Assembly (NCBI GenBank): GCA_024280895.1
Contig: JAJRPI010000041.1
Coordinates: forward strand, 1-62,633
DNA: 62,633 bases
Origin: Alphaproteobacteria bacterium
GTDB taxonomy: Bacteria; Pseudomonadota; Alphaproteobacteria; Rhizobiales; JAKIUO01
Direction of reading: 5' to 3'
Shown here: piece by piece, positions 1-62,633 of the stretch
How positions within the stretch are numbered: the stretch's first letter is position 1
Layout: every line of letters begins with the position of its first letter
Notes under the pieces: generated by a model
The model's database searches: none
What the model saw: only the letters and a program-made list of their open reading frames with translations
What the model was told of the DNA's origin: nothing
Translations under genes and position numbers: made by a program

Positions 1-587
1 ACCATCGCACCAGGTTTGTAGTGATCCCAATTCCGTTTTTTCCAGTTTTGTTGCTATCGTGTTTTAGCTGTTTGCTCGAATATTTGAGATAGGCATGCTT
101 TGTCATGGTCTTATTGACTCGAATGAGTACAAATACGTGCATGTTGCTTAGGCTAAAACGAATCACTTGATTGCTGAATTGTTATTTTCCGGGTTTGTTG
201 TGATTCAGTTCGAAGATATTCACACCTGTTCTTTCATTTTTATTATTGTGGGGAAACTTTTTTAGCTACTTGCTGAATATGGGGCAAAGTTCAATTAAAA
301 AAGGTAAAAATTCCTTTAATAACAGCTGCATAAAAAGTCAAAGTTCCATTTTGTCTCTGTGCTGTCTATGTGACAAAAAGGTGGTGTAAATTTGTTTCCG
401 CCAAGGCAGCCCATGAAAATGATTTGACCCTCTCTCAATCGAATACTAGATTCTTAGACATGCAGTGAGTGGTCGTTTTAATGAGCGTTAAGAAGTAGAG
501 GTCTGCGTGCTCTGTAAAACGTCTATTTAGTGCGGTTACACTTTAAGTAAAATGAATTATAAAAAGCAGTTAGGGGGTTTTACTGTA
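1..587. other. Non-coding leader region before the cold-shock gene
   Basis: No credible protein-coding gene is visible. The stretch is AT-rich, with several T- and A-runs. It probably holds the promoter and a long 5' leader of the cold-shock/DUF192 operon, since long leaders are common for cold-shock mRNAs. I cannot place a promoter with confidence. The purine-rich AGGGGG at about 571-576 lies 11 bases before the ATG at 588 and is the likely ribosome binding site. Confidence 0.5.
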
Positions 588-1247
588 ATGACGGATGATA
601 AATCAAAAAGCGGCGACGATCTGGGAATTTTACCACCTGAGAATAATCTAACGGGTGAGCAGCAAGGATTTGGCTCAATCGGGATGGCTCCCGGTGTTGC
701 GCCAGCGCCAGTTCCTCATGAGGCTCTTGGACTTGAAGTTCAACAGGTTACCGGGGCAATCAAATGGTTCGATGTTTCAAAAGGCTACGGCTTTATTGTT
801 CCCGACGAACCCAAGCATGGCGATGTTCTTCTTCATGTCTCCATTCTTCGCAACCACGGATATCAAACTGCCTATGAAGGCGCCCGTGTTGTTTGTGATG
901 TTGTTCAAGGACCACGCGGTCTGCAAACCATGCGTCTTGTCAGCATGGATGATAGCACTGCGATCCATCCTTCACAAATTCCTCAGCGGACACATGTCAT
1001 AGTTGAACCGGAAAGTGACTGGGAGCTGTCATTATGCAAATGGTTTAACCGTACCAGGGGCTATGGTTTCTTGACAAGGGGTGATGGTTCAGAAGACATT
1101 TTCATTCACATGGAAACATTGCGCCGATTTGGGTTTGCAGAGTTGCGGCCCGGACAACAGGTCTATGTTCGATATGGCCATGGTTCAAAAGGCCTGATGG
1201 CTGCAGAACTCAAGCCGATTGTTGGAACATTCCCAGCTAGCCATTAA
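588..1247 (+). CDS. Cold-shock protein with two cold-shock domains
   Basis: This 219-residue protein has two S1-like cold-shock domains that bind single-stranded RNA or DNA, so it probably acts as an RNA chaperone in the cytoplasm. The first domain (about residues 54-118) shows RNP1 KGYGFI and an RNP2-like VLLHVS. The second (about 147-212) shows RGYGFL and IFIHME. A Gly/Pro-rich acidic tail of about 50 residues precedes domain 1. Double-domain proteins of about 200 residues are typical of alphaproteobacteria. I chose the ATG at 588 over the one at 552 because AGGGGG lies 11 bases upstream. A DUF192 gene starts 5 to 11 bases after the stop, so the two are probably co-transcribed. Confidence 0.9.
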
Positions 1248-1252
1248 TAGGC

Positions 1253-1777
1253 TTGCCAGTGGATATCCGATCAAAAAATATTGACGCGCCGGCAACAAGG
1301 GTTGTCGGCGTGTTTTTGTTTTTTGTTCTGTCTTTTGTCGCAGTTTTAAGCTTAACGGGGTGCGGCTCACAAATGCCGAAACAACAGCCGTCAGGCACTT
1401 TGAGTGATCTGTCGATCAAAACCAGTAATGGCACCTACCAATTTAATGTGGAACTGGCCCTTGATGAGCGCTCACAGGCGAAAGGCTTGATGTTTCGCCG
1501 CTCCATGCCCGCAGATCATGGCATGTTGTTTATTTATGATCCCGCGCAAATGATCAGCATGTGGATGAAAAACACTATATTGTCGCTTGATATGCTGTTC
1601 GTGAAGCGCGATGGCACCATTGCCAAAATATTCGAGCGCACAGAACCGTTTTCAGAACGCGTACTTTCGTCGGATCAGCCAGTATATGGCGTTTTGGAGC
1701 TAAATGCTGGTTCGGTTGAGCGCTTTGGGATCAAGTCCGGAGATCAAATGATACATCCGCTTTTGCAAGCTCAATAA
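1253..1777 (+). CDS. DUF192 lipoprotein
   Basis: This is a DUF192 family protein of 174 residues. An N-terminal hydrophobic segment ends in LSLTGC (Cys37), a lipobox, so the mature protein is probably a lipoprotein facing the periplasm. The DUF192 domain follows, with the hallmark stretches GLMFRRSMP and MISMWMKNT and a closing GDQMIHP. The biochemical function of the family is not established. The start is a TTG at 1253 or a GTG at 1259, just after the cold-shock gene, so the pair forms an operon. The order cold-shock, DUF192, tRNA-Pro, NDUFS4-like gene is, from memory, common in Hyphomicrobiales, and here it is interrupted by the remnant at 1930-3425. Confidence 0.85.
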   Translation: MPVDIRSKNIDAPATRVVGVFLFFVLSFVAVLSLTGCGSQMPKQQPSGTLSDLSIKTSNGTYQFNVELALDERSQAKGLMFRRSMPADHGMLFIYDPAQMISMWMKNTILSLDMLFVKRDGTIAKIFERTEPFSERVLSSDQPVYGVLELNAGSVERFGIKSGDQMIHPLLQAQ

Positions 1778-1890
1778 ATCTTCACTGTTTCATTCATTGC
1801 ATGCTTGCCCTTCCAGCTTTGTTTATATATATGATTAGTTCAAGGAACGGATCTTCATGATTTCGACCTATATCCTTGAAAATACAATGT

Positions 1891-1929
1891 CGGGGCGTGG
1901 CGCAGCCTGGTAGCGCACCTGGTTTGGGA
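1891..1929 (+). pseudogene. Broken 5' half of tRNA-Pro
   Basis: These 39 bases match the first 39 bases of the intact tRNA-Pro at 3426-3502 with one difference (cagcctgg against cagtctgg). The match stops at the 3' edge of the anticodon loop. After that the sequence is unrelated, and no 3' half follows directly. It is therefore a non-functional tRNA fragment and marks the left junction of an integration event. TACAAT immediately upstream may be the old tRNA promoter -10. Confidence 0.85.
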
Positions 1930-1991
1930 ATATCCAGGCGAATGCCGTAAATCCCAATAAAAACAATCAATTGCACCATTTTTTAAACTCC

Positions 1992-2020
1992 ACATGTCCG
2001 GTTACATGGTCGGTTAAACG
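1992..2020 (+). repeat. 29-base direct repeat, left copy
   Basis: This stretch starts ACATGTCCGG and ends CGGTTAAACG. It is identical over all 29 bases to 3295-3323. It lies 63 bases after the broken tRNA half. It could be an integrase arm-type binding site or the trace of an earlier element end. Confidence 0.85.
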
Positions 2021-2059
2021 CTATTTTTGAGTGTTTTCCTCCTATTTATTGCTCATTAG

Positions 2060-2539
2060 AATCATTGTAAGTGTGCATTTTATCCGTATGCGCATAAAAA
2101 CCACAGACGCATCTTTACGCCTGAACGGGGCATTTATGACCATGCCATTTGTGATTCAGGTTCAACACCAGAGCATAATTTTGCCCGTCTGGCTGACAGG
2201 GATTTTGAGGTTGTGTGCTTTTTGAAACTGCCCTCATTTTACAAGATACCGACTCCCATAGGAAACTACACACCTGATTTTGGTCTGGTTGTGCAGCGCA
2301 AAGGGTTGAAAGACAAGACAGCACAGGACTACTGGTTTGTCATTGAGACCAAAGGCACAAATGACATTTATGACAAGAAAAACCTGCGTGAGAATGAGAG
2401 GGCGAAAATCATGTATGCCCGCAAGCATTTTGAGGCCGCAGGTATAAACACCATTCATTATATTGCCCCTGTAAAGGACTATCAGGCAGGCTTCACCGAT
2501 ATTGCGGGCGACTTGCCCCCTTCCAGAACAGCAGACTGA
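2060..2539 (+). pseudogene. Type III restriction enzyme Res subunit, C-terminal fragment
   Basis: The open frame from 2060 to the stop at 2539 encodes the C-terminal end of a type III restriction subunit (Res). Upstream of the GTG at 2213 the same frame reads HNFARLADRDFEVV, which continues the family pattern. The fragment carries the nuclease-domain signature TPDFGLV followed by VIETKG, the D...ExK core of a PD-(D/E)XK nuclease, then the family-typical NERAKIMYARKHFE. The helicase part is absent, because a stop at 2057-2059 closes the frame. It cannot act alone as a restriction enzyme. The next fragment, a Mod N-terminus, starts 10 bases after the stop, a res-then-mod order that differs from the usual mod-res. 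Confidence 0.8.
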
Positions 2540-2549
2540 TTGAACCACT

Positions 2550-2789
2550 ATGACCGATGAAAATTCTACCGATGAAGCTCTTGATGATTATCTGCCCTTC
2601 ACGCCTGATACGGGGAATGAGCGGTTGCAGAAATTCCGGGAACAGTTTCCTGACCTGTTTGATGGGGAAGGCAAGCTGAAGCTGGATGACATCAGGCAAC
2701 TTGTAGGGGAAGAGCCTGTTGGCCGTGAACGCTATGATTTTGGCTGGTATGGCAAGCGAAACGCCAAGGCAAAAGCCTATGGGAATTGA
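2550..2789 (+). pseudogene. Type III DNA methyltransferase Mod, N-terminal fragment
   Basis: The 79-residue frame resembles the extreme N-terminus of type III (Mod) adenine methyltransferases. It has a helical FREQFPDLFDGEGKL segment and then RYDFGWYGKRNAKAKA, matching the Y-x-x-x-W-x-GK pattern just before the catalytic core. The frame ends three residues later at 2789, before the SAM-binding and catalytic motifs, so no enzyme can be made. The break lies at or next to the junction with the recombinase fragment. It starts 10 bases after the Res fragment, consistent with one former restriction-modification operon. Confidence 0.65.
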
Positions 2790-2790
2790 T

Positions 2791-3288
2791 GGAGGCGGGT
2801 TTCATCTGGTCGGAGGTTCTATATTCATTCTCTTGTCCATCTACACAGGCCAGCGCAGTTCACATATCTTACGCCTACAATGGAAGCCTAATACAGAAGG
2901 TGGGTACATTGATCTTGAAAGAGGCATGATTCACTTCTTACCTCTAGGGAAGTCGCAGACTGCGAAACGGGCGGCGACTCATCCTATTCCAAGACGCTTG
3001 AAGCCATTGCTTCGTGCGCTACATGGTCGGTCAACCGGACATGTGATTGAATATCGTGGCAGACAAGTCAAAAATACAAAGAAAAGTTTTAGAAACGCTC
3101 TAAAGAGAGCGGGCATTGAAGGCGCTAGAGGCCACACAACACGCCATACCTGCATAACTTGGTTACTGCGAGATGGCGAAGATCCTTGGCAGGTCGCTGG
3201 ATATGTCAATTTATCTATGGAAATGTTGATGAAAGTGTATGGACATCATTGTCCAGAACGACTACAAGCACTAGCAGACAGGATATAG
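2791..3288 (+). pseudogene. Tyrosine recombinase/integrase, catalytic C-terminal fragment
   Basis: The frame (open from about 2719, recognisable from about 2815) encodes the catalytic domain of a phage-type integrase. IYTGQRSSHILRLQW carries the first catalytic Arg, HTTRHTCITWLLR the His-x-x-Arg box, and MKVYGHHCPERLQ the nucleophilic Tyr. The N-terminal arm- and core-binding domains are missing, and the fragment is fused in sequence to the end of the Mod fragment, so it is probably inactive. Its stop is 7 bases from the right 29-base repeat and about 140 bases from the intact tRNA-Pro, the usual place for an integrase next to its attachment site. Confidence 0.8.
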
Positions 3289-3294
3289 TAATTT

Positions 3295-3323
3295 ACATGT
3301 CCGGTTACATGGTCGGTTAAACG
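3295..3323 (+). repeat. 29-base direct repeat, right copy
   Basis: It is identical to 1992-2020. A shortened inverted copy of its GTCCGGTTA core occurs at 3348-3357 (TTAACCGGAC), and a related inverted copy lies inside the recombinase gene at about 3024-3047. This clustering next to an integrase gene and a tRNA suggests integrase arm sites, but that is an inference. Confidence 0.8.
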
Positions 3324-3425
3324 GGTAAAACACGAGATTTTAGCGTATTAACCGGACTTGTAGAATACAGCACTTGATTGAACAAGTTAGAGAAAAGCCA
3401 GTAGAATCAAGTGTTTATATGGTGT

Positions 3426-3502
<77 letters not shown>

Positions 3503-3629
3503 TATTTTCTTTTGCCAAGTTCTACGGGGGCGTGATGCACATCCCTAAAAGGACTTGAAGAGCGCCTCTAAATGCTTCAATATCAAGCTTGATTTTCCGG
3601 TCTCTGATATTAGCTCCATAAGGCACACC

Positions 3630-3938
3630 ATGTTTGCAAAAATCTATGTTCCAGCCAGAAGTGCCACCCAATCGGGCAGGGCAAGCTCTGATACTTGGGT
3701 TCTGGAATATGAACCAGAACAGGCCAGTGAAATTGAACCCTTGATGGGTTGGACCAGCAGCGATGATATGCGCGCGCAAATCAGTTTGAAATTCGCCAGC
3801 CAGGAAGAGGCCGTCAGTTACGCAAAACGCAACGGTATTCCCTATCAGGTGACCGATGAGGTGCAAAAGCCGCGCGTGATCAAAAAGGCCTATTCGGATA
3901 ATTTTCGCTATGGCCGCAAGCACGCCTGGACACATTAG
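3630..3938 (+). CDS. NDUFS4-like (18 kDa) NADH:ubiquinone oxidoreductase subunit
   Basis: This is a 102-residue protein of the ETC complex I NDUFS4 family, an accessory subunit found in mitochondria and alphaproteobacteria and expected on the peripheral arm of respiratory complex I. Seen here are KIYVPARSATQSG at the start, TWVLEYEP, MGWTSSDDM, a central FASQEEAVSYAKRNGI and a C-terminal SDNFRYGRKHAWTH, all hallmark positions. I chose the ATG at 3630 because conserved family sequence starts there; the longer frame from 3555 adds 25 unconserved residues. The gene follows tRNA-Pro, as is usual in this order. Confidence 0.92.
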   Translation: MFAKIYVPARSATQSGRASSDTWVLEYEPEQASEIEPLMGWTSSDDMRAQISLKFASQEEAVSYAKRNGIPYQVTDEVQKPRVIKKAYSDNFRYGRKHAWTH

Positions 3939-3969
3939 GTTTTGACCCTAAGTTTTACGAGGCGATCAG

Positions 3970-4374
3970 ATGGAAATTACCCAAGAAAACATATCGGATT
4001 TTGCACCACAGATCATAACAATTCTGGAAGAGTGGAAACTCTCGCGCGAGTATATTGTGCGCCTGATGGGAGTGGAGGAGCTGGCAAAGCCGCGAGATTT
4101 GGTACGATTTCGCCAAAAAGCCATCCCATTTCCTTTTTCAGCAGACATTGCAGACCGATTTGAGCAGATAGTCGGCATTCATAGCGCGCTCCAGACCTCT
4201 CACCCCCATTCAAGAGAAATGCGGCTGATGTGGCTGCGTCGGAAAAACCGGCGTTTTAACAAAATATCACCAATGGCGATCATGCTGGAAGATGGTCTGG
4301 ATGGCATGTACCGCGTGCATATTGAATTGGATTGTTCTTACGGCTGGTCGTTAAACGAGCAACAGCCAACCTAA
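3970..4374 (+). CDS. Orphan MbcA/ParS/Xre-like antitoxin domain protein
   Basis: This is a 134-residue protein with no signal peptide or membrane segment. The C-terminal half has the layout of the DUF2384 (MbcA/ParS/Xre) toxin-binding domain: REMRLMWLRRKNRRFNKISP, an aliphatic ML.DG turn and a terminal amphipathic stretch. The first 60 residues could form a degenerate helix-turn-helix. In this family the antitoxin usually precedes a RES-domain toxin, but no toxin gene follows; a terminator does. GAGG lies before the ATG, so it is probably translated. The function is uncertain. It could be a regulator rather than an antitoxin. Confidence 0.6.
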   Translation: MEITQENISDFAPQIITILEEWKLSREYIVRLMGVEELAKPRDLVRFRQKAIPFPFSADIADRFEQIVGIHSALQTSHPHSREMRLMWLRRKNRRFNKISPMAIMLEDGLDGMYRVHIELDCSYGWSLNEQQPT

Positions 4375-4414
4375 GCGTGACGATATTCAATTAGTCTGCC
4401 AGCAACAAATTAAA

Positions 4415-4438
4415 GCCGCCCACTGGGGGCGGCCTTTT
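4415..4438 (+). terminator. Rho-independent terminator
   Basis: The stem GCCGCCC/GGGCGGC, with a 5-base loop, is followed by CTTTT. It ends the transcript of the 3970-4374 gene. Confidence 0.8.
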
Positions 4439-4516
4439 GTTTGCGCTTGTTATGTTGCGATAAGGTTTTTTTAATAAAGCGAGCCGGATTTTCTGAGTGC
4501 GGGGCGTTTTATTTGG

Positions 4517-5902
4517 CTATCGTTGCGCCGATTTTTTGCGTTTGGCCCAGCAGCGCTTGCGGATTTCCCAGGTGCGGATGGTGCGCTTGTTGCGCTGTTC
4601 CAGCGCTGTCAGTTTAGGCCGCGACGAGGTGCAATTGGAATTGTTGAAATAGCGGATACCTTTTTCACTTTTAAAGCAATAGCCGTTGCGATGAAAGATT
4701 TCATTGCGAGCGATCCATAATTTATGACAAGTGAGCCCTTCGACTTCTGCACGCTTTAGAGACCTTTTCGAGCTGCCGGGAAAAATGGCACGATAGGCGA
4801 GGATATTAGGTTTTTTTGCAGGCGGGTTGACTGTGAGGTCAGTGGCTGGTTTTGCCTTGGTGGCGCGCGCTGTTACCGTTGGCGGATTGGCCGCCACGGT
4901 AATATCCTTGGCTGTCTTTGGCTTGCTGGCAGTTGCCAGTTCGCTGATTTTCAGTTTCGCCAGCGGGGCAAAAACGCCGCTTGGAAAAGCTGTGAGATAG
5001 GCTTTGAAAGAGGCTGCATTGCTCGAATTGACAATGCTCTCCCAAAATAGTTTTTCAAGGGCTGGCCCAGAGCTGTTGGAGCGTTGGGCGCTGGTTTCCG
5101 CCGCGTTATTACTGGAAACAGTATTTTGTGCGGCTACCGGTTTTCCCTTGTTTTTAAAGAAAAATTCGCCGCGAAAGGCGCCTGTCAGCCATGGGGTCTG
5201 TTTGTTTTGGGTGGCATCTTCAACGGAGGCCAGGACGCGTTTGAACACGGTTTCAACGGCCAGACCGGGCTTGCGGATAAAGCGAGCCAGTGCCAGCGTA
5301 TAGGGACTGTTGATACCATTGCCATCAAATGCCACGTCCCCCGGGGCTGTTGAATAGGCGATGAGTGTACCGCTGGCGGCTTGTACGGGAGCCAGCCCTC
5401 GTGTGCCAGAGCGGTTGGATCCGGCATAGGGATTGTTGCGGCAGGCATCGAGGATGATGATGTTGAGACGGCTTTTGGAGCTGCGCATGGTGCCAAGGAA
5501 ATCGTTGACATCAACGCCTTCAAAGCGCACTTCCTCTTCGTCTTTAATATCGGCAGTGACCGGCACCATATAGTTGACGCCGCGCACCTGGACGCCGTGT
5601 CCGGCATAGTAAAACAGACCGATGCTATTTTCATTATTGCGTAAGACGCGGCTAAAATCGAGCATGGCACGGCGCATCTGACGCTGATCGGCATCCACCA
5701 CCTTGATCACCTCAAAGCCAACTTCTGTGAGGGTTTTAGCGATCAGTTCGGCGTCGTTTTTGGGATTTTTAAGAGGGGGACTGCCGGTATAGGCCGAATT
5801 GCCGATGACCAGCGCAAAGCGCCCGGCAGCCATCGTAGCAGAAGACGAAATAAAAAATATTGTGACAAGTACGAGCAAGACCTTATGGGCTGTTTGAAAC
5901 AT
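4517..5902 (-). CDS. Secreted caspase-like (peptidase C14/orthocaspase) protein with C-terminal YARHG-like domain
   Basis: This is a 461-residue exported protein. A signal peptide (residues 1 to about 26) precedes a caspase-fold domain (about 28-250). The catalytic dyad is visible as His in YYAGHGVQ and Cys in LDACRNNPY, and the fold starts with ALVIGNSAY. A Ser/Ala/Pro-rich linker follows. A C-terminal segment of about 90 residues, containing ARNEIFHRNGYCF and further Cys residues, resembles a YARHG domain, which is thought to be extracellular. It is probably a periplasmic caspase-like peptidase of unknown target. The ATG at 5902 has GAGG 6 bases upstream; a GTG at 5908 is the alternative. 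No neighbour suggests a pathway. Confidence 0.85.
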   Translation of the reverse strand: MFQTAHKVLLVLVTIFFISSSATMAAGRFALVIGNSAYTGSPPLKNPKNDAELIAKTLTEVGFEVIKVVDADQRQMRRAMLDFSRVLRNNENSIGLFYYAGHGVQVRGVNYMVPVTADIKDEEEVRFEGVDVNDFLGTMRSSKSRLNIIILDACRNNPYAGSNRSGTRGLAPVQAASGTLIAYSTAPGDVAFDGNGINSPYTLALARFIRKPGLAVETVFKRVLASVEDATQNKQTPWLTGAFRGEFFFKNKGKPVAAQNTVSSNNAAETSAQRSNSSGPALEKLFWESIVNSSNAASFKAYLTAFPSGVFAPLAKLKISELATASKPKTAKDITVAANPPTVTARATKAKPATDLTVNPPAKKPNILAYRAIFPGSSKRSLKRAEVEGLTCHKLWIARNEIFHRNGYCFKSEKGIRYFNNSNCTSSRPKLTALEQRNKRTIRTWEIRKRCWAKRKKSAQR

Positions 5903-5989
5903 GAGCACCTCTTTATGACCTTTTTGTTCGTACCCCCGGTAGCACCAACATAACCAAGTACCACGAGTATTAAAATGGTTGTATAAAGT

Positions 5990-6505
5990 TTATTTTTCTT
6001 TGAGCGCCCTCTTGTGGTTCCGCCAGCCGATTATGAGCAGAAACAAGAGAGCTAGAATAAGCAATAGCTCTTTGGGCTGTTGATTTTGCTGGAAAATCTC
6101 AATGGAGGTGATCTTGTCACCCTTGCGCATCCCGGCGCGTGCGGCGGGGCTGTTGAAGCGGACCTTTGTAACATCAAGAACATGGTCTGATGACTGGGCA
6201 TACTGTCCCGAAATGCCCAGAATAGCCCACATCATTCCAGGCCGTTTCGCGCGGCTTCCAGTGATAGTATGTGACTTGAAAACCGACACCTGTTGTATCA
6301 TGCCGCCAGTGCTTTGTCTGTTCGGGATATTCTGGCGGCTTACAGTGAGTTGAAGGTGGGGTATAAAACCGGACTTATGAAAGGTTTCAGCATCGATAAG
6401 TTGCCAGCGCGGGGCAATAATATCGATGAAAAAAGCCGGGGCCACCAGCACCATTATGATAAATGCCAGCACCACCGATTCCATCAGGTTCGGTCTGGCG
6501 AACAT
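5990..6505 (-). CDS. DUF3394-type C-terminal stub of a fused TRAP transporter permease
   Basis: This 171-residue protein has a transmembrane helix near each end (about residues 9-30 and 147-162). The region between contains NSPAARAGMRKGDKI and QPKELLLILALLFLL, which match the DUF3394 domain found at the C-terminus of fused 4TM/12TM TRAP permeases. The roughly 700 residues of transport core expected before it are absent. Its ATG overlaps the stop of the TAXI binding-protein gene (TAATG), so translation is coupled. It is either an in-frame deletion remnant that still translates or a split accessory subunit. Transport would need a permease core encoded elsewhere. Confidence 0.7.
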   Translation of the reverse strand: MFARPNLMESVVLAFIIMVLVAPAFFIDIIAPRWQLIDAETFHKSGFIPHLQLTVSRQNIPNRQSTGGMIQQVSVFKSHTITGSRAKRPGMMWAILGISGQYAQSSDHVLDVTKVRFNSPAARAGMRKGDKITSIEIFQQNQQPKELLLILALLFLLIIGWRNHKRALKEK

Positions 6506-7500
6506 TACTGGATCCAGCCTTTTTCCTTGTAATATTTGGCAGCACCTGCGTGCAGGGGAGCTGACAATCCTTCTGAAATCATTTTCTTTTCATCAAGATT
6601 GGCAAAGGCCGGGTGCAATTTGCGAAATTCCGCCAGATTGTCGAAGACGGCGCGCACGAGTTCATAGACGATGTCCTCGCTGGTTTCCGAACTTGCAACA
6701 ATGGTCGCCAACACACCAAAGGTATTTACGTCTTGCGTAATGGTCGTATAGGTCCCTTTGGGGATTAAAGAATAGGCATAGGAGGGATTGTCCAAAACCA
6801 GCTGATCAACCGCTTTGCCCGCCAGGGTAATAATGCGCGCGCCGCACTTATTGGCGGCTTGTGCGACCCCAACATTTGGCACGCCAACGGTGTAGCCAAA
6901 GGCGTCAATGCGACCATCGCAAAGGGCTTTTGATTGTTCGGTGGAGTTTAGTTCGCTGGTTTCGCCAAAATAGGAGCCATCGACATTATAGGCCAGCATC
7001 AAAGCTTCGAATGTGCCGCGTTGGCCAGAGCCTGGATTGCCGATATTGACACGCTTGCCAGCCAGATCAGCCCAGCTATTGATGCCACTGTCTTTGCCAA
7101 CCAGGATCTGGAAGGGTTCGGCATGCACCGAGAACAGCGCTCTGATTTTCTCGAATTTATGGCCTTCAAATTTGTCGGTGCCGCGATAGGCGTGCTGTTG
7201 CACATCTGATTGGGCAACGCCGATTTCCAGATCTTTGGCGCGAAGAGCGTTGATATTATAGACTGAGCCGCCGGTGGAAGGTGCGGAGCAGCGCAGCGCA
7301 TTTCGGTTATCGCCAGCGGCTTTTTGCACCATTTTACAAATGGCGTTGCCGGCAATGAAATAGACGCCTGTTGGGCCTCCGGTGCCGATTGCCACGAAGC
7401 GTTTGGCAGCTTGTGCGCCAAGCGGGGCCATGGACGCGCCAACCCCGATTGCCAGCAATAGTGCCATCGTTCCGCATTTGATCTGTTGTCGTGCTTTCAT
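6505..7500 (-). CDS. TAXI-family TRAP transporter solute-binding protein
   Basis: This is a 331-residue periplasmic binding protein. A signal peptide (to about residue 32, ending GAQAA) is followed by the TAXI pattern FVAIGTGGPTGVYFIAGNA, then SGGSVYNI-like ligand-loop sequence, GNPGSGQRGT and DAFGYTVGVPN. The family delivers organic acids or other small solutes to a TRAP permease; the substrate cannot be read from sequence. The ATG at 7500 has GGAGGA 6 bases upstream, which decides the start against longer frames. The next gene in the operon is only the C-terminal stub of a permease, so the system looks incomplete locally. Confidence 0.9.
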   Translation of the reverse strand: MKARQQIKCGTMALLLAIGVGASMAPLGAQAAKRFVAIGTGGPTGVYFIAGNAICKMVQKAAGDNRNALRCSAPSTGGSVYNINALRAKDLEIGVAQSDVQQHAYRGTDKFEGHKFEKIRALFSVHAEPFQILVGKDSGINSWADLAGKRVNIGNPGSGQRGTFEALMLAYNVDGSYFGETSELNSTEQSKALCDGRIDAFGYTVGVPNVGVAQAANKCGARIITLAGKAVDQLVLDNPSYAYSLIPKGTYTTITQDVNTFGVLATIVASSETSEDIVYELVRAVFDNLAEFRKLHPAFANLDEKKMISEGLSAPLHAGAAKYYKEKGWIQ

Positions 7501-7657
7501 TGCGTCCTCCACATTTTCAAACCGTTCGATCAGGTTTTTCGCCATACAGATCAATGATCTGTGGCCTCTGGCAGGCATCTTAGCGCCAGACCGGCAATGT
7601 TTGGGCAACCAATTCATCTCATGGTTATCCGCCTGTCCATCACTTATCGGCCATTAC

Positions 7658-8017
7658 TTATCGGCTTAGGCTTTGCTCTTCAAGTTCGCGAACATAGCGA
7701 TCCCAGAGGAAATCCCTGTTTTTGCCAATATCATACAGATGCCTCCAGGAATAAACCCCGGTATCGTGACCATCGTCAAAGGTAAGTGTGACCGCATAGA
7801 GGCCAACTTCTTCAATACCGGTGATTTTGACATTCTTTTTGCCTGGAACGGTCTTGCGTTGATCAGGGGAATGGCCCTGTACTTCGGCGCTGGGGCTCAT
7901 GACGCGTAGATATTCGCTCGAAAACTCAAAGTTTTCGCCATCTTCAAACGCAACGCTGAGCTGATCCTTGCCCTTGTTGAGCTTGATTTCCGTTGGTTCC
8001 AATTCAAATATTTCCAT
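7658..8017 (-). CDS. DUF971 domain protein
   Basis: This 119-residue cytoplasmic protein is made of a DUF971 domain, the fold also found at the N-terminus of gamma-butyrobetaine hydroxylases. The markers are LEPTEIKL, FSSEYLRVMSPSAEVQGH, a central KITGIEEVGLYAVTLTFDDGHDTGVYSW (given here as landmarks in two adjoining parts) and HLYDIG near the end. Stand-alone members are often found near Fe-S assembly genes such as mrp/apbC, and an mrp gene lies 2 kb away here. The exact role is not established. The ATG at 8017 has a GGAAGG-like site upstream; the longer frame to 8053 is less likely. Confidence 0.87.
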   Translation of the reverse strand: MEIFELEPTEIKLNKGKDQLSVAFEDGENFEFSSEYLRVMSPSAEVQGHSPDQRKTVPGKKNVKITGIEEVGLYAVTLTFDDGHDTGVYSWRHLYDIGKNRDFLWDRYVRELEEQSLSR

Positions 8018-8317
8018 GATAATTAATCCTTCCCGATCCATGTTTGGCGGCACGACTAATCAACAAATACGGGTTCTGATGATCAAATTATGCGTCTGTT
8101 TATTCATTAGATTGAATATGACTGATCTGACCATTTGTTCAAGGGGAAACCTCAATATAAGGGGGATTTAGCCATTTGGAGGGGCGTTTTGATCAAAAGA
8201 TGGCTTGCCGATCTAATGAATAGCGTTCTGTAATGTTGGCGGGTGTGGTGGGGGTCACATTTTCTCGGATTTTTACTTATATATTTAGCGTCGATGAAAA
8301 TGGGGAGAGATCAGTAA

Positions 8318-9001
8318 ATGCGAATGATCCGGCGGTTTTTCTCCGTGATGCTATTGATTATTGTGTTGTTCTTTGCGCTCAATTTCAGCTGGACGCATGC
8401 TGGTGTGGCTTGGTTGGTGACCAAACCCGCGTGCCCCGCAAAGCTCATCGCGCTGGCAAAAAAGGATGTCGCCACCCTGTTTGGCAGCGCACGCGCTTCT
8501 CCTTTGTGGGTATGCGCAACAAGACCTTTGCTTGGTCTTGATATTTCACACGGCACAACGCGCAGCGCCCTGTTTTTGCCCTCTGTCATTGTCATTGGTA
8601 AAAAGGGGCCAAGACGAAATGTTATGGCGCATGAATATGCGCATGCAGAATTGGCGGCTCGCACCAGCGCTCTTTATGCTCTCATTCCCACCTGGTTTGA
8701 TGAGGGTCTGGCCATGCAGGTGGATTACCGGCGCGCTTATGCGCGAAAGGCACTGGCTCGCTATTTGAGGCGCCAAGGGGCGGAAAAACCGCGTCTCGAT
8801 GAGCTTACCTCCTCTTCTCGATTTTACAAGCGCGGCAAAGCCAGACTGCACTATGCCTTCGCTAATTGCGTTGTGAAAAACTGGCTCAGATCAAAGGGCG
8901 AGGCACAGCCACTGGGCTTGATACGCGACCTTGGGCGGGGCGTCTCTTTTCCCGTCGCGCAATTTCGCAAGTTCGAGCAAGCTTGCCAGAGCGCGCGATA
9001 A
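8318..9001 (+). CDS. Membrane-anchored gluzincin-like (HExxH) putative peptidase
   Basis: This 227-residue protein has one N-terminal transmembrane helix or uncleaved signal (residues 5-26) and an extracytoplasmic domain. It shows HEYAH (about residue 109), followed about 23 residues later by WFDEGLA. This is the HExxH...E zinc arrangement of MA-clan (gluzincin) peptidases. Six other Cys and basic patches are visible, but no known family name comes to mind. It is probably a periplasmic zinc peptidase or a remnant of that fold. GGGGAGAG precedes the ATG. The next gene encodes a ZIP-like metal transporter in the same direction 88 bases downstream, which may or may not be linked. Confidence 0.7.
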   Translation: MRMIRRFFSVMLLIIVLFFALNFSWTHAGVAWLVTKPACPAKLIALAKKDVATLFGSARASPLWVCATRPLLGLDISHGTTRSALFLPSVIVIGKKGPRRNVMAHEYAHAELAARTSALYALIPTWFDEGLAMQVDYRRAYARKALARYLRRQGAEKPRLDELTSSSRFYKRGKARLHYAFANCVVKNWLRSKGEAQPLGLIRDLGRGVSFPVAQFRKFEQACQSAR

Positions 9002-9089
9002 GGGGAGAATTTGCGCTCTGGTTCCAATTTTGTTTTATTTTATATATAAGAATAGCTCATTGCCCACCTCAATATATTTTGGATAGGAC

Positions 9090-9803
9090 ATGTTACTGGA
9101 AGTGATTATTGTAACCTTGTGTGCGGGACTTGCGATGCCGCTGGGTGCGATCATTGCGCATTTTGAACGGTTCAAATCAAAATGGCTTAAAGAAGAAGTT
9201 CAACATAGCGTCATGGCTTTTGGCGGTGGCGCACTATTGTCTGCTGTATCACTTGTTTTAGTCCCAGAAGGTATCGCAAATCTATCTCCGGTCTTTGCAG
9301 TAATCTGTTTTATCGCCGGTGGTTTGAGTTTTATGATGCTCGATATTTATCTGCACCAAAAGAGCACCCCTGCAAGCCAGCTCGCCGCGATGCTGGCTGA
9401 TTTTATTCCTGAATCAATCGCTTTGGGAGCGACTTTTTTGTCCGGGAGCGCTCATGCCTATTTGTTGGCCGCCCTGATTGGTCTGCAAAACCTGCCAGAA
9501 GGGTATAATGCCTTTCGTGAAATGGCTGGTTCCTCTACGTTGCGACCGGCGAAAATCATTCAAAAGTTTTTTGTGTTGGCTTTTCTTGGTCCCTTGACCG
9601 GTGTCGCCGGGTTCATTTGGTTGTCAAAAGATCCTGCCGCTATTTCCGCCATCATGTTGTTTGCCTCTGGCGGTATTTTATATGTCATATTTCAGGACAT
9701 AGCCCCGCAAGTGAAGCTGGATAAACGCTATGGTCCTCCAATGGGGGCTATATTGGGTTTTGTTCTGGGCATGGCCGGTTATATGATGAGCGCGAATGGC
9801 TGA
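9090..9803 (+). CDS. ZIP-like divalent metal transporter
   Basis: This is a 237-residue integral membrane protein with about seven or eight predicted helices. Metal-site signatures of the ZIP superfamily are present: DFIPESIALGATF in one helix and IGLQNLPEGYNAF in the next, supplying the paired E/N/E ligands, plus GGILYVIFQDIAPQ near the C-terminus. The family moves zinc, iron or other divalent cations into the cytoplasm. Specificity cannot be read here. The His-rich loop common in eukaryotic ZIPs is absent, which is normal for bacterial forms. A bidirectional terminator separates it from the convergent mrp gene. Confidence 0.82.
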   Translation: MLLEVIIVTLCAGLAMPLGAIIAHFERFKSKWLKEEVQHSVMAFGGGALLSAVSLVLVPEGIANLSPVFAVICFIAGGLSFMMLDIYLHQKSTPASQLAAMLADFIPESIALGATFLSGSAHAYLLAALIGLQNLPEGYNAFREMAGSSTLRPAKIIQKFFVLAFLGPLTGVAGFIWLSKDPAAISAIMLFASGGILYVIFQDIAPQVKLDKRYGPPMGAILGFVLGMAGYMMSANG

Positions 9804-9838
9804 GTTTTCGCCGTATATATTTGATCGACAGGCAATGA

Positions 9839-9867
9839 AAAAGGCAGGCCAAAATGACCTGCCTTTT
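9839..9867. terminator. Bidirectional terminator between the ZIP-like gene and mrp
   Basis: The stem GGCAGG/CCTGCC is flanked by AAAA on one side and TTTT on the other, so it can serve both convergent genes. Confidence 0.8.
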
Positions 9868-9892
9868 CAAGTTCTTGCCAATTAAAAAGCTT

Positions 9893-11074
9893 CTAGCTTT
9901 CCATGGTGATTTTGGTCTTTTTGCCTTCGCGTTTGGCTTTGTGGGCCTCGGCGTTTGTCCAGGCTTTCTCGGCGATTTCACTATAGATCTTGGCGTGCGG
10001 GCCATCGGGGTCTGAGACCACGACAGGCTGGCCGGAATCCGATTTTTCGCGGATATCCATATGTAGTGGAATTTCACCAAGGAACGGCACTTTGATGCGT
10101 TCGGCTTCTCGTTTGGCGCCGCCATGACCGAATATGTCTGAGCGCTCGCCACATGATGGGCAATTAAAATAGCTCATATTTTCGACAATGCCAAGCACAG
10201 GCACTTTCACCTGTTTGAACATATTAAGACCCTTGCGCGCATCAATCAGCGCCAGATCCTGAGGTGTTGAAACGATCACCGCACCAGCAAGAGGTACAGC
10301 TTGTGACATGGTCAATTGTGCATCGCCCGTTCCAGGAGGCATGTCGACAACCAGCACATCGAGCTCGCCCCAGGTTACAAATTGCAACATTTGGGTGAGC
10401 GCCGACATGACCATGGGGCCACGCCAGATCATGGGCGCATCTTCGTCAACCAAGAAGCCAATAGACATGACTTCCATACCAAACGCTTTCATTGGTTTGA
10501 TCTTATCGTTTTCAGCAGCTTCGGGGTTTTGTCCCTGCAAACCCAGAAGACGCGGGATGGACGGGCCGTAAATATCGGCGTCCAGAATGCCGGTGCGAAG
10601 TCCATTGGCCTGGAAGGACAGTGCCAGATTGATCGCGGTGGTTGATTTGCCAACACCGCCCTTGCCAGAGGCAACGGCAATGATGGATCCAATATTTGGC
10701 ATGGGGATCTGACCGCCAGTGCCACCAGAACCTGGTGCGCCAGCGCCAGCGCCGCCGCCGCCGGTTGAACAACTGCCGCCGCCGCCAGCACCTGCATCAG
10801 GAGCTGAAGCTTCTCCGGCGTCACGGTCTGCCGTCAAGGTCACAGCAACTGAATCGACGCCATCAATGCGGCCGACGATTTCTTCGGCAGCTTCGCGCAT
10901 AGGCTCAAGCTCTTTGGCGCGACCGGGCTCGACGCTAATGGCAAAATAGACTTTGCCCTTGTTAATGACGATTGGGGAGACAAGACCCAGCGATACGATA
11001 TCATCGTCCTGATCTGGTCCCTTGACTTTTTGCAGCATTTCAAGGACGCGGTCCTTGGTGAGATCGGTGCTCAT
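9893..11074 (-). CDS. apbC: Mrp/ApbC-family Fe-S cluster carrier ATPase
   Basis: This 393-residue cytoplasmic P-loop protein carries or inserts Fe-S clusters. The N-terminal MIP18/DUF59 domain (about residues 1-85) is joined by a Gly/Ser-rich linker (about 95-120) to the Mrp ATPase domain. Seen in that domain are the deviant Walker A GKGGVGKST, the switch DADIYGPSIPRLLG, DMPPGTGDAQLT, and FNCPSCGE, whose CxxC binds the bridging cluster. Length and order fit the family. The ATG at 11074 was chosen because the family sequence begins there and GGAG lies upstream; the 31 extra residues of the longer frame look unrelated. A convergent terminator follows. Confidence 0.93.
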   Translation of the reverse strand: MSTDLTKDRVLEMLQKVKGPDQDDDIVSLGLVSPIVINKGKVYFAISVEPGRAKELEPMREAAEEIVGRIDGVDSVAVTLTADRDAGEASAPDAGAGGGGSCSTGGGGAGAGAPGSGGTGGQIPMPNIGSIIAVASGKGGVGKSTTAINLALSFQANGLRTGILDADIYGPSIPRLLGLQGQNPEAAENDKIKPMKAFGMEVMSIGFLVDEDAPMIWRGPMVMSALTQMLQFVTWGELDVLVVDMPPGTGDAQLTMSQAVPLAGAVIVSTPQDLALIDARKGLNMFKQVKVPVLGIVENMSYFNCPSCGERSDIFGHGGAKREAERIKVPFLGEIPLHMDIREKSDSGQPVVVSDPDGPHAKIYSEIAEKAWTNAEAHKAKREGKKTKITMES

Positions 11075-11489
11075 TGGCGATATTACTCCCTGGGTGGCCT
11101 CATAATAGAGGCGTATTTTTTCACTCGACATAATGCAAGGCTTATGAGATCCCATATAGGCACTCAATTGCGGGCCGTCAATTGACGCTGTGACGCATTA
11201 AACCATCATTTAAACCTAGTAGTAGAAATACCCGACACCTGTTGTCAAGTATTTGGGGGGCGGCATATCAACTTATCTCGATTATTGCATATAATTATGG
11301 CTATGGAGAGCAATTTGCGCCGTTTGCGTGGACTAATCTCTCGCTGGGTTTCATAGTTTTGACGTAATAACCGCCTTTGAATTAAAATTCTTCTATTCTG
11401 GCTCGGGCAAATTAAATGCAATGACAGGTTTTTTTTGTCAGCCGTGGTTTTCTGTTAAGCCAGCCTTGGTTTTCTGTTAAGAAAGTGCA
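11075..11489. other. Divergent intergenic region between mrp and the penicillin-binding protein gene
   Basis: There is no gene over these 415 bases. The notable content is a near-perfect 21-base direct repeat at 11439-11459 and 11461-11481, directly before the penicillin-binding protein start at 11490. Otherwise I see only AT-rich promoter-like sequence. Confidence 0.6.
11439..11481 (+). repeat. Two 21-base direct repeats just before the penicillin-binding protein start
   Basis: CAGCCGTGGTTTTCTG.. at 11439 and CAGCCTTGGTTTTCTG.. at 11461 each end in TTAAG. There is one mismatch, and the repeat period is 22 bases (about two helical turns). The second copy ends 9 bases before the ATG. It could be an operator or a simple duplication. 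Confidence 0.7.
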
Positions 11490-13922
11490 ATGTTGAATCC
11501 AATTCGCTTGATAAATCGTCTGTTTGAATTCCTGGCCGAGGGACCTGCAAAGCTCATGCGGCTGCCGGTCGCGGTCATGGAGTTGATCCTTGATATCCGT
11601 TTTTGGATACGATTGGTGCTTTATACTATTGGCTCGTTTCTGTTGATCCTGACGCTGGCTTATGCCGCTCCTGCGATCTGGGCCCCCATGGCTCTGAAAT
11701 GGCTGGAGCCGCAACTCGACTATTTTGATCAGCGCTCGAAAGGCATTGGCATTTATAGTGCCCGCGGCGATTATCTGGGTATTTTTGACCCGCGTATGGA
11801 ACCCGACTTCAACTCTTCTTCAAAGACCATCGAATGGGAAAGCTTTACCGCCTATCCCGATCATAAGTCGGAGCATGTCGAGGTGGTGCCGCCTCATTAT
11901 TGGTCCTGTCTGCGCTATCTGGAAGATCGCAATCTTGGCAAGCCGATGATTAGTTTGCGCGCCGGCTTCCCATATATCCAGTTCGGCAATCTGTACGGCA
12001 TCGACCCGCAGGGCCTGATGCGCATGCCGCGCAAGGCTGTTTCCTATATTCTTGGCCAATCCAGTGGCGGCGGAGGCTCGACGATCGCCATGCAGTTGGC
12101 CCGCAGCTATTACGCATCACTGCCATCGCGCAAGGAAACCTATTTCGACAAGCTGAAACGTAAAACCTCGGAATGGTGGCTGGCGCCGATTATCCAATAC
12201 AAGCTGGTTACGGATGGTGATTTCGGGCTGCTGCAAAAATGGGCCGCCAATCATCTGCCGCTAGCGCAAAGGGTAGGGGGATCGCTTTACGGCGTTGGTC
12301 TCACCAGCCGCATTATCTTTGGCAAGCCGTCAAGTGAGATGACCAGGGCCGAGCAATTCGTGTTGGCTGCGGCCGTTAATCGTCCTATTCAGGTATTGGC
12401 CAGCAAAAACCCACGTATCAACAAGCGGCGTTTGCGCAATTGGCGCCACATCACGGCGATCCGGGCGCAACGATGTGTGAAGGCGCTGGTGGCTGACCGC
12501 CAAGAAGAAAAGAATTTGACGATTGCCTTGTCGACCATGTCCATAGATGTGCCGCAAGCAAAGCTCGCTCCGGACAAGGAAGCCGAGTTGAAACTTTTAA
12601 CACGCTCGCAAGGAGTTATTCGTAATAATCCGGTGCGTCGGGCCAATCATTTTGCGCCGTCCAGCCGTTTTGGTGCGCGGGCTGAAATGGTGGATTTATA
12701 TGGTCACGAGTGGCGTAACTATGTTGCCCGCGTCGACCTGACGCTCAATTCGGCTCAAAATATTCGCTTTCGCGAAAAACTCGCCAAGCGGCTTGGCAAG
12801 CTCAATAGCAAATATCGCAGCAAGCTTGACCGGCGTTATACGCTGGACGTGCTGGCCAGAAAACGCGGCAAGCGTCTGCCAGATATTATTGTCGCGGCTG
12901 CCGATGAAAACGGTAATATCGTGCGCTATTTTGAAGCCGGGCAAAATGCTCATTATTTCGGCTCCAGCCTCGCCAGAGACAGGCTGTCTGGACGCTATGA
13001 ACGCGACCGCGAGGGCCGTGCTGTCGCCTCAGTTGCTAAAATGATCGGAGCCATCCTTATTGCCAATGATGGCGAGGACACGCCTGACAGCAAATATCTC
13101 GATACCGATGCGCCAAAGAAGGGTCTGGAAACCTGTCGCCGCAAGGGCGGTAATCGGCGCTTGCGGCGCGCCGAGACGGTATTTGCATGCTCGATGTCGC
13201 AGCCATTGGTCAATCGTTTGTTCAAGCTGGGGCAGGGAGTGGTGCGCCAAAGCGTCGACCGGTTTGGCTTCAATATGCCCTTTGCCAGGAAAAAAGAAGA
13301 TGAAACACCGCCCTCAACGGCGGTGGCCCATGGCTTGATCACTGGCAGCCCACAAAAAGTGCATCATCTAGCCTCGGTTATTCTTGCCTCTCTGACGGGG
13401 CGGGGATCAAAGCCTGTGAGTCTGCCGACCATTATTGCCAATCACTCGCAAACCTCGCGCAAGAGCACTGAATATAACAAGCTTGAAAACACCAGCGATA
13501 TCATTCCAGATGGGGTGATCGAGCCAGCCGGACGCGCCATGTTGCGCAAATTGCTGTCAGCGCCACTTTGTTATGAAGTTAATGGCAAGCGTCACGGCAC
13601 CCTTAAAAGCGTGAGCAAATGGTGTGCAAACCGACGTAAAAATATCCAGTTACATTTTGCCAAAACCGGTACGCAGACGACCGCTGACGCTGATACGACC
13701 GTTGATGTCTGGGCAGCAGGCGGCGTGCAGTTTACCTCAGGCAAGAGCTATTCTTACGTCATTCTTGTGGGGTCTGGGTCTGTTAGCGAGCCGCTGGGTT
13801 ATCGTCTTCACTCAAGCCAGTTGGCTGCCCCCCTATTAGGTGTTTTGATGAAGGATCTGGAACAGCTCGCCGCGCCCGTGCAAGCCGCGATTGCACCAAA
13901 AAATGATAATAAAACACAGTAA
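11490..13922 (+). CDS. Divergent class A penicillin-binding protein (glycosyltransferase family 51 plus transpeptidase)
   Basis: This 810-residue inner-membrane protein is predicted to polymerise and cross-link peptidoglycan in the periplasm. One transmembrane helix (about residues 37-62) is followed by a GT51 domain. That domain has LEDRN (catalytic Glu region), GGGGSTIAMQLARSYY, a KRKTSEWWLAPIIQYKL segment and a second acidic motif near MTRAEQFVLAAAV. The C-terminal half has penicillin-binding motifs: SVAK for SxxK (about residue 513), a weak SMS in place of SxN, and AKTGTQT for KTG. The GT51 part is clearly divergent, for example LEDRN instead of EDRRF. It lies upstream of a giant coiled-coil membrane protein in the same direction, so the two may function together. 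Confidence 0.82.
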   Translation: MLNPIRLINRLFEFLAEGPAKLMRLPVAVMELILDIRFWIRLVLYTIGSFLLILTLAYAAPAIWAPMALKWLEPQLDYFDQRSKGIGIYSARGDYLGIFDPRMEPDFNSSSKTIEWESFTAYPDHKSEHVEVVPPHYWSCLRYLEDRNLGKPMISLRAGFPYIQFGNLYGIDPQGLMRMPRKAVSYILGQSSGGGGSTIAMQLARSYYASLPSRKETYFDKLKRKTSEWWLAPIIQYKLVTDGDFGLLQKWAANHLPLAQRVGGSLYGVGLTSRIIFGKPSSEMTRAEQFVLAAAVNRPIQVLASKNPRINKRRLRNWRHITAIRAQRCVKALVADRQEEKNLTIALSTMSIDVPQAKLAPDKEAELKLLTRSQGVIRNNPVRRANHFAPSSRFGARAEMVDLYGHEWRNYVARVDLTLNSAQNIRFREKLAKRLGKLNSKYRSKLDRRYTLDVLARKRGKRLPDIIVAAADENGNIVRYFEAGQNAHYFGSSLARDRLSGRYERDREGRAVASVAKMIGAILIANDGEDTPDSKYLDTDAPKKGLETCRRKGGNRRLRRAETVFACSMSQPLVNRLFKLGQGVVRQSVDRFGFNMPFARKKEDETPPSTAVAHGLITGSPQKVHHLASVILASLTGRGSKPVSLPTIIANHSQTSRKSTEYNKLENTSDIIPDGVIEPAGRAMLRKLLSAPLCYEVNGKRHGTLKSVSKWCANRRKNIQLHFAKTGTQTTADADTTVDVWAAGGVQFTSGKSYSYVILVGSGSVSEPLGYRLHSSQLAAPLLGVLMKDLEQLAAPVQAAIAPKNDNKTQ

Positions 13923-14243
13923 CTTGCCCCAAAATTTGTCTTGGCTTGCCCGTACACGTCATTGGGTGCTATTTGTGGCTGGATATTGGGGGTATTTACT
14001 GGATCAGTGGCTGGTCAGTTTAAAGACTTGGATTTGTCACGAAACAGCCTAATTGGCAGACTATAAAGAGGGTTGTGTAACTGGGGGGCGAGGCTAGAGA
14101 GGCAGCATTATTGAGCTGTTCTATCGTGGTTTTTCCCTGTTTTAACCGGTTTCTTGATGCATATTCGGTCTTTGATCGGTATGAATACGCGGGAACATCG
14201 CTTGCAATGGTGGCATGGAGCGATGGTACAAAGGAGCTTTCCT
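13923..14243. other. Gap between the penicillin-binding protein and the giant coiled-coil gene
   Basis: No gene or strong hairpin is seen in 321 bases. A GTG start at 14244 preceded by AAAGGAG makes this the likely promoter/leader for the next gene; an in-frame ATG at 14154 is the alternative start. Confidence 0.5.
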
Positions 14244-17200
14244 GTGCTTGAGTGGTTGTTGCGAAAAATTTTCGGGATCAAAAAACCCCTTTCACGCAAG
14301 GATACGGCGCGTCATGCAACGGTCCTTGTCGAGGCAGGTGATGACCGTGCGTCTGATCAGCGTGTGGCTGACCGCCGCGTCGAGGAACCGTCCCTTGGCA
14401 AATCCGCCAGAGCCTCATCAGACGATCAAAATGCCCTCACAGCAGATGTTGGACCAGAGCCGCTTGTTGCCGATATTCGTTTGCAGCCGGGCTCATCTGG
14501 TAAATCTGACGGTCAGTATTTGACTGATAATCGCACGCCTGCTGATAGCGGCGACAGTGAAAAGGTCCATATTTTTAATTTCCGCGCCTGGTTCTATGCT
14601 GACCCGGTGAAGGCATCACTGACCCTTGGTCTGGCCTTTTTGTCCTGGCTTGCCACTTATACCGGCATGCTGGAGCTCATTCAGGCCAATTCGGGTTCTG
14701 TGGATATTGGCTCGCGCGTTGCTATCGCCTTTGCGGTCATGATGCTGATGTTGATGATCCTTTACCTGCTAGATAGTCTTTATGCTGGCGGCACACCCAC
14801 CTGGATCAAGCCCTTGTTTGTGTTTGGATATCTGTTCCTGACACTGATTTCGGTGGGCTTTGGTTTCGGTTTTTACTGGAAATATCTTGAAGCCCAGACG
14901 GAGGCGACCCGTTCTGCCGAAAGTGCCGTTTCGCAAGTGCAAGTGGCCTTGCAGATCGGCCAGACGCGGCTTGAACAATTACAGGGCACCTTTGTACAGC
15001 TGACCACTTTGTCGACGCGCAAAGCGACGCAAGAACGCGATCACGGCAATAGTTGTCCCAATTCAAAACCTGGCGAGGGGCCGCGTATGCGGCTACGCGA
15101 TAGCGACAGTCAAAAATTCGGCTATGCGGCTGAATATATTACAAATCGGGCTGGGAGCGTTAAAACCGATCTCAATGCTCTTAATGGCGATTTGACAAAA
15201 GTCGTCAGCCGAGATGCCTCGACCATTGGCAAGGATGGCACGCGCAATAAGTTTCTACGCGCTCTTGGTCGCAAGCTGGATTTGACGATTGCCCGCTTTA
15301 ATACGCTGCGCACTGATCCACAATTGCGCCAGTTCCGCGATAATTTTGACAAGCGCGCCAGTACGACCCAGTTCCCCACTGGCCGCGGTGGCACATTCCG
15401 TTGTCCAGACGTGCAGTTGCAGACGGCACTGCGCGGTGTCGTGCGGGCCATAGACGATATTCCAGAAATTAAAAATCCCAAGATCGCCGCAGTGGAAGGA
15501 TCCGAAGCCGTTATCGAGGCGTTCAGGCGCCTTGCGGTAACACTTGCTGCGCTGCCAACATTGAAATTGCCACCCAGCCCCGACGAGTTGCGTAAAGCCC
15601 GCAAGCAGGCGATCAGTGCCGGGCGCCGGGTCGAGGTTTCCAACATTGATGCCGGTCTGTCGAAGCGTGACTATATCCCGCTTTCAGCTGCCGTATTTGT
15701 AGATCTGTGTATTTTGCTGATTTCGCTCAATCGCAGCTATGATCATTTGCAGCGTATTCAGTCGTCGGTTTCACGCGCCCGCGCCAGTAAATTTGGCGGC
15801 ACCATGCTGGATATTTTCGAGGCCCATAAAAACAAGATTTCCGAAGAAATGCTGGAGATCTTTCATAATGCTGAATTTGAGTATGGGCGCGATTACTATC
15901 TCGCGGTGCCATTGGTCAAAGGGTCGCAAAAGGCCCTTTTGAGCGAGCGTCTGGATCGCAATATTGAAGAGGGCTATCGCTCAGAACGAGATGATTATGA
16001 TCGGGCAATTAAAAATCTGGAAAAGGAAATGGTGGGGCTAGCCTCGTTTAAAATCCAGAACGAGGAACTGCAAGCCAGAAAACTGACGCGCGAACATGCT
16101 GACACCTGCCGTAGCCATAATATGTTGATTAGTAACAGTAAACAGCTTCGTGCAAGCTATAAAACTGACACCGAAGAACAGTTCAACAGGCGTGCCGACG
16201 TTGTTCAGGTTGTTGGAGAGCTGGGAAAAACCACGACCTATTTCAAGCTTTTGCAAAGACAAGAAGACAAGCTTGCCGGACCTCTGGCGCGGATTGTGGC
16301 GATTGAAAAAGAAATAGATGAGCTGAAAAAGAAACGCACCACCAATCTTAAGCTGGAGCGCGATGAGATCAAGGGGCAATTGTCTACCGGTTATGCCCAT
16401 GATATTGCTAAGGAATCTCGATTTCTTTCTAATCTGTGCATCAGCCTTGAAGCCAATGGTATTTTACATCTAGCCAGCATATGGCCTTTGCAAAGTGTTG
16501 TTCGTTCCCAATTGAAACGCCATGATAGTCGCTATTATGCTGAAGGGCGTCAGTACCGTGTCTATCGCTTCCGCAAGGTGGCCGATACGCAAAGTCAAAT
16601 GGTGTTGGATCTCATCATGGAGGCCGTCAAACGTTCACAAGAAAGCGGTGATTTGAACGATAATGCTCAAACCGTTTTAGCGCAAAACGATATTGCGACC
16701 GCGGTCGATCAGGCCCTTCACGAACAGCGCGAGAGCCATCGTCAGCAGCTAAAGGAGCGTGATGAGCAAGAGAGCAAACAGCAATTACAGCAGGCAAAAG
16801 ACGAGATCGAAAGACTGAAAACAGAGCAGGCCGTGACGATGGAGGCTGTCAAACGGGCTGGGTCTCCAATCAATAAGGATAATGCGGACGACGCTGAAAT
16901 CATCACGATGAAAGAAATGTCGCCAGCTGCCATTAGCCGGGCCAATCGCGGGTTGCGGAGCCATTTTGAGGGCATAGCCGGTGTGGAAGTGCCAGGAGAG
17001 CAGCTTGCTGATCTTATTGCAAAAAGTGATAGTGATCGCATTGGCAAACAAGTATTTGCCGAACCGGTGTCCGTGCCTGGTGAGCCTGTTGTAATTGACG
17101 GGCAAAAAACACCTGGTGTCGTGTCGAAAATGTTTGGCGGGTTTTCATCCTTTGGCAAAAAATCTGCTGACGACAATCGCTCGCTTGCGAGTAGTAAAGC

Positions 17201-18080
17201 AAAGAGGGATACCAAGTCCAGTCGAGATGGCGAGGTCAACACGGCGTCGCTGGATCTGCTTGAGGATCCCCCCAAAAGTCCTGATCTGAGTGCAGACCCG
17301 GTCGATAACACCGATAAAGATATTGAAGAAGATCTTCCAGCGGCTGCTTTGGAGGCTGAGCCAGTGTTGGCAATCGAGAGCGAACAAACTAGCGAGCTTG
17401 AAGCGAGCCTCAGCACTCCTGAAGCGCTCGCAAGCGATTTGAATGAGCAGGAAGAGGAGCCCTTTGTTGCTGTTAAGCCAATAACGGAACCGGCCGAATC
17501 AGCCACGTCGATCCTTTCACGATTGAGCGCGGGGGAAAAGAAAAAGCCCCGTGAACGTCAAGCAAATGAAGATAGTTTGCTACCAGCCAAGCCAGAGCCG
17601 CGTGAAGAACGGCCTGCTCGTGAAGAACGGCCAGCGCGTGAAGAATCCAGGCCTGCGCGAGAAGAGCGGCCAGCGCGTGAAGCAAGGCTTGCCCGTGAAG
17701 CGCTAGAGCAATCGGATCGCTTGAGTAATGACCCTGTGTCTGCACGTATCGCGGAATTGAAAAAGGGCTTGCAAGAGCAGGAAATTGGTCGCAGCGGCGA
17801 TGTCATTGCAAAAAACGACCAGACCTCAGGGCAAAGAGCATTGACGGACCCTGTGATATTGGGACCAGGAGATGCCAGCCAGGACCTTGGTTCAATGCTA
17901 ATGGCGCAGATGAACGCCAAACCAAAAGGCTCAGATGACGAGCCCTCAGAGGCTGACGACTTCAAGGAAGGCGCTATGCCGGGCTTTTTGAAGGGCGATG
18001 ATTTTCTTGATGAAGCGTCCGAAGATTTGAAGGCGCAGAGCTTGGCGAAGCGATTTAGCCCAAATCGCGACAAAAAGTAG
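14244..18080 (+). CDS. Giant membrane protein with long coiled-coil and low-complexity tail, function unknown
   Basis: I do not recognise this 1278-residue protein. An N-terminal hydrophilic region (about 1-120) is followed by three hydrophobic helices (about 122-146, 155-178, 186-213). A roughly 260-residue mostly helical region comes next, then a fourth helix (about 475-496, PLSAAVFVDLCILLISLNR). From about 500 to 870 the sequence is rich in Glu, Lys, Gln and Arg and strongly coiled-coil-like. The tail is acidic and disordered, with imperfect repeats of PAREER (about residues 1119-1152). The GTG at 14244 is chosen because AAGGAG lies 7 bases upstream. It follows the divergent penicillin-binding protein gene, so a structural role at the envelope is plausible but unproven. 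A strong terminator follows. Confidence 0.75.
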   Translation: MLEWLLRKIFGIKKPLSRKDTARHATVLVEAGDDRASDQRVADRRVEEPSLGKSARASSDDQNALTADVGPEPLVADIRLQPGSSGKSDGQYLTDNRTPADSGDSEKVHIFNFRAWFYADPVKASLTLGLAFLSWLATYTGMLELIQANSGSVDIGSRVAIAFAVMMLMLMILYLLDSLYAGGTPTWIKPLFVFGYLFLTLISVGFGFGFYWKYLEAQTEATRSAESAVSQVQVALQIGQTRLEQLQGTFVQLTTLSTRKATQERDHGNSCPNSKPGEGPRMRLRDSDSQKFGYAAEYITNRAGSVKTDLNALNGDLTKVVSRDASTIGKDGTRNKFLRALGRKLDLTIARFNTLRTDPQLRQFRDNFDKRASTTQFPTGRGGTFRCPDVQLQTALRGVVRAIDDIPEIKNPKIAAVEGSEAVIEAFRRLAVTLAALPTLKLPPSPDELRKARKQAISAGRRVEVSNIDAGLSKRDYIPLSAAVFVDLCILLISLNRSYDHLQRIQSSVSRARASKFGGTMLDIFEAHKNKISEEMLEIFHNAEFEYGRDYYLAVPLVKGSQKALLSERLDRNIEEGYRSERDDYDRAIKNLEKEMVGLASFKIQNEELQARKLTREHADTCRSHNMLISNSKQLRASYKTDTEEQFNRRADVVQVVGELGKTTTYFKLLQRQEDKLAGPLARIVAIEKEIDELKKKRTTNLKLERDEIKGQLSTGYAHDIAKESRFLSNLCISLEANGILHLASIWPLQSVVRSQLKRHDSRYYAEGRQYRVYRFRKVADTQSQMVLDLIMEAVKRSQESGDLNDNAQTVLAQNDIATAVDQALHEQRESHRQQLKERDEQESKQQLQQAKDEIERLKTEQAVTMEAVKRAGSPINKDNADDAEIITMKEMSPAAISRANRGLRSHFEGIAGVEVPGEQLADLIAKSDSDRIGKQVFAEPVSVPGEPVVIDGQKTPGVVSKMFGGFSSFGKKSADDNRSLASSKAKRDTKSSRDGEVNTASLDLLEDPPKSPDLSADPVDNTDKDIEEDLPAAALEAEPVLAIESEQTSELEASLSTPEALASDLNEQEEEPFVAVKPITEPAESATSILSRLSAGEKKKPRERQANEDSLLPAKPEPREERPAREERPAREESRPAREERPAREARLAREALEQSDRLSNDPVSARIAELKKGLQEQEIGRSGDVIAKNDQTSGQRALTDPVILGPGDASQDLGSMLMAQMNAKPKGSDDEPSEADDFKEGAMPGFLKGDDFLDEASEDLKAQSLAKRFSPNRDKK

Positions 18081-18107
18081 CGTTTTTCAAAGTCAAAAAA
18101 TTATAAT

Positions 18108-18147
18108 AAAAAATCGCACGCAATATCAATTGCTTGCGATTTTTTTT
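18108..18147 (+). terminator. Rho-independent terminator
   Basis: The stem AAAATCGCA/TGCGATTTT, with an inner GCAAT/ATTGC stem, is followed by a run of Ts. It ends the giant coiled-coil gene. Confidence 0.85.
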
Positions 18148-18287
18148 GATATTTTATAAAATTAATCAGCGGGGCGTTAAAACCTTTTTTACCGTCAGGG
18201 CGCACATTGGTTAAACAAAGGCGGCACCGATTTTTTGCATTTCGTCGCTCCAGATTATTTTCCGATATTGAGACGAGGAACGCGCGA

Positions 18288-18935
18288 ATGAGTTTGCTTT
18301 CACAATTTTCTTCCAAAGCCGAACTTCATCGCAGAGAAACGGTTAAGCGTTTCGATGATTTTATTTTATCCTATATAAACAAGATTGAAAACGGTACGAA
18401 CGCTTCTAGACAAGATCTGAGTGTGACATTGATCGCTCGCTCTCCAGATAGCGCCGTCACACATGCCGTACGCCGCCATGCCAATAGCTTTGGCGACCTG
18501 GGCATCGAGTTACGCGTGATTTTTTCCAGCATTGAACCAGCTTCCGTGTTTGCTGATTTTGTGGAAATGGCTGGCATGTATAATGGCCAAAACTGCCTGG
18601 ATGCCTCACTTCGTTGGGCGAAAAACCCTGCACTTCTGGACGCCCATGAGCAGCTTGTCCTGGGTACAGATCATTGTTGGTCTGGCGATGCTATGCGCCG
18701 TGCAGCTGATGTGAGATATTCACTTGATTTGTTTGAGAGTGCTGGGGCTAATGCAGTGGAACTTGGTCGCTCGGGTTTTCTTGGGCTTTGGTCGGCAAGT
18801 GTCAATATTCCAAAATCACGTTTTCGCAATGTCACGCCCGCTCGTGCCAACCAACCGGTGGTCATTGAGATCGAAGGTATTCGCGACCAGTTGCTGGAGC
18901 ATGCTTTTGAAGGTTGTTATGCAACGCGCCATTAG
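18288..18935 (+). CDS. Conserved hypothetical cytoplasmic protein
   Basis: This 215-residue protein has no signal peptide or membrane helix. I do not recognise a named domain. It has a helical N-terminus (SKAELHRRETVKRFDDFILSYI), a central alternating alpha/beta segment (LSVTLIARSPDSAV, LGIELRVIFSSI) and a tail with SLDLFESAGANAVELG. DAHEQLVLGTDHCWSGDAMRR could be a conserved core. The ATG at 18288 with GAGGA 8 bases upstream is preferred over the longer frame from 18207. It has its own upstream terminator, so it is probably a single-gene unit, ending at a terminator shared with the convergent DUF302 gene. Confidence 0.7.
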   Translation: MSLLSQFSSKAELHRRETVKRFDDFILSYINKIENGTNASRQDLSVTLIARSPDSAVTHAVRRHANSFGDLGIELRVIFSSIEPASVFADFVEMAGMYNGQNCLDASLRWAKNPALLDAHEQLVLGTDHCWSGDAMRRAADVRYSLDLFESAGANAVELGRSGFLGLWSASVNIPKSRFRNVTPARANQPVVIEIEGIRDQLLEHAFEGCYATRH

Positions 18936-18970
18936 GGTCACAGCTCGCTCTGGTTTGGGCGTCATGCCAT

Positions 18971-19005
18971 AAAAAAGGGTTGGACCAGATGGTCCAACCC
19001 TTTTT
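18971..19005. terminator. Bidirectional terminator
   Basis: The stem AAGGGTTGGACC/GGTCCAACCCTT has a 4-base loop, with A- and T-runs on either side. It serves the 18288 gene and the convergent DUF302 gene. Confidence 0.88.
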
Positions 19006-19026
19006 CTTTTGGTCATTTAAGACGTT

Positions 19027-19593
19027 CTAGAAGTCGCCTTTTGAAGCGCGGTCAAGGACGTCAAGAATGATTCTTTTGACCTCAATGGCCTCTTTTAACA
19101 ATTTAGGAGGCAGGGTTGTGCCGCCGTGGATCATCATGTCCATATCCAGTGAATAGATCCACAATTTGCCTTGCTTGTCTTCAAGCAGGGATACGCGGCA
19201 GGGCAGGTAAGCAGCATAGGCATCTGAGTGATCGACCATTTTCTGGGCGGTCAGAGGATTACAATAAAGGTAGATGTTGAGCTTGCGCCAAGGTTTGCCG
19301 TTCATCGCACTGACTTGATCGCCAAGCGGCAGGAAGCCGACATCCTTGATGTTATTTTCCTGAGCGATTGTCTTGATTGATTCGTGAACCTCATCGAAGG
19401 TAATACCTTCGGCAACCTGACGTTTCCAGACAGTAGCTTCAGCACCATTTCCTGTTTCAGCAAGTTTTTTCGCCATGTTATAATATGTTTTGGCAGCACC
19501 GGGATCAAGATCCTTATAGGTATATCCAATGAAACCTACACCAATCAGGCCGATCAATCCTACGAGCGCCAGTATATTTCGTATAAAACCCAT
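19027..19593 (-). CDS. DUF302 domain membrane-anchored protein
   Basis: This 188-residue protein has an N-terminal transmembrane helix (residues 4-25). The DUF302 fold follows, recognised by a duplicated-looking core with IYLYCNPLTAQKM, YLPCRVSLLEDKQGKLWI and a closing DMDMMIHGG. The function of DUF302 is not established; some members bind small ligands or haem-like groups. It probably faces the periplasm. AGAGGGA upstream of the ATG supports the start. It stands alone on this strand. Confidence 0.82.
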   Translation of the reverse strand: MGFIRNILALVGLIGLIGVGFIGYTYKDLDPGAAKTYYNMAKKLAETGNGAEATVWKRQVAEGITFDEVHESIKTIAQENNIKDVGFLPLGDQVSAMNGKPWRKLNIYLYCNPLTAQKMVDHSDAYAAYLPCRVSLLEDKQGKLWIYSLDMDMMIHGGTTLPPKLLKEAIEVKRIILDVLDRASKGDF

Positions 19594-19816
19594 AATTAGT
19601 TCCCTCTAATTTCCTCATTGACCCGTGCATTTTATGCCCTGACCAACTAGGTCAGATGCTCTTCGCAGGTAAAAATTGTTATTTGTTGGACAAGTTAAGC
19701 ATGCAATGGCCCAAGCGTAAAGGGGGGAAAGCACGTTGACAGGCCTCCACCTGGATGAATCAGGTGGTGTGATTTGTATAAATATCGCTTTTTGACCGAG
19801 CTGTTGTTGGCGCCGC

Positions 19817-21379
<1,563 letters not shown>

Positions 21380-21643
21380 ATGGAACAGAATAGTACGAAT
21401 CTTTTAAAGGGCATTCTAACTGGATGCTTTGTTGCGGCGCTCGTTTTATCGCTGGCCAATGAATCTTATGCCAGTGAGCTCATAAAACCTCTTCTCGAGC
21501 AAAGCGAAGAGCTTGTCAGCAAATCTTTTATCCCTACGGTCTATTATGGCTCTCGTCATTCTGATAATGAAGAGCGTGATATTTGGGGGCTTTCCAATGA
21601 GCTGCCGCTAGATCGTGTCGCCGAGCTGGAAATTGCCGCATAG
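21380..21643 (+). CDS. Small exported protein, unknown function
   Basis: This 87-residue protein has a signal peptide-like N-terminus (residues 9-31, ending near SYAS). The short mature part is rich in Glu and Ser (EQSEELVSKS, RHSDNEERD). No Cys pair or known motif is present in the mature part. GGAG lies before the ATG, and codon use looks like that of its neighbours. It is likely a real small periplasmic protein. Confidence 0.55.
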   Translation: MEQNSTNLLKGILTGCFVAALVLSLANESYASELIKPLLEQSEELVSKSFIPTVYYGSRHSDNEERDIWGLSNELPLDRVAELEIAA

Positions 21644-21671
21644 CAGTCGTTCATTGTCTATCAAGACACGG

Positions 21672-22607
21672 TTATTTGAGGTTTTGTCCAGCTGCTATAG
21701 GCAGTCCTCGCAAAAGGTCGGTTGAGCTCATTGCTCGCTTGCCAGCGCGCTGTAGCTTGACTAGCTGCAAAGCTCCCTCACCGCAGGCAACCAATAGCTG
21801 ATCATCAAGTAATTGCCCCGCGTGCGCCTTATGGGGCGTCTGGCTGATCGGTTGGCTGCTTAACACTTTGATCCGCTCACTTTTTCCCTTCACTTCAATC
21901 TCGAACCATGCCCCTGGAAACGGGGAGAGGCCACGAATATGGTTGTGAATCTGTGTGGCGCTCTGGTTCCAGTCGATACGAGTTTCCGATTTCTCGATCT
22001 TGCTGGCGTAAGAGATGCCTTCAACGGGCTGCTTCGTGCAAGAAAGCGAACCAGCTTGCAGCTTTGTGAGCGCTTCCACCATTAAATCGGCACCGCGCAC
22101 CATTAAATCATCATGAAGTTCTCCCGCGCTCATATCGGGCGTGATGTCAGTTTTTGCACTCATGCAAACGGGGCCGGTATCAAGCCCTTTTTCCATGCGC
22201 ATGACCTCTATCCCTGACATCTTGTCTCCTGCCATTATAGCGCGCTGGATGGGAGCGGCCCCTCGCCAGCGAGGCAATAGCGAGCCGTGCAGGTTGAGGC
22301 AGCCATGTTTGGGGGCCGCCAGCACTTTTGGCCCAAGGATCAGCCCATAGGCCACAACAATAGCGACGTCGGCATCAAGTGCTTCAAACGCCTTGCGGGC
22401 ATCAAGCTTGCTCAGGCTAATGGGGGTGCGCACGTTAAGCCCATACTGGTCTGCAAACAGATGCACTGGCGACGGGCGGTCTTTTTTGCCTCGCCCGGCC
22501 GGTCTTGGTGGCTGGCTGTAAACGGCAACGATCTCATGACGCGCTTTGCGCAGGGCATCCAATGTCGGCACGGAAAATTCCGGCGTGCCCATGAAGATAA
22601 TTCGCAT
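21672..22607 (-). CDS. fmt: Methionyl-tRNA formyltransferase
   Basis: This 311-residue enzyme formylates initiator Met-tRNA using 10-formyl-tetrahydrofolate. The N-terminal formyltransferase fold starts IIFMGTPEFSVP. LNLHGSLLPRWRGAAPIQRA contains the catalytic Asn/His region, and MRMEKGLDTGPV follows. The C-terminal domain is about residues 205-311 (SKIEKSETRIDW, RGLSPFPGAWF). Length is standard. The usual partner def is not next to it in this window; an MddA-like gene lies upstream on the same strand. Confidence 0.96.
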   Translation of the reverse strand: MRIIFMGTPEFSVPTLDALRKARHEIVAVYSQPPRPAGRGKKDRPSPVHLFADQYGLNVRTPISLSKLDARKAFEALDADVAIVVAYGLILGPKVLAAPKHGCLNLHGSLLPRWRGAAPIQRAIMAGDKMSGIEVMRMEKGLDTGPVCMSAKTDITPDMSAGELHDDLMVRGADLMVEALTKLQAGSLSCTKQPVEGISYASKIEKSETRIDWNQSATQIHNHIRGLSPFPGAWFEIEVKGKSERIKVLSSQPISQTPHKAHAGQLLDDQLLVACGEGALQLVKLQRAGKRAMSSTDLLRGLPIAAGQNLK

Positions 22608-22666
22608 TTAGCTGTTTCTCTTGCTGTTTGAAGGGGCAAAATGGATAATGATTTTGCTGTTAAATA

Positions 22667-23464
22667 TTATTTCCTGAGTTTGGGGATCAAGGCCGGGACG
22701 CGTTGCCGGTAGTCTTCATAGCCCTTGCCGTAACGCTCGATGATGCCGCGTTCTTCATAGCGCAGACCAATCATGATATAGAGCGAGAAACCCAGTGCAA
22801 ACAGGATATGGCCAACGGTCATATAGGGGCCCGTCCATACGCCAATCAAAATACCCAGATATTGTGGATGCCGGACCCGTTCATAGAGCCAGGCTGTTTT
22901 CATGGGCAGCTCGCGATAAGGCTCTCCCTTGAACCAGGAAATAGCCTGACGCAGGCCCCAGAGTTCAAGCAGATCAATAGATGTGCCACCCGCCAGCAAT
23001 ATCAGCCAGCCCAGACCAAATAAACCCCACATAATATCGGCCAGTATGCCCGACCCCAGATCCCATAAAATATAGGGCAAGGGCTGCCAGAAGACCAATA
23101 GCAAGATCATGGCGATGTTGGCCGCATGAACATATGTGCTGCGTTCCAGATCTTTGGGAACAATTTTTTCAATGGCCTGCTTGACGAAATTGCGTGACAT
23201 CAAGGAATGCTGCAGTCCAAACAAAAGGAGCAGGAAAATATTGATCAAGACGGCCGTCCAGCTGCCCAGTGAATGGCCGGCATCAACAGAAGGGTTGAGC
23301 CACGGATCGGCGACATAGCGCAAATTGCCCATGAAGATAACCATAAAGGGCCAGATGGCAACGGCCACCGCAAAGGCGGAAAAACCATATAGCAGTCCGA
23401 TGAATCGGAGCACTGGGGCTGGCTTTTTTTTTGTTTTTACAGGCTCATGCGTTGTGCTGTTCAT
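22667..23464 (-). CDS. mddA: MddA-like methanethiol S-methyltransferase (NnrU/ICMT-type membrane protein)
   Basis: This 265-residue membrane protein has about six hydrophobic helices. The C-terminal half carries the isoprenylcysteine-methyltransferase-like catalytic region: YERVRHPQYLGILIGVWTGP and LRYEERGIIERYGKGYEDYR. LLELWGLRQ, HSLMSRNFVKQ and PMKTAWLY fit MddA, which methylates methanethiol to dimethylsulfide using S-adenosylmethionine. A related methyltransferase of the same fold cannot be excluded. Start choice is uncertain: the ATG at 23464 or one at 23521, neither with a strong ribosome site. A run of Lys codons (poly-A) follows the start. Confidence 0.75.
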   Translation of the reverse strand: MNSTTHEPVKTKKKPAPVLRFIGLLYGFSAFAVAVAIWPFMVIFMGNLRYVADPWLNPSVDAGHSLGSWTAVLINIFLLLLFGLQHSLMSRNFVKQAIEKIVPKDLERSTYVHAANIAMILLLVFWQPLPYILWDLGSGILADIMWGLFGLGWLILLAGGTSIDLLELWGLRQAISWFKGEPYRELPMKTAWLYERVRHPQYLGILIGVWTGPYMTVGHILFALGFSLYIMIGLRYEERGIIERYGKGYEDYRQRVPALIPKLRK

Positions 23465-23669
23465 TCGCGTTCCGATCGGGCGGTTTTTGTGTCGGGTGTC
23501 GTTGCTGCTTGTCCCTATCATATTGTTTTGGCAACGTCACCGCACGAGCGCTGTAATTCCTCTTTGATGGCCTTGTTAGATGATTTGTGTCACCTTATAA
23601 TATTAAACAGTTTGAATAATCGGTCCTGCTGGTTTTGTGCAGCTCCAAAAACTTTTGACAGGAGCCTGT

Positions 23670-25535
23670 ATGGCCAAAGGAGCGGCGCGCGCCACTTTTG
23701 AGAACACGAATATAGACGAAAAGGCAGTCCTGCGTGATCTGCTACCTTATATCTGGCCAGCTGACCGGCGCGATTTGCGTATTCGGGTCGCTCTTGCCTT
23801 TGTCTCTTTGATCATTGCCAAATTAATCACCGTGGCAACGCCGATTGCCTACAAGGGCGCGGTTGATCTGTTGACCGGGCAGGGTGGCGATCCAACGGTT
23901 GGAGTGTCCACAACGGTGCTGCTCGCGACCCCTGTCATGCTGATCCTGGCCTATGGGCTCGGGCGTATCATGATGATCATCTTCAATCAGATCCGTGATG
24001 TGTTATTCGTCAATGTGGGCCAGCATGCCGTGCGGTCCTTATCGAACCGCGCTTTTGCTCATACTCACAAACTGTCTCTTAGCTATCATCTGGAGCGCCA
24101 GACCGGTGGTCATGCACGCGCCATTGAGCGAGGCGTTGACGCGGTGGAGTTGATCATCCGCATGGGATTGCTCAACTCGATCCCCACACTGGTGGAATTT
24201 GGGCTCATTGCGGTGGTGCTGTCCTATTATATTGGCTGGGAGTTCGTGGTCGTCGTTGCGCTGACTATTTTGATCTATATCTGGTTCACGATTCGGGCCA
24301 GCGAGTGGCGTGTCAGTATCATCCGCGAACTTACCAAAGCCGACAATGAAGCTGGCACCAAGGCCGTTGACAGCCTGCTCAATTATGAAACGGTCAAATA
24401 TTTTGGCAATGAAAAGCTTGAGCAAAAACGCTATGATACATCGCGTGAACAATATGAAGCGGCGGCCATCAAGACCCATTATTCGCTGGGCATGCTGAAC
24501 GCTGGCCAGGCCCTGATATTTACCGCCGGGCTGACCATTTGCATGTTGATCGCCGGGTCGCGGGTGGCGGCGGGTCAATTCACGATTGGTGACTTTGTGA
24601 TGATCAATGCCTTGTTGATCCAGCTCTACCAACCTTTGCATTTGATGGGGACGATTTACCGAGCTATTCGGCAATCACTGGTGGACCTTGAGAATCTGTT
24701 TGGTATTTTGAATACCAAACCGGAAATCATCGATATTCCAGGAGCCAAAGCGCTCAAGGTCGATAAGGGCCATATCCGTTTTGAAAATATCAATTTTGCC
24801 TATGATGTGGAGCGCCCGATCATCAAGGATGTGAGTTTTGACGTGCCCGCCGGGCAGATGGTGGCCATTGTTGGCCCCTCGGGAGCGGGCAAGTCGACCA
24901 TATCGCGCTTGCTGTTTCGCTTCTATGAGCCGCTTGGTGGGGCGATCAAAGTGGATGGTCAGGACATTGCGGAGGTGACGCAAGCAAGTTTGCGCAAAGC
25001 CATTGGTGTGGTGCCGCAAGACACGGTTTTGTTCAATGACACGATCTATTACAATATCGCCTATGGCAATCCAGATGCGTCCCGCGAGGAGGTCATAAAG
25101 GCCGCTAAAATGGCTCATATCCATGAGTTTATTCTCGATTTGCCAAAGGGCTATGACAGTCTGGTGGGGGAGCGCGGGCTGAAATTGTCGGGAGGCGAAA
25201 AGCAGCGAGTTGCGATTGCCCGCACCATATTGAAGGCGCCGCCCATTTTGATGCTGGATGAAGCAACCAGTGCGCTTGACAGCTATACGGAAAAAGAAAT
25301 TCAAGCAGCGCTTGATGAAGTCGCGCAGAACCGCACCACGCTGGTCATCGCCCATCGCCTGTCGACCATCATCCATGCCGACAATATTATTGTGCTCGAA
25401 AAGGGCCGGATCGCCGAGCAGGGCAATCATGGAGAACTATTGAAAAAAGAGGGGCTCTATGCCGGTCTGTGGGCGCGCCAGCGCGAAGCGGACGAAGCGC
25501 GGCAAAAACTTGCCAATGTCCTGGAAGAAGAATAA
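23670..25535 (+). CDS. Atm1-type ABC exporter (fused permease and ATPase)
   Basis: This 621-residue half-transporter works as a homodimer in the inner membrane. Six helices span about residues 35-320. The segment ADNEAGTKAVDSLLNYETVKYF is the Atm1 signature (landmark given in part; the glutathione-binding region follows). The nucleotide-binding domain has Walker A GPSGAGKST, signature LSGGEKQR, Walker B ILMLDEATS and switch IAHRLS. Bacterial Atm1 proteins export glutathione-linked compounds and help heavy-metal tolerance or Fe-S homeostasis. The ATG at 23670 with AGGAG 7 bases upstream is chosen over the longer frame from 23637. A terminator follows at once. Confidence 0.94.
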   Translation: MAKGAARATFENTNIDEKAVLRDLLPYIWPADRRDLRIRVALAFVSLIIAKLITVATPIAYKGAVDLLTGQGGDPTVGVSTTVLLATPVMLILAYGLGRIMMIIFNQIRDVLFVNVGQHAVRSLSNRAFAHTHKLSLSYHLERQTGGHARAIERGVDAVELIIRMGLLNSIPTLVEFGLIAVVLSYYIGWEFVVVVALTILIYIWFTIRASEWRVSIIRELTKADNEAGTKAVDSLLNYETVKYFGNEKLEQKRYDTSREQYEAAAIKTHYSLGMLNAGQALIFTAGLTICMLIAGSRVAAGQFTIGDFVMINALLIQLYQPLHLMGTIYRAIRQSLVDLENLFGILNTKPEIIDIPGAKALKVDKGHIRFENINFAYDVERPIIKDVSFDVPAGQMVAIVGPSGAGKSTISRLLFRFYEPLGGAIKVDGQDIAEVTQASLRKAIGVVPQDTVLFNDTIYYNIAYGNPDASREEVIKAAKMAHIHEFILDLPKGYDSLVGERGLKLSGGEKQRVAIARTILKAPPILMLDEATSALDSYTEKEIQAALDEVAQNRTTLVIAHRLSTIIHADNIIVLEKGRIAEQGNHGELLKKEGLYAGLWARQREADEARQKLANVLEEE

Positions 25536-25540
25536 ATGAC

Positions 25541-25569
25541 AAAGCCCGCTATTTGACATAGCGGGCTTT
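25541..25569. terminator. Bidirectional terminator after the Atm1-type gene
   Basis: The stem AAAGCCCGCTAT/ATAGCGGGCTTT has a 5-base loop, with A/T at its base, between the Atm1-type gene and the convergent 25602-26612 gene. Confidence 0.85.
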
Positions 25570-25601
25570 GATCGATCTGTATTATTTGCCTGGCGCGGTT
25601 T

Positions 25602-26612
25602 CTAGTTGTCAGTGGCTGGAATGCTACCAGCTTCATTACCCTGGGAATTGTTGTTCACGGAATTATTGCGCAATGCCGCAAGTTCGGATTCAAGAGCAGC
25701 GATCTTTGCGCTCTGCACTTCGCTGTCATTTCGATAAGCTTTCAGCAAGCCTTTGACGCGGGCGTTTTCAATATCCGTATTTTCTTTTTCTGATGTCAGG
25801 CTGCGAACACGGGCGGTAAGGCGCGATGTATCATCATTGCCTGCAGCCTCGCTGGCGCTAAGTTTGGCTCGAAGGCCACTGATAATGCCATTTAGTTTGT
25901 TTATTTCCCCAGCATTGCTGGAGTTGTCAGCGTTGATATCGTCTTCTAGCTCGGCATATCTTAACGCGCCCGTTTCGACCTCGCCTTGCAGCCTTTCGAT
26001 GATGGTATTGCGCGACGCAATTTTGGAAGCGAAGCCGTCATTTTTAGTCTGCAATGAGGCGACAGTATCCTGCATGCTATCAAAGCTGGCGACTGTTGGT
26101 TGCCAGACAAACCAGCTGGCAAGGCCAAGTGCCAGACCCGAGATTAAAGTGAGAAAGCCAACCCCGCGCGGGCGGCCTTTTTTCTCATCAACAAGGGGGT
26201 GGCGGCGGGTTATTTGGGTGATGCCCAAAATGCTGATCAGGCCAGCCATTGGCAGGAGGGCCCACAAGACCCATTTGAACGCACTGGCGTCAGGAGCCAT
26301 GCTGGAATTCCAGACCAGCCATGCCAGTCCTCCCATGAGCAATAAGGAAAGGAATGCCCACGGCCAGAAACCCCAGCCCTGATGCCTGGCTTGATCTTGA
26401 TGATGGAAGTGATTGTTTGTGTTCATACCCGAAGAGGCAGGCATGGGGTCATCCGTCATGCTGGCTAATGTTTCGGCGCGGCCCTGCGTATTGGTCATAT
26501 TTTGTTCCTTTGTACGGCGCATCCAGCCAATGATCGCAATCAGCAAAGAGACTGTGATAATAGCTATGACAATCCATAACAGCCAATGTCCCATCCCCAT
26601 AATCATACCCAT
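25602..26612 (-). CDS. Membrane protein with periplasmic or cytoplasmic coiled-coil, function unknown
   Basis: This 336-residue protein is one I do not recognise. It has four hydrophobic helices (about residues 9-30, 80-100, 113-130 and 149-168). A roughly 160-residue tail is rich in Ala, Ser, Glu and Lys with heptad-like spacing (ASLQTKNDGFASKIASRN, ARVRSLTSEKENTDIENARV) and probably forms a coiled coil. The N-terminal Met/Gly/His-rich start and HFHHQDQARHQG could bind metal, but this is speculative. GGAG lies 8 bases before the ATG. It faces the Atm1-type gene convergently. Confidence 0.65.
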   Translation of the reverse strand: MGMIMGMGHWLLWIVIAIITVSLLIAIIGWMRRTKEQNMTNTQGRAETLASMTDDPMPASSGMNTNNHFHHQDQARHQGWGFWPWAFLSLLLMGGLAWLVWNSSMAPDASAFKWVLWALLPMAGLISILGITQITRRHPLVDEKKGRPRGVGFLTLISGLALGLASWFVWQPTVASFDSMQDTVASLQTKNDGFASKIASRNTIIERLQGEVETGALRYAELEDDINADNSSNAGEINKLNGIISGLRAKLSASEAAGNDDTSRLTARVRSLTSEKENTDIENARVKGLLKAYRNDSEVQSAKIAALESELAALRNNSVNNNSQGNEAGSIPATDN

Positions 26613-26929
26613 TATTCTGCTCCAATTATATTTGGTATCAAATCTTGTTTCAAACCCACTATTGCGGGATTTTTCGCTTAATCTATCCCAGCTTATATTG
26701 TCAAAAAAAGGGGTTCCAGTGCTTTTTTCATAGCTATCTGTTCATGATCCTGATGAACAATCAAGTTTGGGGAACGCTGAGCTTTATGGTTGGGGACGCA
26801 ATTATGGTAGTGCTTGTCGTTTGCGGGCAATTGCCGTATATCGTTAGCTCAACAGAAAAAGGCCCGCTTGCAGCGGGTTTTGCGCGATCAAAACCGCGAT
26901 CAAAACAATGACCAGCAAGGGAGACCGAT

Positions 26930-27643
26930 TTGTCGCAAAACGGTTCGGTATTCAATAGTATTCTGGGATTTTTTGTTCCCATACATCCAGATGGTCACAA
27001 GTTCGTGGCGATTGCTGCGATTGTCGCTGTTTTGGGATTTTTGTTCTCGAACGTGCTTGGTCTTCTATTATTTATCATTGTTGTTTATGTGGCTTATTTC
27101 TTTCGCGACCCCGAGAGGATTGTGCCCCAACAGGCCGGATTGATTATTGCGGCAGCCGATGGGCGTGTCTCGATGATCGAAGAAATATCGCCGCCTGAAG
27201 AACTGGGTCTTGGGCCGGATATGCGTTTGAAAGTGTCGATTTTTCTGTCGGTGTTCGACGTTCATATCAACCGCGCTCCGGTGTCAGGCGAAATCATCGA
27301 GAAGATCTATACGCCGGGCCTGTTTCTAAATGCCGAGCTTGACAAAGCCAGTGAAGATAATGAGCGCTCCTCGCTGATCATTGAAACCATTGATGGCAAG
27401 AAAATCGCGGTTGTGGCCATCGCGGGGCTGATCGCACGACGGATCGTTGGCTTTGTAGAAAAAGGTCAGCGTATCGGAGTTGGCGAGCGTTTTGGCTTGA
27501 TCCGATTTGGTTCACGGGTGGACGTTTATCTGCCACAAGGCACCATTCCCCTGGTGGCAGTTGGGCAAACGGCCATTGGCGGCGAGACGGTGATTGCTGA
27601 TTTGAGCCAAAATGATCCAATGCGCGAGACCCGGGCCATATAG
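26930..27643 (+). CDS. psd: Phosphatidylserine decarboxylase proenzyme
   Basis: This 237-residue enzyme makes phosphatidylethanolamine from phosphatidylserine at the inner membrane. Its short form is typical of alphaproteobacteria. Seen are an N-terminal membrane segment (residues 19-54), FLSVFDVHINRAPVSG with the catalytic His region, and the autocleavage site as Gly-Ser in IRFGSRVDVY, where the Ser becomes the pyruvoyl group. The start is a TTG at 26930 with AGGGAGA 5 to 7 bases upstream; the family sequence begins there. pssA follows after 63 bases, so the pair is probably co-transcribed. Confidence 0.94.
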   Translation: MSQNGSVFNSILGFFVPIHPDGHKFVAIAAIVAVLGFLFSNVLGLLLFIIVVYVAYFFRDPERIVPQQAGLIIAAADGRVSMIEEISPPEELGLGPDMRLKVSIFLSVFDVHINRAPVSGEIIEKIYTPGLFLNAELDKASEDNERSSLIIETIDGKKIAVVAIAGLIARRIVGFVEKGQRIGVGERFGLIRFGSRVDVYLPQGTIPLVAVGQTAIGGETVIADLSQNDPMRETRAI

Positions 27644-27706
27644 GTTCGTGCGTTTAAGGTGTTTGGATGATATGGTTGCTATGAAACGCAACCTGAAAGG
27701 CATGAA

Positions 27707-28606
27707 ATGGCGCCATTTACACAATCACGCAAGGCAGGGGCTCGCATTCGGAAACGTTTTCCGCTTAAAAAGCCTATTCCGGTGCGTCTGCTAATCCCCA
27801 ACATGATTACACTGCTCGGTTTAAGTGCGGGCCTCACGGCCATTCGTATGGGAATAGAGCATCGCTTTGAACTGGCCATTGCCATGATTTTTATTGCGGC
27901 AGTTCTTGATGCGCTTGATGGCCGCGTGGCGCGTATGCTCAAAGCCTCCAGCCGGTTTGGTGCAGAGCTGGATAGCCTGGCCGATTTTGTCAATTTTGGC
28001 GTCGCCCCGGCGATCATAATTTTTACCTGGGCTCTTGATGGATTGCGTTCAATCGGCTGGATCGCGGTATTGATTTATACTTTGTGCGCCGCTCTTCGTC
28101 TGGCCCGTTTCAATGTGGCGCTGGACGATGAGGATGCCCCGAACTGGAAGAAAAACTTTTTCACGGGCATCCCGGCTCCTGCTGCCGCGATTATTGTGCT
28201 GTTGCCACTATATTTTTCGTTTCTGGGCGTGCAGGGGGTTGAGGTTTTAAAGCCGCTGATCTTGCTGCATGTCTTGTTCGTTGGCTTGATGATGGTGTCC
28301 AAGGTGCCGACCTTTTCGGGCAAGCTCATTGGCGCCAGGGTTGATCGTGAATATGTACTGCCCATGCTGGTTGCTGCGGTGATACTGGCGGCGCTTTTGT
28401 TTACTTATAACTGGGCCATGCTGATTATTGGCTCGCTGGGTTATTTGGCGATCATTCCCTATAGCTATCTGCGCTATCGCTCTTTGGATGCCCGTCACAA
28501 GCGGCGGCGCGAGGGCAGGGGCGGCGACAAGACGAAAGACAAGGGAGGCAATATTGCCAAACTTGATGAAAAGAATATCAGACCCCAGTCCGACAGGCTT
28601 CAATAG
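27707..28606 (+). CDS. pssA: CDP-diacylglycerol-serine O-phosphatidyltransferase
   Basis: This 299-residue inner-membrane enzyme makes phosphatidylserine, the substrate of Psd just upstream. The CDP-alcohol phosphotransferase motif is complete: DALDGRVARMLK followed by FGAELDSLADF, giving D-x-x-D-G-x-x-A-R...G-x-x-x-D-x-x-x-D. About seven further hydrophobic segments follow. The C-terminus is charged (KRRREGRGGDKTKDK). The order psd then pssA is the standard operon in Hyphomicrobiales. It converges on the RND pump gene. Confidence 0.95.
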   Translation: MAPFTQSRKAGARIRKRFPLKKPIPVRLLIPNMITLLGLSAGLTAIRMGIEHRFELAIAMIFIAAVLDALDGRVARMLKASSRFGAELDSLADFVNFGVAPAIIIFTWALDGLRSIGWIAVLIYTLCAALRLARFNVALDDEDAPNWKKNFFTGIPAPAAAIIVLLPLYFSFLGVQGVEVLKPLILLHVLFVGLMMVSKVPTFSGKLIGARVDREYVLPMLVAAVILAALLFTYNWAMLIIGSLGYLAIIPYSYLRYRSLDARHKRRREGRGGDKTKDKGGNIAKLDEKNIRPQSDRLQ

Positions 28607-28648
28607 CTGGGTGATCTGGCTATTTGCGTTCGTTACAATATATCGACA

Positions 28649-31600
28649 TTACTCAGCAGCCTTAGGCATCTCTTGCAAAGGTGGCATTTTCCTTGGTTGG
28701 GCAATGGCCCTCTTGCCGCGTCTTCGCAGCGCTTTCTTGCGCACAAAATTACGCTTCAAAATGGTCGGCATGGTGAGCAGTGTTGGGGTCAAAATCAACG
28801 TCAATATGGTTGCAAAGCCGAGGCCGAAAATGATCGCCGTTGAAAGCTGAACCCACCAGATCGAAGTGACTGAACCGAGCTGCACGATCCGGTTGAAAAA
28901 GTCGAGATTGATTTGCAGGGCCATGGGAGCCAGGCCGCATATGGTGGTAATAGTGGTGAGCAATACTGGCCGCAGACGTTGGGCAGAAGCGCGCAAGGCT
29001 GCATCCACCACCGGCATTTTCAAATCTTTGTGGAAATGATTGAACGTATCGATCAGCACGATGGAGTTGTTGACAACAATGCCCGCCAGCGCGACCACTC
29101 CGGTGCCGGTCATGATGATCGAGAACAGCTGGCCGGTGACCATCATGCCGATCAGTACCCCGACCAAAGACAGCACGACGGTGAGTAGGGTAATAGCTGT
29201 TTGATAGAAGCTGTTGAACTGGGTCACCAGGATGATGAACATCATGAACAGCGCGCCGATCATGGCCTTGACCAAGAACGCGCCCGACTTCTTTTGATCC
29301 TCATCGGCGCCCTTGAACACCAGATCAATATCTGCGGGCCAGGTTTGCTGTTTGATCCAATTGTCAATTTGCGTTATTTTATCGCCGCCCAAGACGCCAT
29401 TGGCCGCATTTGCTTTTACCAGCATCATGTAGCGGCCATCTCTTCTGACGATGGAGCTGACTTTTTGCTGGGCTTTTCTCGTGACGAAATTGGTCAGGGG
29501 GACGGGACCGTTTTTTGTCACAACGCGCAATTGATCAAGCTGGTTGATGGTACGCTCACCGCGTGGCAGGCGCACGCGGATATCGATTTCATCTTCGGCA
29601 TCATCGGGGCGATAAGTGCCAATCAGCAATCCATTGGTGACCATCTGGATCATCGAGCCAACTGACAATATATCGGTGCCAAAACGGGCTGCTTCTTTGC
29701 GGTCCACGTTGAGCACCCATTCGATACCGGGCAGCGGGGTGCTGTCTTCGACATCACGAATGTCGGTGACCTGTTCATCGAAATATTTGCGCACGCGCCT
29801 TGTTGTTGCTTCCACTTGCGCAAGGTTTCCACCCGTAATTTGCAGCCGGATATCTTTGCCGGTGGGCGGGCCTTCTTCTCTCTTGCGGACTTCAACGACG
29901 ATGCCGGGAAGATTGACCATTTTGCTGCGGATTTCTTCGAGGATGGCTTTGCCCTTGCGGCGCAAATTATAGTCAGCTGGTTCCAAAATAAGCTGGCCAA
30001 TAAGGTCGGTTGGGCGATCAGCGCCGCCGCCATCAAACTGCGTGCCTGATCCAACGGAGCCGATGGTCGTAAATACTGATTTGAGCCCGCCGACCTGCAG
30101 GACGCGTGTTTCAACTTCCAGCACCAGATCAAATTTTTCCTTGGCAGACATATTGCCGCGACCAGACACAAACACAAAAGCCTGTTCTGGTTCGGTATCG
30201 ACAAAAAATTCGACGCCAGCAGCAAGTTTCTGGAAGCTTAAAAAGACGCCAACGACCACCAGCGTACTGGCAAGCAGCACGAGAAAAGGGTGCTTTACAA
30301 GGTGCGCCAGCAAACGAATATAGGTGCCTGCCATGCCACGGATATCGTCATAGTCAACATGCGATCCCCCCGCCAGCTGGTTGGCCGATCGGGCATCATC
30401 ATTTGAAATTTTATTGCGTCCCAGCAAGCCGCCAAGTACGGGTAAAAAGACCATAGCTGTGAGCAGCGAAGCGGACAGCACAATGATCACGGTAAACGGC
30501 AGGTAAGACATGAATTTGCCAGCCACGCCGGGCCACAGGATCATTGGTGCAAACGCGACAAGGGTGGTGGCGGTTGAGCTGACAATGGGCCAGAACATAC
30601 GGTTGGCGGCCAGGATATAGGCCTCGCGTCGATGCAGCCCCTCGGCCACCTTGCGGTCGGCATATTCGACGATGACAATCGCGCCATCCACCAGAATGCC
30701 AACCGTCAGCACCATGCCGAACATGTGCATCATGTTGAGGGTGTGCCCCATCAGTCCAAGGATCAAGAAACTGACCATGAAGGAGGCGGGGATCGACAGG
30801 CCAACAAGCAATGAGGAGCGCATGCCTAAGGCCGCGACCACCACAACCATGACCAGAGCGATGGCCGTCATGATGGAGGATTGCAATGAGTTGAGAATTT
30901 CGAACACTGATGTGGATTGATCAAGGGCGAAATCAACCTTGATGGCATCAGGCCAGTCCTTTGTGAATTTCGCCACAACTTCGCGGACCTTGACGCTGTT
31001 TTCCACCACATTGGTGCCAAGGCGCTTGACCACTTGAATAGCGATATCGGGCTTGCCGTTAAAGCGTGAATAGTTGGTGCGGTCCTTGAAGGTGCGTTTA
31101 ATTTCCGCGACTTCCTTGAGGGTGACCACCCCATCCTTGGTGGAGACAATGGGCAGGTCATAGACATCCTGGGCCGTTTCAAACAGGCCCGGCACTTTGA
31201 CGTTAAAGCTGCCGCCACCGCCCTTTTCTCCAGAATCCATAAAGCCAGCGGTGATCAGCTGATTGTTGCGCACCACGGCATTGACGAGCTGTTCCTGGGA
31301 AATATTATAGCTCTCAAGCGCCGTGCGATTGATCACGACTTCCAGCAGTTCTTCGCGGTGTCCCGTCAGGTTTGCCTCCAGCACGGTGGAGATTGCTTCG
31401 ATCTGATCCTTGAGGCGGCGCGCGTGGCGATAGAGCGTGCGTTCTGGCACATCTCCCGAGATCACAACCGCGATAATGGGAGCGAGTGAAAAATTGATTT
31501 CGTTGACCGTAGGCTCTTTGGCATCAGAGGGCAGTTTCGAGCGCGCCTGATCTACTTTTTCACGGACATCCGTTGAGGCTTCGTCGTGATTGATGTCGCT

Positions 31601-31888
31601 TTTGAACTCTAGCACGATGGCCGCATGGCCGGTTGAGGCTGTCGTGGTGATCTGCTTCAGGCCATCGAGCCCGCGCAATTCTGTTTCCATCGGTTTGATG
31701 AGTAAGCGCACCGCATCTTCAGGGGAGATACCTTCGTGAACAATCGAGACATAAAACACCGGTACATCAATGTCGGGGTCAGACTCTTTGGGAATGTTGA
31801 TATAGACGAAAATACCGGCGATCACCATAACAACCATCATGGTGAGAACGGATCGCGGACGCCGTAATATAGCCTCAAGAGCGTTCAT
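28649..31888 (-). CDS. RND efflux pump permease (AcrB/HAE family)
   Basis: This 1079-residue inner-membrane pump expels drugs or other hydrophobic compounds using the proton gradient. Twelve helices and two large periplasmic loops are expected, and the sequence fits. An N-terminal helix is at about 13-35, a periplasmic domain to about 330, and the helix groups 340-480 and 870-1030. The proton-relay acidic residues lie in GILVDGAIVIVEYADR and in the second-half equivalent. Length and pattern match the family. The ATG at 31888 overlaps the adaptor gene by 14 bases, so translation is coupled. It is the last gene of the padR-adaptor-pump operon. The substrate is unknown. Confidence 0.94.
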   Translation of the reverse strand: MNALEAILRRPRSVLTMMVVMVIAGIFVYINIPKESDPDIDVPVFYVSIVHEGISPEDAVRLLIKPMETELRGLDGLKQITTTASTGHAAIVLEFKSDINHDEASTDVREKVDQARSKLPSDAKEPTVNEINFSLAPIIAVVISGDVPERTLYRHARRLKDQIEAISTVLEANLTGHREELLEVVINRTALESYNISQEQLVNAVVRNNQLITAGFMDSGEKGGGGSFNVKVPGLFETAQDVYDLPIVSTKDGVVTLKEVAEIKRTFKDRTNYSRFNGKPDIAIQVVKRLGTNVVENSVKVREVVAKFTKDWPDAIKVDFALDQSTSVFEILNSLQSSIMTAIALVMVVVVAALGMRSSLLVGLSIPASFMVSFLILGLMGHTLNMMHMFGMVLTVGILVDGAIVIVEYADRKVAEGLHRREAYILAANRMFWPIVSSTATTLVAFAPMILWPGVAGKFMSYLPFTVIIVLSASLLTAMVFLPVLGGLLGRNKISNDDARSANQLAGGSHVDYDDIRGMAGTYIRLLAHLVKHPFLVLLASTLVVVGVFLSFQKLAAGVEFFVDTEPEQAFVFVSGRGNMSAKEKFDLVLEVETRVLQVGGLKSVFTTIGSVGSGTQFDGGGADRPTDLIGQLILEPADYNLRRKGKAILEEIRSKMVNLPGIVVEVRKREEGPPTGKDIRLQITGGNLAQVEATTRRVRKYFDEQVTDIRDVEDSTPLPGIEWVLNVDRKEAARFGTDILSVGSMIQMVTNGLLIGTYRPDDAEDEIDIRVRLPRGERTINQLDQLRVVTKNGPVPLTNFVTRKAQQKVSSIVRRDGRYMMLVKANAANGVLGGDKITQIDNWIKQQTWPADIDLVFKGADEDQKKSGAFLVKAMIGALFMMFIILVTQFNSFYQTAITLLTVVLSLVGVLIGMMVTGQLFSIIMTGTGVVALAGIVVNNSIVLIDTFNHFHKDLKMPVVDAALRASAQRLRPVLLTTITTICGLAPMALQINLDFFNRIVQLGSVTSIWWVQLSTAIIFGLGFATILTLILTPTLLTMPTILKRNFVRKKALRRRGKRAIAQPRKMPPLQEMPKAAE

Positions 31889-33182
31889 GTTTTGCGGCCC
31901 CACGATTTTTTATATTATTGGTGCCCCGTTTGAGCTTGGTCCGCTTATCCATCACTACTTGTACTTTTTGGCCATCGACAACATAATCATTGCCGGTTGT
32001 AATGATGACGATTTTTTTCGGCAGGCCAGCGACCCAAACGCCGACCTTTCCCTGTTCGAGTATTTTGACAGGTAAGAACCTGACAATACCGCCTTTGCCA
32101 ATAGAGCGAACGCCCACTTCTCCCGCATCGTTCAAGGTCAGGTAGGCGGGAGAAATCTGGTGACCACTGGTGGATTTGAGCGGTACATAAATGTCGGATG
32201 TCACGCCATTTCTCATTTTGAGATCTTTGTTATCGACTTCCAGCTCAACGCGAAAGGTGCGGGTTTCGACTTTCGCCGAGGGCGATATGAAGCGGATCTG
32301 GCCGGGTACTTTTTCACCGGTGACCAGTTCGGCGCGGCCCTTTTGTCCAACCGAGAGTTTGGCGATATTGCGCTCCGAAACGTCGCCGACAATCAGCAAG
32401 GGATGCAGCTTAACGAGCTTTGCGCAGGTTTTGCCAGCCGCCAGAACGGAGAGATAATCGCCGACTTTGGCGGATTGCTCTTCGATAATGCCAGTAAAAG
32501 GCGCTCTGATCGAGGTATGTTCGAGATCGATCCGCGCTTTTTTCACGCTGGCCATTGCGCCATTATAGGCGGCTTTTTTGGCATTCACATTGAGCTTTGC
32601 CGAAAAGCCTCTTTTAGAAAGTTTGGCTGCTGCGAAATAATCGGATTTGGTCTGGGCGAGGAGGGCTGTGGCTTGCGCCAGGGTCGCTTGCCTTGCGCCT
32701 TCGTCGAGCTTGCAAAGCACCGTGCCCTGCTTGGCTAATTCTCCCTTGCGACCAAGAACTTTCACAATACGTCCGGAGGTTTCTGCGCGTACTTCAACGC
32801 TGGCATCGGCTTGGCTGCGGGCCCGGATATGTAATATTTCGCGGCGAGGGCGAGAGATGAACAGCCTGGCCCGGACCGTAAACAGCTTTTTGACTTTCGC
32901 GGTTTTTTGCGTGTCTGCCTGCGTGCTTGGCCCTGATGCAATTGAGTAAGCACCGCTTGCGCTAACGGGTGCGCTGTCTTGTGCGCTGTTCGGGGTTTCC
33001 TGGCTGGCGATCGGGGGCACTTTATCGGTATCGCTGCCACCCACGACGATATCGCCAGACAGCATCCACACGGCAATGAAGCCAAGGATAAACACGGCCA
33101 ATAGCGACGAATTTCCGCTCACGAAAGATTTGCGCGATGGGGGAGGCGTTTTGGATTGTGTGGGTTTGTTTTGATTACTCAT
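31875..33182 (-). CDS. RND periplasmic adaptor (membrane-fusion protein)
   Basis: This 435-residue adaptor links the pump to an outer-membrane channel. An N-terminal transmembrane anchor (about residues 25-46) is followed by an Ala/Thr/Gln-rich stretch and then the classic adaptor layout. A lipoyl half is at about 125-150, an alpha-hairpin at about 150-215, the second lipoyl half with ISIRAPFTGIIEEQSAKVGDYL-like sequence, and then beta-barrel and membrane-proximal domains. No lipobox is seen. The ATG at 33182 overlaps the PadR gene, and GAGG lies upstream. Outer-membrane factor genes are not present in the window. Confidence 0.9.
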   Translation of the reverse strand: MSNQNKPTQSKTPPPSRKSFVSGNSSLLAVFILGFIAVWMLSGDIVVGGSDTDKVPPIASQETPNSAQDSAPVSASGAYSIASGPSTQADTQKTAKVKKLFTVRARLFISRPRREILHIRARSQADASVEVRAETSGRIVKVLGRKGELAKQGTVLCKLDEGARQATLAQATALLAQTKSDYFAAAKLSKRGFSAKLNVNAKKAAYNGAMASVKKARIDLEHTSIRAPFTGIIEEQSAKVGDYLSVLAAGKTCAKLVKLHPLLIVGDVSERNIAKLSVGQKGRAELVTGEKVPGQIRFISPSAKVETRTFRVELEVDNKDLKMRNGVTSDIYVPLKSTSGHQISPAYLTLNDAGEVGVRSIGKGGIVRFLPVKILEQGKVGVWVAGLPKKIVIITTGNDYVVDGQKVQVVMDKRTKLKRGTNNIKNRGAAKHERS

Positions 33183-33738
33183 AAGATGCCTCATTTACGA
33201 CATCTGTAGAGAGGTCTTCAGATGGGTCGCTTTCAAGCAGCAAATGCTTACTTTGGCGCAAATATTCAAGGGCGGCTTTGTTGGCTGCTATGCCATAGCC
33301 AATGGCGAATTGACTGCCGGGATTTTTGCAGCAGTCAAAATGGGCCTGCATATCTTCGACCAGCACGGAGAGTTCTTGTTCATGTTGCGCAAACGCTTTT
33401 TCCATCAGAGCTGAGGGAAGCACATTGGCGAATAGCCCCAGAAATAGAAATTCCGATTTGAAACGGTTCGGTTTGGGGCTTTCTTCGAGGGCGCGAAACA
33501 GCTCCGCCTGCCCGGCAGAAGTGATCGCGTAGATTTTACGCGAAGGCTTTCCTGGTTGAATTTCGGTGCGGCAGGTGACGAGCTCTTCTTGCATCATTTT
33601 GGTCAAGGCCGGGTAGATCGAGCCATAGCTGGCTTCGATGAAATGGCTGAAACGGCCGTCTGCCACCAGCTTGTTGATTTCATAACCTGTGGCATCGTCA
33701 AACTGTAAGATGCCAAGGCAAAGTGTGCGTATATTCAT
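33175..33738 (-). CDS. PadR-family transcriptional regulator
   Basis: This 187-residue winged-helix regulator has the PadR fold: LGILQFDDATGYEINKL, HFIEASYGSIYPALTKMMQ (recognition helix) and RKIYAITSAGQAELF (wing). A C-terminal helical dimerisation tail spans about 100-187. Family members repress efflux and stress genes and release DNA when they bind a phenolic or drug ligand. It is the first gene of the operon and overlaps the adaptor gene, so autoregulation of the pump is the simplest model. No operator palindrome was confirmed upstream. Confidence 0.9.
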   Translation of the reverse strand: MNIRTLCLGILQFDDATGYEINKLVADGRFSHFIEASYGSIYPALTKMMQEELVTCRTEIQPGKPSRKIYAITSAGQAELFRALEESPKPNRFKSEFLFLGLFANVLPSALMEKAFAQHEQELSVLVEDMQAHFDCCKNPGSQFAIGYGIAANKAALEYLRQSKHLLLESDPSEDLSTDVVNEASYE

Positions 33739-33958
33739 GTATTTCAGATCTTCATCTTAGAAGTTGGTCGGCAATCGCCCTTCTGGTCTATATGCTCTTA
33801 TGCTATATATAGATATAATATATGACAGAAAAATACACGCAGGTCAAAGCCTTCCCGTTGGCGGGAGAATTTGGCTGCAAGAAAGCCTCCGCTGCAGGCG
33901 CGGCAGTTGGAATGATGGGTAAGAATGTGGGGCGGGTGGGGCTTGCGCTGCCAAGCAG

Positions 33959-34522
33959 TTAGTCGGCGCGCCGCAAATAGGTAATATCGCTGGTCTGTAC
34001 GATGATTTTTTCGCCCTGCTTGATGAAAGGAGGGACCATGACCCGTACGCCGTTTTCCATCGTGGCGGGTTTGTAGGAGCTGGCGGCGGTCTGACCTTTG
34101 ACGACGGCCTCGGTCTCGGAAACCTCAAGCGTCACCTGATCGGGCAGCTCGACCCCAATGGGCTTTTCTTCATAGCTTTCCACCTTGACCATCGTACCAT
34201 CTTGCAAAAAGGCGGCGCGTTCACCGACAAAGTCTTTATGCAATTCGATCTGTTCGTAGTTGGTGGTGTCCATGAATACCAGCATCTCGCCCTCGGCATA
34301 CAAGAATTGATATTCATCTTGATCAAGACGCACGCGCTCAATGGTTTCAGTGGCGCGAAAGCGCTCATTAAGCTTGGAGCCGGTGACCAGATTTTTCAAC
34401 TCAACCTGCGCAAAGGCCCCACCCTTACCAGGTTTGACCGCCTGAATTTTTACGGCAGACCACAGCTCTCCCTTGTGTTGGATGATGTTGCCAGGGCGGA
34501 TATCATTGCCGTTGATTTTCAT
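33959..34522 (-). CDS. efp: Elongation factor P
   Basis: This 187-residue translation factor relieves ribosome stalling at polyproline stretches. It has three OB-like domains. The modification-site loop KPGKGGAF is present at about residue 31-37, with Lys at the expected position, so modification by an EpmA-type pathway is possible; no epm gene is in the window. [16 protein letters not shown] and YLRRAD are the C-terminal signatures. Length is standard and the ATG is unambiguous. Confidence 0.95.
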
Positions 34523-34802
34523 GGGGTCAGGTCCTGATGCTGTGAGTATAAATTTATATATGGCTTGCTAGCGGCTATCGCGATGCTTTGCAAGCGCGGA
34601 ACTTGGGACCTTCGCGTGTGTCAAAACAATGTTGACCGGTTCGGTCTAACTCTTTGTGCCTGTTTGTGGCAGGGGAGACACAGTTTGGACACAAACTTGC
34701 CAGGTTTTAGCTAAAAGCCATTGTGTACTGCGTTTTATCGAGTCTATTATCATCCCAAATAAGGGCAATATCACTAAAAACCAGAATATGGGAACTAAGT
34801 AC

Positions 34803-36023
34803 ATGCGCACTATTGGATACATCGCGTCGGGGGTTATTGTGGGAAGCAGTCTGATGATTGCAAGTTCTGCAATCGCTGGTGGTTTCGCAATCCGGGAACA
34901 GTCAACAACAAGTCTGGGTGTTGCGTTCGCTGATAGTGCAGCTGGCTCTGATCTCTCTTCCATGTTTTGGAACCCTGCTGCCGTGACGACGCAGGATGGT
35001 ATGAACTCGTTGTCGAGTTTTACAGTGATTGTTCCAAATACTGAGTTTAGTGATGTTGCTGCGACTTTCGGCGCAACAGGAACGACAATGGACTCGCTAG
35101 GGCTATTAGCTGGATCTTATTTCAATTACCAGTTGAGTCCCAAGCTTTATGTTGGTGCCTCAATTAATGCACCCTTTGGGTTGGTCACAGAGCCAAATAA
35201 CCGAGACTGGGGTGGCCGGGTTTATAATCGCAAATCGGAAATGCTGACGCTCAATGTCGCGCCAACGGTTGGATATAAAATATTCCCAGGTGTTTCAGTT
35301 GCTGCTGGTTTGCAGATCCAGTATATCAAAGCGCGCCTGGCGATTGCCAATCCACTCGCACTCGCTACAGATGTGGTGCAAAAGGCTGAAGATATTGGTG
35401 TTGGTTTTACTCTCGGGCTTTTGCTTGAGCCGACCCCTAGTACCAAAATCGGTCTTGGATTCCGGTCGTCCATAAGTCACGACTTGAGTGGCGTACAATT
35501 TGGGCATCCAAATCCGGCCAATAATCTTGATGTTTCGGCAAGTTTTGATTCACCCGAGATGGTGACGGCTAGTATCCGTCAACAGATTACGCCTAGTCTG
35601 GCTGTGATGGTAAATTATGAATGGAGCAATTGGAGCCGCCTTCAGGACCTTACATTTATTTCCGAGAGTACGGGAGCATCTGTTGGTAGCGAAGAGTTTC
35701 TATGGGAAGATAGCTATTTTGTATCTGCTGGAGCTGAAATGAATGTCAGCGAAGCGCTGACAGTGCGGGCTGGATTGGGATATGAAACATCTCCTGTTCC
35801 AGACGCTACTCGCGGAGCAAGATTACCTGATTCTGATCGTATCTGGTTGGCCTTAGGTGGTAGTTATGAGTGGAGTGATTCGATGACGTTTGACTTTGGA
35901 TACTCTCACATCTTCTTTGATGACTCTAAAATTTCTTTGGCATCGGCCACTAAAGGCTTGCTGGCTGCAAATGTTACAAATAGTGCTGACATCATCTCGA
36001 TTGGCATGCGCCACAAATGGTAA
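34803..36023 (+). CDS. FadL/OMPP1-family outer membrane transport protein
   Basis: This 406-residue outer-membrane beta-barrel of the FadL/TodX family imports hydrophobic compounds such as long-chain fatty acids. A signal peptide (about residues 1-30, ending AIAGG) precedes the family-typical GGFAIREQSTTSLGVAFAD and SSMFWNPAAVT hatch sequence. Alternating beta-strands follow, and the last residues GMRHKW end in the aromatic needed for barrel insertion. The ATG at 34803 with GGGA about 8 bases upstream is chosen; the frame is open upstream. A second member lies at 42544-43734. Confidence 0.9.
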   Translation: MRTIGYIASGVIVGSSLMIASSAIAGGFAIREQSTTSLGVAFADSAAGSDLSSMFWNPAAVTTQDGMNSLSSFTVIVPNTEFSDVAATFGATGTTMDSLGLLAGSYFNYQLSPKLYVGASINAPFGLVTEPNNRDWGGRVYNRKSEMLTLNVAPTVGYKIFPGVSVAAGLQIQYIKARLAIANPLALATDVVQKAEDIGVGFTLGLLLEPTPSTKIGLGFRSSISHDLSGVQFGHPNPANNLDVSASFDSPEMVTASIRQQITPSLAVMVNYEWSNWSRLQDLTFISESTGASVGSEEFLWEDSYFVSAGAEMNVSEALTVRAGLGYETSPVPDATRGARLPDSDRIWLALGGSYEWSDSMTFDFGYSHIFFDDSKISLASATKGLLAANVTNSADIISIGMRHKW

Positions 36024-36385
36024 AAGTGGGAAAGAGGATATGTCGATTTATTAGAGTAACAAGTAATAAATAATTCGATGTTTTTTTTCCACGCATAGCC
36101 GGTTCTTCGGGGGGAGAACCGGCTAACGCATTTCATCCTCGTAAATCTCGTCCTGGGCGATGGTTTGTGGGGATTTTTTGTGGGCTGTTGAGGGGGGGGC
36201 GAAGGCCGAAATCACATGCTTGGGTGCTGTTTTCTCGTCTGGACTGTTTTCGGGGGCTTGCTCTTGACACCTGTCGCAGAGTGTTCAGCCTCAATTTATT
36301 ATGCAGGTTGAAACCACTGCTCCGAAAAAAATAATGTGATCGCATATTTTCAAGGATGGTGATGGTGGGAGGTTTTCACAACTCG
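36024..36385. other. Intergenic region with one strong hairpin
   Basis: There is no gene in 362 bases. A 10-base-pair hairpin lies at 36097-36124. A G8 run occurs near 36194-36201. I see nothing else of note. Confidence 0.55.
36097..36124 (+). terminator. Hairpin after the FadL gene, probable terminator
   Basis: The perfect stem AGCCGGTTCT/AGAACCGGCT has an 8-base loop and lies 74 bases after the stop. No strong T-run follows it, so termination may be weak. Confidence 0.55.
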
Positions 36386-36724
36386 TCATTCCGGAATTTT
36401 TGCGGCCCGAATGGTTGTGTTGTTGAAAAGCACAGCCCCACGAAAAATATCCCGGACCCATCGGTAGCGGACGATCGCCTTGGCGCTCAAAAACTCTCGT
36501 GCCAATGTCCGCCATTTGCGGATGAGTAGATGTTTCAAGTGAGCAAGATTTTGATGGTCGGGCGCAAGAGTGCAACGCATTGTGCCAATTGAGCATAGGA
36601 GCGGTGCAAGATGCTGCGTTATTGACGCCCCGATGATAATTCTCCACAAATTGGGTTGCAAGGGCTCGCCCTTGGCGTCAGCGGCGCAAGCTGCCAAGCC
36701 TAACAGATAGGCCAGCGAGGTCAT
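36386..36724 (-). CDS. Hypothetical protein downstream of the nuclease gene
   Basis: This 112-residue frame has no recognised domain. GGAAGCAGGA lies directly before its ATG, and the start is only 15 bases from the nuclease stop, so it may be the second gene of that operon. An N-terminal Ala/Leu-rich stretch (SLAYLLGLAACAADA) could be a weak signal. A protein-poor composition and no visible conservation keep confidence low; it may not be a real gene. Confidence 0.35.
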   Translation of the reverse strand: MTSLAYLLGLAACAADAKGEPLQPNLWRIIIGASITQHLAPLLCSIGTMRCTLAPDHQNLAHLKHLLIRKWRTLAREFLSAKAIVRYRWVRDIFRGAVLFNNTTIRAAKIPE

Positions 36725-36739
36725 TCCTGCTTCCAGTGA

Positions 36740-37261
36740 TTATTGCCGCCTTTGCTGGGCGCGCCAAGTGCGCGGGCGTTGGAACTGGCTGGACCAGATA
36801 CCTTTTCTGGCTCGTTTTGCTGCTCGCTCCTCGGCGCGATAACCGCCAAAAGCCACGGCCCATCCTTCGATGATCATCCATTTATTGAGCTCGACCCCAC
36901 CCACGGTACAAAAAGCCAGCAGGCGGTTGTGTTTGTCGTAATGGTCGCCTTTGCAAGAGATTTTGCGCCGTTTGATAAATCGGCGCAGCCGCTTTGTCGC
37001 CTCTTGGCCGCAGCGCCAGTTTTTGCGGCCACGTTGGCAATTTTGGCGCCCTTCAGGAGCGTCAATATTTTTAAGCCTGATTTCCAGCCCATCGACAAAC
37101 AGACTGTCGCCATCTATGAGCCGCGCCTGACCGGCTACATCATATCGTGGTGGTCCATCCCCCTTATCAAGAGCGTAAGCGATGAGCCCGATGAGTGCTG
37201 CCACTTTTAGCCAGGGGAGCGCCTGGTGCCATAGGCGCTTGAATTTTCTTGTCAATGTCAT
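36740..37261 (-). CDS. Staphylococcal nuclease-like (thermonuclease) exported protein
   Basis: This 173-residue protein has an N-terminal transmembrane or signal segment (about residues 18-34) and an SNase OB-fold domain (about 45-160). Motifs seen are ARLIDGDSLFVDG, EIRLKNIDAPEG (catalytic Asp/Arg region), NKWMIIEGWAVAF and ERAAKRARKGIW. Two Cys pairs (NCQRG, WRCG, SCKGD, FCTVG) suggest disulfides in the periplasm. It probably degrades nucleic acids outside the cytoplasm. The ATG at 37261 with AAGG upstream is chosen; the longer frame to 37345 is less likely. It is divergent from the histidine kinase gene. Confidence 0.85.
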   Translation of the reverse strand: MTLTRKFKRLWHQALPWLKVAALIGLIAYALDKGDGPPRYDVAGQARLIDGDSLFVDGLEIRLKNIDAPEGRQNCQRGRKNWRCGQEATKRLRRFIKRRKISCKGDHYDKHNRLLAFCTVGGVELNKWMIIEGWAVAFGGYRAEERAAKRARKGIWSSQFQRPRTWRAQQRRQ

Positions 37262-37463
37262 GTCTGCCTTGCTGGCTACTGGTTTGCAAATAATGCTGTT
37301 TTTGCGGTTTGAATAACCTGTATACGGGAAATTAGTAACTTCCAACCTATGCTATGCAATCACCCTTGTTTTGCGTCATTATTTGAGCGGTCACTGTTTT
37401 GATCCGCTTGCACCGTTTCTTGCGTAAGTTTTAGCCATCAGGACGAGCCAGGTACGCAGACCC

Positions 37464-39086
37464 ATGAAGCAATCTTTTGAAGTCGGTAATGCGTATTCCA
37501 GACGGCGAAACACGCGATCAGCACGAAGGCTTGACCCCAGCGTGCGTGAGGCGCGTGAGAAACTGACGCATCGCACGGATGCGCGCCCGGAATTTGAGCA
37601 TGAGCTGCTCTATCTGTTTGCTCAAAACAGCATCAAAGCTTCCATCATTCTGCCATTGATTGCCGCGATTGTTGCGCTGGCTAGTCTGGCCTGGACGCCT
37701 CCAGATTATGTTAGCCTCTGGCTAGGCGCGTTATTTGTCAGCTCGCTGGTTCTGGTTTTGCTGTGCCATCGGTTGATTAATCTGCCGCGTAAGCAGGTCA
37801 AGGTGCATATCTGGCGCACTAAGATCATGACAGCCGAGTTTTTGCATGGATTGAGCTGGGGTGCCGTGGCTCTGTTTGGATTGTCCTCGGGAGATCACCG
37901 CGCCCACATGTTTGTTTTTGTGACACTTAGTATTGTCACTTCTTTGCGCATGATGCTGGCCAATGCGGCGCTTAGCATTGTTTATGTGGGGACGCTGCCA
38001 GTGATCCTTGCCTTGTTTGCGCGTTTTTGGTATCTCAACACGCCGTTTTACTGGGCGATGGCCAGTATGGCCGTTGGCACCTACATCTTTTTCATCTATC
38101 TGATGTCGCATTTGCATGCCAATACGCTCACCACTTTGATGTTGCGCACGGAAAAAGACAGCTTGATTGCAGAGCTTGAACAGGCGCATTCGGTTTCAGA
38201 AGAGGGGCGAAGGCGCGCTGAGGCGGCCAACTTGGCCAAGTCTCGTTTTCTGGCTACCATGAGCCACGAGCTGCGCACACCTCTGAATGCCATTATCGGT
38301 TTTTCTGAAATGATGAAAGACGAAATGCTGGGGGCGCACAATGTGAGCGCTTATAAGGGTTATTCGAACGATATTCATACCAGCGGTCAGCATTTGCTGA
38401 ATTTGATCAATGAAATTCTCGATATTACCCGCATCGAAGCGGGTAAATATGACCTCAATGAAGAAGCCATCTTGTTATCGCATGTTCTTGAAGATTGCTG
38501 TCATCTTGTCAAGATGCGTGCCGACGCGAAAAGTCTGACCATCGTGCAAAACTATCAAACGGGCCTTGAGCGTTTGTGGGCAGATGAGCGTGCCATTCGC
38601 CAGATCGCCCTCAACCTGTTGTCAAATGCCGTCAAATTCACCCCAAATGGTGGCACTATTACGGTGACTGCCGGGCGTACCAGTAATAAAGGGCAATATC
38701 TAAGTATCAAGGATAATGGTCCAGGCATTCCAGAGGAAGAGCTGCCGCGCGTTATGTCGTCATTTGGTCAAGGATCATTGGCCCATGAAAATGCGGAAGG
38801 TGGAACGGGGCTTGGTATCCCGATCGTCAAAGGTCTGATTAAGCTGCATGGCGGACTGTTCGACCTCAAGACGAAAATGCGCGAAGGAACGGAGGTTGTT
38901 GCCATGTTCCCCAAATCACGCGTCTTGCATGTGATGCCGCAAATTCAGCCCGATCTGTTGCTAGCGACCCCGCAGCACGTCGAGACCCCGCACACGCCAG
39001 GGGAAGAGGAGACACCTGCGCAACAATTTATTCCTGACGCCAATGCTACGGATGCGAGCCATAGTGAGGCTTCGTCAGCGGCGTGA
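37464..39086 (+). CDS. Membrane-bound sensor histidine kinase (PleC/DivJ-like core)
   Basis: This 540-residue kinase has five or six N-terminal helices (about residues 55-215), no recognised periplasmic sensor domain, and a short coiled linker. The transmitter core has the H-box ATMSHELRTPLNAIIGF (phosphorylated His), N-box NLLSNAVKFT, G1 DNGPGI and G2 GGTGLGI. The region after the H-box (SEMMKDEMLGAHN...YSNDIHTSGQHLLNLINE) is typical of the alphaproteobacterial PleC/DivJ/PdhS group, which controls cell-cycle phosphorelay. Membership of that group is an inference. The C-terminal 50 residues are low-complexity. No response regulator is adjacent. Confidence 0.88.
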   Translation: MKQSFEVGNAYSRRRNTRSARRLDPSVREAREKLTHRTDARPEFEHELLYLFAQNSIKASIILPLIAAIVALASLAWTPPDYVSLWLGALFVSSLVLVLLCHRLINLPRKQVKVHIWRTKIMTAEFLHGLSWGAVALFGLSSGDHRAHMFVFVTLSIVTSLRMMLANAALSIVYVGTLPVILALFARFWYLNTPFYWAMASMAVGTYIFFIYLMSHLHANTLTTLMLRTEKDSLIAELEQAHSVSEEGRRRAEAANLAKSRFLATMSHELRTPLNAIIGFSEMMKDEMLGAHNVSAYKGYSNDIHTSGQHLLNLINEILDITRIEAGKYDLNEEAILLSHVLEDCCHLVKMRADAKSLTIVQNYQTGLERLWADERAIRQIALNLLSNAVKFTPNGGTITVTAGRTSNKGQYLSIKDNGPGIPEEELPRVMSSFGQGSLAHENAEGGTGLGIPIVKGLIKLHGGLFDLKTKMREGTEVVAMFPKSRVLHVMPQIQPDLLLATPQHVETPHTPGEEETPAQQFIPDANATDASHSEASSAA

Positions 39087-39267
39087 GCGCGGAAGTAAAT
39101 ATTTGCGGCAGCTAGGGTCAGGACCCTGGATATCCAGACTTTTTTGCGCCGACCTTAACATTACCGCTTTATCGCATTATTCTACCGCTCAAATGATTGT
39201 CGTGCGTTAAATCTACACGCCAATGAGCGTTAAAAATGAATGTTAAAATGAAACGGGATCAAATTCC

Positions 39268-39972
39268 ATGACAGCCTGGCTGGGTATTATACTGCTTGTT
39301 ATTGCGGCAATCATACTGATGTTGCGGGCAGATGGCGGCACCATTGGTGGGCTGGAACAAGGCGAATTTGCAGGCATCATGACAGGCATCGCACTGCTGA
39401 TTTTCATTGGTGGCGGCACAGTGATGTCCTATCGGGGGCAGGGCTCGCGGATGATCAAGGACATTGCGATTTGGTTGGCAATTATGTTGGCACTGATCAC
39501 TGTCTATAGTTTTCGCTTTGAGTTCGAGACGGTGGCGCGCCGGGTAGCTGGTGAATTGATGCCAGGGCTTGTTAATTCGAGTACCCGCAATAGTAATGGT
39601 GAAAGTGTTGTTGAGATACCAAGGCGTCTCAATGGGCATTATGTGACACGTGTGCGTGTCAATGGAGCGCCAATCGAGATGATGGTGGACACAGGAGCCA
39701 GCGGTGTTGTTTTGACCCCGCAAGATGCGCAAAAAGCCGGCATTGATATCTCCACACTGTCCTATTCTGTGCCAGTTAGCACGGCCAATGGACAAGCCAT
39801 GGTAGCAATGGCACGATTGCAGGCTATTTCAATCGGCGATATCAGTGCAAGAAATCTGCTCGCCCATATCGCCCGTCCAGGTGCCTTGTCCCAAAGTCTG
39901 CTCGGTATGAGTTTCTTAAGCCGTTTGCGCTCATATGAAGTCAAGAATGGTGTTCTGATCTTGCGGCGATAG
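39268..39972 (+). CDS. TIGR02281-type retropepsin-like membrane aspartic protease
   Basis: This 234-residue protein has two or three N-terminal helices (residues 4-22, 30-50 and 68-88) and a clan AA aspartic protease domain. The active-site loop is MVDTGASGVVLT (Asp-Thr-Gly), and the second hallmark is LLGMSFLSRLRSYEV. Single-domain retropepsin-like proteins of this type act as dimers; their targets are unknown. A second, related gene follows 109 bases downstream in the same direction, which points to a duplication. Confidence 0.85.
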   Translation: MTAWLGIILLVIAAIILMLRADGGTIGGLEQGEFAGIMTGIALLIFIGGGTVMSYRGQGSRMIKDIAIWLAIMLALITVYSFRFEFETVARRVAGELMPGLVNSSTRNSNGESVVEIPRRLNGHYVTRVRVNGAPIEMMVDTGASGVVLTPQDAQKAGIDISTLSYSVPVSTANGQAMVAMARLQAISIGDISARNLLAHIARPGALSQSLLGMSFLSRLRSYEVKNGVLILRR

Positions 39973-40081
39973 GCTCAGAACTCAGCAAAACGACTCTTTT
40001 GATCCAAAATAAAGGTGATTTGGCAGGATTCTTGAATATTATAAGAGTTCATATTCATGACAGCTGCCCGAACAGGAGATC

Positions 40082-40657
40082 TTGATGACCAGCGGAATGC
40101 GCCATATCCTCAGCGAGGCCGTGCTGTGGCTATCTGTGTTTGTAATTGCCTTGGCTGCTTTTTTCTATCTTGATGATCGTATTGGGGCTTATTTAGAGCA
40201 ACTGGCGGAGCAGCCGCAAGAGGTTAGCGAGCGTGTCGCTAAATCGGCGCAACGCGAAGAGCTGTCCGAGCAGCAAGATGAAAGTGGTTATGGCCGCGTC
40301 GTTCTGCAAGCGGGGCGTGGCGGGCACTTCGCCGTCAATGCTTATATCAATGATAGCACGGTCCAGCTGATGGCGGATACCGGCGCAACCTATGTGGCGC
40401 TGACTTATGAAGATGCCGATAGTCTTGGTCTGACCTATAATTTAAAATATACTGGCCGGGCTCGTACTGCTAACGGGGTGACAAAAGTTGCGCCAGTGAT
40501 ACTGCAATCCATCCAGATCGGCGATATCGAAGTCAAGAATGTCAAAGCTTTCGTGCACGAAGAGGGTGCGTTGCATATCAGCTTGCTGGGGATGAGCTTT
40601 ATCGGGCGCTTGGAGCGCTTCGAAATGAGCGGCCGACAATTGGTCTTAATTCAATAG
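40082..40657 (+). CDS. TIGR02281-type retropepsin-like membrane aspartic protease, second copy
   Basis: This 191-residue protein has a single N-terminal helix (residues 10-30) and the same protease domain as the gene upstream. The active-site loop is MADTGATYVALT, and LLGMSFIGRLERFEM matches the paralogue almost word for word. The Asp-Thr-Gly is kept. Compared with the first copy, the linker is longer and Gln/Glu-rich. The pair may form homo- or heterodimers at the inner membrane; this is an inference. A palindromic repeat cluster begins 4 bases after the stop. Confidence 0.85.
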   Translation: MMTSGMRHILSEAVLWLSVFVIALAAFFYLDDRIGAYLEQLAEQPQEVSERVAKSAQREELSEQQDESGYGRVVLQAGRGGHFAVNAYINDSTVQLMADTGATYVALTYEDADSLGLTYNLKYTGRARTANGVTKVAPVILQSIQIGDIEVKNVKAFVHEEGALHISLLGMSFIGRLERFEMSGRQLVLIQ

Positions 40658-40661
40658 TTTG

Positions 40662-41009
40662 ATCTCACGGCTATTCCGCCTAACGGCGGGCCTCCGATGG
40701 GGCGGGCAACGTCCGGCGCGTGGTCACGCTTGCCTCCCGCTGGTCGGATTTCTTTGCCATCAAACAGACCTTTTAATTATAAAGAAATACCGATGTACTC
40801 ATCGGCAAGGCCGACTGGCCGCCGCGCATTGCGCGCCTATCGGAGGCCCGCCGTTAGGCGGAATAGCCGTGAGATATATCCAACTCACCGATGTACTCAT
40901 CGGCAAGGCCGACTGGCCGCCGGGCATTGCCCGCCCCATCGCCCTCAAACAGCGAAGCGATAGGGTAACTAAAATGGAGGCCGCGCGTTAGCGCGAATAG
41001 CCGTGAGAT
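40662..41009. repeat. Cluster of intergenic palindromic repeats
   Basis: Within 350 bases there are three kinds of repeat. A perfect 37-base inverted repeat lies at 40662-40698 and 40839-40875. A 36-base direct repeat (ACCGATGTACTCATCGGC...) lies at 40789-40824 and 40887-40922. A degenerate third copy of the inverted-repeat arm is at 40974-41009. A unit GCCCTCAAACAGCG at 40941-40970 is also found in tandem at 58936-59005. Stem pairs change together (GCGCATTGCGC against GGGCATTGCCC), so these fold as hairpins in DNA or RNA. This looks like a REP-type or small non-autonomous element family. Confidence 0.8.
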
Positions 41010-41461
41010 CAACCGGACTCATGAGAAATAAGTTTAGCTCTTTTTTCCAGTTGCGGGCGACCGACAAGGGTCAGGTCGTAGCCCACATCAAATACCTCTT
41101 CGATGAGATCTTCGATTTCCCTGTTTTGCAATTGTGACAGGGCCCAAACGAGGGCAGCGCGATAACCGGCGCGGCAATAGACAAATACTGGTTTTGGCGC
41201 AGCGTCATAGGCTGCTTTAAAGCGCAGGACTTCTTCTTCGCTGATGTGGTGACGGTCTTCAACAATGGCCTGGGCAAAGCTCATGCCCAGCTGCCCGGCG
41301 ACCTTCTCGCATTGGCGTGCGGTCAGCACGCGTATTTCTTCGCTGTCTTGCTGATTGCAGATAACTGATCGTATGCCAAAGCGCGATAGCTGGGCAAGCA
41401 TCGCCGCTGTTGGCGTGGCGCCGACCCAAATATCTTTCGTCAATTTTCTTGGTGCCGCCAC
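41009..41461 (-). CDS. DUF442/TIGR01244-family phosphatase- or sulfurtransferase-like protein
   Basis: This is a 150-residue single-domain protein. KDIWVGATPTAAMLAQL at the start, an internal FGIRSVICNQQDSEE and the active-site loop VFVYCRAGYRAALVW (C-x5-R) fit the DUF442 (BLH phosphatase-like) family with a Cys-based dual-specificity-phosphatase fold. The family loop is usually CRSGTRS; here it reads CRAGYRA, with the catalytic Cys and Arg retained. The role is unsettled (phosphatase or sulfur transfer). Its stop touches the palindromic repeat cluster. Confidence 0.82.
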   Translation of the reverse strand: MAAPRKLTKDIWVGATPTAAMLAQLSRFGIRSVICNQQDSEEIRVLTARQCEKVAGQLGMSFAQAIVEDRHHISEEEVLRFKAAYDAAPKPVFVYCRAGYRAALVWALSQLQNREIEDLIEEVFDVGYDLTLVGRPQLEKRAKLISHESG

Positions 41462-41890
41462 GGGTGAGCTGCCTCCATGTTCTTCAGTTATTTTTTTGTC
41501 TTAGTTGACCCGAGGGGAAAGGACAACAGTCATGACCGATGCAAGGAAAGTCGATCGTGCCTGTCTGCCTCGCAGATTGGCAAGATTAAATTCTATTTAT
41601 TCAAGCATTAATATATATTGTCCTGTTGACACAACCGGCTTTGACAAGGCAGTTAAAGGCAACAGACCTCTCGGTTTGGCAACATTTAAGTGAATGGTTG
41701 CTTGTTGGATAACCATTCCCTGTTTGAAATGGACACTGAAGATGATTGACGGGATTGAATTTGGCGGTGCTGCCACCTATATGGAAGCTGCATTTGAGAC
41801 GGACATCAATCACGATATCTAGATCCATATATTTGGATCAATTTACACCCTAACCTATCACAAATGACCCACCTATAAGGAGACAATAAA
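41462..41890. other. Intergenic region, no confident gene
   Basis: There are 429 bases. A 53-codon frame from an ATG at 41532 has a purine-rich site upstream but shows no family resemblance and is not called. A small inverted repeat GAATGGTT/AACCATTC lies at about 41692-41720. The region ends with AAGGAG before the TusA-family start. Confidence 0.45.
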
Positions 41891-42115
41891 ATGGCTGACG
41901 TAACACTCGATGCAAAAGGTCTGAACTGCCCACTGCCAATCCTCAAGGCTAAAAAAGCCCTCAAGGACGTAACATCTGGCGGCACGCTCGAAATTCTCTC
42001 AACTGATCCAGGTTCAGTTGCTGACTTTGAAAGCTTTTGCAAGACCACTGGTCACGAGTTGCTCGAATCGGGTGAAGATGCCGGTGCCTACCGCTTCTTG
42101 ATCAAAAAGAGCTAA
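41891..42115 (+). CDS. TusA-family sulfur carrier protein
   Basis: This 74-residue protein has the SirA/TusA signature CPLPILKAKKAL with the active Cys (residue about 16) in a C-P-x-P motif. STDPGSVADFESFCKTTGHEL and AYRFLIKK complete the two-layer fold. Family members carry persulfide sulfur to tRNA thiolation, molybdenum cofactor or sulfur oxidation. The partner is not evident here; a YeeE/YedE transporter and a DsrC-like protein occur 14-16 kb away. AAGGAG lies 9 bases before the ATG, so it should be well expressed. A strong terminator follows. Confidence 0.92.
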   Translation: MADVTLDAKGLNCPLPILKAKKALKDVTSGGTLEILSTDPGSVADFESFCKTTGHELLESGEDAGAYRFLIKKS

Positions 42116-42174
42116 CGCGGCGAGAGAATCGCACCAACTGCTGTTCTTCAAGAGATCAGGACAAGATAAACATA

Positions 42175-42211
42175 CAAAGGCAGGTTTCGATTGAATCGGA
42201 ACCTGCCTTTG
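42175..42211 (+). terminator. Strong rho-independent terminator
   Basis: The stem CAAAGGCAGGTTTCGATT/AATCGGAACCTGCCTTTG is long and nearly perfect, and lies 59 bases after the TusA-family stop. Confidence 0.88.
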
Positions 42212-42543
42212 TTTCGGGGATGCTCTGATATTTGTGGAATTCTTCCGTGTCCGCCCGTTTAATTGTGCATACTTGTTATATATTCTCTCGTTGTCGCCCA
42301 TTTGTCACAGACAGATCGATCCCAAACTGATACAAATTATGTCGGGATTAAGATTGTTTTGACTAATTTATGGCTAAAAGGTGGGGGACAAGCTGTTTGG
42401 CCAGTTGTTTGAGATGATCGACTGATAAAAAATAACAAGAATTGAAACGGCGTGGATCCAAGATGATCCAACAAAATATTGGATAAGCAGGCTGGCAAAT
42501 GTAAGTCAGATTGCATTGAGTTAACAAGAAGGGTGATTTGAGA
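42212..42543. other. Leader region before the second FadL gene
   Basis: There are 332 bases with no gene. It is AT-rich and probably carries the promoter and 5' leader of the FadL gene. AAGGGTG about 10 bases before the ATG is the likely ribosome site. Confidence 0.5.
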
Positions 42544-43734
42544 ATGAAAAGGTTCACAAAAGCGCTGATGACTACGACAATGGCAATTGCCGCTGGCGCT
42601 CTCATCGCAACAAGTGCCATGGCGACCGATGGCATGTACGGCAATGGTACTGGAGCACGCAATAAAGCGCTCGCTGGTTCAGGTGTTGCGGATCAAAATG
42701 ATTCAACTGCGATGTCAATCAATCCAGCTGGCATGGTTCACTCTGATAACCAGTTTAGCTTTTCTGCTTCATTGTTCTCACCTCTCCGTGAATATAATGT
42801 CGGCGCCGGTATTTCTCAAAGTGATAGCGAGTACTTCGTTATTCCAAATATGGCTTGGACCCATCGTGTTGATGGAAACACCGTGTTCGGCCTGAGTATG
42901 TACGGCAATGGCGGTATGAATAGCGATTATCCTGTTAACTTTGCTGGGGCTCCTAATCTAGGGATCGATTTGCAGCAGATCTTTTTGTCTGCTGGTATGG
43001 CGAAAAGTTATGGTAATATCTCGGTTGGTCTTGCTCCCATCCTTGCCATCCAGATTTTTTCAGCTGATGGTGTTCCAGGTAACAGCGAGAATACAGATAT
43101 TGCTGTCGGTGTTGGTGTGCGCGGTGGTGTAGAGGTTGCTCTTGCGCCAAACTTCCGGGTTGCAGCAGCTGGTACGACACCAATCTATATGAGTGCGTTT
43201 ACAAGCTATGACCAGCCAGGTCAGTTGTTTGGGATTGATGAAGGTAGGTTGAATTTACCAGGAACCGTCCAGCTTGGCGTTGCATTCGATCTGATGCCTA
43301 GCTTTACGATCATGGCTGATTATAAGCGCATTTTCTATGGCTCTGAGAAAGTAATCGGAACTGCTGCATTGGCTGGTGGTTTTGGGTGGAGTGATATCAA
43401 TATTTATAAATTCGGTGCTGAATGGGATATCAATCCTGGTTTCACACTAAGAGCAGGGTATTCCTATAATGACAATCCGCTGTCATCTGCTGGCGGCTCT
43501 GGCTTCCCTAACGTTCTTGCTCCAGCGACCGTTCAACACCATTTCACTGGTGGTGCCAAGGTCAAAATGACCGAGACATTGGATCTCGAATTGGCTGGTA
43601 TGTACGCTCCAGAAGAGACCGTGTCGGCCGTTGCTGGTGGTGCTTCCCCAGCTTCGACAGTTTCAATGCATCAGTTCGAAGCAACTGTTGGCGTCATATG
43701 GCATCTTGGAACGCCTGAAGCCCCATTGAAATAA
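42544..43734 (+). CDS. FadL/OMPP1-family outer membrane transport protein, second member
   Basis: This 396-residue outer-membrane barrel has a signal peptide (to about residue 27, ending SAMA) and the hatch segment NKALAGSGVADQNDSTAM followed by SINPAGMVH. Many Gly/aromatic-alternating strands follow, such as FGLSMYGNGGMNSDYP. It is a different branch from the 34803 gene, so the substrates probably differ. The ATG at 42544 is preferred to a TTG at 42538. A strong terminator ends the gene. It is most likely a long-chain fatty acid or aromatic-compound importer. Confidence 0.88.
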   Translation: MKRFTKALMTTTMAIAAGALIATSAMATDGMYGNGTGARNKALAGSGVADQNDSTAMSINPAGMVHSDNQFSFSASLFSPLREYNVGAGISQSDSEYFVIPNMAWTHRVDGNTVFGLSMYGNGGMNSDYPVNFAGAPNLGIDLQQIFLSAGMAKSYGNISVGLAPILAIQIFSADGVPGNSENTDIAVGVGVRGGVEVALAPNFRVAAAGTTPIYMSAFTSYDQPGQLFGIDEGRLNLPGTVQLGVAFDLMPSFTIMADYKRIFYGSEKVIGTAALAGGFGWSDINIYKFGAEWDINPGFTLRAGYSYNDNPLSSAGGSGFPNVLAPATVQHHFTGGAKVKMTETLDLELAGMYAPEETVSAVAGGASPASTVSMHQFEATVGVIWHLGTPEAPLK

Positions 43735-43784
43735 AGATGTTCGGAGGAGTGCCGGGGGGCTGCTTCTCTAGAGCAAAATTTAAG

Positions 43785-43814
43785 AAAGCCGATCCTTTTA
43801 GGGTCGGCTTTTTT
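43785..43814 (+). terminator. Rho-independent terminator
   Basis: The stem AAGCCGATCC/GGGTCGGCTT is followed by TTTTT. It ends the second FadL gene. Confidence 0.85.
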
Positions 43815-43960
43815 GTGTGCGGGTGTCATGAATTTTTAGGTTGCAATTAGTTACACTGATTAGGTTCAGCTTTGCACGATGTCGTGTGGGCGAAGGAGGT
43901 GGTGCAACATCTTGCACCCTACGGCTAGGCCCAAAACATTCCAGCTAAAGTGCCCTTTTT

Positions 43961-45613
43961 CTACATAAAGGCATCGCGAGCGGGGGCGTCTTTGTGAGCT
44001 TTGTCGTCAAATTCCAGCCCGCGATCTTTCGCCAGTAAAATCATGGCCCGTTCGGCTAATGCTGTGATGGTCAAGAGGGGGTTGGCGCCAAGTGACGAAG
44101 GGATGATTGAACCATCGACAATATAAAGCCCGTTATGGACCGCTTTTTTTTCTGTGTCGGATGGATCAAAAATCCGACATTGATGATCGACAACACCATT
44201 TTCAGCGCTGTCAGCCATACGGCATCCTCCAAGTGGGTGTACTGTGATTAGCTTGCTGCCAAGAAAGGCGTCCCTGACCGGATTTTGCATATATTCGGCC
44301 CTCAATTTTTCGAACAGCCGTGTCAGGAGTTTTTTACCGCGACCAAAAACTGGCTGATCAGCGACATTGGGCCATTCCAGAAGAGCGCGATCGCTGCTCA
44401 TGGTGAGCTCGCCCGACGCATCATCATGTCCGACAATATAAAAACACTGGCTCGATGTGAGGTCGCCTTTATAGGCGCCATTGATGAGGATTTTGAGGGC
44501 GCGCAAGGGTTTGCCGCGCATTAGGCTTTTTAACGGAGCAAGGGCTGCCATCAACGTGATCATGGTGCCCGCTTGTAATTTGATCTGACTGCGCGGATCG
44601 ACATCCTCTTGCAAGGAAATCATGCCAATGCAATTTGGTCCAACAGGCTGGGTCGGATTGGTGCGCGGAGGATGGCCAATGGCGATGCCGTTGACTCGGT
44701 CTGGTATATCGTGGCCAAAGGCCAGATCATCGCCGTTTGCTGAAAAACCCTTGCCAAGCTGTTTGGAGAGCGCCAGTCCTTGCTGTTTTGAGCGCATGAG
44801 GATTTCTGTGGTACCAATGACGCCGGCCGATAGGATGATTATCTCTGCCTTGATCGATCCCTTGGTGTGCCTTTTGCCTGTACGCTCTTCAAGCTGATCA
44901 TAAAAGATCCGCCAGTGATCGGCGTGTTTGCGCACGAATTTGACGTCCATACTAGTAAAGAGCGAGGCCGAAAAATGCACCGCGTCGGTCAAGTAGCTAT
45001 TGGTTACAGTGGTTTTGGCTCCCACATTACAGCCCATCCAACAGTCGCCGCACTGCGTGCAGGCATTTTGCAAGACATGGGCTTTGTTAAAGCCGGGCGT
45101 GTAATTGATGGTCGATGGAACGAGTTCTACCTTGACTGAACTGTTTTCTGGGGGACCGTTTTTTATCTCTTGAGCACATGTTTGCAGGCTTATAAATTTC
45201 AACAAATCCGCTCCGCCAGGGCAGTGGGCGATATTGAGCATTTCTTTGGCTCTCGCAAAGCCTTTTGATAAATATGCGTCCCCTGCAATTTGCGTGGGCC
45301 AGTTCTGCTGCTCAAACACCCAGGGTTCGGGGCGAAAAGCCAGGCCCGCATTGATCAAGGAGCCACCTCCAAGACCGCATGCTGAAAGCACGTGCATCTG
45401 CTTGCCAAGTCGCAAATCGAATAGGGCGTTGTTGGGGCCAAGATTGACTGTTTTTCCAACTATCCGCGCGCGGTCCCACAAGCCCTTGGCGGTATTGCTG
45501 AAATCACCGGGGCGCCATTGACGCCCTTTCTCCAGGACGCATACGCGCAATCCCATGCGGGCAAGGCGACTGGCTGCGACGCCTCCGCCATAGCCTGATC
45601 CAATGATCACCAC
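43961..45613 (-). CDS. GMC-family FAD oxidoreductase, frame-shifted at its start by a poly-C tract
   Basis: This 550-codon frame (from a GTG) encodes a cholesterol-oxidase-like GMC flavoprotein. It has the FAD-binding VIIGSGYGGGVAASRLA at the start, CGLGGGSLINAG, a Cys-rich CTQCGDCWMGCNVGAKTT that could hold an Fe-S cluster or disulfides, and HPLGGCRMADSAENGVVD and GANPLLTITALAERA at the active site and C-terminus. Upstream the same frame runs to a stop at 45671-45673 without an ATG. An ATG at 45663 is out of frame by a tract of 11 Cs (45637-45647 on the plus strand as Gs). With 9 or 12 Cs it would give an N-terminus ending in HYDVVIIGSG, as expected. The gene may be phase-variable, mis-sequenced or a slightly broken copy. 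Confidence 0.82.
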   Translation of the reverse strand: MVIIGSGYGGGVAASRLARMGLRVCVLEKGRQWRPGDFSNTAKGLWDRARIVGKTVNLGPNNALFDLRLGKQMHVLSACGLGGGSLINAGLAFRPEPWVFEQQNWPTQIAGDAYLSKGFARAKEMLNIAHCPGGADLLKFISLQTCAQEIKNGPPENSSVKVELVPSTINYTPGFNKAHVLQNACTQCGDCWMGCNVGAKTTVTNSYLTDAVHFSASLFTSMDVKFVRKHADHWRIFYDQLEERTGKRHTKGSIKAEIIILSAGVIGTTEILMRSKQQGLALSKQLGKGFSANGDDLAFGHDIPDRVNGIAIGHPPRTNPTQPVGPNCIGMISLQEDVDPRSQIKLQAGTMITLMAALAPLKSLMRGKPLRALKILINGAYKGDLTSSQCFYIVGHDDASGELTMSSDRALLEWPNVADQPVFGRGKKLLTRLFEKLRAEYMQNPVRDAFLGSKLITVHPLGGCRMADSAENGVVDHQCRIFDPSDTEKKAVHNGLYIVDGSIIPSSLGANPLLTITALAERAMILLAKDRGLEFDDKAHKDAPARDAFM

Positions 45614-45636
45614 ATCATAATGGTCTTGCAGCTCAA

Positions 45637-45647
45637 GGGGGGGGGGG
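45637..45647. repeat. Homopolymer tract of 11 G (C on the coding strand)
   Basis: This run lies between the out-of-frame ATG at 45663 and the recognisable FAD-binding sequence of the GMC oxidoreductase. Tracts of this length are prone to slippage in vivo and to sequencing error. Confidence 0.9.
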
Positions 45648-45837
45648 TGGTCAGGGAGCTCATCGGTTGATCATCCAGGTTAACGGAGTGAATGTGCGCA
45701 AAAAAAGTGGCTTGCTCGTGAAATGAAACTGTCTCCCATTATTTAGAGCAGGAACCATGCCAGCTCAAAAGCCTGGTTTATGTTGAGTGAGTGCAGAATT
45801 TTATTATGAACGCGGGGCGGCGTCATCAAATTAGAGA

Positions 45838-46698
45838 TTAGAAGCCGACTTTGGATAGTGCCTCATCAATTTGCCGAAGATAGCTATCGCCGAACAGGCG
45901 CACATGCACCAGCGTTGGGTATAGATTGTAGATCCCCATTCGTTCTTCAAAAAAGCCCGGCTGAAGAGGCGCGAGAGCTTGGTAGGCATCGAAAAATGGC
46001 TTGCCGAATGTCGAGAACATGGTGGTAAACGCCAGCTCAATTTCGGGATGACCGCAATAGATGGCCGGATCGATAAAACCGCTGACCTGATTATTGCTGG
46101 CGATAATATTGCCGCCCCACAGATCGCCATGCAGCAAGGAGGGGTGGTCAGGCTCAACCAAAAACACTTGCAGCTGACTGGCCAGATTATCTATACGCTC
46201 ATAGAGTTTTTTGGGCAGGGCATTTTCCTTGAGCGCTTCTCTAGCCATATAAAGCAGGCGGTGGTCGCGGAAGAAGTCAATCCAGCTGTCCATTTGTGGA
46301 TTGGGCTGGTGTAGGGGGCCAATTAGCGTGTCTTGAGAATAGCCAAATTGTTCGAATGGGCGGGCGTGCAGATCGACCAGCAATTCCGCCGCATGGCGCT
46401 GCACTTTGGGGTTGATAGAACCGCCAGACCGCATCCATTCCATGATTAGCAACCCATCACCACTATAATAAATATCTGGTATCGGTAGATTGGAATTGGC
46501 TTTGAGCTCGCGTAGCATGAAGGCTTCAAGCCCCAGTCCCGAATCATGGGAGTGTTTGGAGGCTTTTAGGGCGGCTTGGCGTCCATCGGCAAATTCAAGG
46601 CGCATGCCCGTAATGCCAAAACCAACAGGCAGACTGCGGTGATTTATAATTTCAGTGCCCAAGGCTATTTCAATTTGAGCAATCAGTTTTCTATTCAT
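45838..46698 (-). CDS. Fructosamine kinase-family protein
   Basis: This 286-residue cytoplasmic kinase of the fructosamine-3-kinase/APH fold phosphorylates ketosamines (early glycation products). LLIMEWM near residue 90, the catalytic loop LLHGDLWGGNII (Asp) and the DFG-equivalent FIDPAIYCGHPEIELAF match the family exactly. Length is standard. The ATG at 46698 has GGAG 9 bases upstream; an ATG at 46713 is in frame and also possible. It stands alone, and a divergent small RNA candidate and a glycosyltransferase lie upstream. Confidence 0.9.
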   Translation of the reverse strand: MNRKLIAQIEIALGTEIINHRSLPVGFGITGMRLEFADGRQAALKASKHSHDSGLGLEAFMLRELKANSNLPIPDIYYSGDGLLIMEWMRSGGSINPKVQRHAAELLVDLHARPFEQFGYSQDTLIGPLHQPNPQMDSWIDFFRDHRLLYMAREALKENALPKKLYERIDNLASQLQVFLVEPDHPSLLHGDLWGGNIIASNNQVSGFIDPAIYCGHPEIELAFTTMFSTFGKPFFDAYQALAPLQPGFFEERMGIYNLYPTLVHVRLFGDSYLRQIDEALSKVGF

Positions 46699-46817
46699 GC
46701 GGCCCCGCTCCATGCGTCGTTCCCCTCAATCAAGTGTAGGGGAAAGAGATTAACCATCCCGTTAACTTCAGATGTTTGGTTTGAGCACTGATTGATGGGA
46801 TTTTTTGATGGCTGGGC

Positions 46818-46905
46818 AAAAAAAGAGGCTCAAGTCAAAAGACTTGAGCCTATAGTTTGTTAAGCGTCAGCGTGGGGGGACGCTTGGGGGAACTCTTGGT
46901 TCCTC
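46818..46905 (-). ncRNA. Predicted trans-acting small RNA with C-rich loops
   Basis: There is no protein gene here. On the minus strand a promoter-like CTTGAC-17-CCATCT (46910-46938) is followed by about 88 bases that fold into three hairpins. The first is GGAAC/GTTCC with a 5-base loop. The second is AAGCGT/ACGCTT enclosing CCCCCC. The third is an 11-base-pair terminator AGGCTCAAGTC/GACTTGAGCCT with TTTT loop and a U7 tract. C-rich unpaired segments (CCCCC and CCCCCC) could pair with ribosome binding sites. The layout resembles known rhizobial small RNAs, but I cannot match it to a named family. Confidence 0.7.
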
Positions 46906-46909
46906 ATAA

Positions 46910-46938
46910 AGATGGTGCTTTGCGGGCAACAAGTCAAG
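46910..46938 (-). promoter_or_regulatory. Sigma-70-like promoter of the small RNA
   Basis: On the minus strand, CTTGAC (-35, 46933-46938) and CCATCT (-10, 46910-46915) are separated by 17 bases, matching the alphaproteobacterial CTTGAC/CTATAT pattern. The start of transcription is predicted near 46903-46905. Confidence 0.6.
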
Positions 46939-47204
46939 AACAATTAACACTTTATTAAAGAAATGAGGGCGTGATGATAAAAAAGCACTTTTAATATGGG
47001 GGGAGTCTTGACGTAAGTCGTTGTAAAAATTTTACTAAATGGCTTGTCGGTAAGTTCGTTTTTAATGTAAAAAAGTGAAAATATTTCACTTTTGCATAAG
47101 GGGGGTGGCTATAGTTGCTCTTATTCTGCCCCTATTTTCCCGGTTAGTCCTGTGTTTAAGACAGGTCGAGTTGGGCGCTATTTAACTGAGAAGGTTTCGT
47201 CAGG

Positions 47205-48404
47205 TTGAAGGATAATCCCGCAATTCTGCAAGTTATTCCCCATCTTGGCGTGGGCGGGGCGGAGCTGTCGACGGTTGAAATTTGTGATGCGCTGCAATCA
47301 ATTGGGGTGCGTGCATTGGTGGCCAGTGAGGGCGGGCGTATGGCCCGTGATATTGAACGCCGGGGCGGAGAAGTCATTTCTATACCTGTTGCTTCAAAAA
47401 ATCCCCTGCAAATGCTTAAAAACAAACGCCAGATCGAACAGCTGATTTTGGAGCGCAATATCGTCTTGGTGCATGCCAGATCGCGTGCGCCTGCCTGGAG
47501 TGCGATGCTGGCATCGTCAAAAATGAAGATACCATTCGTGACAACCTATCACGGGGCTTATGGGGAGGGCGCGCCGCTCAAGCGGTTGTATAATTCCGTC
47601 ATGTCGCGTGGTGATAGGGTGATTGCCAATTCAAAGTTCACTGCAGACCTGGTGCGAGCCCGCCATCAAATACCTGATGATGTCTTGCGTGTGATTTATA
47701 GAGGTGTTGAACTTGAACGCTTTTCAAAATCTGCCGTCTCAAACGATCGGCTGGAGAAACTTCGCGCCAATTGGGACGTGCCAAAGGGATGCAAAATCAT
47801 TTTGCATCCGGCTCGTTTAACCAGGCTGAAAGGCCACCGTACGGTTATAAATGGGGTGAAAGAGCTTTTCGAGCGGGCCGGTGAGTGCGAACTCATGGTG
47901 GTTTTTGCCGGGGATTTTTCTGGCCGGCGCGCTTATGTCGGTGAGCTAAGCGAGCAAATTGCCGCTCTTGGTCTTGGTCGGCACATCAAATTTGTCGGCC
48001 ATTGTTCTGATATGGCTGCCGCTTACGCGCTCGCCTATGTCACGATTATCGCGTCAACGGAACCCGAGACTTTTGGCCGAACAAGCGCTGAAGCACAGGC
48101 AATGGGCTGTCCGGTAATTGCCACCAATATTGGTGCACCACCTGAGACTGTGCGCGCTCATCCCAATGTGACCGAGGATGAAATCACCGGCTGGCTCGTC
48201 CCGCCAAATGCTCCGGTGGATTTTGCTGATGCTCTTGCTAAGGCTTTGAATTTGCATCCAGATAAATACCAGCAGCTAGCAAATCGTGCCATTACAAATG
48301 CGCGCGGTTCGTTTTCCGATCAGTTGATGAAAGCAAAAACGCTAAGCGTCTATGATGAATTGCTCGCCACTGATTTTGCAGCTCGCTTTGAGCGTAAAAG
48401 TTGA
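47205..48404 (+). CDS. Glycosyltransferase family 4 (GT-B) protein
   Basis: This 399-residue cytoplasmic or peripheral enzyme transfers sugar from a nucleotide donor. The N-terminal Rossmann half starts ILQVIPHLGVGGAELSTVE. The C-terminal half has ILHPARLTRLKGHRTVI and the donor-binding E-x7-E region in ASTEPETFGRTSAEAQAMGCPVI. It probably builds lipopolysaccharide or capsule, but no other glycan genes are adjacent. The start is a TTG at 47205, with GAGAAGG upstream. Confidence 0.9.
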   Translation: MKDNPAILQVIPHLGVGGAELSTVEICDALQSIGVRALVASEGGRMARDIERRGGEVISIPVASKNPLQMLKNKRQIEQLILERNIVLVHARSRAPAWSAMLASSKMKIPFVTTYHGAYGEGAPLKRLYNSVMSRGDRVIANSKFTADLVRARHQIPDDVLRVIYRGVELERFSKSAVSNDRLEKLRANWDVPKGCKIILHPARLTRLKGHRTVINGVKELFERAGECELMVVFAGDFSGRRAYVGELSEQIAALGLGRHIKFVGHCSDMAAAYALAYVTIIASTEPETFGRTSAEAQAMGCPVIATNIGAPPETVRAHPNVTEDEITGWLVPPNAPVDFADALAKALNLHPDKYQQLANRAITNARGSFSDQLMKAKTLSVYDELLATDFAARFERKS

Positions 48405-48724
48405 TTTTTCCTCAAGATTTTCCCGTTATATCACTCCTTGGAGCTTCCAGCTGGCCAAAGAGGTGATGGCGAGCGGATACAGTTATTTTAGGCGCATAGC
48501 GGTATATATAGAGCTATGCTTCAATTAGTTTTGGTTTTTTTCAATTGTGTTTTGATAACTTTTTGAAAACGTGTATATTTATCGAGACCTAACCGTTTGC
48601 TTGTAGGTTTGAAGATTAAATGAAATCAAACAGGCAGTTTACGATCCAGTCATTGCTATTTTTGTATTTGACAGGTTTATGGGTAAGTGAATTTAAATAG
48701 AGATCAATATAGGAGACGATAACA
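48405..48724. other. Intergenic region before infC
   Basis: There are 320 bases without a gene. The tail probably holds the infC promoter and leader. AGGAG at 48711-48715 is the ribosome site for the AUC start at 48725. Confidence 0.5.
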
Positions 48725-49264
48725 ATCGCCAGACGACCACATAAAGCCACTTCAGAACGTAATACGGGCCCGAAAGCCAATCTTTCCATTAGTGCCCCCG
48801 AAGTGCAACTCATCGATGAGACCGGAGAAAACCAGGGAACCGTTGATCTTCAGGACGCGCTCGAACAGGCGCGCAACGCCGGTCTTGACCTCGTAGAGAT
48901 ATCTCCAACTGCGAAACCGCCCATCTGCAAATTGCTGGATTTTGGAAAATTCAAATATCAGGCCCAGAAAAAGGCGGCCGAAGCGCGCAGAAAACAAAAA
49001 ATCATCGAAGTCAAAGAGATCAAAATGCGCCCGAATATCGATGTGCATGATTATGATACCAAGATGAAGGCCATGCAGCGCTTCTTCGATCAAGGCGACA
49101 AGGTGAAATTCACCATCCGTTTCCGTGGCCGTGAAATGGCTCATAAAGAGCTTGGGCGTGCCCTGTTGGACCGGGTTGTCAAGGACGCCGAGAAAGTCTC
49201 GAAAGTCGAGTTGGCCCCCAAATTCGAAGGTCGCCAGATGATCATGATCCTCGTACCTAAATAG
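48725..49264 (+). CDS. infC: Translation initiation factor IF-3 with an AUC start codon
   Basis: This 179-residue factor prevents premature subunit joining and checks start codons. The N-terminal domain includes [12 protein letters not shown] and [17 protein letters not shown], and the C-terminal domain includes [19 protein letters not shown] and [15 protein letters not shown]. Family sequence extends 26 residues upstream of the first standard start (GTG 48803) and begins IARRPHKA at an ATC codon, with AGGAG about 10 bases before it. IF-3 genes often start with AUU or AUC because the protein represses its own rare start codon. rpmI and rplT do not follow directly, which is common in Hyphomicrobiales. 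Confidence 0.92.
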
Positions 49265-49365
49265 GTGCGAGAGATCGGCTTGGTTTGCGCGGAGCTGTTG
49301 CTCATGACTTAAGGGTTAGGCCAGCTATGCGGCTGGTGTGCGGTTTCACGCCGAGATATCTGATA

Positions 49366-50868
49366 TTATTCGAGCAGATGCGCCAGACGCTTGACGCCAA
49401 GATTGATTTCTTGTTCGCTCAGGCCCGCATATCCAAGGAGCAGCCCTTGCGAGCTGTGTTTTCCATTATAAAATTGAGATAAAGCTGGCACGATCAGCCC
49501 AGCTTTTGCCGCTTGATCGCAGATTTGTTTGTCGTCAAAACCGCAAGCCGGGGTGAGGCGTACAACCAGGTGCATGCCAGCTTGCGCGCGGGCGGCGATC
49601 AAGCGCCCTGCTGCATAGCGTTGCAGGGCATTGATCATGGTATGCTGGCGTTTTTCATATAGTTTGCGAAGCTTGCGAATGTGAGACGCGAAATGCCCAT
49701 CCGTGATAAAGCGATGCAAAGCTGGTTGCAGGGCGAGGGCTGGATAATCATCAATCGAGGCGCGGACCGCCATGAAGGATGCGAGCAGGGGAGCTGGCAC
49801 AACCACATAACCAAGGCGAAGAGCCGGGAACAGCACCTTTGAAAAGGTGCCGACATAAATCACGCGCTGCGATTGATCTAACCCTTGCAGAGCCAGATGT
49901 GGTTTGCCTGCGTAACGAAATTCACTGTCATAATCGTCTTCCAATATCCAGGCATTAGCCGTTTTTGCCCAATCCAGTATTTCCAGTCGCCGCGTCAGGC
50001 TCATGGTGGCGCCAAGAGGGAACTGATGGGACGGTGTAATGGCCGCAAGCACCGCGTCTGGTGCCTTTTTGCGTCCCTGATCGACGCATATGCCATCTTC
50101 ATCGACAGGGATATCAACTATTTTGGCCCCAGCTGCTTGCAAGGTCGAGCGCAAGCCTTGATAGCCTGGTTCTTCCAGCCAGACCTTGTCACCGCGATCA
50201 ATGATCACGCGGGCAATCAAATCAAGCGCTTGTTGCGCGCCCGAAGTGATGAGCACCTGCTCTGGAGTGCAATGCAAGCCGCGTACGGCACCAAGATAGT
50301 CTGATATGGATTGACGAAGCGGCAGATAACCTGCCATTTCGCCAGCCAGTAATGTGTCAGGTGGCGGGTTGCGCCAGGATTTTGCCACCAGCTGCCCCCA
50401 TAATTGCAAGGGAAACTGGCTAAGATCGGGAAGCCCGGGGCGAAAGGCGCGCTCTGGCCCTGGACGGTGGCGGTTTTGTTTATTGCTGAGGGTTGAAACC
50501 TGCGACAGCCGGGACAGTTTACCAGCCGGGACGGTGCTCGCTATGGGCATTTGGGAGCGATTGCGTGCTTGCAAAAGTTCTTCTGGCAAAATATTGCTGA
50601 CCCTTGTTCCAGAACCAGCAAGCCCTTCGATATAGCCTTCGGCATGTAAGCGCTCAAAGGCTCCAAGGATCGTATTGCGCGAGACATCAAGGTCGGATGC
50701 CAGGATGCGGGTGGCAGGCAATCTTGTTCCAGGGGATAGCTGGCCAGATAAAATAGCTTCGCGGACTTGATCGAACACTTGTTCCTGCAAGGGTTTTTGC
50801 GCAGCGCGATCCACAATAATCGACTGTAATGGTGATTTTGTTGATCTGCTGGCCATTCTGGCAGTCAT
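49366..50868 (-). CDS. MocR/PdxR-type regulator (GntR DNA-binding domain plus aminotransferase fold)
   Basis: This 500-residue protein has a winged-helix GntR domain (about residues 15-85: DQVREAILSGQLSPGTRLPATR, ASDLDVSRNTILGAFERL) fused to a class I aminotransferase-like domain. The PLP-binding Lys is in GTFSKVLFPALRLGY. Such proteins sense pyridoxal phosphate or amino compounds and regulate a neighbouring gene. It is divergent from the molybdopterin oxidoreductase, and a GGACCTTT direct repeat sits between them. AAGGAG precedes the ATG. Confidence 0.9.
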   Translation of the reverse strand: MTARMASRSTKSPLQSIIVDRAAQKPLQEQVFDQVREAILSGQLSPGTRLPATRILASDLDVSRNTILGAFERLHAEGYIEGLAGSGTRVSNILPEELLQARNRSQMPIASTVPAGKLSRLSQVSTLSNKQNRHRPGPERAFRPGLPDLSQFPLQLWGQLVAKSWRNPPPDTLLAGEMAGYLPLRQSISDYLGAVRGLHCTPEQVLITSGAQQALDLIARVIIDRGDKVWLEEPGYQGLRSTLQAAGAKIVDIPVDEDGICVDQGRKKAPDAVLAAITPSHQFPLGATMSLTRRLEILDWAKTANAWILEDDYDSEFRYAGKPHLALQGLDQSQRVIYVGTFSKVLFPALRLGYVVVPAPLLASFMAVRASIDDYPALALQPALHRFITDGHFASHIRKLRKLYEKRQHTMINALQRYAAGRLIAARAQAGMHLVVRLTPACGFDDKQICDQAAKAGLIVPALSQFYNGKHSSQGLLLGYAGLSEQEINLGVKRLAHLLE

Positions 50869-50911
50869 GAGGAAGCTCCTTCAAAATTGGCACCATCAGT
50901 ATTGCTTAAAT

Positions 50912-50973
50912 GGACCTTTATATAAAGCCAATTATCATTAGCATGGGGGCACTGAAATTGATAAAGGACCTTT
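50912..50973. promoter_or_regulatory. Candidate MocR operator: direct repeat GGACCTTT
   Basis: GGACCTTT occurs at 50912-50919 and 50966-50973, 54 bases apart, in the 108-base divergent region. MocR-family regulators bind direct repeats, so this is a reasonable operator candidate, although the second copy overlaps the ribosome site of the oxidoreductase. Confidence 0.35.
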
Positions 50974-50976
50974 GCC

Positions 50977-53013
50977 ATGAGCATGGAATTGCCCAGTGTT
51001 TGCCCCCTTGATTGCCCCGATACCTGCAGCCTGACTGTCACCGTTGAAAATGACCAGATCGTCAAGGTGCGCGGATCTCATGTTAATCCGCTGACGGATG
51101 GGGTGATCTGTAATAAGGTGGCACGCGGTTATGTTGATTATGTGCATGGCGAAAACCGCCTGACGGTGCCCTTGAAGCGGGTTGGGTCGAGGGGAGAGGG
51201 GCAGTTTGAGCCCATATCCTGGGATGAAGCACTGGATACTATTGTTGAAAAATTCACGTCCGTCATCTCCCAATATGGTCCACAGGCTATTTTGCCGTTC
51301 ACCTATGGCGGGCCTCACGGCAAGATTTCCAGCGACGCCATGAGCGCGCGGTTTTTCAACAAAATGGGTGCCACAAGGCTTGATCGCAAACCTCTTTGCG
51401 GGGGCGTGCGCGCGCTGGCCTATTCCTCTTTATATGGGGCGATGCCCGGAACGCCGGTCACGCATACCCGTCATGCGAAATTGATTGTGATCTGGGGTAA
51501 CAATGTCACCGTCTCCAATCTGCATTTTGCCCCGCTTATCAAGCAGGCAAAAAAGGCGGGGGCCAAGCTGGTCGTCATTGATCCAAAGCGCATTAAAATC
51601 GCGGAACAAGCTGATTTGCATCTGGCCATCACGCCGGGCAGCGATGTTGTTCTGGCGATGGCGGTAGCGGCGCATATTGAGCGGCTCGGTGGGTTTGATC
51701 AAGAATTTGTCGAGCGCTGGGTGATGGGCTTTGATCACTATATGGAACAGGCGCGGGCCGTTTCCATTGAACAGGCGGCTGAAATTTGCGGCCTTGAAGC
51801 GGATGATATTCGCCAGTTTGCGCAGATGTATGTCGAGATCTCGCCAGCCATCATGTCGGTATCCAATGGGCTGGAGCGCTCGCGCAATGGGGGTGCCGCG
51901 ATAAGGGCGGCTTGTATATTGCCAGCCCTTGCCGGCAAGTTTAATGTTTTGGGCGGCGGCTTGATCATCAAGCCCGGCAATGCCTTTCGTGATACCACGG
52001 CCCGTTTGCAGCGAACCGATCTGATCGATAAAGACGCAAGAATACTCAATATTCTGGACGTGCCAAAACATCTGCTCGAAGAGAAAATAGATCCACCGTT
52101 AAAAGCGCTATTTATCTATAATCACAATCCGGTTGCCACTCATCCAGATCAAAATCGCATGAAGCAGGCCCTATCGCGTGAAGACGTATTTATCGTTGGC
52201 TGTGATGTGGAAATGAACGACAGCATGGCTTACGCTGATATTATTTTGCCAGCTTGCAGCTCGTTCGAGTTTGCCGATATTTATGGAGCATATGGCCACC
52301 AATATCTGCAACGCGCTGAGCCGGTGATCCCACCTGTCGGGCAAAGCCTGCCTAATACGGAAATATTCAGACGGCTGGCCGCAAGGTTTGGCTATGATGA
52401 CCCATGTTTCAAGGCGGATGATGCGCAATTGATGGATGAGGCGCTGGACAATGCGGATCCGCGCTTAAAGGGGGTGCAGCCGAGCCAATTACCGCTCGAT
52501 CAAGCGATCTATATGGACGCGGATGGCGAGGACACCATGCCCTTTGTAAATGTGTTCCCGCAAACGCCAAGCGGCAAAGTTGAAATCTGGTCGGATGATC
52601 TGCAAGAGCGGTTTGGTGAAGGATTGCCAGCTTTTCGGCCATTGATCGCTAACTACCCCTTGTTCCTGATCAGCCCCTCATCGGACAAAAGGATCAATGC
52701 GACTTTTGGGGGGCTCTCCATGAGCGAGGGTCTGCAAATATTGTCGATGCACCCGCAAGATGCCGCGCAGCGCTCGTTGATGGATGGGGTGAAAGTGAAA
52801 GTCTGGAATGATCTGGGCGAGGTGATCCTCAAACTATCGATTACTGACGAGGTGCCGCGCGGCACGCTCTATTCTCCCAAAGGTGCCTGGATCAAAACAT
52901 CTAGCTCAGGGCAAACGGTGGCTGCGCTCATTGACACCAGCAAAGCTGATATCGCTGAGGGTGCTTGTTACAATGATACGAGGGTTGATGTGGTTGCGGC
53001 GGGCCCGGGTTAA
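50977..53013 (+). CDS. Molybdopterin-dependent oxidoreductase (DMSO reductase superfamily)
   Basis: This 678-residue enzyme has an N-terminal [4Fe-4S]-binding segment (CPLDCPDTCSLTV...GVICNKV) and molybdopterin domains. TRLDRKPLCGGVRALAY is near the metal site, followed by VIWGNNVTVSN, LVVIDPKRIKIAEQ and a C-terminal YLFLISP-type beta-barrel domain. It resembles cytoplasmic anaerobic-dehydrogenase/formate-dehydrogenase-like members that lack a Tat signal. No twin-arginine signal and no electron-transfer subunits are adjacent, so the physiological partner is unknown. It is probably controlled by the divergent MocR regulator. AAGGA precedes the ATG. Confidence 0.9.
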   Translation: MSMELPSVCPLDCPDTCSLTVTVENDQIVKVRGSHVNPLTDGVICNKVARGYVDYVHGENRLTVPLKRVGSRGEGQFEPISWDEALDTIVEKFTSVISQYGPQAILPFTYGGPHGKISSDAMSARFFNKMGATRLDRKPLCGGVRALAYSSLYGAMPGTPVTHTRHAKLIVIWGNNVTVSNLHFAPLIKQAKKAGAKLVVIDPKRIKIAEQADLHLAITPGSDVVLAMAVAAHIERLGGFDQEFVERWVMGFDHYMEQARAVSIEQAAEICGLEADDIRQFAQMYVEISPAIMSVSNGLERSRNGGAAIRAACILPALAGKFNVLGGGLIIKPGNAFRDTTARLQRTDLIDKDARILNILDVPKHLLEEKIDPPLKALFIYNHNPVATHPDQNRMKQALSREDVFIVGCDVEMNDSMAYADIILPACSSFEFADIYGAYGHQYLQRAEPVIPPVGQSLPNTEIFRRLAARFGYDDPCFKADDAQLMDEALDNADPRLKGVQPSQLPLDQAIYMDADGEDTMPFVNVFPQTPSGKVEIWSDDLQERFGEGLPAFRPLIANYPLFLISPSSDKRINATFGGLSMSEGLQILSMHPQDAAQRSLMDGVKVKVWNDLGEVILKLSITDEVPRGTLYSPKGAWIKTSSSGQTVAALIDTSKADIAEGACYNDTRVDVVAAGPG

Positions 53014-53053
53014 GTTAGGGGGCAAAAGAAGCCAAACCAGCTCTTGCTATATA

Positions 53054-53070
53054 ATTAGAACTATTCTAAA
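53054..53070 (+). promoter_or_regulatory. ICE-like iron-control element (Irr box) before katG
   Basis: ATTAGAA-CTA-TTCTAAA matches the ICE consensus TTTAGAA-N3-TTCTAAA at 13 of 14 positions. It is an inverted repeat that lies 40 bases before the katG ATG and overlaps the likely promoter. Irr is the haem-sensing iron regulator of Hyphomicrobiales and related orders. KatG contains haem, so iron control is sensible. Confidence 0.7.
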
Positions 53071-53094
53071 CTATGTCAGTGATTGGCATATTGA

Positions 53095-55293
<2,199 letters not shown>

Positions 55294-55322
55294 TCTGACA
55301 AGACGCCATAGATAAAAATAAA

Positions 55323-55360
55323 GGCGGCGTTTCAATCTGTTTTGAAACGCCGCCCTTTTT
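55323..55360 (+). terminator. Rho-independent terminator after katG
   Basis: The stem GGCGGCGTTTCAA/TTGAAACGCCGCC is followed by CTTTTT. Confidence 0.9.
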
Positions 55361-55410
55361 GTTTCAAAACGCTACTCTCGAGACAGTTTCAAATTCATTT
55401 TGCATAGAAA

Positions 55411-55448
55411 CGGGGCCGGATGGGATAGAGCTATCCCGTCCGGCCCCG
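55411..55448. terminator. Long palindrome between katG and the YeeE/YedE gene
   Basis: The arms CGGGGCCGGA.GGGATAG and CTATCCC.TCCGGCCCCG pair over 17 of 18 positions. It lies downstream of both convergent genes and may terminate the YeeE/YedE transcript, though no clear T-run follows. Confidence 0.6.
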
Positions 55449-55492
55449 CTTTAGCTTCTCATGGTTTTCGACTTTCGGCGAAAAATCCTTTC

Positions 55493-57076
55493 TTATTCAG
55501 CAGGAACAATACCGGCTGGAACAGGTTGGGGAACATCTACGCCACCAACACGACCACCATGTTTTTTGCCCGACGCTTCGAGATCGGTTTCCAGATCTTC
55601 GGTGTTCTTGTGCAGCAGGGCATTTGTTGATGTGCCAGTGTTGCGGGCACCAAGCTTGATCAGGAAGACCAACAGGCCAACAAGGGCGAGCCACCACAAT
55701 CCAAGGACAATTTTCTGCCCGATGATCGAGTTTGGAGAAATATACTCGTACCATTTATAGGTCTCGATCAGCAGTGTGTTTTGCAAAAAGGCCTTGTGAG
55801 CATCATAGTACAAGGTGAACGGCAGATAGCCGATGGCAAAGCCCATGAAGCCGATCCAGGTATTGAGATAGCCCATGCCAATGCGCATATAGGAGCGGAT
55901 CTCGCAACCGATCAGCATCACAGCTCCTGCTCCAAGGAACAGTCCACCAATGATATTACCAACCGTTGTTTGATATTTCAGTGCGCCTGAAAAGGCGGGT
56001 CCAACATCAAACAGGGTCCAGACCACCATTATGAAGCCAAGCATGACGACCCATGAAGCAACAATGCCGATCAGCGGCAAGTAGCCCCGCATCAAGGTAC
56101 GGGTAATGCGTGGCACGCCCATTTTGGCAAATTTGCTGTCATTATTGGTCATGGGTTGCGCGACTTCCATGGCGACCAGCGAACACTCGGTGCCAAAGCC
56201 ACTTTTAGCCATGCCAAAGCCGCCAACGATCCCGGCCAACAGCGTGGTGATGACATAGAACCAGCCTTTGGCATCAACGGATTTGCTGAACGAAACCAGC
56301 TCGCCCTTTTTGAGATGTTGCAGGCTTTCCGGGTTGAAGATCCCGCCATAAACAGCAACGCCGAACATCGCAACGGAGAACAATAGGGCAAGCCAGAAGA
56401 TTGGCCGTTTGGTGCCGTTATCACCCGCTTTATATGTGGCAGCTTCGCCCCTGTCATTGCCCTTGGCATAGGAGAGGGTTTCTTGATGCTTGAAAAATGG
56501 GGCGATGCCGGTGCGGCTCATGACCCAAAAGGCACTAGCCCCGCCAATTGCCATCATCGCTGCGGTGACAAATGAGTGGATGTTGAGCAGTGGAATACCG
56601 CCGAGTAGATGATTGAGCGTGCAACCACCGGCCAACCTTGTACCATAGCTAAACAACATGCCGCCAAGAAAGGAGACAAACAGCACGCGGGCTGGATAAT
56701 GCGCCCAGATGCGGCTTTCTTTTTCCGATGTGGCGACCAGCCAGCCACCGATCATCATGCCGACAATGGGCCAGCCAACGCCGGGGATAAAGGCACCGCC
56801 TGTTGAGGCAATACCGTCAATGGCCTTGCCGTAGAGTTCAAAATCGGGAAGATTGAACAGGTTATAAAAGGACACCTCAAGACCGCGGAACATTTTGCCA
56901 AGGTCGGTCGTTACGGTGATGGGTTTTAGACTTGGTGTTTTGCCGGCCTGCACTTTTGACACCCACAGACCAACCATATAAATGATCTGTGCTATTCCAA
57001 AAGTGATACCGGCCCAAAAGAAGGGCCATTGCTTGGTCATGGCCCTCTTCAATAAAGTTTCTTTCGACTTCGACAT
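55493..57076 (-). CDS. YeeE/YedE-family sulfur-compound transporter
   Basis: This 527-residue inner-membrane protein has about 11 to 13 helices and two YeeE/YedE modules. Conserved Cys motifs line the pathway: RLAGGCTLNHLLGGIP, SGFGTECSLVAME and IGCEIRSYMRIGMG. Members import thiosulfate or other reduced sulfur. The ATG at 57076 has GGAGG 7 bases upstream. The gene is divergent from a Crp/Fnr regulator, and a DsrC-like gene lies beyond it, which supports a sulfur-related role. Confidence 0.88.
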   Translation of the reverse strand: MSKSKETLLKRAMTKQWPFFWAGITFGIAQIIYMVGLWVSKVQAGKTPSLKPITVTTDLGKMFRGLEVSFYNLFNLPDFELYGKAIDGIASTGGAFIPGVGWPIVGMMIGGWLVATSEKESRIWAHYPARVLFVSFLGGMLFSYGTRLAGGCTLNHLLGGIPLLNIHSFVTAAMMAIGGASAFWVMSRTGIAPFFKHQETLSYAKGNDRGEAATYKAGDNGTKRPIFWLALLFSVAMFGVAVYGGIFNPESLQHLKKGELVSFSKSVDAKGWFYVITTLLAGIVGGFGMAKSGFGTECSLVAMEVAQPMTNNDSKFAKMGVPRITRTLMRGYLPLIGIVASWVVMLGFIMVVWTLFDVGPAFSGALKYQTTVGNIIGGLFLGAGAVMLIGCEIRSYMRIGMGYLNTWIGFMGFAIGYLPFTLYYDAHKAFLQNTLLIETYKWYEYISPNSIIGQKIVLGLWWLALVGLLVFLIKLGARNTGTSTNALLHKNTEDLETDLEASGKKHGGRVGGVDVPQPVPAGIVPAE

Positions 57077-57290
57077 GATTAAAACCTCCATCTTTCTGGG
57101 TTTGCCCCGCAGACCATTCTGGTTCGTTCAAGGGGTATTAATGAAGGCTAGGTTATGTGGATAATACAAACTGCTACCTGGGTATCAGCCAAAGCGGAAA
57201 GAGCTGCGACATTTGCGACCTGCCTGGTATATAGTGAAGTGGCCACTAAACCGGGGAGCGAAACCAAACCATATGCCAGGAACAGCCCAA

Positions 57291-58013
57291 ATGAACGACA
57301 GGTGCATTCAGGTGCTCAACAACTCGCAGCTGTTCGAGTATATTGACGATGAAACTTTGCTGGAAATGTTAGCAACGTTCAGGCGCGAGACCTGGCCCCG
57401 TCGTCGCACTGTTCCTGGTGAAGATGTTCAGGACCGGTTCCATGTCATCATGTGCGGGCGTTTGCGGATGGTACGCATCAATGAAGATACGGGGCGTATG
57501 GTGACCCTGTTTCTCCTTGGCCCCGGCGACTGTTTCGATATATTGCAATTGCTCAATGGGCAACCTTTTGACGGCGTTCTTGAGGCTCGTGATGAATTGG
57601 AATTATTGAGCCTTCCAGTAAAGGAGGCACGGCTGTGGATTTCTGCTCATCCCGATTTCAATCGCGCCTTTCTTTCCTATCTTGGCAAGCAGATGCACGC
57701 TCTTGCCAATCTCGCGGGGGATCTTGCCCTTCACGATACCGAAACCCGGCTCGCCAAACTGCTGCTTCGCCATCTCGATCGCCATGAGCCAGGGCACAAT
57801 AATATCACTCTTATCAATGACCTCTCCCATGAGGCTATTGCAGAAATGATCGGTTCTGTCCGCGCGGTCGTCAATCGACAGCTGCAACACTGGCGTAAAA
57901 AGGGCATTGTCAGCCTTGATCACGGCCATATCCATATCGAAAAACTGGAAGGCCTATTGGAGCGAACTCATGAGCATCGGCTGCCAGCGCCTAATAACAA
58001 TCACAAAAACTAA
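57291..58013 (+). CDS. Crp/Fnr-family transcriptional regulator
   Basis: This 240-residue regulator has a cyclic-nucleotide-like sensing domain (about residues 15-135) and a C-terminal helix-turn-helix (NDLSHEAIAEMIGSVRAVVNRQLQ). FNR-type Cys residues for an Fe-S cluster are absent, and the phosphate-binding RxS motif of Crp is not evident, so the ligand is unknown. It probably regulates the divergent YeeE/YedE gene, a pairing often seen in sulfur metabolism. The ATG at 57291 with AGGA upstream is chosen; earlier in-frame ATG 57273 and TTG 57213 are possible. Confidence 0.86.
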   Translation: MNDRCIQVLNNSQLFEYIDDETLLEMLATFRRETWPRRRTVPGEDVQDRFHVIMCGRLRMVRINEDTGRMVTLFLLGPGDCFDILQLLNGQPFDGVLEARDELELLSLPVKEARLWISAHPDFNRAFLSYLGKQMHALANLAGDLALHDTETRLAKLLLRHLDRHEPGHNNITLINDLSHEAIAEMIGSVRAVVNRQLQHWRKKGIVSLDHGHIHIEKLEGLLERTHEHRLPAPNNNHKN

Positions 58014-58195
58014 TCATTATTCTTCAATCTGATACTCAGGTAGCAGAACTGCATTTCTCATTATTCTAGAAATACACCAAGGCAAGAGTTTTGAGGAAGC
58101 TTCTCCAGGATCTGGAACTCAAGATCGCCTGACCATCTGCCATGCCGTTGCTGGAAGTGCGGCGGCTGCATACCCTGCAATATCAGGAGCAAATC

Positions 58196-58564
58196 ATGAA
58201 TATGACCGTCAATAATGAATGCATCAAAACCGATGCTCAAGGATTTCTCAAAAACCTAGAGGACTGGACCGAGGATGTGGGGCTTGAGCTTATCAAACGC
58301 CATGAGGCTGCTGGCCATGCGGAAGTCACGGAAACCGGCTGGATGCTGATTAAATATTTTCGCGACTATTACGAAGATCACATGCGCCACCCTACGATGC
58401 TTGATCTGATACGCGAACACCAAAAGCTGGAAGGCAAGAGTTTTAGGGAAGAGGTCTACTATAAGCAAAACCTCTATCAGCTGTTCCCCCATGGCCCCAT
58501 CCCGATGATCGCCAAACTGGCAGGCCTGCCACAACATGCCGTTGCACAAGAAATGGAGAACTAG
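58196..58564 (+). CDS. DsrC/TusE-like protein lacking C-terminal cysteines
   Basis: This 122-residue protein has the DsrC/TusE fold: DAQGFLKNLEDWTEDVGLELI at the start, TETGWMLIKYFRDYYEDH in the middle, and YQLFPHGPIPMIAKLAGLP at the end. In DsrC and TusE the C-terminal arm carries a penultimate Cys that accepts sulfur. Here the arm ends AVAQEMEN with no Cys. It is therefore unlikely to relay sulfur and may be a regulatory variant. The ATG at 58196 with AGGAG 6 bases upstream is chosen. A STAS/SEC14-like gene with an in-frame stop follows 9 bases later. Confidence 0.85.
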   Translation: MNMTVNNECIKTDAQGFLKNLEDWTEDVGLELIKRHEAAGHAEVTETGWMLIKYFRDYYEDHMRHPTMLDLIREHQKLEGKSFREEVYYKQNLYQLFPHGPIPMIAKLAGLPQHAVAQEMEN

Positions 58565-58573
58565 GGAAAAAAT

Positions 58574-58969
58574 ATGTTTGAAATACTTCCCCAGAGCGCC
58601 GGCGCGCTGCTTGCCGTTCGTGCCGGTGGCAAGCTGAGTGCCGATGATTATGAGGAGATCTTGTTGCCAAAACTCGATGAGCTATTCAAGGCTCATAAGA
58701 AACTCAATATGCTTGTCATATTCGATGAAGATTTCGCCTGATGGTATTCTCCTCAAGCTGTTTGGGACGATGCCAAAATAGGCATTGAGCATCCCAATGA
58801 TTTTGACAAGATTGCGCTTGTCGGTGCCCCGCAATGGCTTGAATGGGGTATGAAGCTTTACAGCTTGTTTGTAAAAGGTAACCTGCGCTCATTCCCTGTT
58901 GAGCAAGAGCAGGACGCCTTTAACTGGATTGGACAGCCCTCAAACAGCGGAGCGGCAGGGCAACCATAG
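58574..58969 (+). pseudogene. SpoIIAA/STAS-like (SEC14) protein interrupted by a TGA codon
   Basis: From an ATG at 58574 with AGGGA upstream, the frame encodes FEILPQSAGALLAVRAGGKL and a full-length STAS/SpoIIAA-like sequence of about 130 residues. The codon at 58739-58741 is TGA, in the middle of DEDFA-stop-WYSPQAVW, where relatives have Gly or a similar residue. Reading continues in frame to TAG at 58967-58969. A single GGA-to-TGA change would explain it. The last residues and the final stop come from the palindromic repeat unit, so the repeat has invaded the 3' end of the gene. It is likely a recent pseudogene; the family's function is not settled. Confidence 0.8.
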
Positions 58970-59005
58970 AGCCCTCAAACAGCGGAGCGGCAGGGCAACC
59001 ATAGA
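58936..59005. repeat. Tandem 35-base repeat unit, two copies
   Basis: Two identical 35-base units start GCCCTCAAACAGCGGAGCGG at 58936 and 58971. A similar unit lies at 40941-40970. Each has a palindromic GCCCT...AGGGC frame, and the flank contains a further partial GCC. Confidence 0.85.
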
Positions 59006-59065
59006 GCCTTCTCGTGTCGGAGTGCCAAGTTAATCAAGGCGATAGAAACAAAAGGAACCTTTGTT

Positions 59066-59596
59066 ATGAGTGGAAAAATATTGGTCGCAGTGGATGGTTC
59101 AAAGCACACAACGCAAACTCTAGCAAAGGCAATAGAGACTGCCCGCAAGGATGACGCTGAGTTGATTATTCTTCATGTTAACACCCCCCATTTTCTGACT
59201 CAAGGAGAGCTGGACTATGCTGAGAAACGATGCGGGGAGAAGTTCAGGCATCTTGTCGGCGGAGACTATCTGCCAGCTTTCCAGACGGATAAAAAGTCAG
59301 AACGGAAATATTTTGGCGACTATGAAAAGGCCCGTTCAATATTTCAAAAAGTTTATGGTGAGGACACAGTCAAGCAAGCCGTAGAGCAGGCTGAAAAGGC
59401 TGGTATTGCAGCTGTGCGCTCAATCCTCCAAGAGGGGGACGTGGCAAAGGTCGTGCTCGATGTTGCCGCAAATGAGGATGTTGATCTGATCATTGTGGGG
59501 CGACGTGGCCATGGCAGGATCGCCGAGTTTTTTCTGGGCAGCACGGCCCATAAAATTCTCCAGCACGCTGACCGTTCTGTGCTAACGGTTAAATAA
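59066..59596 (+). CDS. Universal stress protein (UspA family)
   Basis: This 176-residue cytoplasmic protein has the Usp fold: an ILVAVDGSKHTTQTLAKA start and a C-terminal IIVGRRGHGRIAEFFLGSTAHKIL (G-x2-G-x9-G-S/T ATP-binding pattern). A roughly 30-residue insertion in the middle makes it longer than the classic 140 residues. It probably helps survival under stress. AAAGGA precedes the ATG. The chaperone genes cbpA and cbpM follow 43 bases later in the same direction. Confidence 0.9.
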   Translation: MSGKILVAVDGSKHTTQTLAKAIETARKDDAELIILHVNTPHFLTQGELDYAEKRCGEKFRHLVGGDYLPAFQTDKKSERKYFGDYEKARSIFQKVYGEDTVKQAVEQAEKAGIAAVRSILQEGDVAKVVLDVAANEDVDLIIVGRRGHGRIAEFFLGSTAHKILQHADRSVLTVK

Positions 59597-59639
59597 TAAA
59601 ATTGCGCGTCTGTTCTGAAACATAAGTAGATATCAAGAC

Positions 59640-60590
59640 ATGGAATACAAAGACTATTACAATGTGCTTGGCGTCGAAAAGACGGCGACCCAGGACGAAA
59701 TCAAGAAAGCTTACCGTAAGCTTGCGCGCAAATATCATCCCGACCTTAACAAGGAGGAAGGGGCGGAAGACAAGTTCAAGGAAATCGGTGAGGCGCATGA
59801 GGTTCTCAAAAACCTCGAAAAACGGGCCGCCTATGATCAGCTAGGAAGCGGCTATCAACCGGGACAAGATTTCACTCCTCCTCCAAACTGGGATGCGGGC
59901 TTTGAATATTCAACCGGCTTTTCTGGCACAGGGGCCAGGGGAGCGGAAGGCGGAGCGGCGTATTCTGAATTTTTTGAAGATCTGTTTGGTCAGGCGGAGC
60001 GGGCGCAGCGCGCTCAATTTCATGCCAGAGGACAAGATCATCACGCCAGAATACTGATTGATCTTGACGATGCTTTTACAGGTGCAAAACGGCCCATACA
60101 GCTCAAGGTGCCAAAAGTAACCGCCGATGGTCATGTGGTCACTGAAGAGCGCACGCTCAATGTCAATATTCCAAAGGGCGTACGGGCAGGCCAGCATATC
60201 CGCCTTAAGGGGCAAGGTACCCCGGGCCAGGGCAAGGGGGAAGCGGGGGACCTCTATCTTGAGGTCGAGTTTAATCCTCATCCTCACTACCGTGCCGAAG
60301 GGAGAGACCTCTATCTGGATCTTCCTGTTACGCCATGGGAGGCGGCGCTTGGCGGCAAGGTCAATGTGCCAACTCCCGAGGGTGCGGTGGATGTTTCCAT
60401 TCCGGTCAACTCGTCAGGGGGCAAAAAGATGCGCTTGAAGGGCCGCGGTATTCCCGGCAAAACACCGGGAGATCTTTATATCATCCTGCAAATAGCTCTA
60501 CCGCCTGCCAGCGATGGCAAGGCGAAAGAGCTGTACGAAAAAATGGCCGAAGAACTGGCCTTCAATCCACGTGCCAAACTTGGCGTATAG
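59640..60590 (+). CDS. cbpA: DnaJ-like co-chaperone CbpA
   Basis: This 316-residue class B J-protein stimulates DnaK and can bind curved DNA. The J domain (residues 1-70) has the catalytic HPD in [11 protein letters not shown] Gly/Phe-rich stretch follows at about 75-125 ([17 protein letters not shown]). Two C-terminal beta-domains end in [14 protein letters not shown]. There is no zinc finger, as expected for CbpA. Its modulator CbpM starts 19 bases later, so they are an operon. Confidence 0.93.
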
Positions 60591-60609
60591 GTAAAAACGG
60601 AGAGCACTT

Positions 60610-60945
60610 ATGGCAGACCAGAAACATCCATTCGCGTCGGGGGATCTTGTTACAAAAACACCCGAATTAACGCTGGACGATTTATGCGAGAGCTGCGGTT
60701 TGACCAAAGAATTGATCACGACCTATGTAAGCGAAGGGATTGTCGAGCCGCAAGGATCAGACAAGATGCAATGGCGATTTTCCCGCATTCATCTTATTAA
60801 AGTACGCCGGGCCAGCAGGCTTGAGCGTGACCTTGGCCTTAACGCAGCGGGCGTGGCGCTGGCTCTTGACTTAATGGATGAAATCGAGGTCCTCAATCGC
60901 CAACTGCTCCAGTATGAGCGGCACCAAGGCCCCGACAATCTATGA
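60610..60945 (+). CDS. cbpM: Chaperone modulator CbpM
   Basis: This 111-residue protein contains a MerR-like helix-turn-helix fold (LTLDDLCESCGLTKELITTYVSEGIVEP) and a C-terminal helix (MDEIEVLNRQLLQYERH). CbpM binds the J domain of CbpA and blocks its activity. Length and position after cbpA fit. GGAGAG lies before the ATG. A convergent desaturase gene follows. Confidence 0.92.
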   Translation: MADQKHPFASGDLVTKTPELTLDDLCESCGLTKELITTYVSEGIVEPQGSDKMQWRFSRIHLIKVRRASRLERDLGLNAAGVALALDLMDEIEVLNRQLLQYERHQGPDNL

Positions 60946-60994
60946 CGTGACTTTTGGCAGCAATGATCGGTCGCTCTTCGTCGTCCAGCAGATG

Positions 60995-62053
60995 CTAAAC
61001 GGCGATTGCTCGCGCAGCGCCAAAGGTCACCAATCTGCGATTGCCTTCATCCCAGAGGGCGAGGCGGGCGCATTTGAGGCTCTCGAAGAATTTGATTTTG
61101 ATGGGGATGGCCTGTAATTCAGGGCTTGCATCAAGGCATTCTTGCAAACGGTAATTGGGAATTGCGCTATTGAGATGATGGATGTGATGGATGCCAATAT
61201 TGCCAGTCAGCCATTGCATGATCTTGGGTAGAGTATAATGGGAGCTGCCGAGCAGACCTGATAGATGGAAGTTCCAGTCTTCTTGATGTTCCCAATAGGC
61301 ATCTTCATATTGATGCTGAATGAAGAACATCCAGCCACCAACAATAGCAGCAATAGCAAGCGCTGGAAGATAAACCATCAAGAAAGCGGTAACGCCCAGG
61401 GCATACATGCCCGCACCAAGGACAATCGCCAAAGCAAGGTCTAGACCCAGCACGCTTTTCCAGATCTTCTTGGCGGGCAGGGGGTGCAAGTATGGCAGGC
61501 GCTGGATGAAGGCAAAGTGGATAGGCACGCCGATGATGAACAAAACAATCGGGTTGCGATAAAGGCGGTATTTAAATTTGGCCATTAGCGGTAGAGCGCG
61601 ATATTCCTTGATGGTCAGGGTCGAGATATCGCCGGTGCCACGCTTTTCGAGATTGCTGCAAGAGGCATGATGGATGGCATGAGCGCGCTTCCAAAATTCG
61701 TAAGGGGTGACCGTGAACACGGACATGAACCGTCCCATCCAGTCATTGGCCTTTTTGCTTTTGAAGAAAGAACCGTGGCCGCAATCATGTTGAATGATAA
61801 ACAGCTTAACAAGAAAAATTCCTGTAGGAATGGAAAGGGCCAATGTTAGCCAATAGGAAATATCGAGCGCCATGTAGGAGAGCGTGAAACTGACAAAGAA
61901 AAGACTGAGTGTGATAACGAGCTGAGTCAAACTGCGCCGTAAGCTGCTGTCGCGAAAGTCCATGCAATGAGCTGCCATCCTCACTCCCAATGCCTTAACC
62001 TCATCCATCGTCATATGTTCAGTAAAAGAGCTGGCAGCTTGCGGCGTTCTCAT
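60995..62053 (-). CDS. Membrane fatty-acid desaturase
   Basis: This 352-residue integral membrane di-iron desaturase has its three His boxes visible: HDCGHGSFF, HAIHHASCS and GIHHIHHLNS. About four to six helices surround them. It is of the acyl-lipid desaturase type, which introduces a cis double bond into membrane fatty acids, often induced at low temperature. The exact position of the double bond cannot be read. AGGATG lies before the ATG. It shares no operon with its neighbours. Confidence 0.9.
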   Translation of the reverse strand: MRTPQAASSFTEHMTMDEVKALGVRMAAHCMDFRDSSLRRSLTQLVITLSLFFVSFTLSYMALDISYWLTLALSIPTGIFLVKLFIIQHDCGHGSFFKSKKANDWMGRFMSVFTVTPYEFWKRAHAIHHASCSNLEKRGTGDISTLTIKEYRALPLMAKFKYRLYRNPIVLFIIGVPIHFAFIQRLPYLHPLPAKKIWKSVLGLDLALAIVLGAGMYALGVTAFLMVYLPALAIAAIVGGWMFFIQHQYEDAYWEHQEDWNFHLSGLLGSSHYTLPKIMQWLTGNIGIHHIHHLNSAIPNYRLQECLDASPELQAIPIKIKFFESLKCARLALWDEGNRRLVTFGAARAIAV

Positions 62054-62187
62054 AAGTTTATCATCCTATCTGGCTGGTCTAGATGGCTTATATTTCCTAT
62101 AGCATGTTTTTTTGCCCTGACTAGGGAGACCCCGCGAGAACTTGACAACTATTTACAAGTCGGGACAATTCGTCCCGGAAATACAAC

Positions 62188-62225
62188 AAAAAACCGGCGC
62201 TGGAGTTGTCCAGATGCCGGTTTTT
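62188..62225. terminator. Terminator between the desaturase and ctrA
   Basis: The stem AAAAACCGGC/GCCGGTTTTT with a 17-base loop lies downstream of ctrA (minus strand), with T-runs on both sides. Confidence 0.75.
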
Positions 62226-62281
62226 CACATTTTGTATGTCTTGTGGAGCAGCGACGTCGCCGCCGAAAAACCGCGCAATCG

Positions 62282-62633
62282 CTAAGCTGGAATTTTCAGC
62301 TCGATCGCGTGCTCATCTGGATCGCGCAGCACATAGCCACGGCCCCAAACGGTTTCCACATAACCATTGCGTTCCAGATCCGGCATGTCCTTGTCGCTGG
62401 AAAGTCCCATCGACGCCTGAACGGCCTTTTTGATCTTCTTGCGCAATTTGCAGATAAATACATCGATAATCTTCAGCTCGGGCTCGTCCATGCCACCATA
62501 AAGATGGTTGAGGAACATTTCCTTGGTTAGTGTCGTGCCTTTGCGCAGCGACAATAATTCGAGCATTTGATATTCTTTGCCAGTCAGATGAACGGGCTGT
62601 CCATCGACCTGCACGGTCTTGGCGTCAAAATTG
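62282..62633 (-). CDS. ctrA: Cell-cycle response regulator CtrA, C-terminal part (runs off the window)
   Basis: Only the OmpR-type DNA-binding half is in the window; the receiver domain lies beyond position 62633. The sequence [18 protein letters not shown], then [20 protein letters not shown] and [12 protein letters not shown], is essentially identical to known Ctr[15 protein letters not shown] near the end is also conserved. Between KLRKK and the last beta-hairpin there is an insertion of about 16 residues compared with the form I remember from Caulobacter and rhizobia. CtrA controls cell division, DNA methylation and polarity genes, including ccrM. Confidence 0.96.

Follow-up and report, generated by a model that had tools for sequence, protein, structure and literature searches.

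A conserved small-RNA gene with C-rich segments and a probable RpoH-type promoter in the Hyphomicrobiales

The locus and its predicted RNA

The window, that is, the whole 62,633-nt stretch of alphaproteobacterial DNA analysed here, carries the elements of a small-RNA gene on its minus strand between positions 46938 and 46818. The first-pass annotation had described a promoter (CTTGAC-17-CCATCT), three hairpins and an 11-bp terminator stem with U7, and all of these are present. The features of the locus are as follows:

46933-46938 (-): -35 element CTTGAC; CTTGA[AC] in 37 of 38 copies
46910-46915 (-): -10 element CCATCT, RpoH-like CCANNT; CCANNT in 36 of 38 copies
46818-46904 (-): small RNA, roughly 87 nt long, with a predicted 5' end at 46905-46903
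46889-46903 (-): hairpin 1, GGAAC/GUUCC, from the predicted fold
46886-46890 (-): C run 1, CCCCC; the three Cs at its 3' end are unpaired in the predicted fold
46862-46885 (-): hairpin 2, AAGCGUC/GACGCUU, from the consensus fold and pair counts
46874-46879 (-): C run 2, CCCCCC, mostly within the loop of hairpin 2
46826-46851 (-): terminator stem, perfect 11 bp with loop UUUU, an intrinsic terminator
46818-46824 (-): U7 tail of the terminator
45838-46713 (-): fructosamine-kinase family gene (PF03881, E 1.2e-50), a synteny marker outside the RNA gene

The promoter spacer of the window copy is 17 nt, and the 5' end was placed from the position of the -10 element; the earlier estimate was of about 88 bases starting near 46905. 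The nearest gene upstream of the RNA, for a glycosyltransferase (47205, +), is divergent, and the kinase gene starts 104 nt downstream of the terminator on the same strand. Among these neighbours we saw no gene reading into the terminator, in keeping with the earlier remark that no protein gene nearby needs a terminator at this place. Elsewhere in the window, a frame at 48803-49264 (+) resembles translation initiation factor IF-3 by eye.

A 101-nt stretch of the minus strand folds at -33.4 kcal/mol, compared with -16.5 +/- 2.9 for shuffled sequences (z -5.8; none of 200 shuffles does as well). Of the 5 Cs of run 1, 3 (46888-46886) are unpaired in the predicted ensemble; of the 6 Cs of run 2 this holds for 5 (46878-46874), in one case with a probability of 0.57. 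The two C5-C6 runs that had been called unpaired thus both exist, but each is unpaired only in part. Hairpin 2 has an alternative form, AGCGU/ACGCU with a C6 loop, and the energies of the two forms are -7.2 and -5.4 kcal/mol.

Conservation, covariation and genomic address

One strong copy of the RNA is found in each of the 5 genomes of the genus. Measured against the window copy, and with the four other genomes always in the same order, identity is 100, 93, 92 and 88% for the RNA and 100, 97, 86 and 83% for the promoter; it is 68, 69, 56 and 35% for the 160 nt upstream, and 68, 65, 49 and 29% for the 104 nt between the terminator and the kinase gene. The first 200 nt of the kinase frame show 87, 84, 81 and 62%, so that the RNA has changed less than the beginning of the adjacent protein gene (88-100% versus 62-87%). 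Within the genus, intergenic conservation is limited to the promoter and the RNA. Alignment in related genomes, which the first-pass annotation had proposed as a check, therefore finds both retained where the intergenic flanks have fallen to 29-35% in the most distant genome.

Homologs also occur outside the genus. A first model, built from the five copies of the genus and run on 297 sampled genomes of the order, gave matches at E 0.1 in 36 genomes, 12 of which belong to the Methyloceanibacter/Methyloligella family (f31; f1 is the window's genus group). A DNA pattern of the core matched 14 stretches in GTDB species genomes, including Methyloceanibacter superfactus, M. marginalis and Methyloligella sp. 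GL2. A covariance model from 28 distinct copies (model R2) was run on 397 genomes of the order; the matches listed include 20 f31 genomes with E values no higher than 8.4e-8, and the model also matches all five f1 genomes and G013 (f10) at 2.9e-7, copies used in building a model matching it by construction. At E 0.05 there are matches in 177 of the 397 genomes, mostly weak and left uncounted. Of the low-score matches, those inspected were mostly terminator-driven; matches of about 36 bits or less outside f1, f31 and f10, in the runs over the order and over the class, were not counted, except for G019 (f16, 6.7e-5) and G042 (f39, 9.8e-4), which were retained for motif and address as weaker homologs at shared addresses. 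The copies of these two genomes also carry the two C runs; a GCGUU...AACGC hairpin holds the second run, and an outer GAGC/GCUC stem encloses these elements. In 5 of the 20 f31 genomes, 2-3 copies stand in tandem with their starts 165-184 nt apart, and every copy has a promoter and a terminator to itself.

Covariation supports the predicted RNA structure. RNAalifold, run unguided on the 28 copies, chooses hairpin 2 and the terminator; hairpin 1 is variable in other families and absent from the consensus fold. Covarying stems had also been named as something to look for, and 8 of the 15 consensus pairs are changed on both sides, with 26 double-change cells compared with 5.4 by shuffling (0 of 500 shuffles reach the count). 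While 95.5% of the alignment cells pair, a shift of the partner by 1 to 3 columns reduces this share to 20-49%; the number of further pair types among the 28 copies is not above shuffles (13 versus 14.5). The terminator, in which 7 of 10 consensus pairs have double changes, accounts for most of the covariation. Since hairpin 2 has one such pair and is otherwise nearly invariant, its covariation support is weaker. The C-rich motifs are among the best-kept parts, their C columns being invariant or nearly so in alignment A3. In f31, the GCGUC arm is flanked by GACGC on either side, and the predicted exposure of the C runs differs between copies.

The copies also share a genomic address. At L085 and similar f31 loci, the order begins with a DgcA-type racemase, an MFS protein (by eye) and a 308-aa protein without family match, and continues with the RNA (1-3 copies), a convergent glycosyltransferase, an LpxH-like phosphatase and the fructosamine-kinase gene; the kinase homolog, where found in f31, follows downstream of the RNA with the same orientation. 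The next gene is the convergent glycosyltransferase in f10 and in the f31 genomes where it was found, and the f10 copy adjoins glycosyltransferase and phosphatase as in f31. The f16 copy adjoins the racemase gene, and the window copy immediately precedes the kinase gene. In four f31 stretches (L124-L127), no match to the glycosyltransferase or to the kinase lies there. Across the order, 55 of 81 genomes have a match to the LpxH-like gene, and none of the 5 genus genomes does; because it is missing from the genus, the synteny of the window rests on the kinase gene alone. The 52 LpxH-like stretches analysed exclude G034 and G076, which belong to f31 and were already known, G006, which gave fragments, and the second match of each of G032, G033, G056 and G075. 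In 46 of the 52 the glycosyltransferase stands next to the LpxH-like gene; beside it, convincing copies by model R2 are confined to G013 (f10) and G042 (f39). It is likely that the RNA copies across families descend from one locus; for f1 the case is made by one shared neighbour. Taking together the unit kept in the genus, the covariation, the homologs at related addresses in four further families (in two of these as weaker matches) and the tandem copies, the description of the locus as a complete small-RNA gene is borne out, and a stand-alone small-RNA gene is strongly supported as the reading of the predicted elements.

Several weaker matches were seen outside this set. Among 289 genomes across the class, the window's own genome alone passes E 1e-5; G538 and G405, from f61 in another order, rank next. 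These two have CCCCAAGCGUCCCCCC in common, lie behind a small ORF (by eye), and show no RpoH-type promoter of the RNA's kind within 260 nt. The f61 stretch (L111 1501-1585, +; L112 1501-1585, -), which combines CCCCAAGCGUCCCCCC with a terminator that has a C6 loop, is possibly a separate C-rich RNA of the 3'-UTR type. An f22 genome (L110 1501-1589, +) has GUCCCCCAUCCCCC between two stem arms and then a terminator, possibly a further C-rich RNA. The second-best R2 match in the window's own genome (G000:C59:61663-61755, +; 30 bits, E 9.4e-4) could be a terminator or a distant paralog.

The promoter and the RpoH question

In 38 distinct upstream regions, of which those from tandem arrays are not independent, a script that took the best match to CTTGAA and CCATNT found CTTGA[AC]-N16/17-CCANNT in 35, the -35 and -10 elements counted singly being those given in the list above. 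Most f31 copies carry CTTGAA, the window's genus carries CTTGAC, and the f10 and f39 copies have a poor -10. Within the window, the motif with one mismatch allowed occurs 3 times compared with 2.7 expected; at this chance level, its weight comes from conservation. The strict pattern has 25 matches in the window's genome compared with 4 for a reversed control; 16 of the 25 lie inside ORFs of at least 150 aa, and the other 9 include the RNA gene and an Hsp20 gene.

The heat-shock genes of the genus offer a comparison. Upstream of hsp20 genes, 8 of 11 regions have CTTGAA-N17-CCATAT or CTTGAA-N17-CCA[AG]AT, sites found by pattern in a longer stretch without a shuffle control, and the signature is missing before the other 3; a twelfth region (L260) was left out as its contig begins there. 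Two hsp20 groups have RpoH-type promoters (L257 and L262, with relatives L256, L259, L261 and L263-L265). A scored scan of the 260 nt before genes with heat-shock domains was not above shuffles (18-100% of the shuffles scored as well). RpoH itself is above the curated cut-off in 5 of 5 genus genomes, with two in G002. The motifs reported for S. meliloti are CTTGAA-N15-16-CCTATAT (RpoH1) and CTTGCC-N15-16-CCTATCT (RpoH2) (PMC4843759). Compared with published alphaproteobacterial RpoH motifs, the promoter of the RNA is similar but not identical, the -10 of the genus being one base shorter.

An ordinary sigma-70 promoter, which would place the RNA outside the heat-shock regulon, has to be weighed here. 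The CTTGAC of the window's genus also fits sigma-70, being the form seen in rhizobial sigma-70 promoters. Before groES, 3 of the 5 genus genomes have CTTGAC-N17-CTATAT and a fourth has N18, so the promoter of the RNA may be read by sigma-70 or by both factors. Against this reading stand CTTGAA in most f31 copies, as before hsp20 genes, and the CCANNT in 36 of 38 copies, although the -10 was chosen by likeness to CCATNT, so that the missing sigma-70-like -10 is partly built in. A sigma-70 scan of the window also leaves the promoter unlisted, because CCATCT misfits the -10 rule of the scan. We therefore regard sigma-70 transcription as unlikely, and an RpoH (sigma-32) type promoter, putting the RNA under RpoH control, as the likeliest reading of these motifs.

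Comparison with known RNAs and proposed function

Against Rfam 15, the whole window gives one match at threshold, a tRNA. In a permissive scan, the best match on the RNA strand is Yfr10, below cut-off at 21.9 bits (threshold 43), followed by suhB/mmgR (RF00519) at 16.7 bits with a gathering score of 41. No family in Rfam 15 thus reaches its threshold on the RNA, in keeping with the first-pass annotation, which had not recognised the family. The likeness to suhB/mmgR consists of a hairpin, a C-rich linker and a strong terminator.

CcsR RNAs carry C-rich CUCCUCCC loops, whereas the runs here are C5-C6; CUCCUCCC occurs in 16 of 375 loci, none of them inside a counted RNA copy. CcsR1-4 of Rhodobacter sphaeroides (cuckoo RNAs, CIN1 locus) are described as homologous RNAs in a row, with an RpoHI/RpoHII promoter and a role in stress defence (PMC10253847, PMC8307010). 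They are processed from the 3' part of a ccaF1 (DUF1127) transcript, and a single promoter stands ahead of the whole operon. The RNA here resembles them in being alphaproteobacterial, in its serial copies and in an RpoH-type promoter (35 of 38 regions, as read from sequence), but has a promoter and terminator for each copy instead of one promoter per operon. The four small neighbouring frames searched (three in the window, one at L085) have no Pfam match at E 0.01, with no DUF1127 frame among these four. The AbcR and NfeR1 families are in Rfam, and none of them appeared in the permissive scan; the RNA here is also shorter and has other neighbours. AbcR1/AbcR2 and NfeR1 of Sinorhizobium meliloti are reported to act in trans, to measure 114-121 nt and to carry anti-SD motifs; AbcR1 and AbcR2 are in tandem, and the AbcR2 promoter matches RpoH1 (PMC8844928). 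The RNA shares tandem copies with AbcR1/2, a probable RpoH-type promoter with AbcR2 and anti-SD-like C runs with all three. For GsrN of Caulobacter and the GsrN-like RNAs of Rhizobiaceae, an exposed C-rich loop, pairing with G-rich mRNA sites and a role in stress survival are reported (PMC5869019). An exposed C-rich loop is likewise found here in the predicted ensemble. The GsrN-type RNAs depend on an EcfG-type sigma factor, and the three neighbours that were family-searched here are not ecfG, nepR or phyR. EcfG-type promoters have the form GGAAC-N-CGTT; this type was rejected for the RNA gene, as no GGAAC-N15-18-CGTT precedes it, and the single match in the window, at 56887, is at chance level (1.4). 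Like other anti-SD small RNAs, the RNA would form an independent transcription unit with an intrinsic terminator. On the sequence alone, it is an undescribed family of a kind already known, and by analogy the best reading is that it works like CcsR, AbcR2 or GsrN, outside the families tested.

Other roles for the locus appear much less probable. A 5' leader or attenuator of the fructosamine-kinase gene is suggested by the position of the RNA, 104 nt upstream on the same strand in the window, but a convergent glycosyltransferase comes next in f10 and in several f31 genomes, the tandem copies of five f31 genomes have separate promoters, and the stretch from terminator to kinase drops to 29% identity; we rejected this reading as very improbable. 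That the C-rich motifs chiefly bind a protein or another RNA, so that the RNA titrates its partner, would suit the two or three repeated C runs, the tandem copies and the two possible GACGC partners of GCGUC in f31. We found nothing specific against such a sponge, but the C-rich or anti-SD RNAs of the cited papers act on mRNAs; we rate it as improbable, only slightly less so than the leader. A tiny protein gene can be practically dismissed: the 15-codon ATG frame seen by eye in the window copy, within a longer TTG frame, has its ATG in only 2 of 5 genus copies, is shifted by an extra base in G001 and G003, and is not kept in the f31 copies.

We therefore propose that the gene probably encodes an independent, RpoH-driven, stress-induced trans-acting small RNA of a family outside Rfam, whose C segments would pair with ribosome-binding sites. 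RpoH would read the CTTGA[AC] -35 with the CCANNT -10, and the RNA would become more abundant under heat, oxidative or comparable stress. Its exposed C segments could then pair with the G-rich ribosome-binding sites of several mRNAs, which fits the high conservation of the C-rich motifs, and this pairing would lower the translation or stability of the target mRNAs. U-rich terminators serve as Hfq sites in other such RNAs, and the one here may double as such a site.

Candidate targets were sought with TTGGGGGA before ATG, which has 88 matches in 5 genomes compared with 12 for the reversed pattern, an excess that may reflect ordinary ribosome sites only. The 80 stretches examined, covering 81 of the 88 places, hold 25 frames of at least 50 aa. 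Two groups, dctQ and fabA, are shared between genomes, and both are confined to G000 and G002. The starts of dctQ (L301 896-910, -) and fabA (L311 909-925, -) have TTGGGGGA, complementary to the UCCCCCAA of the RNA. Their duplex energies are unexceptional, being equalled by 2 of 60 arbitrary ORF starts, and both are weak candidates.

Full-text literature searches turned up no study of small RNAs in Methyloceanibacter or Methyloligella and no description of this RNA. The present analysis gives this methylotroph group a structured RNA family whose address and covariance model are defined and whose proposed regulator can be tested. Together with CcsR and AbcR2, it suggests that C-rich RNAs driven by stress sigma factors have been kept, or have repeatedly arisen, in the Alphaproteobacteria. 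More tentatively, the family could belong to the RpoH heat-shock regulon in a number of Hyphomicrobiales families and have been tandem-amplified in the Methyloceanibacter group, with the f31 GCGUC arm toggling the exposed C run. If this were so, the toggle of the arm between its two possible GACGC partners would be a built-in target switch.
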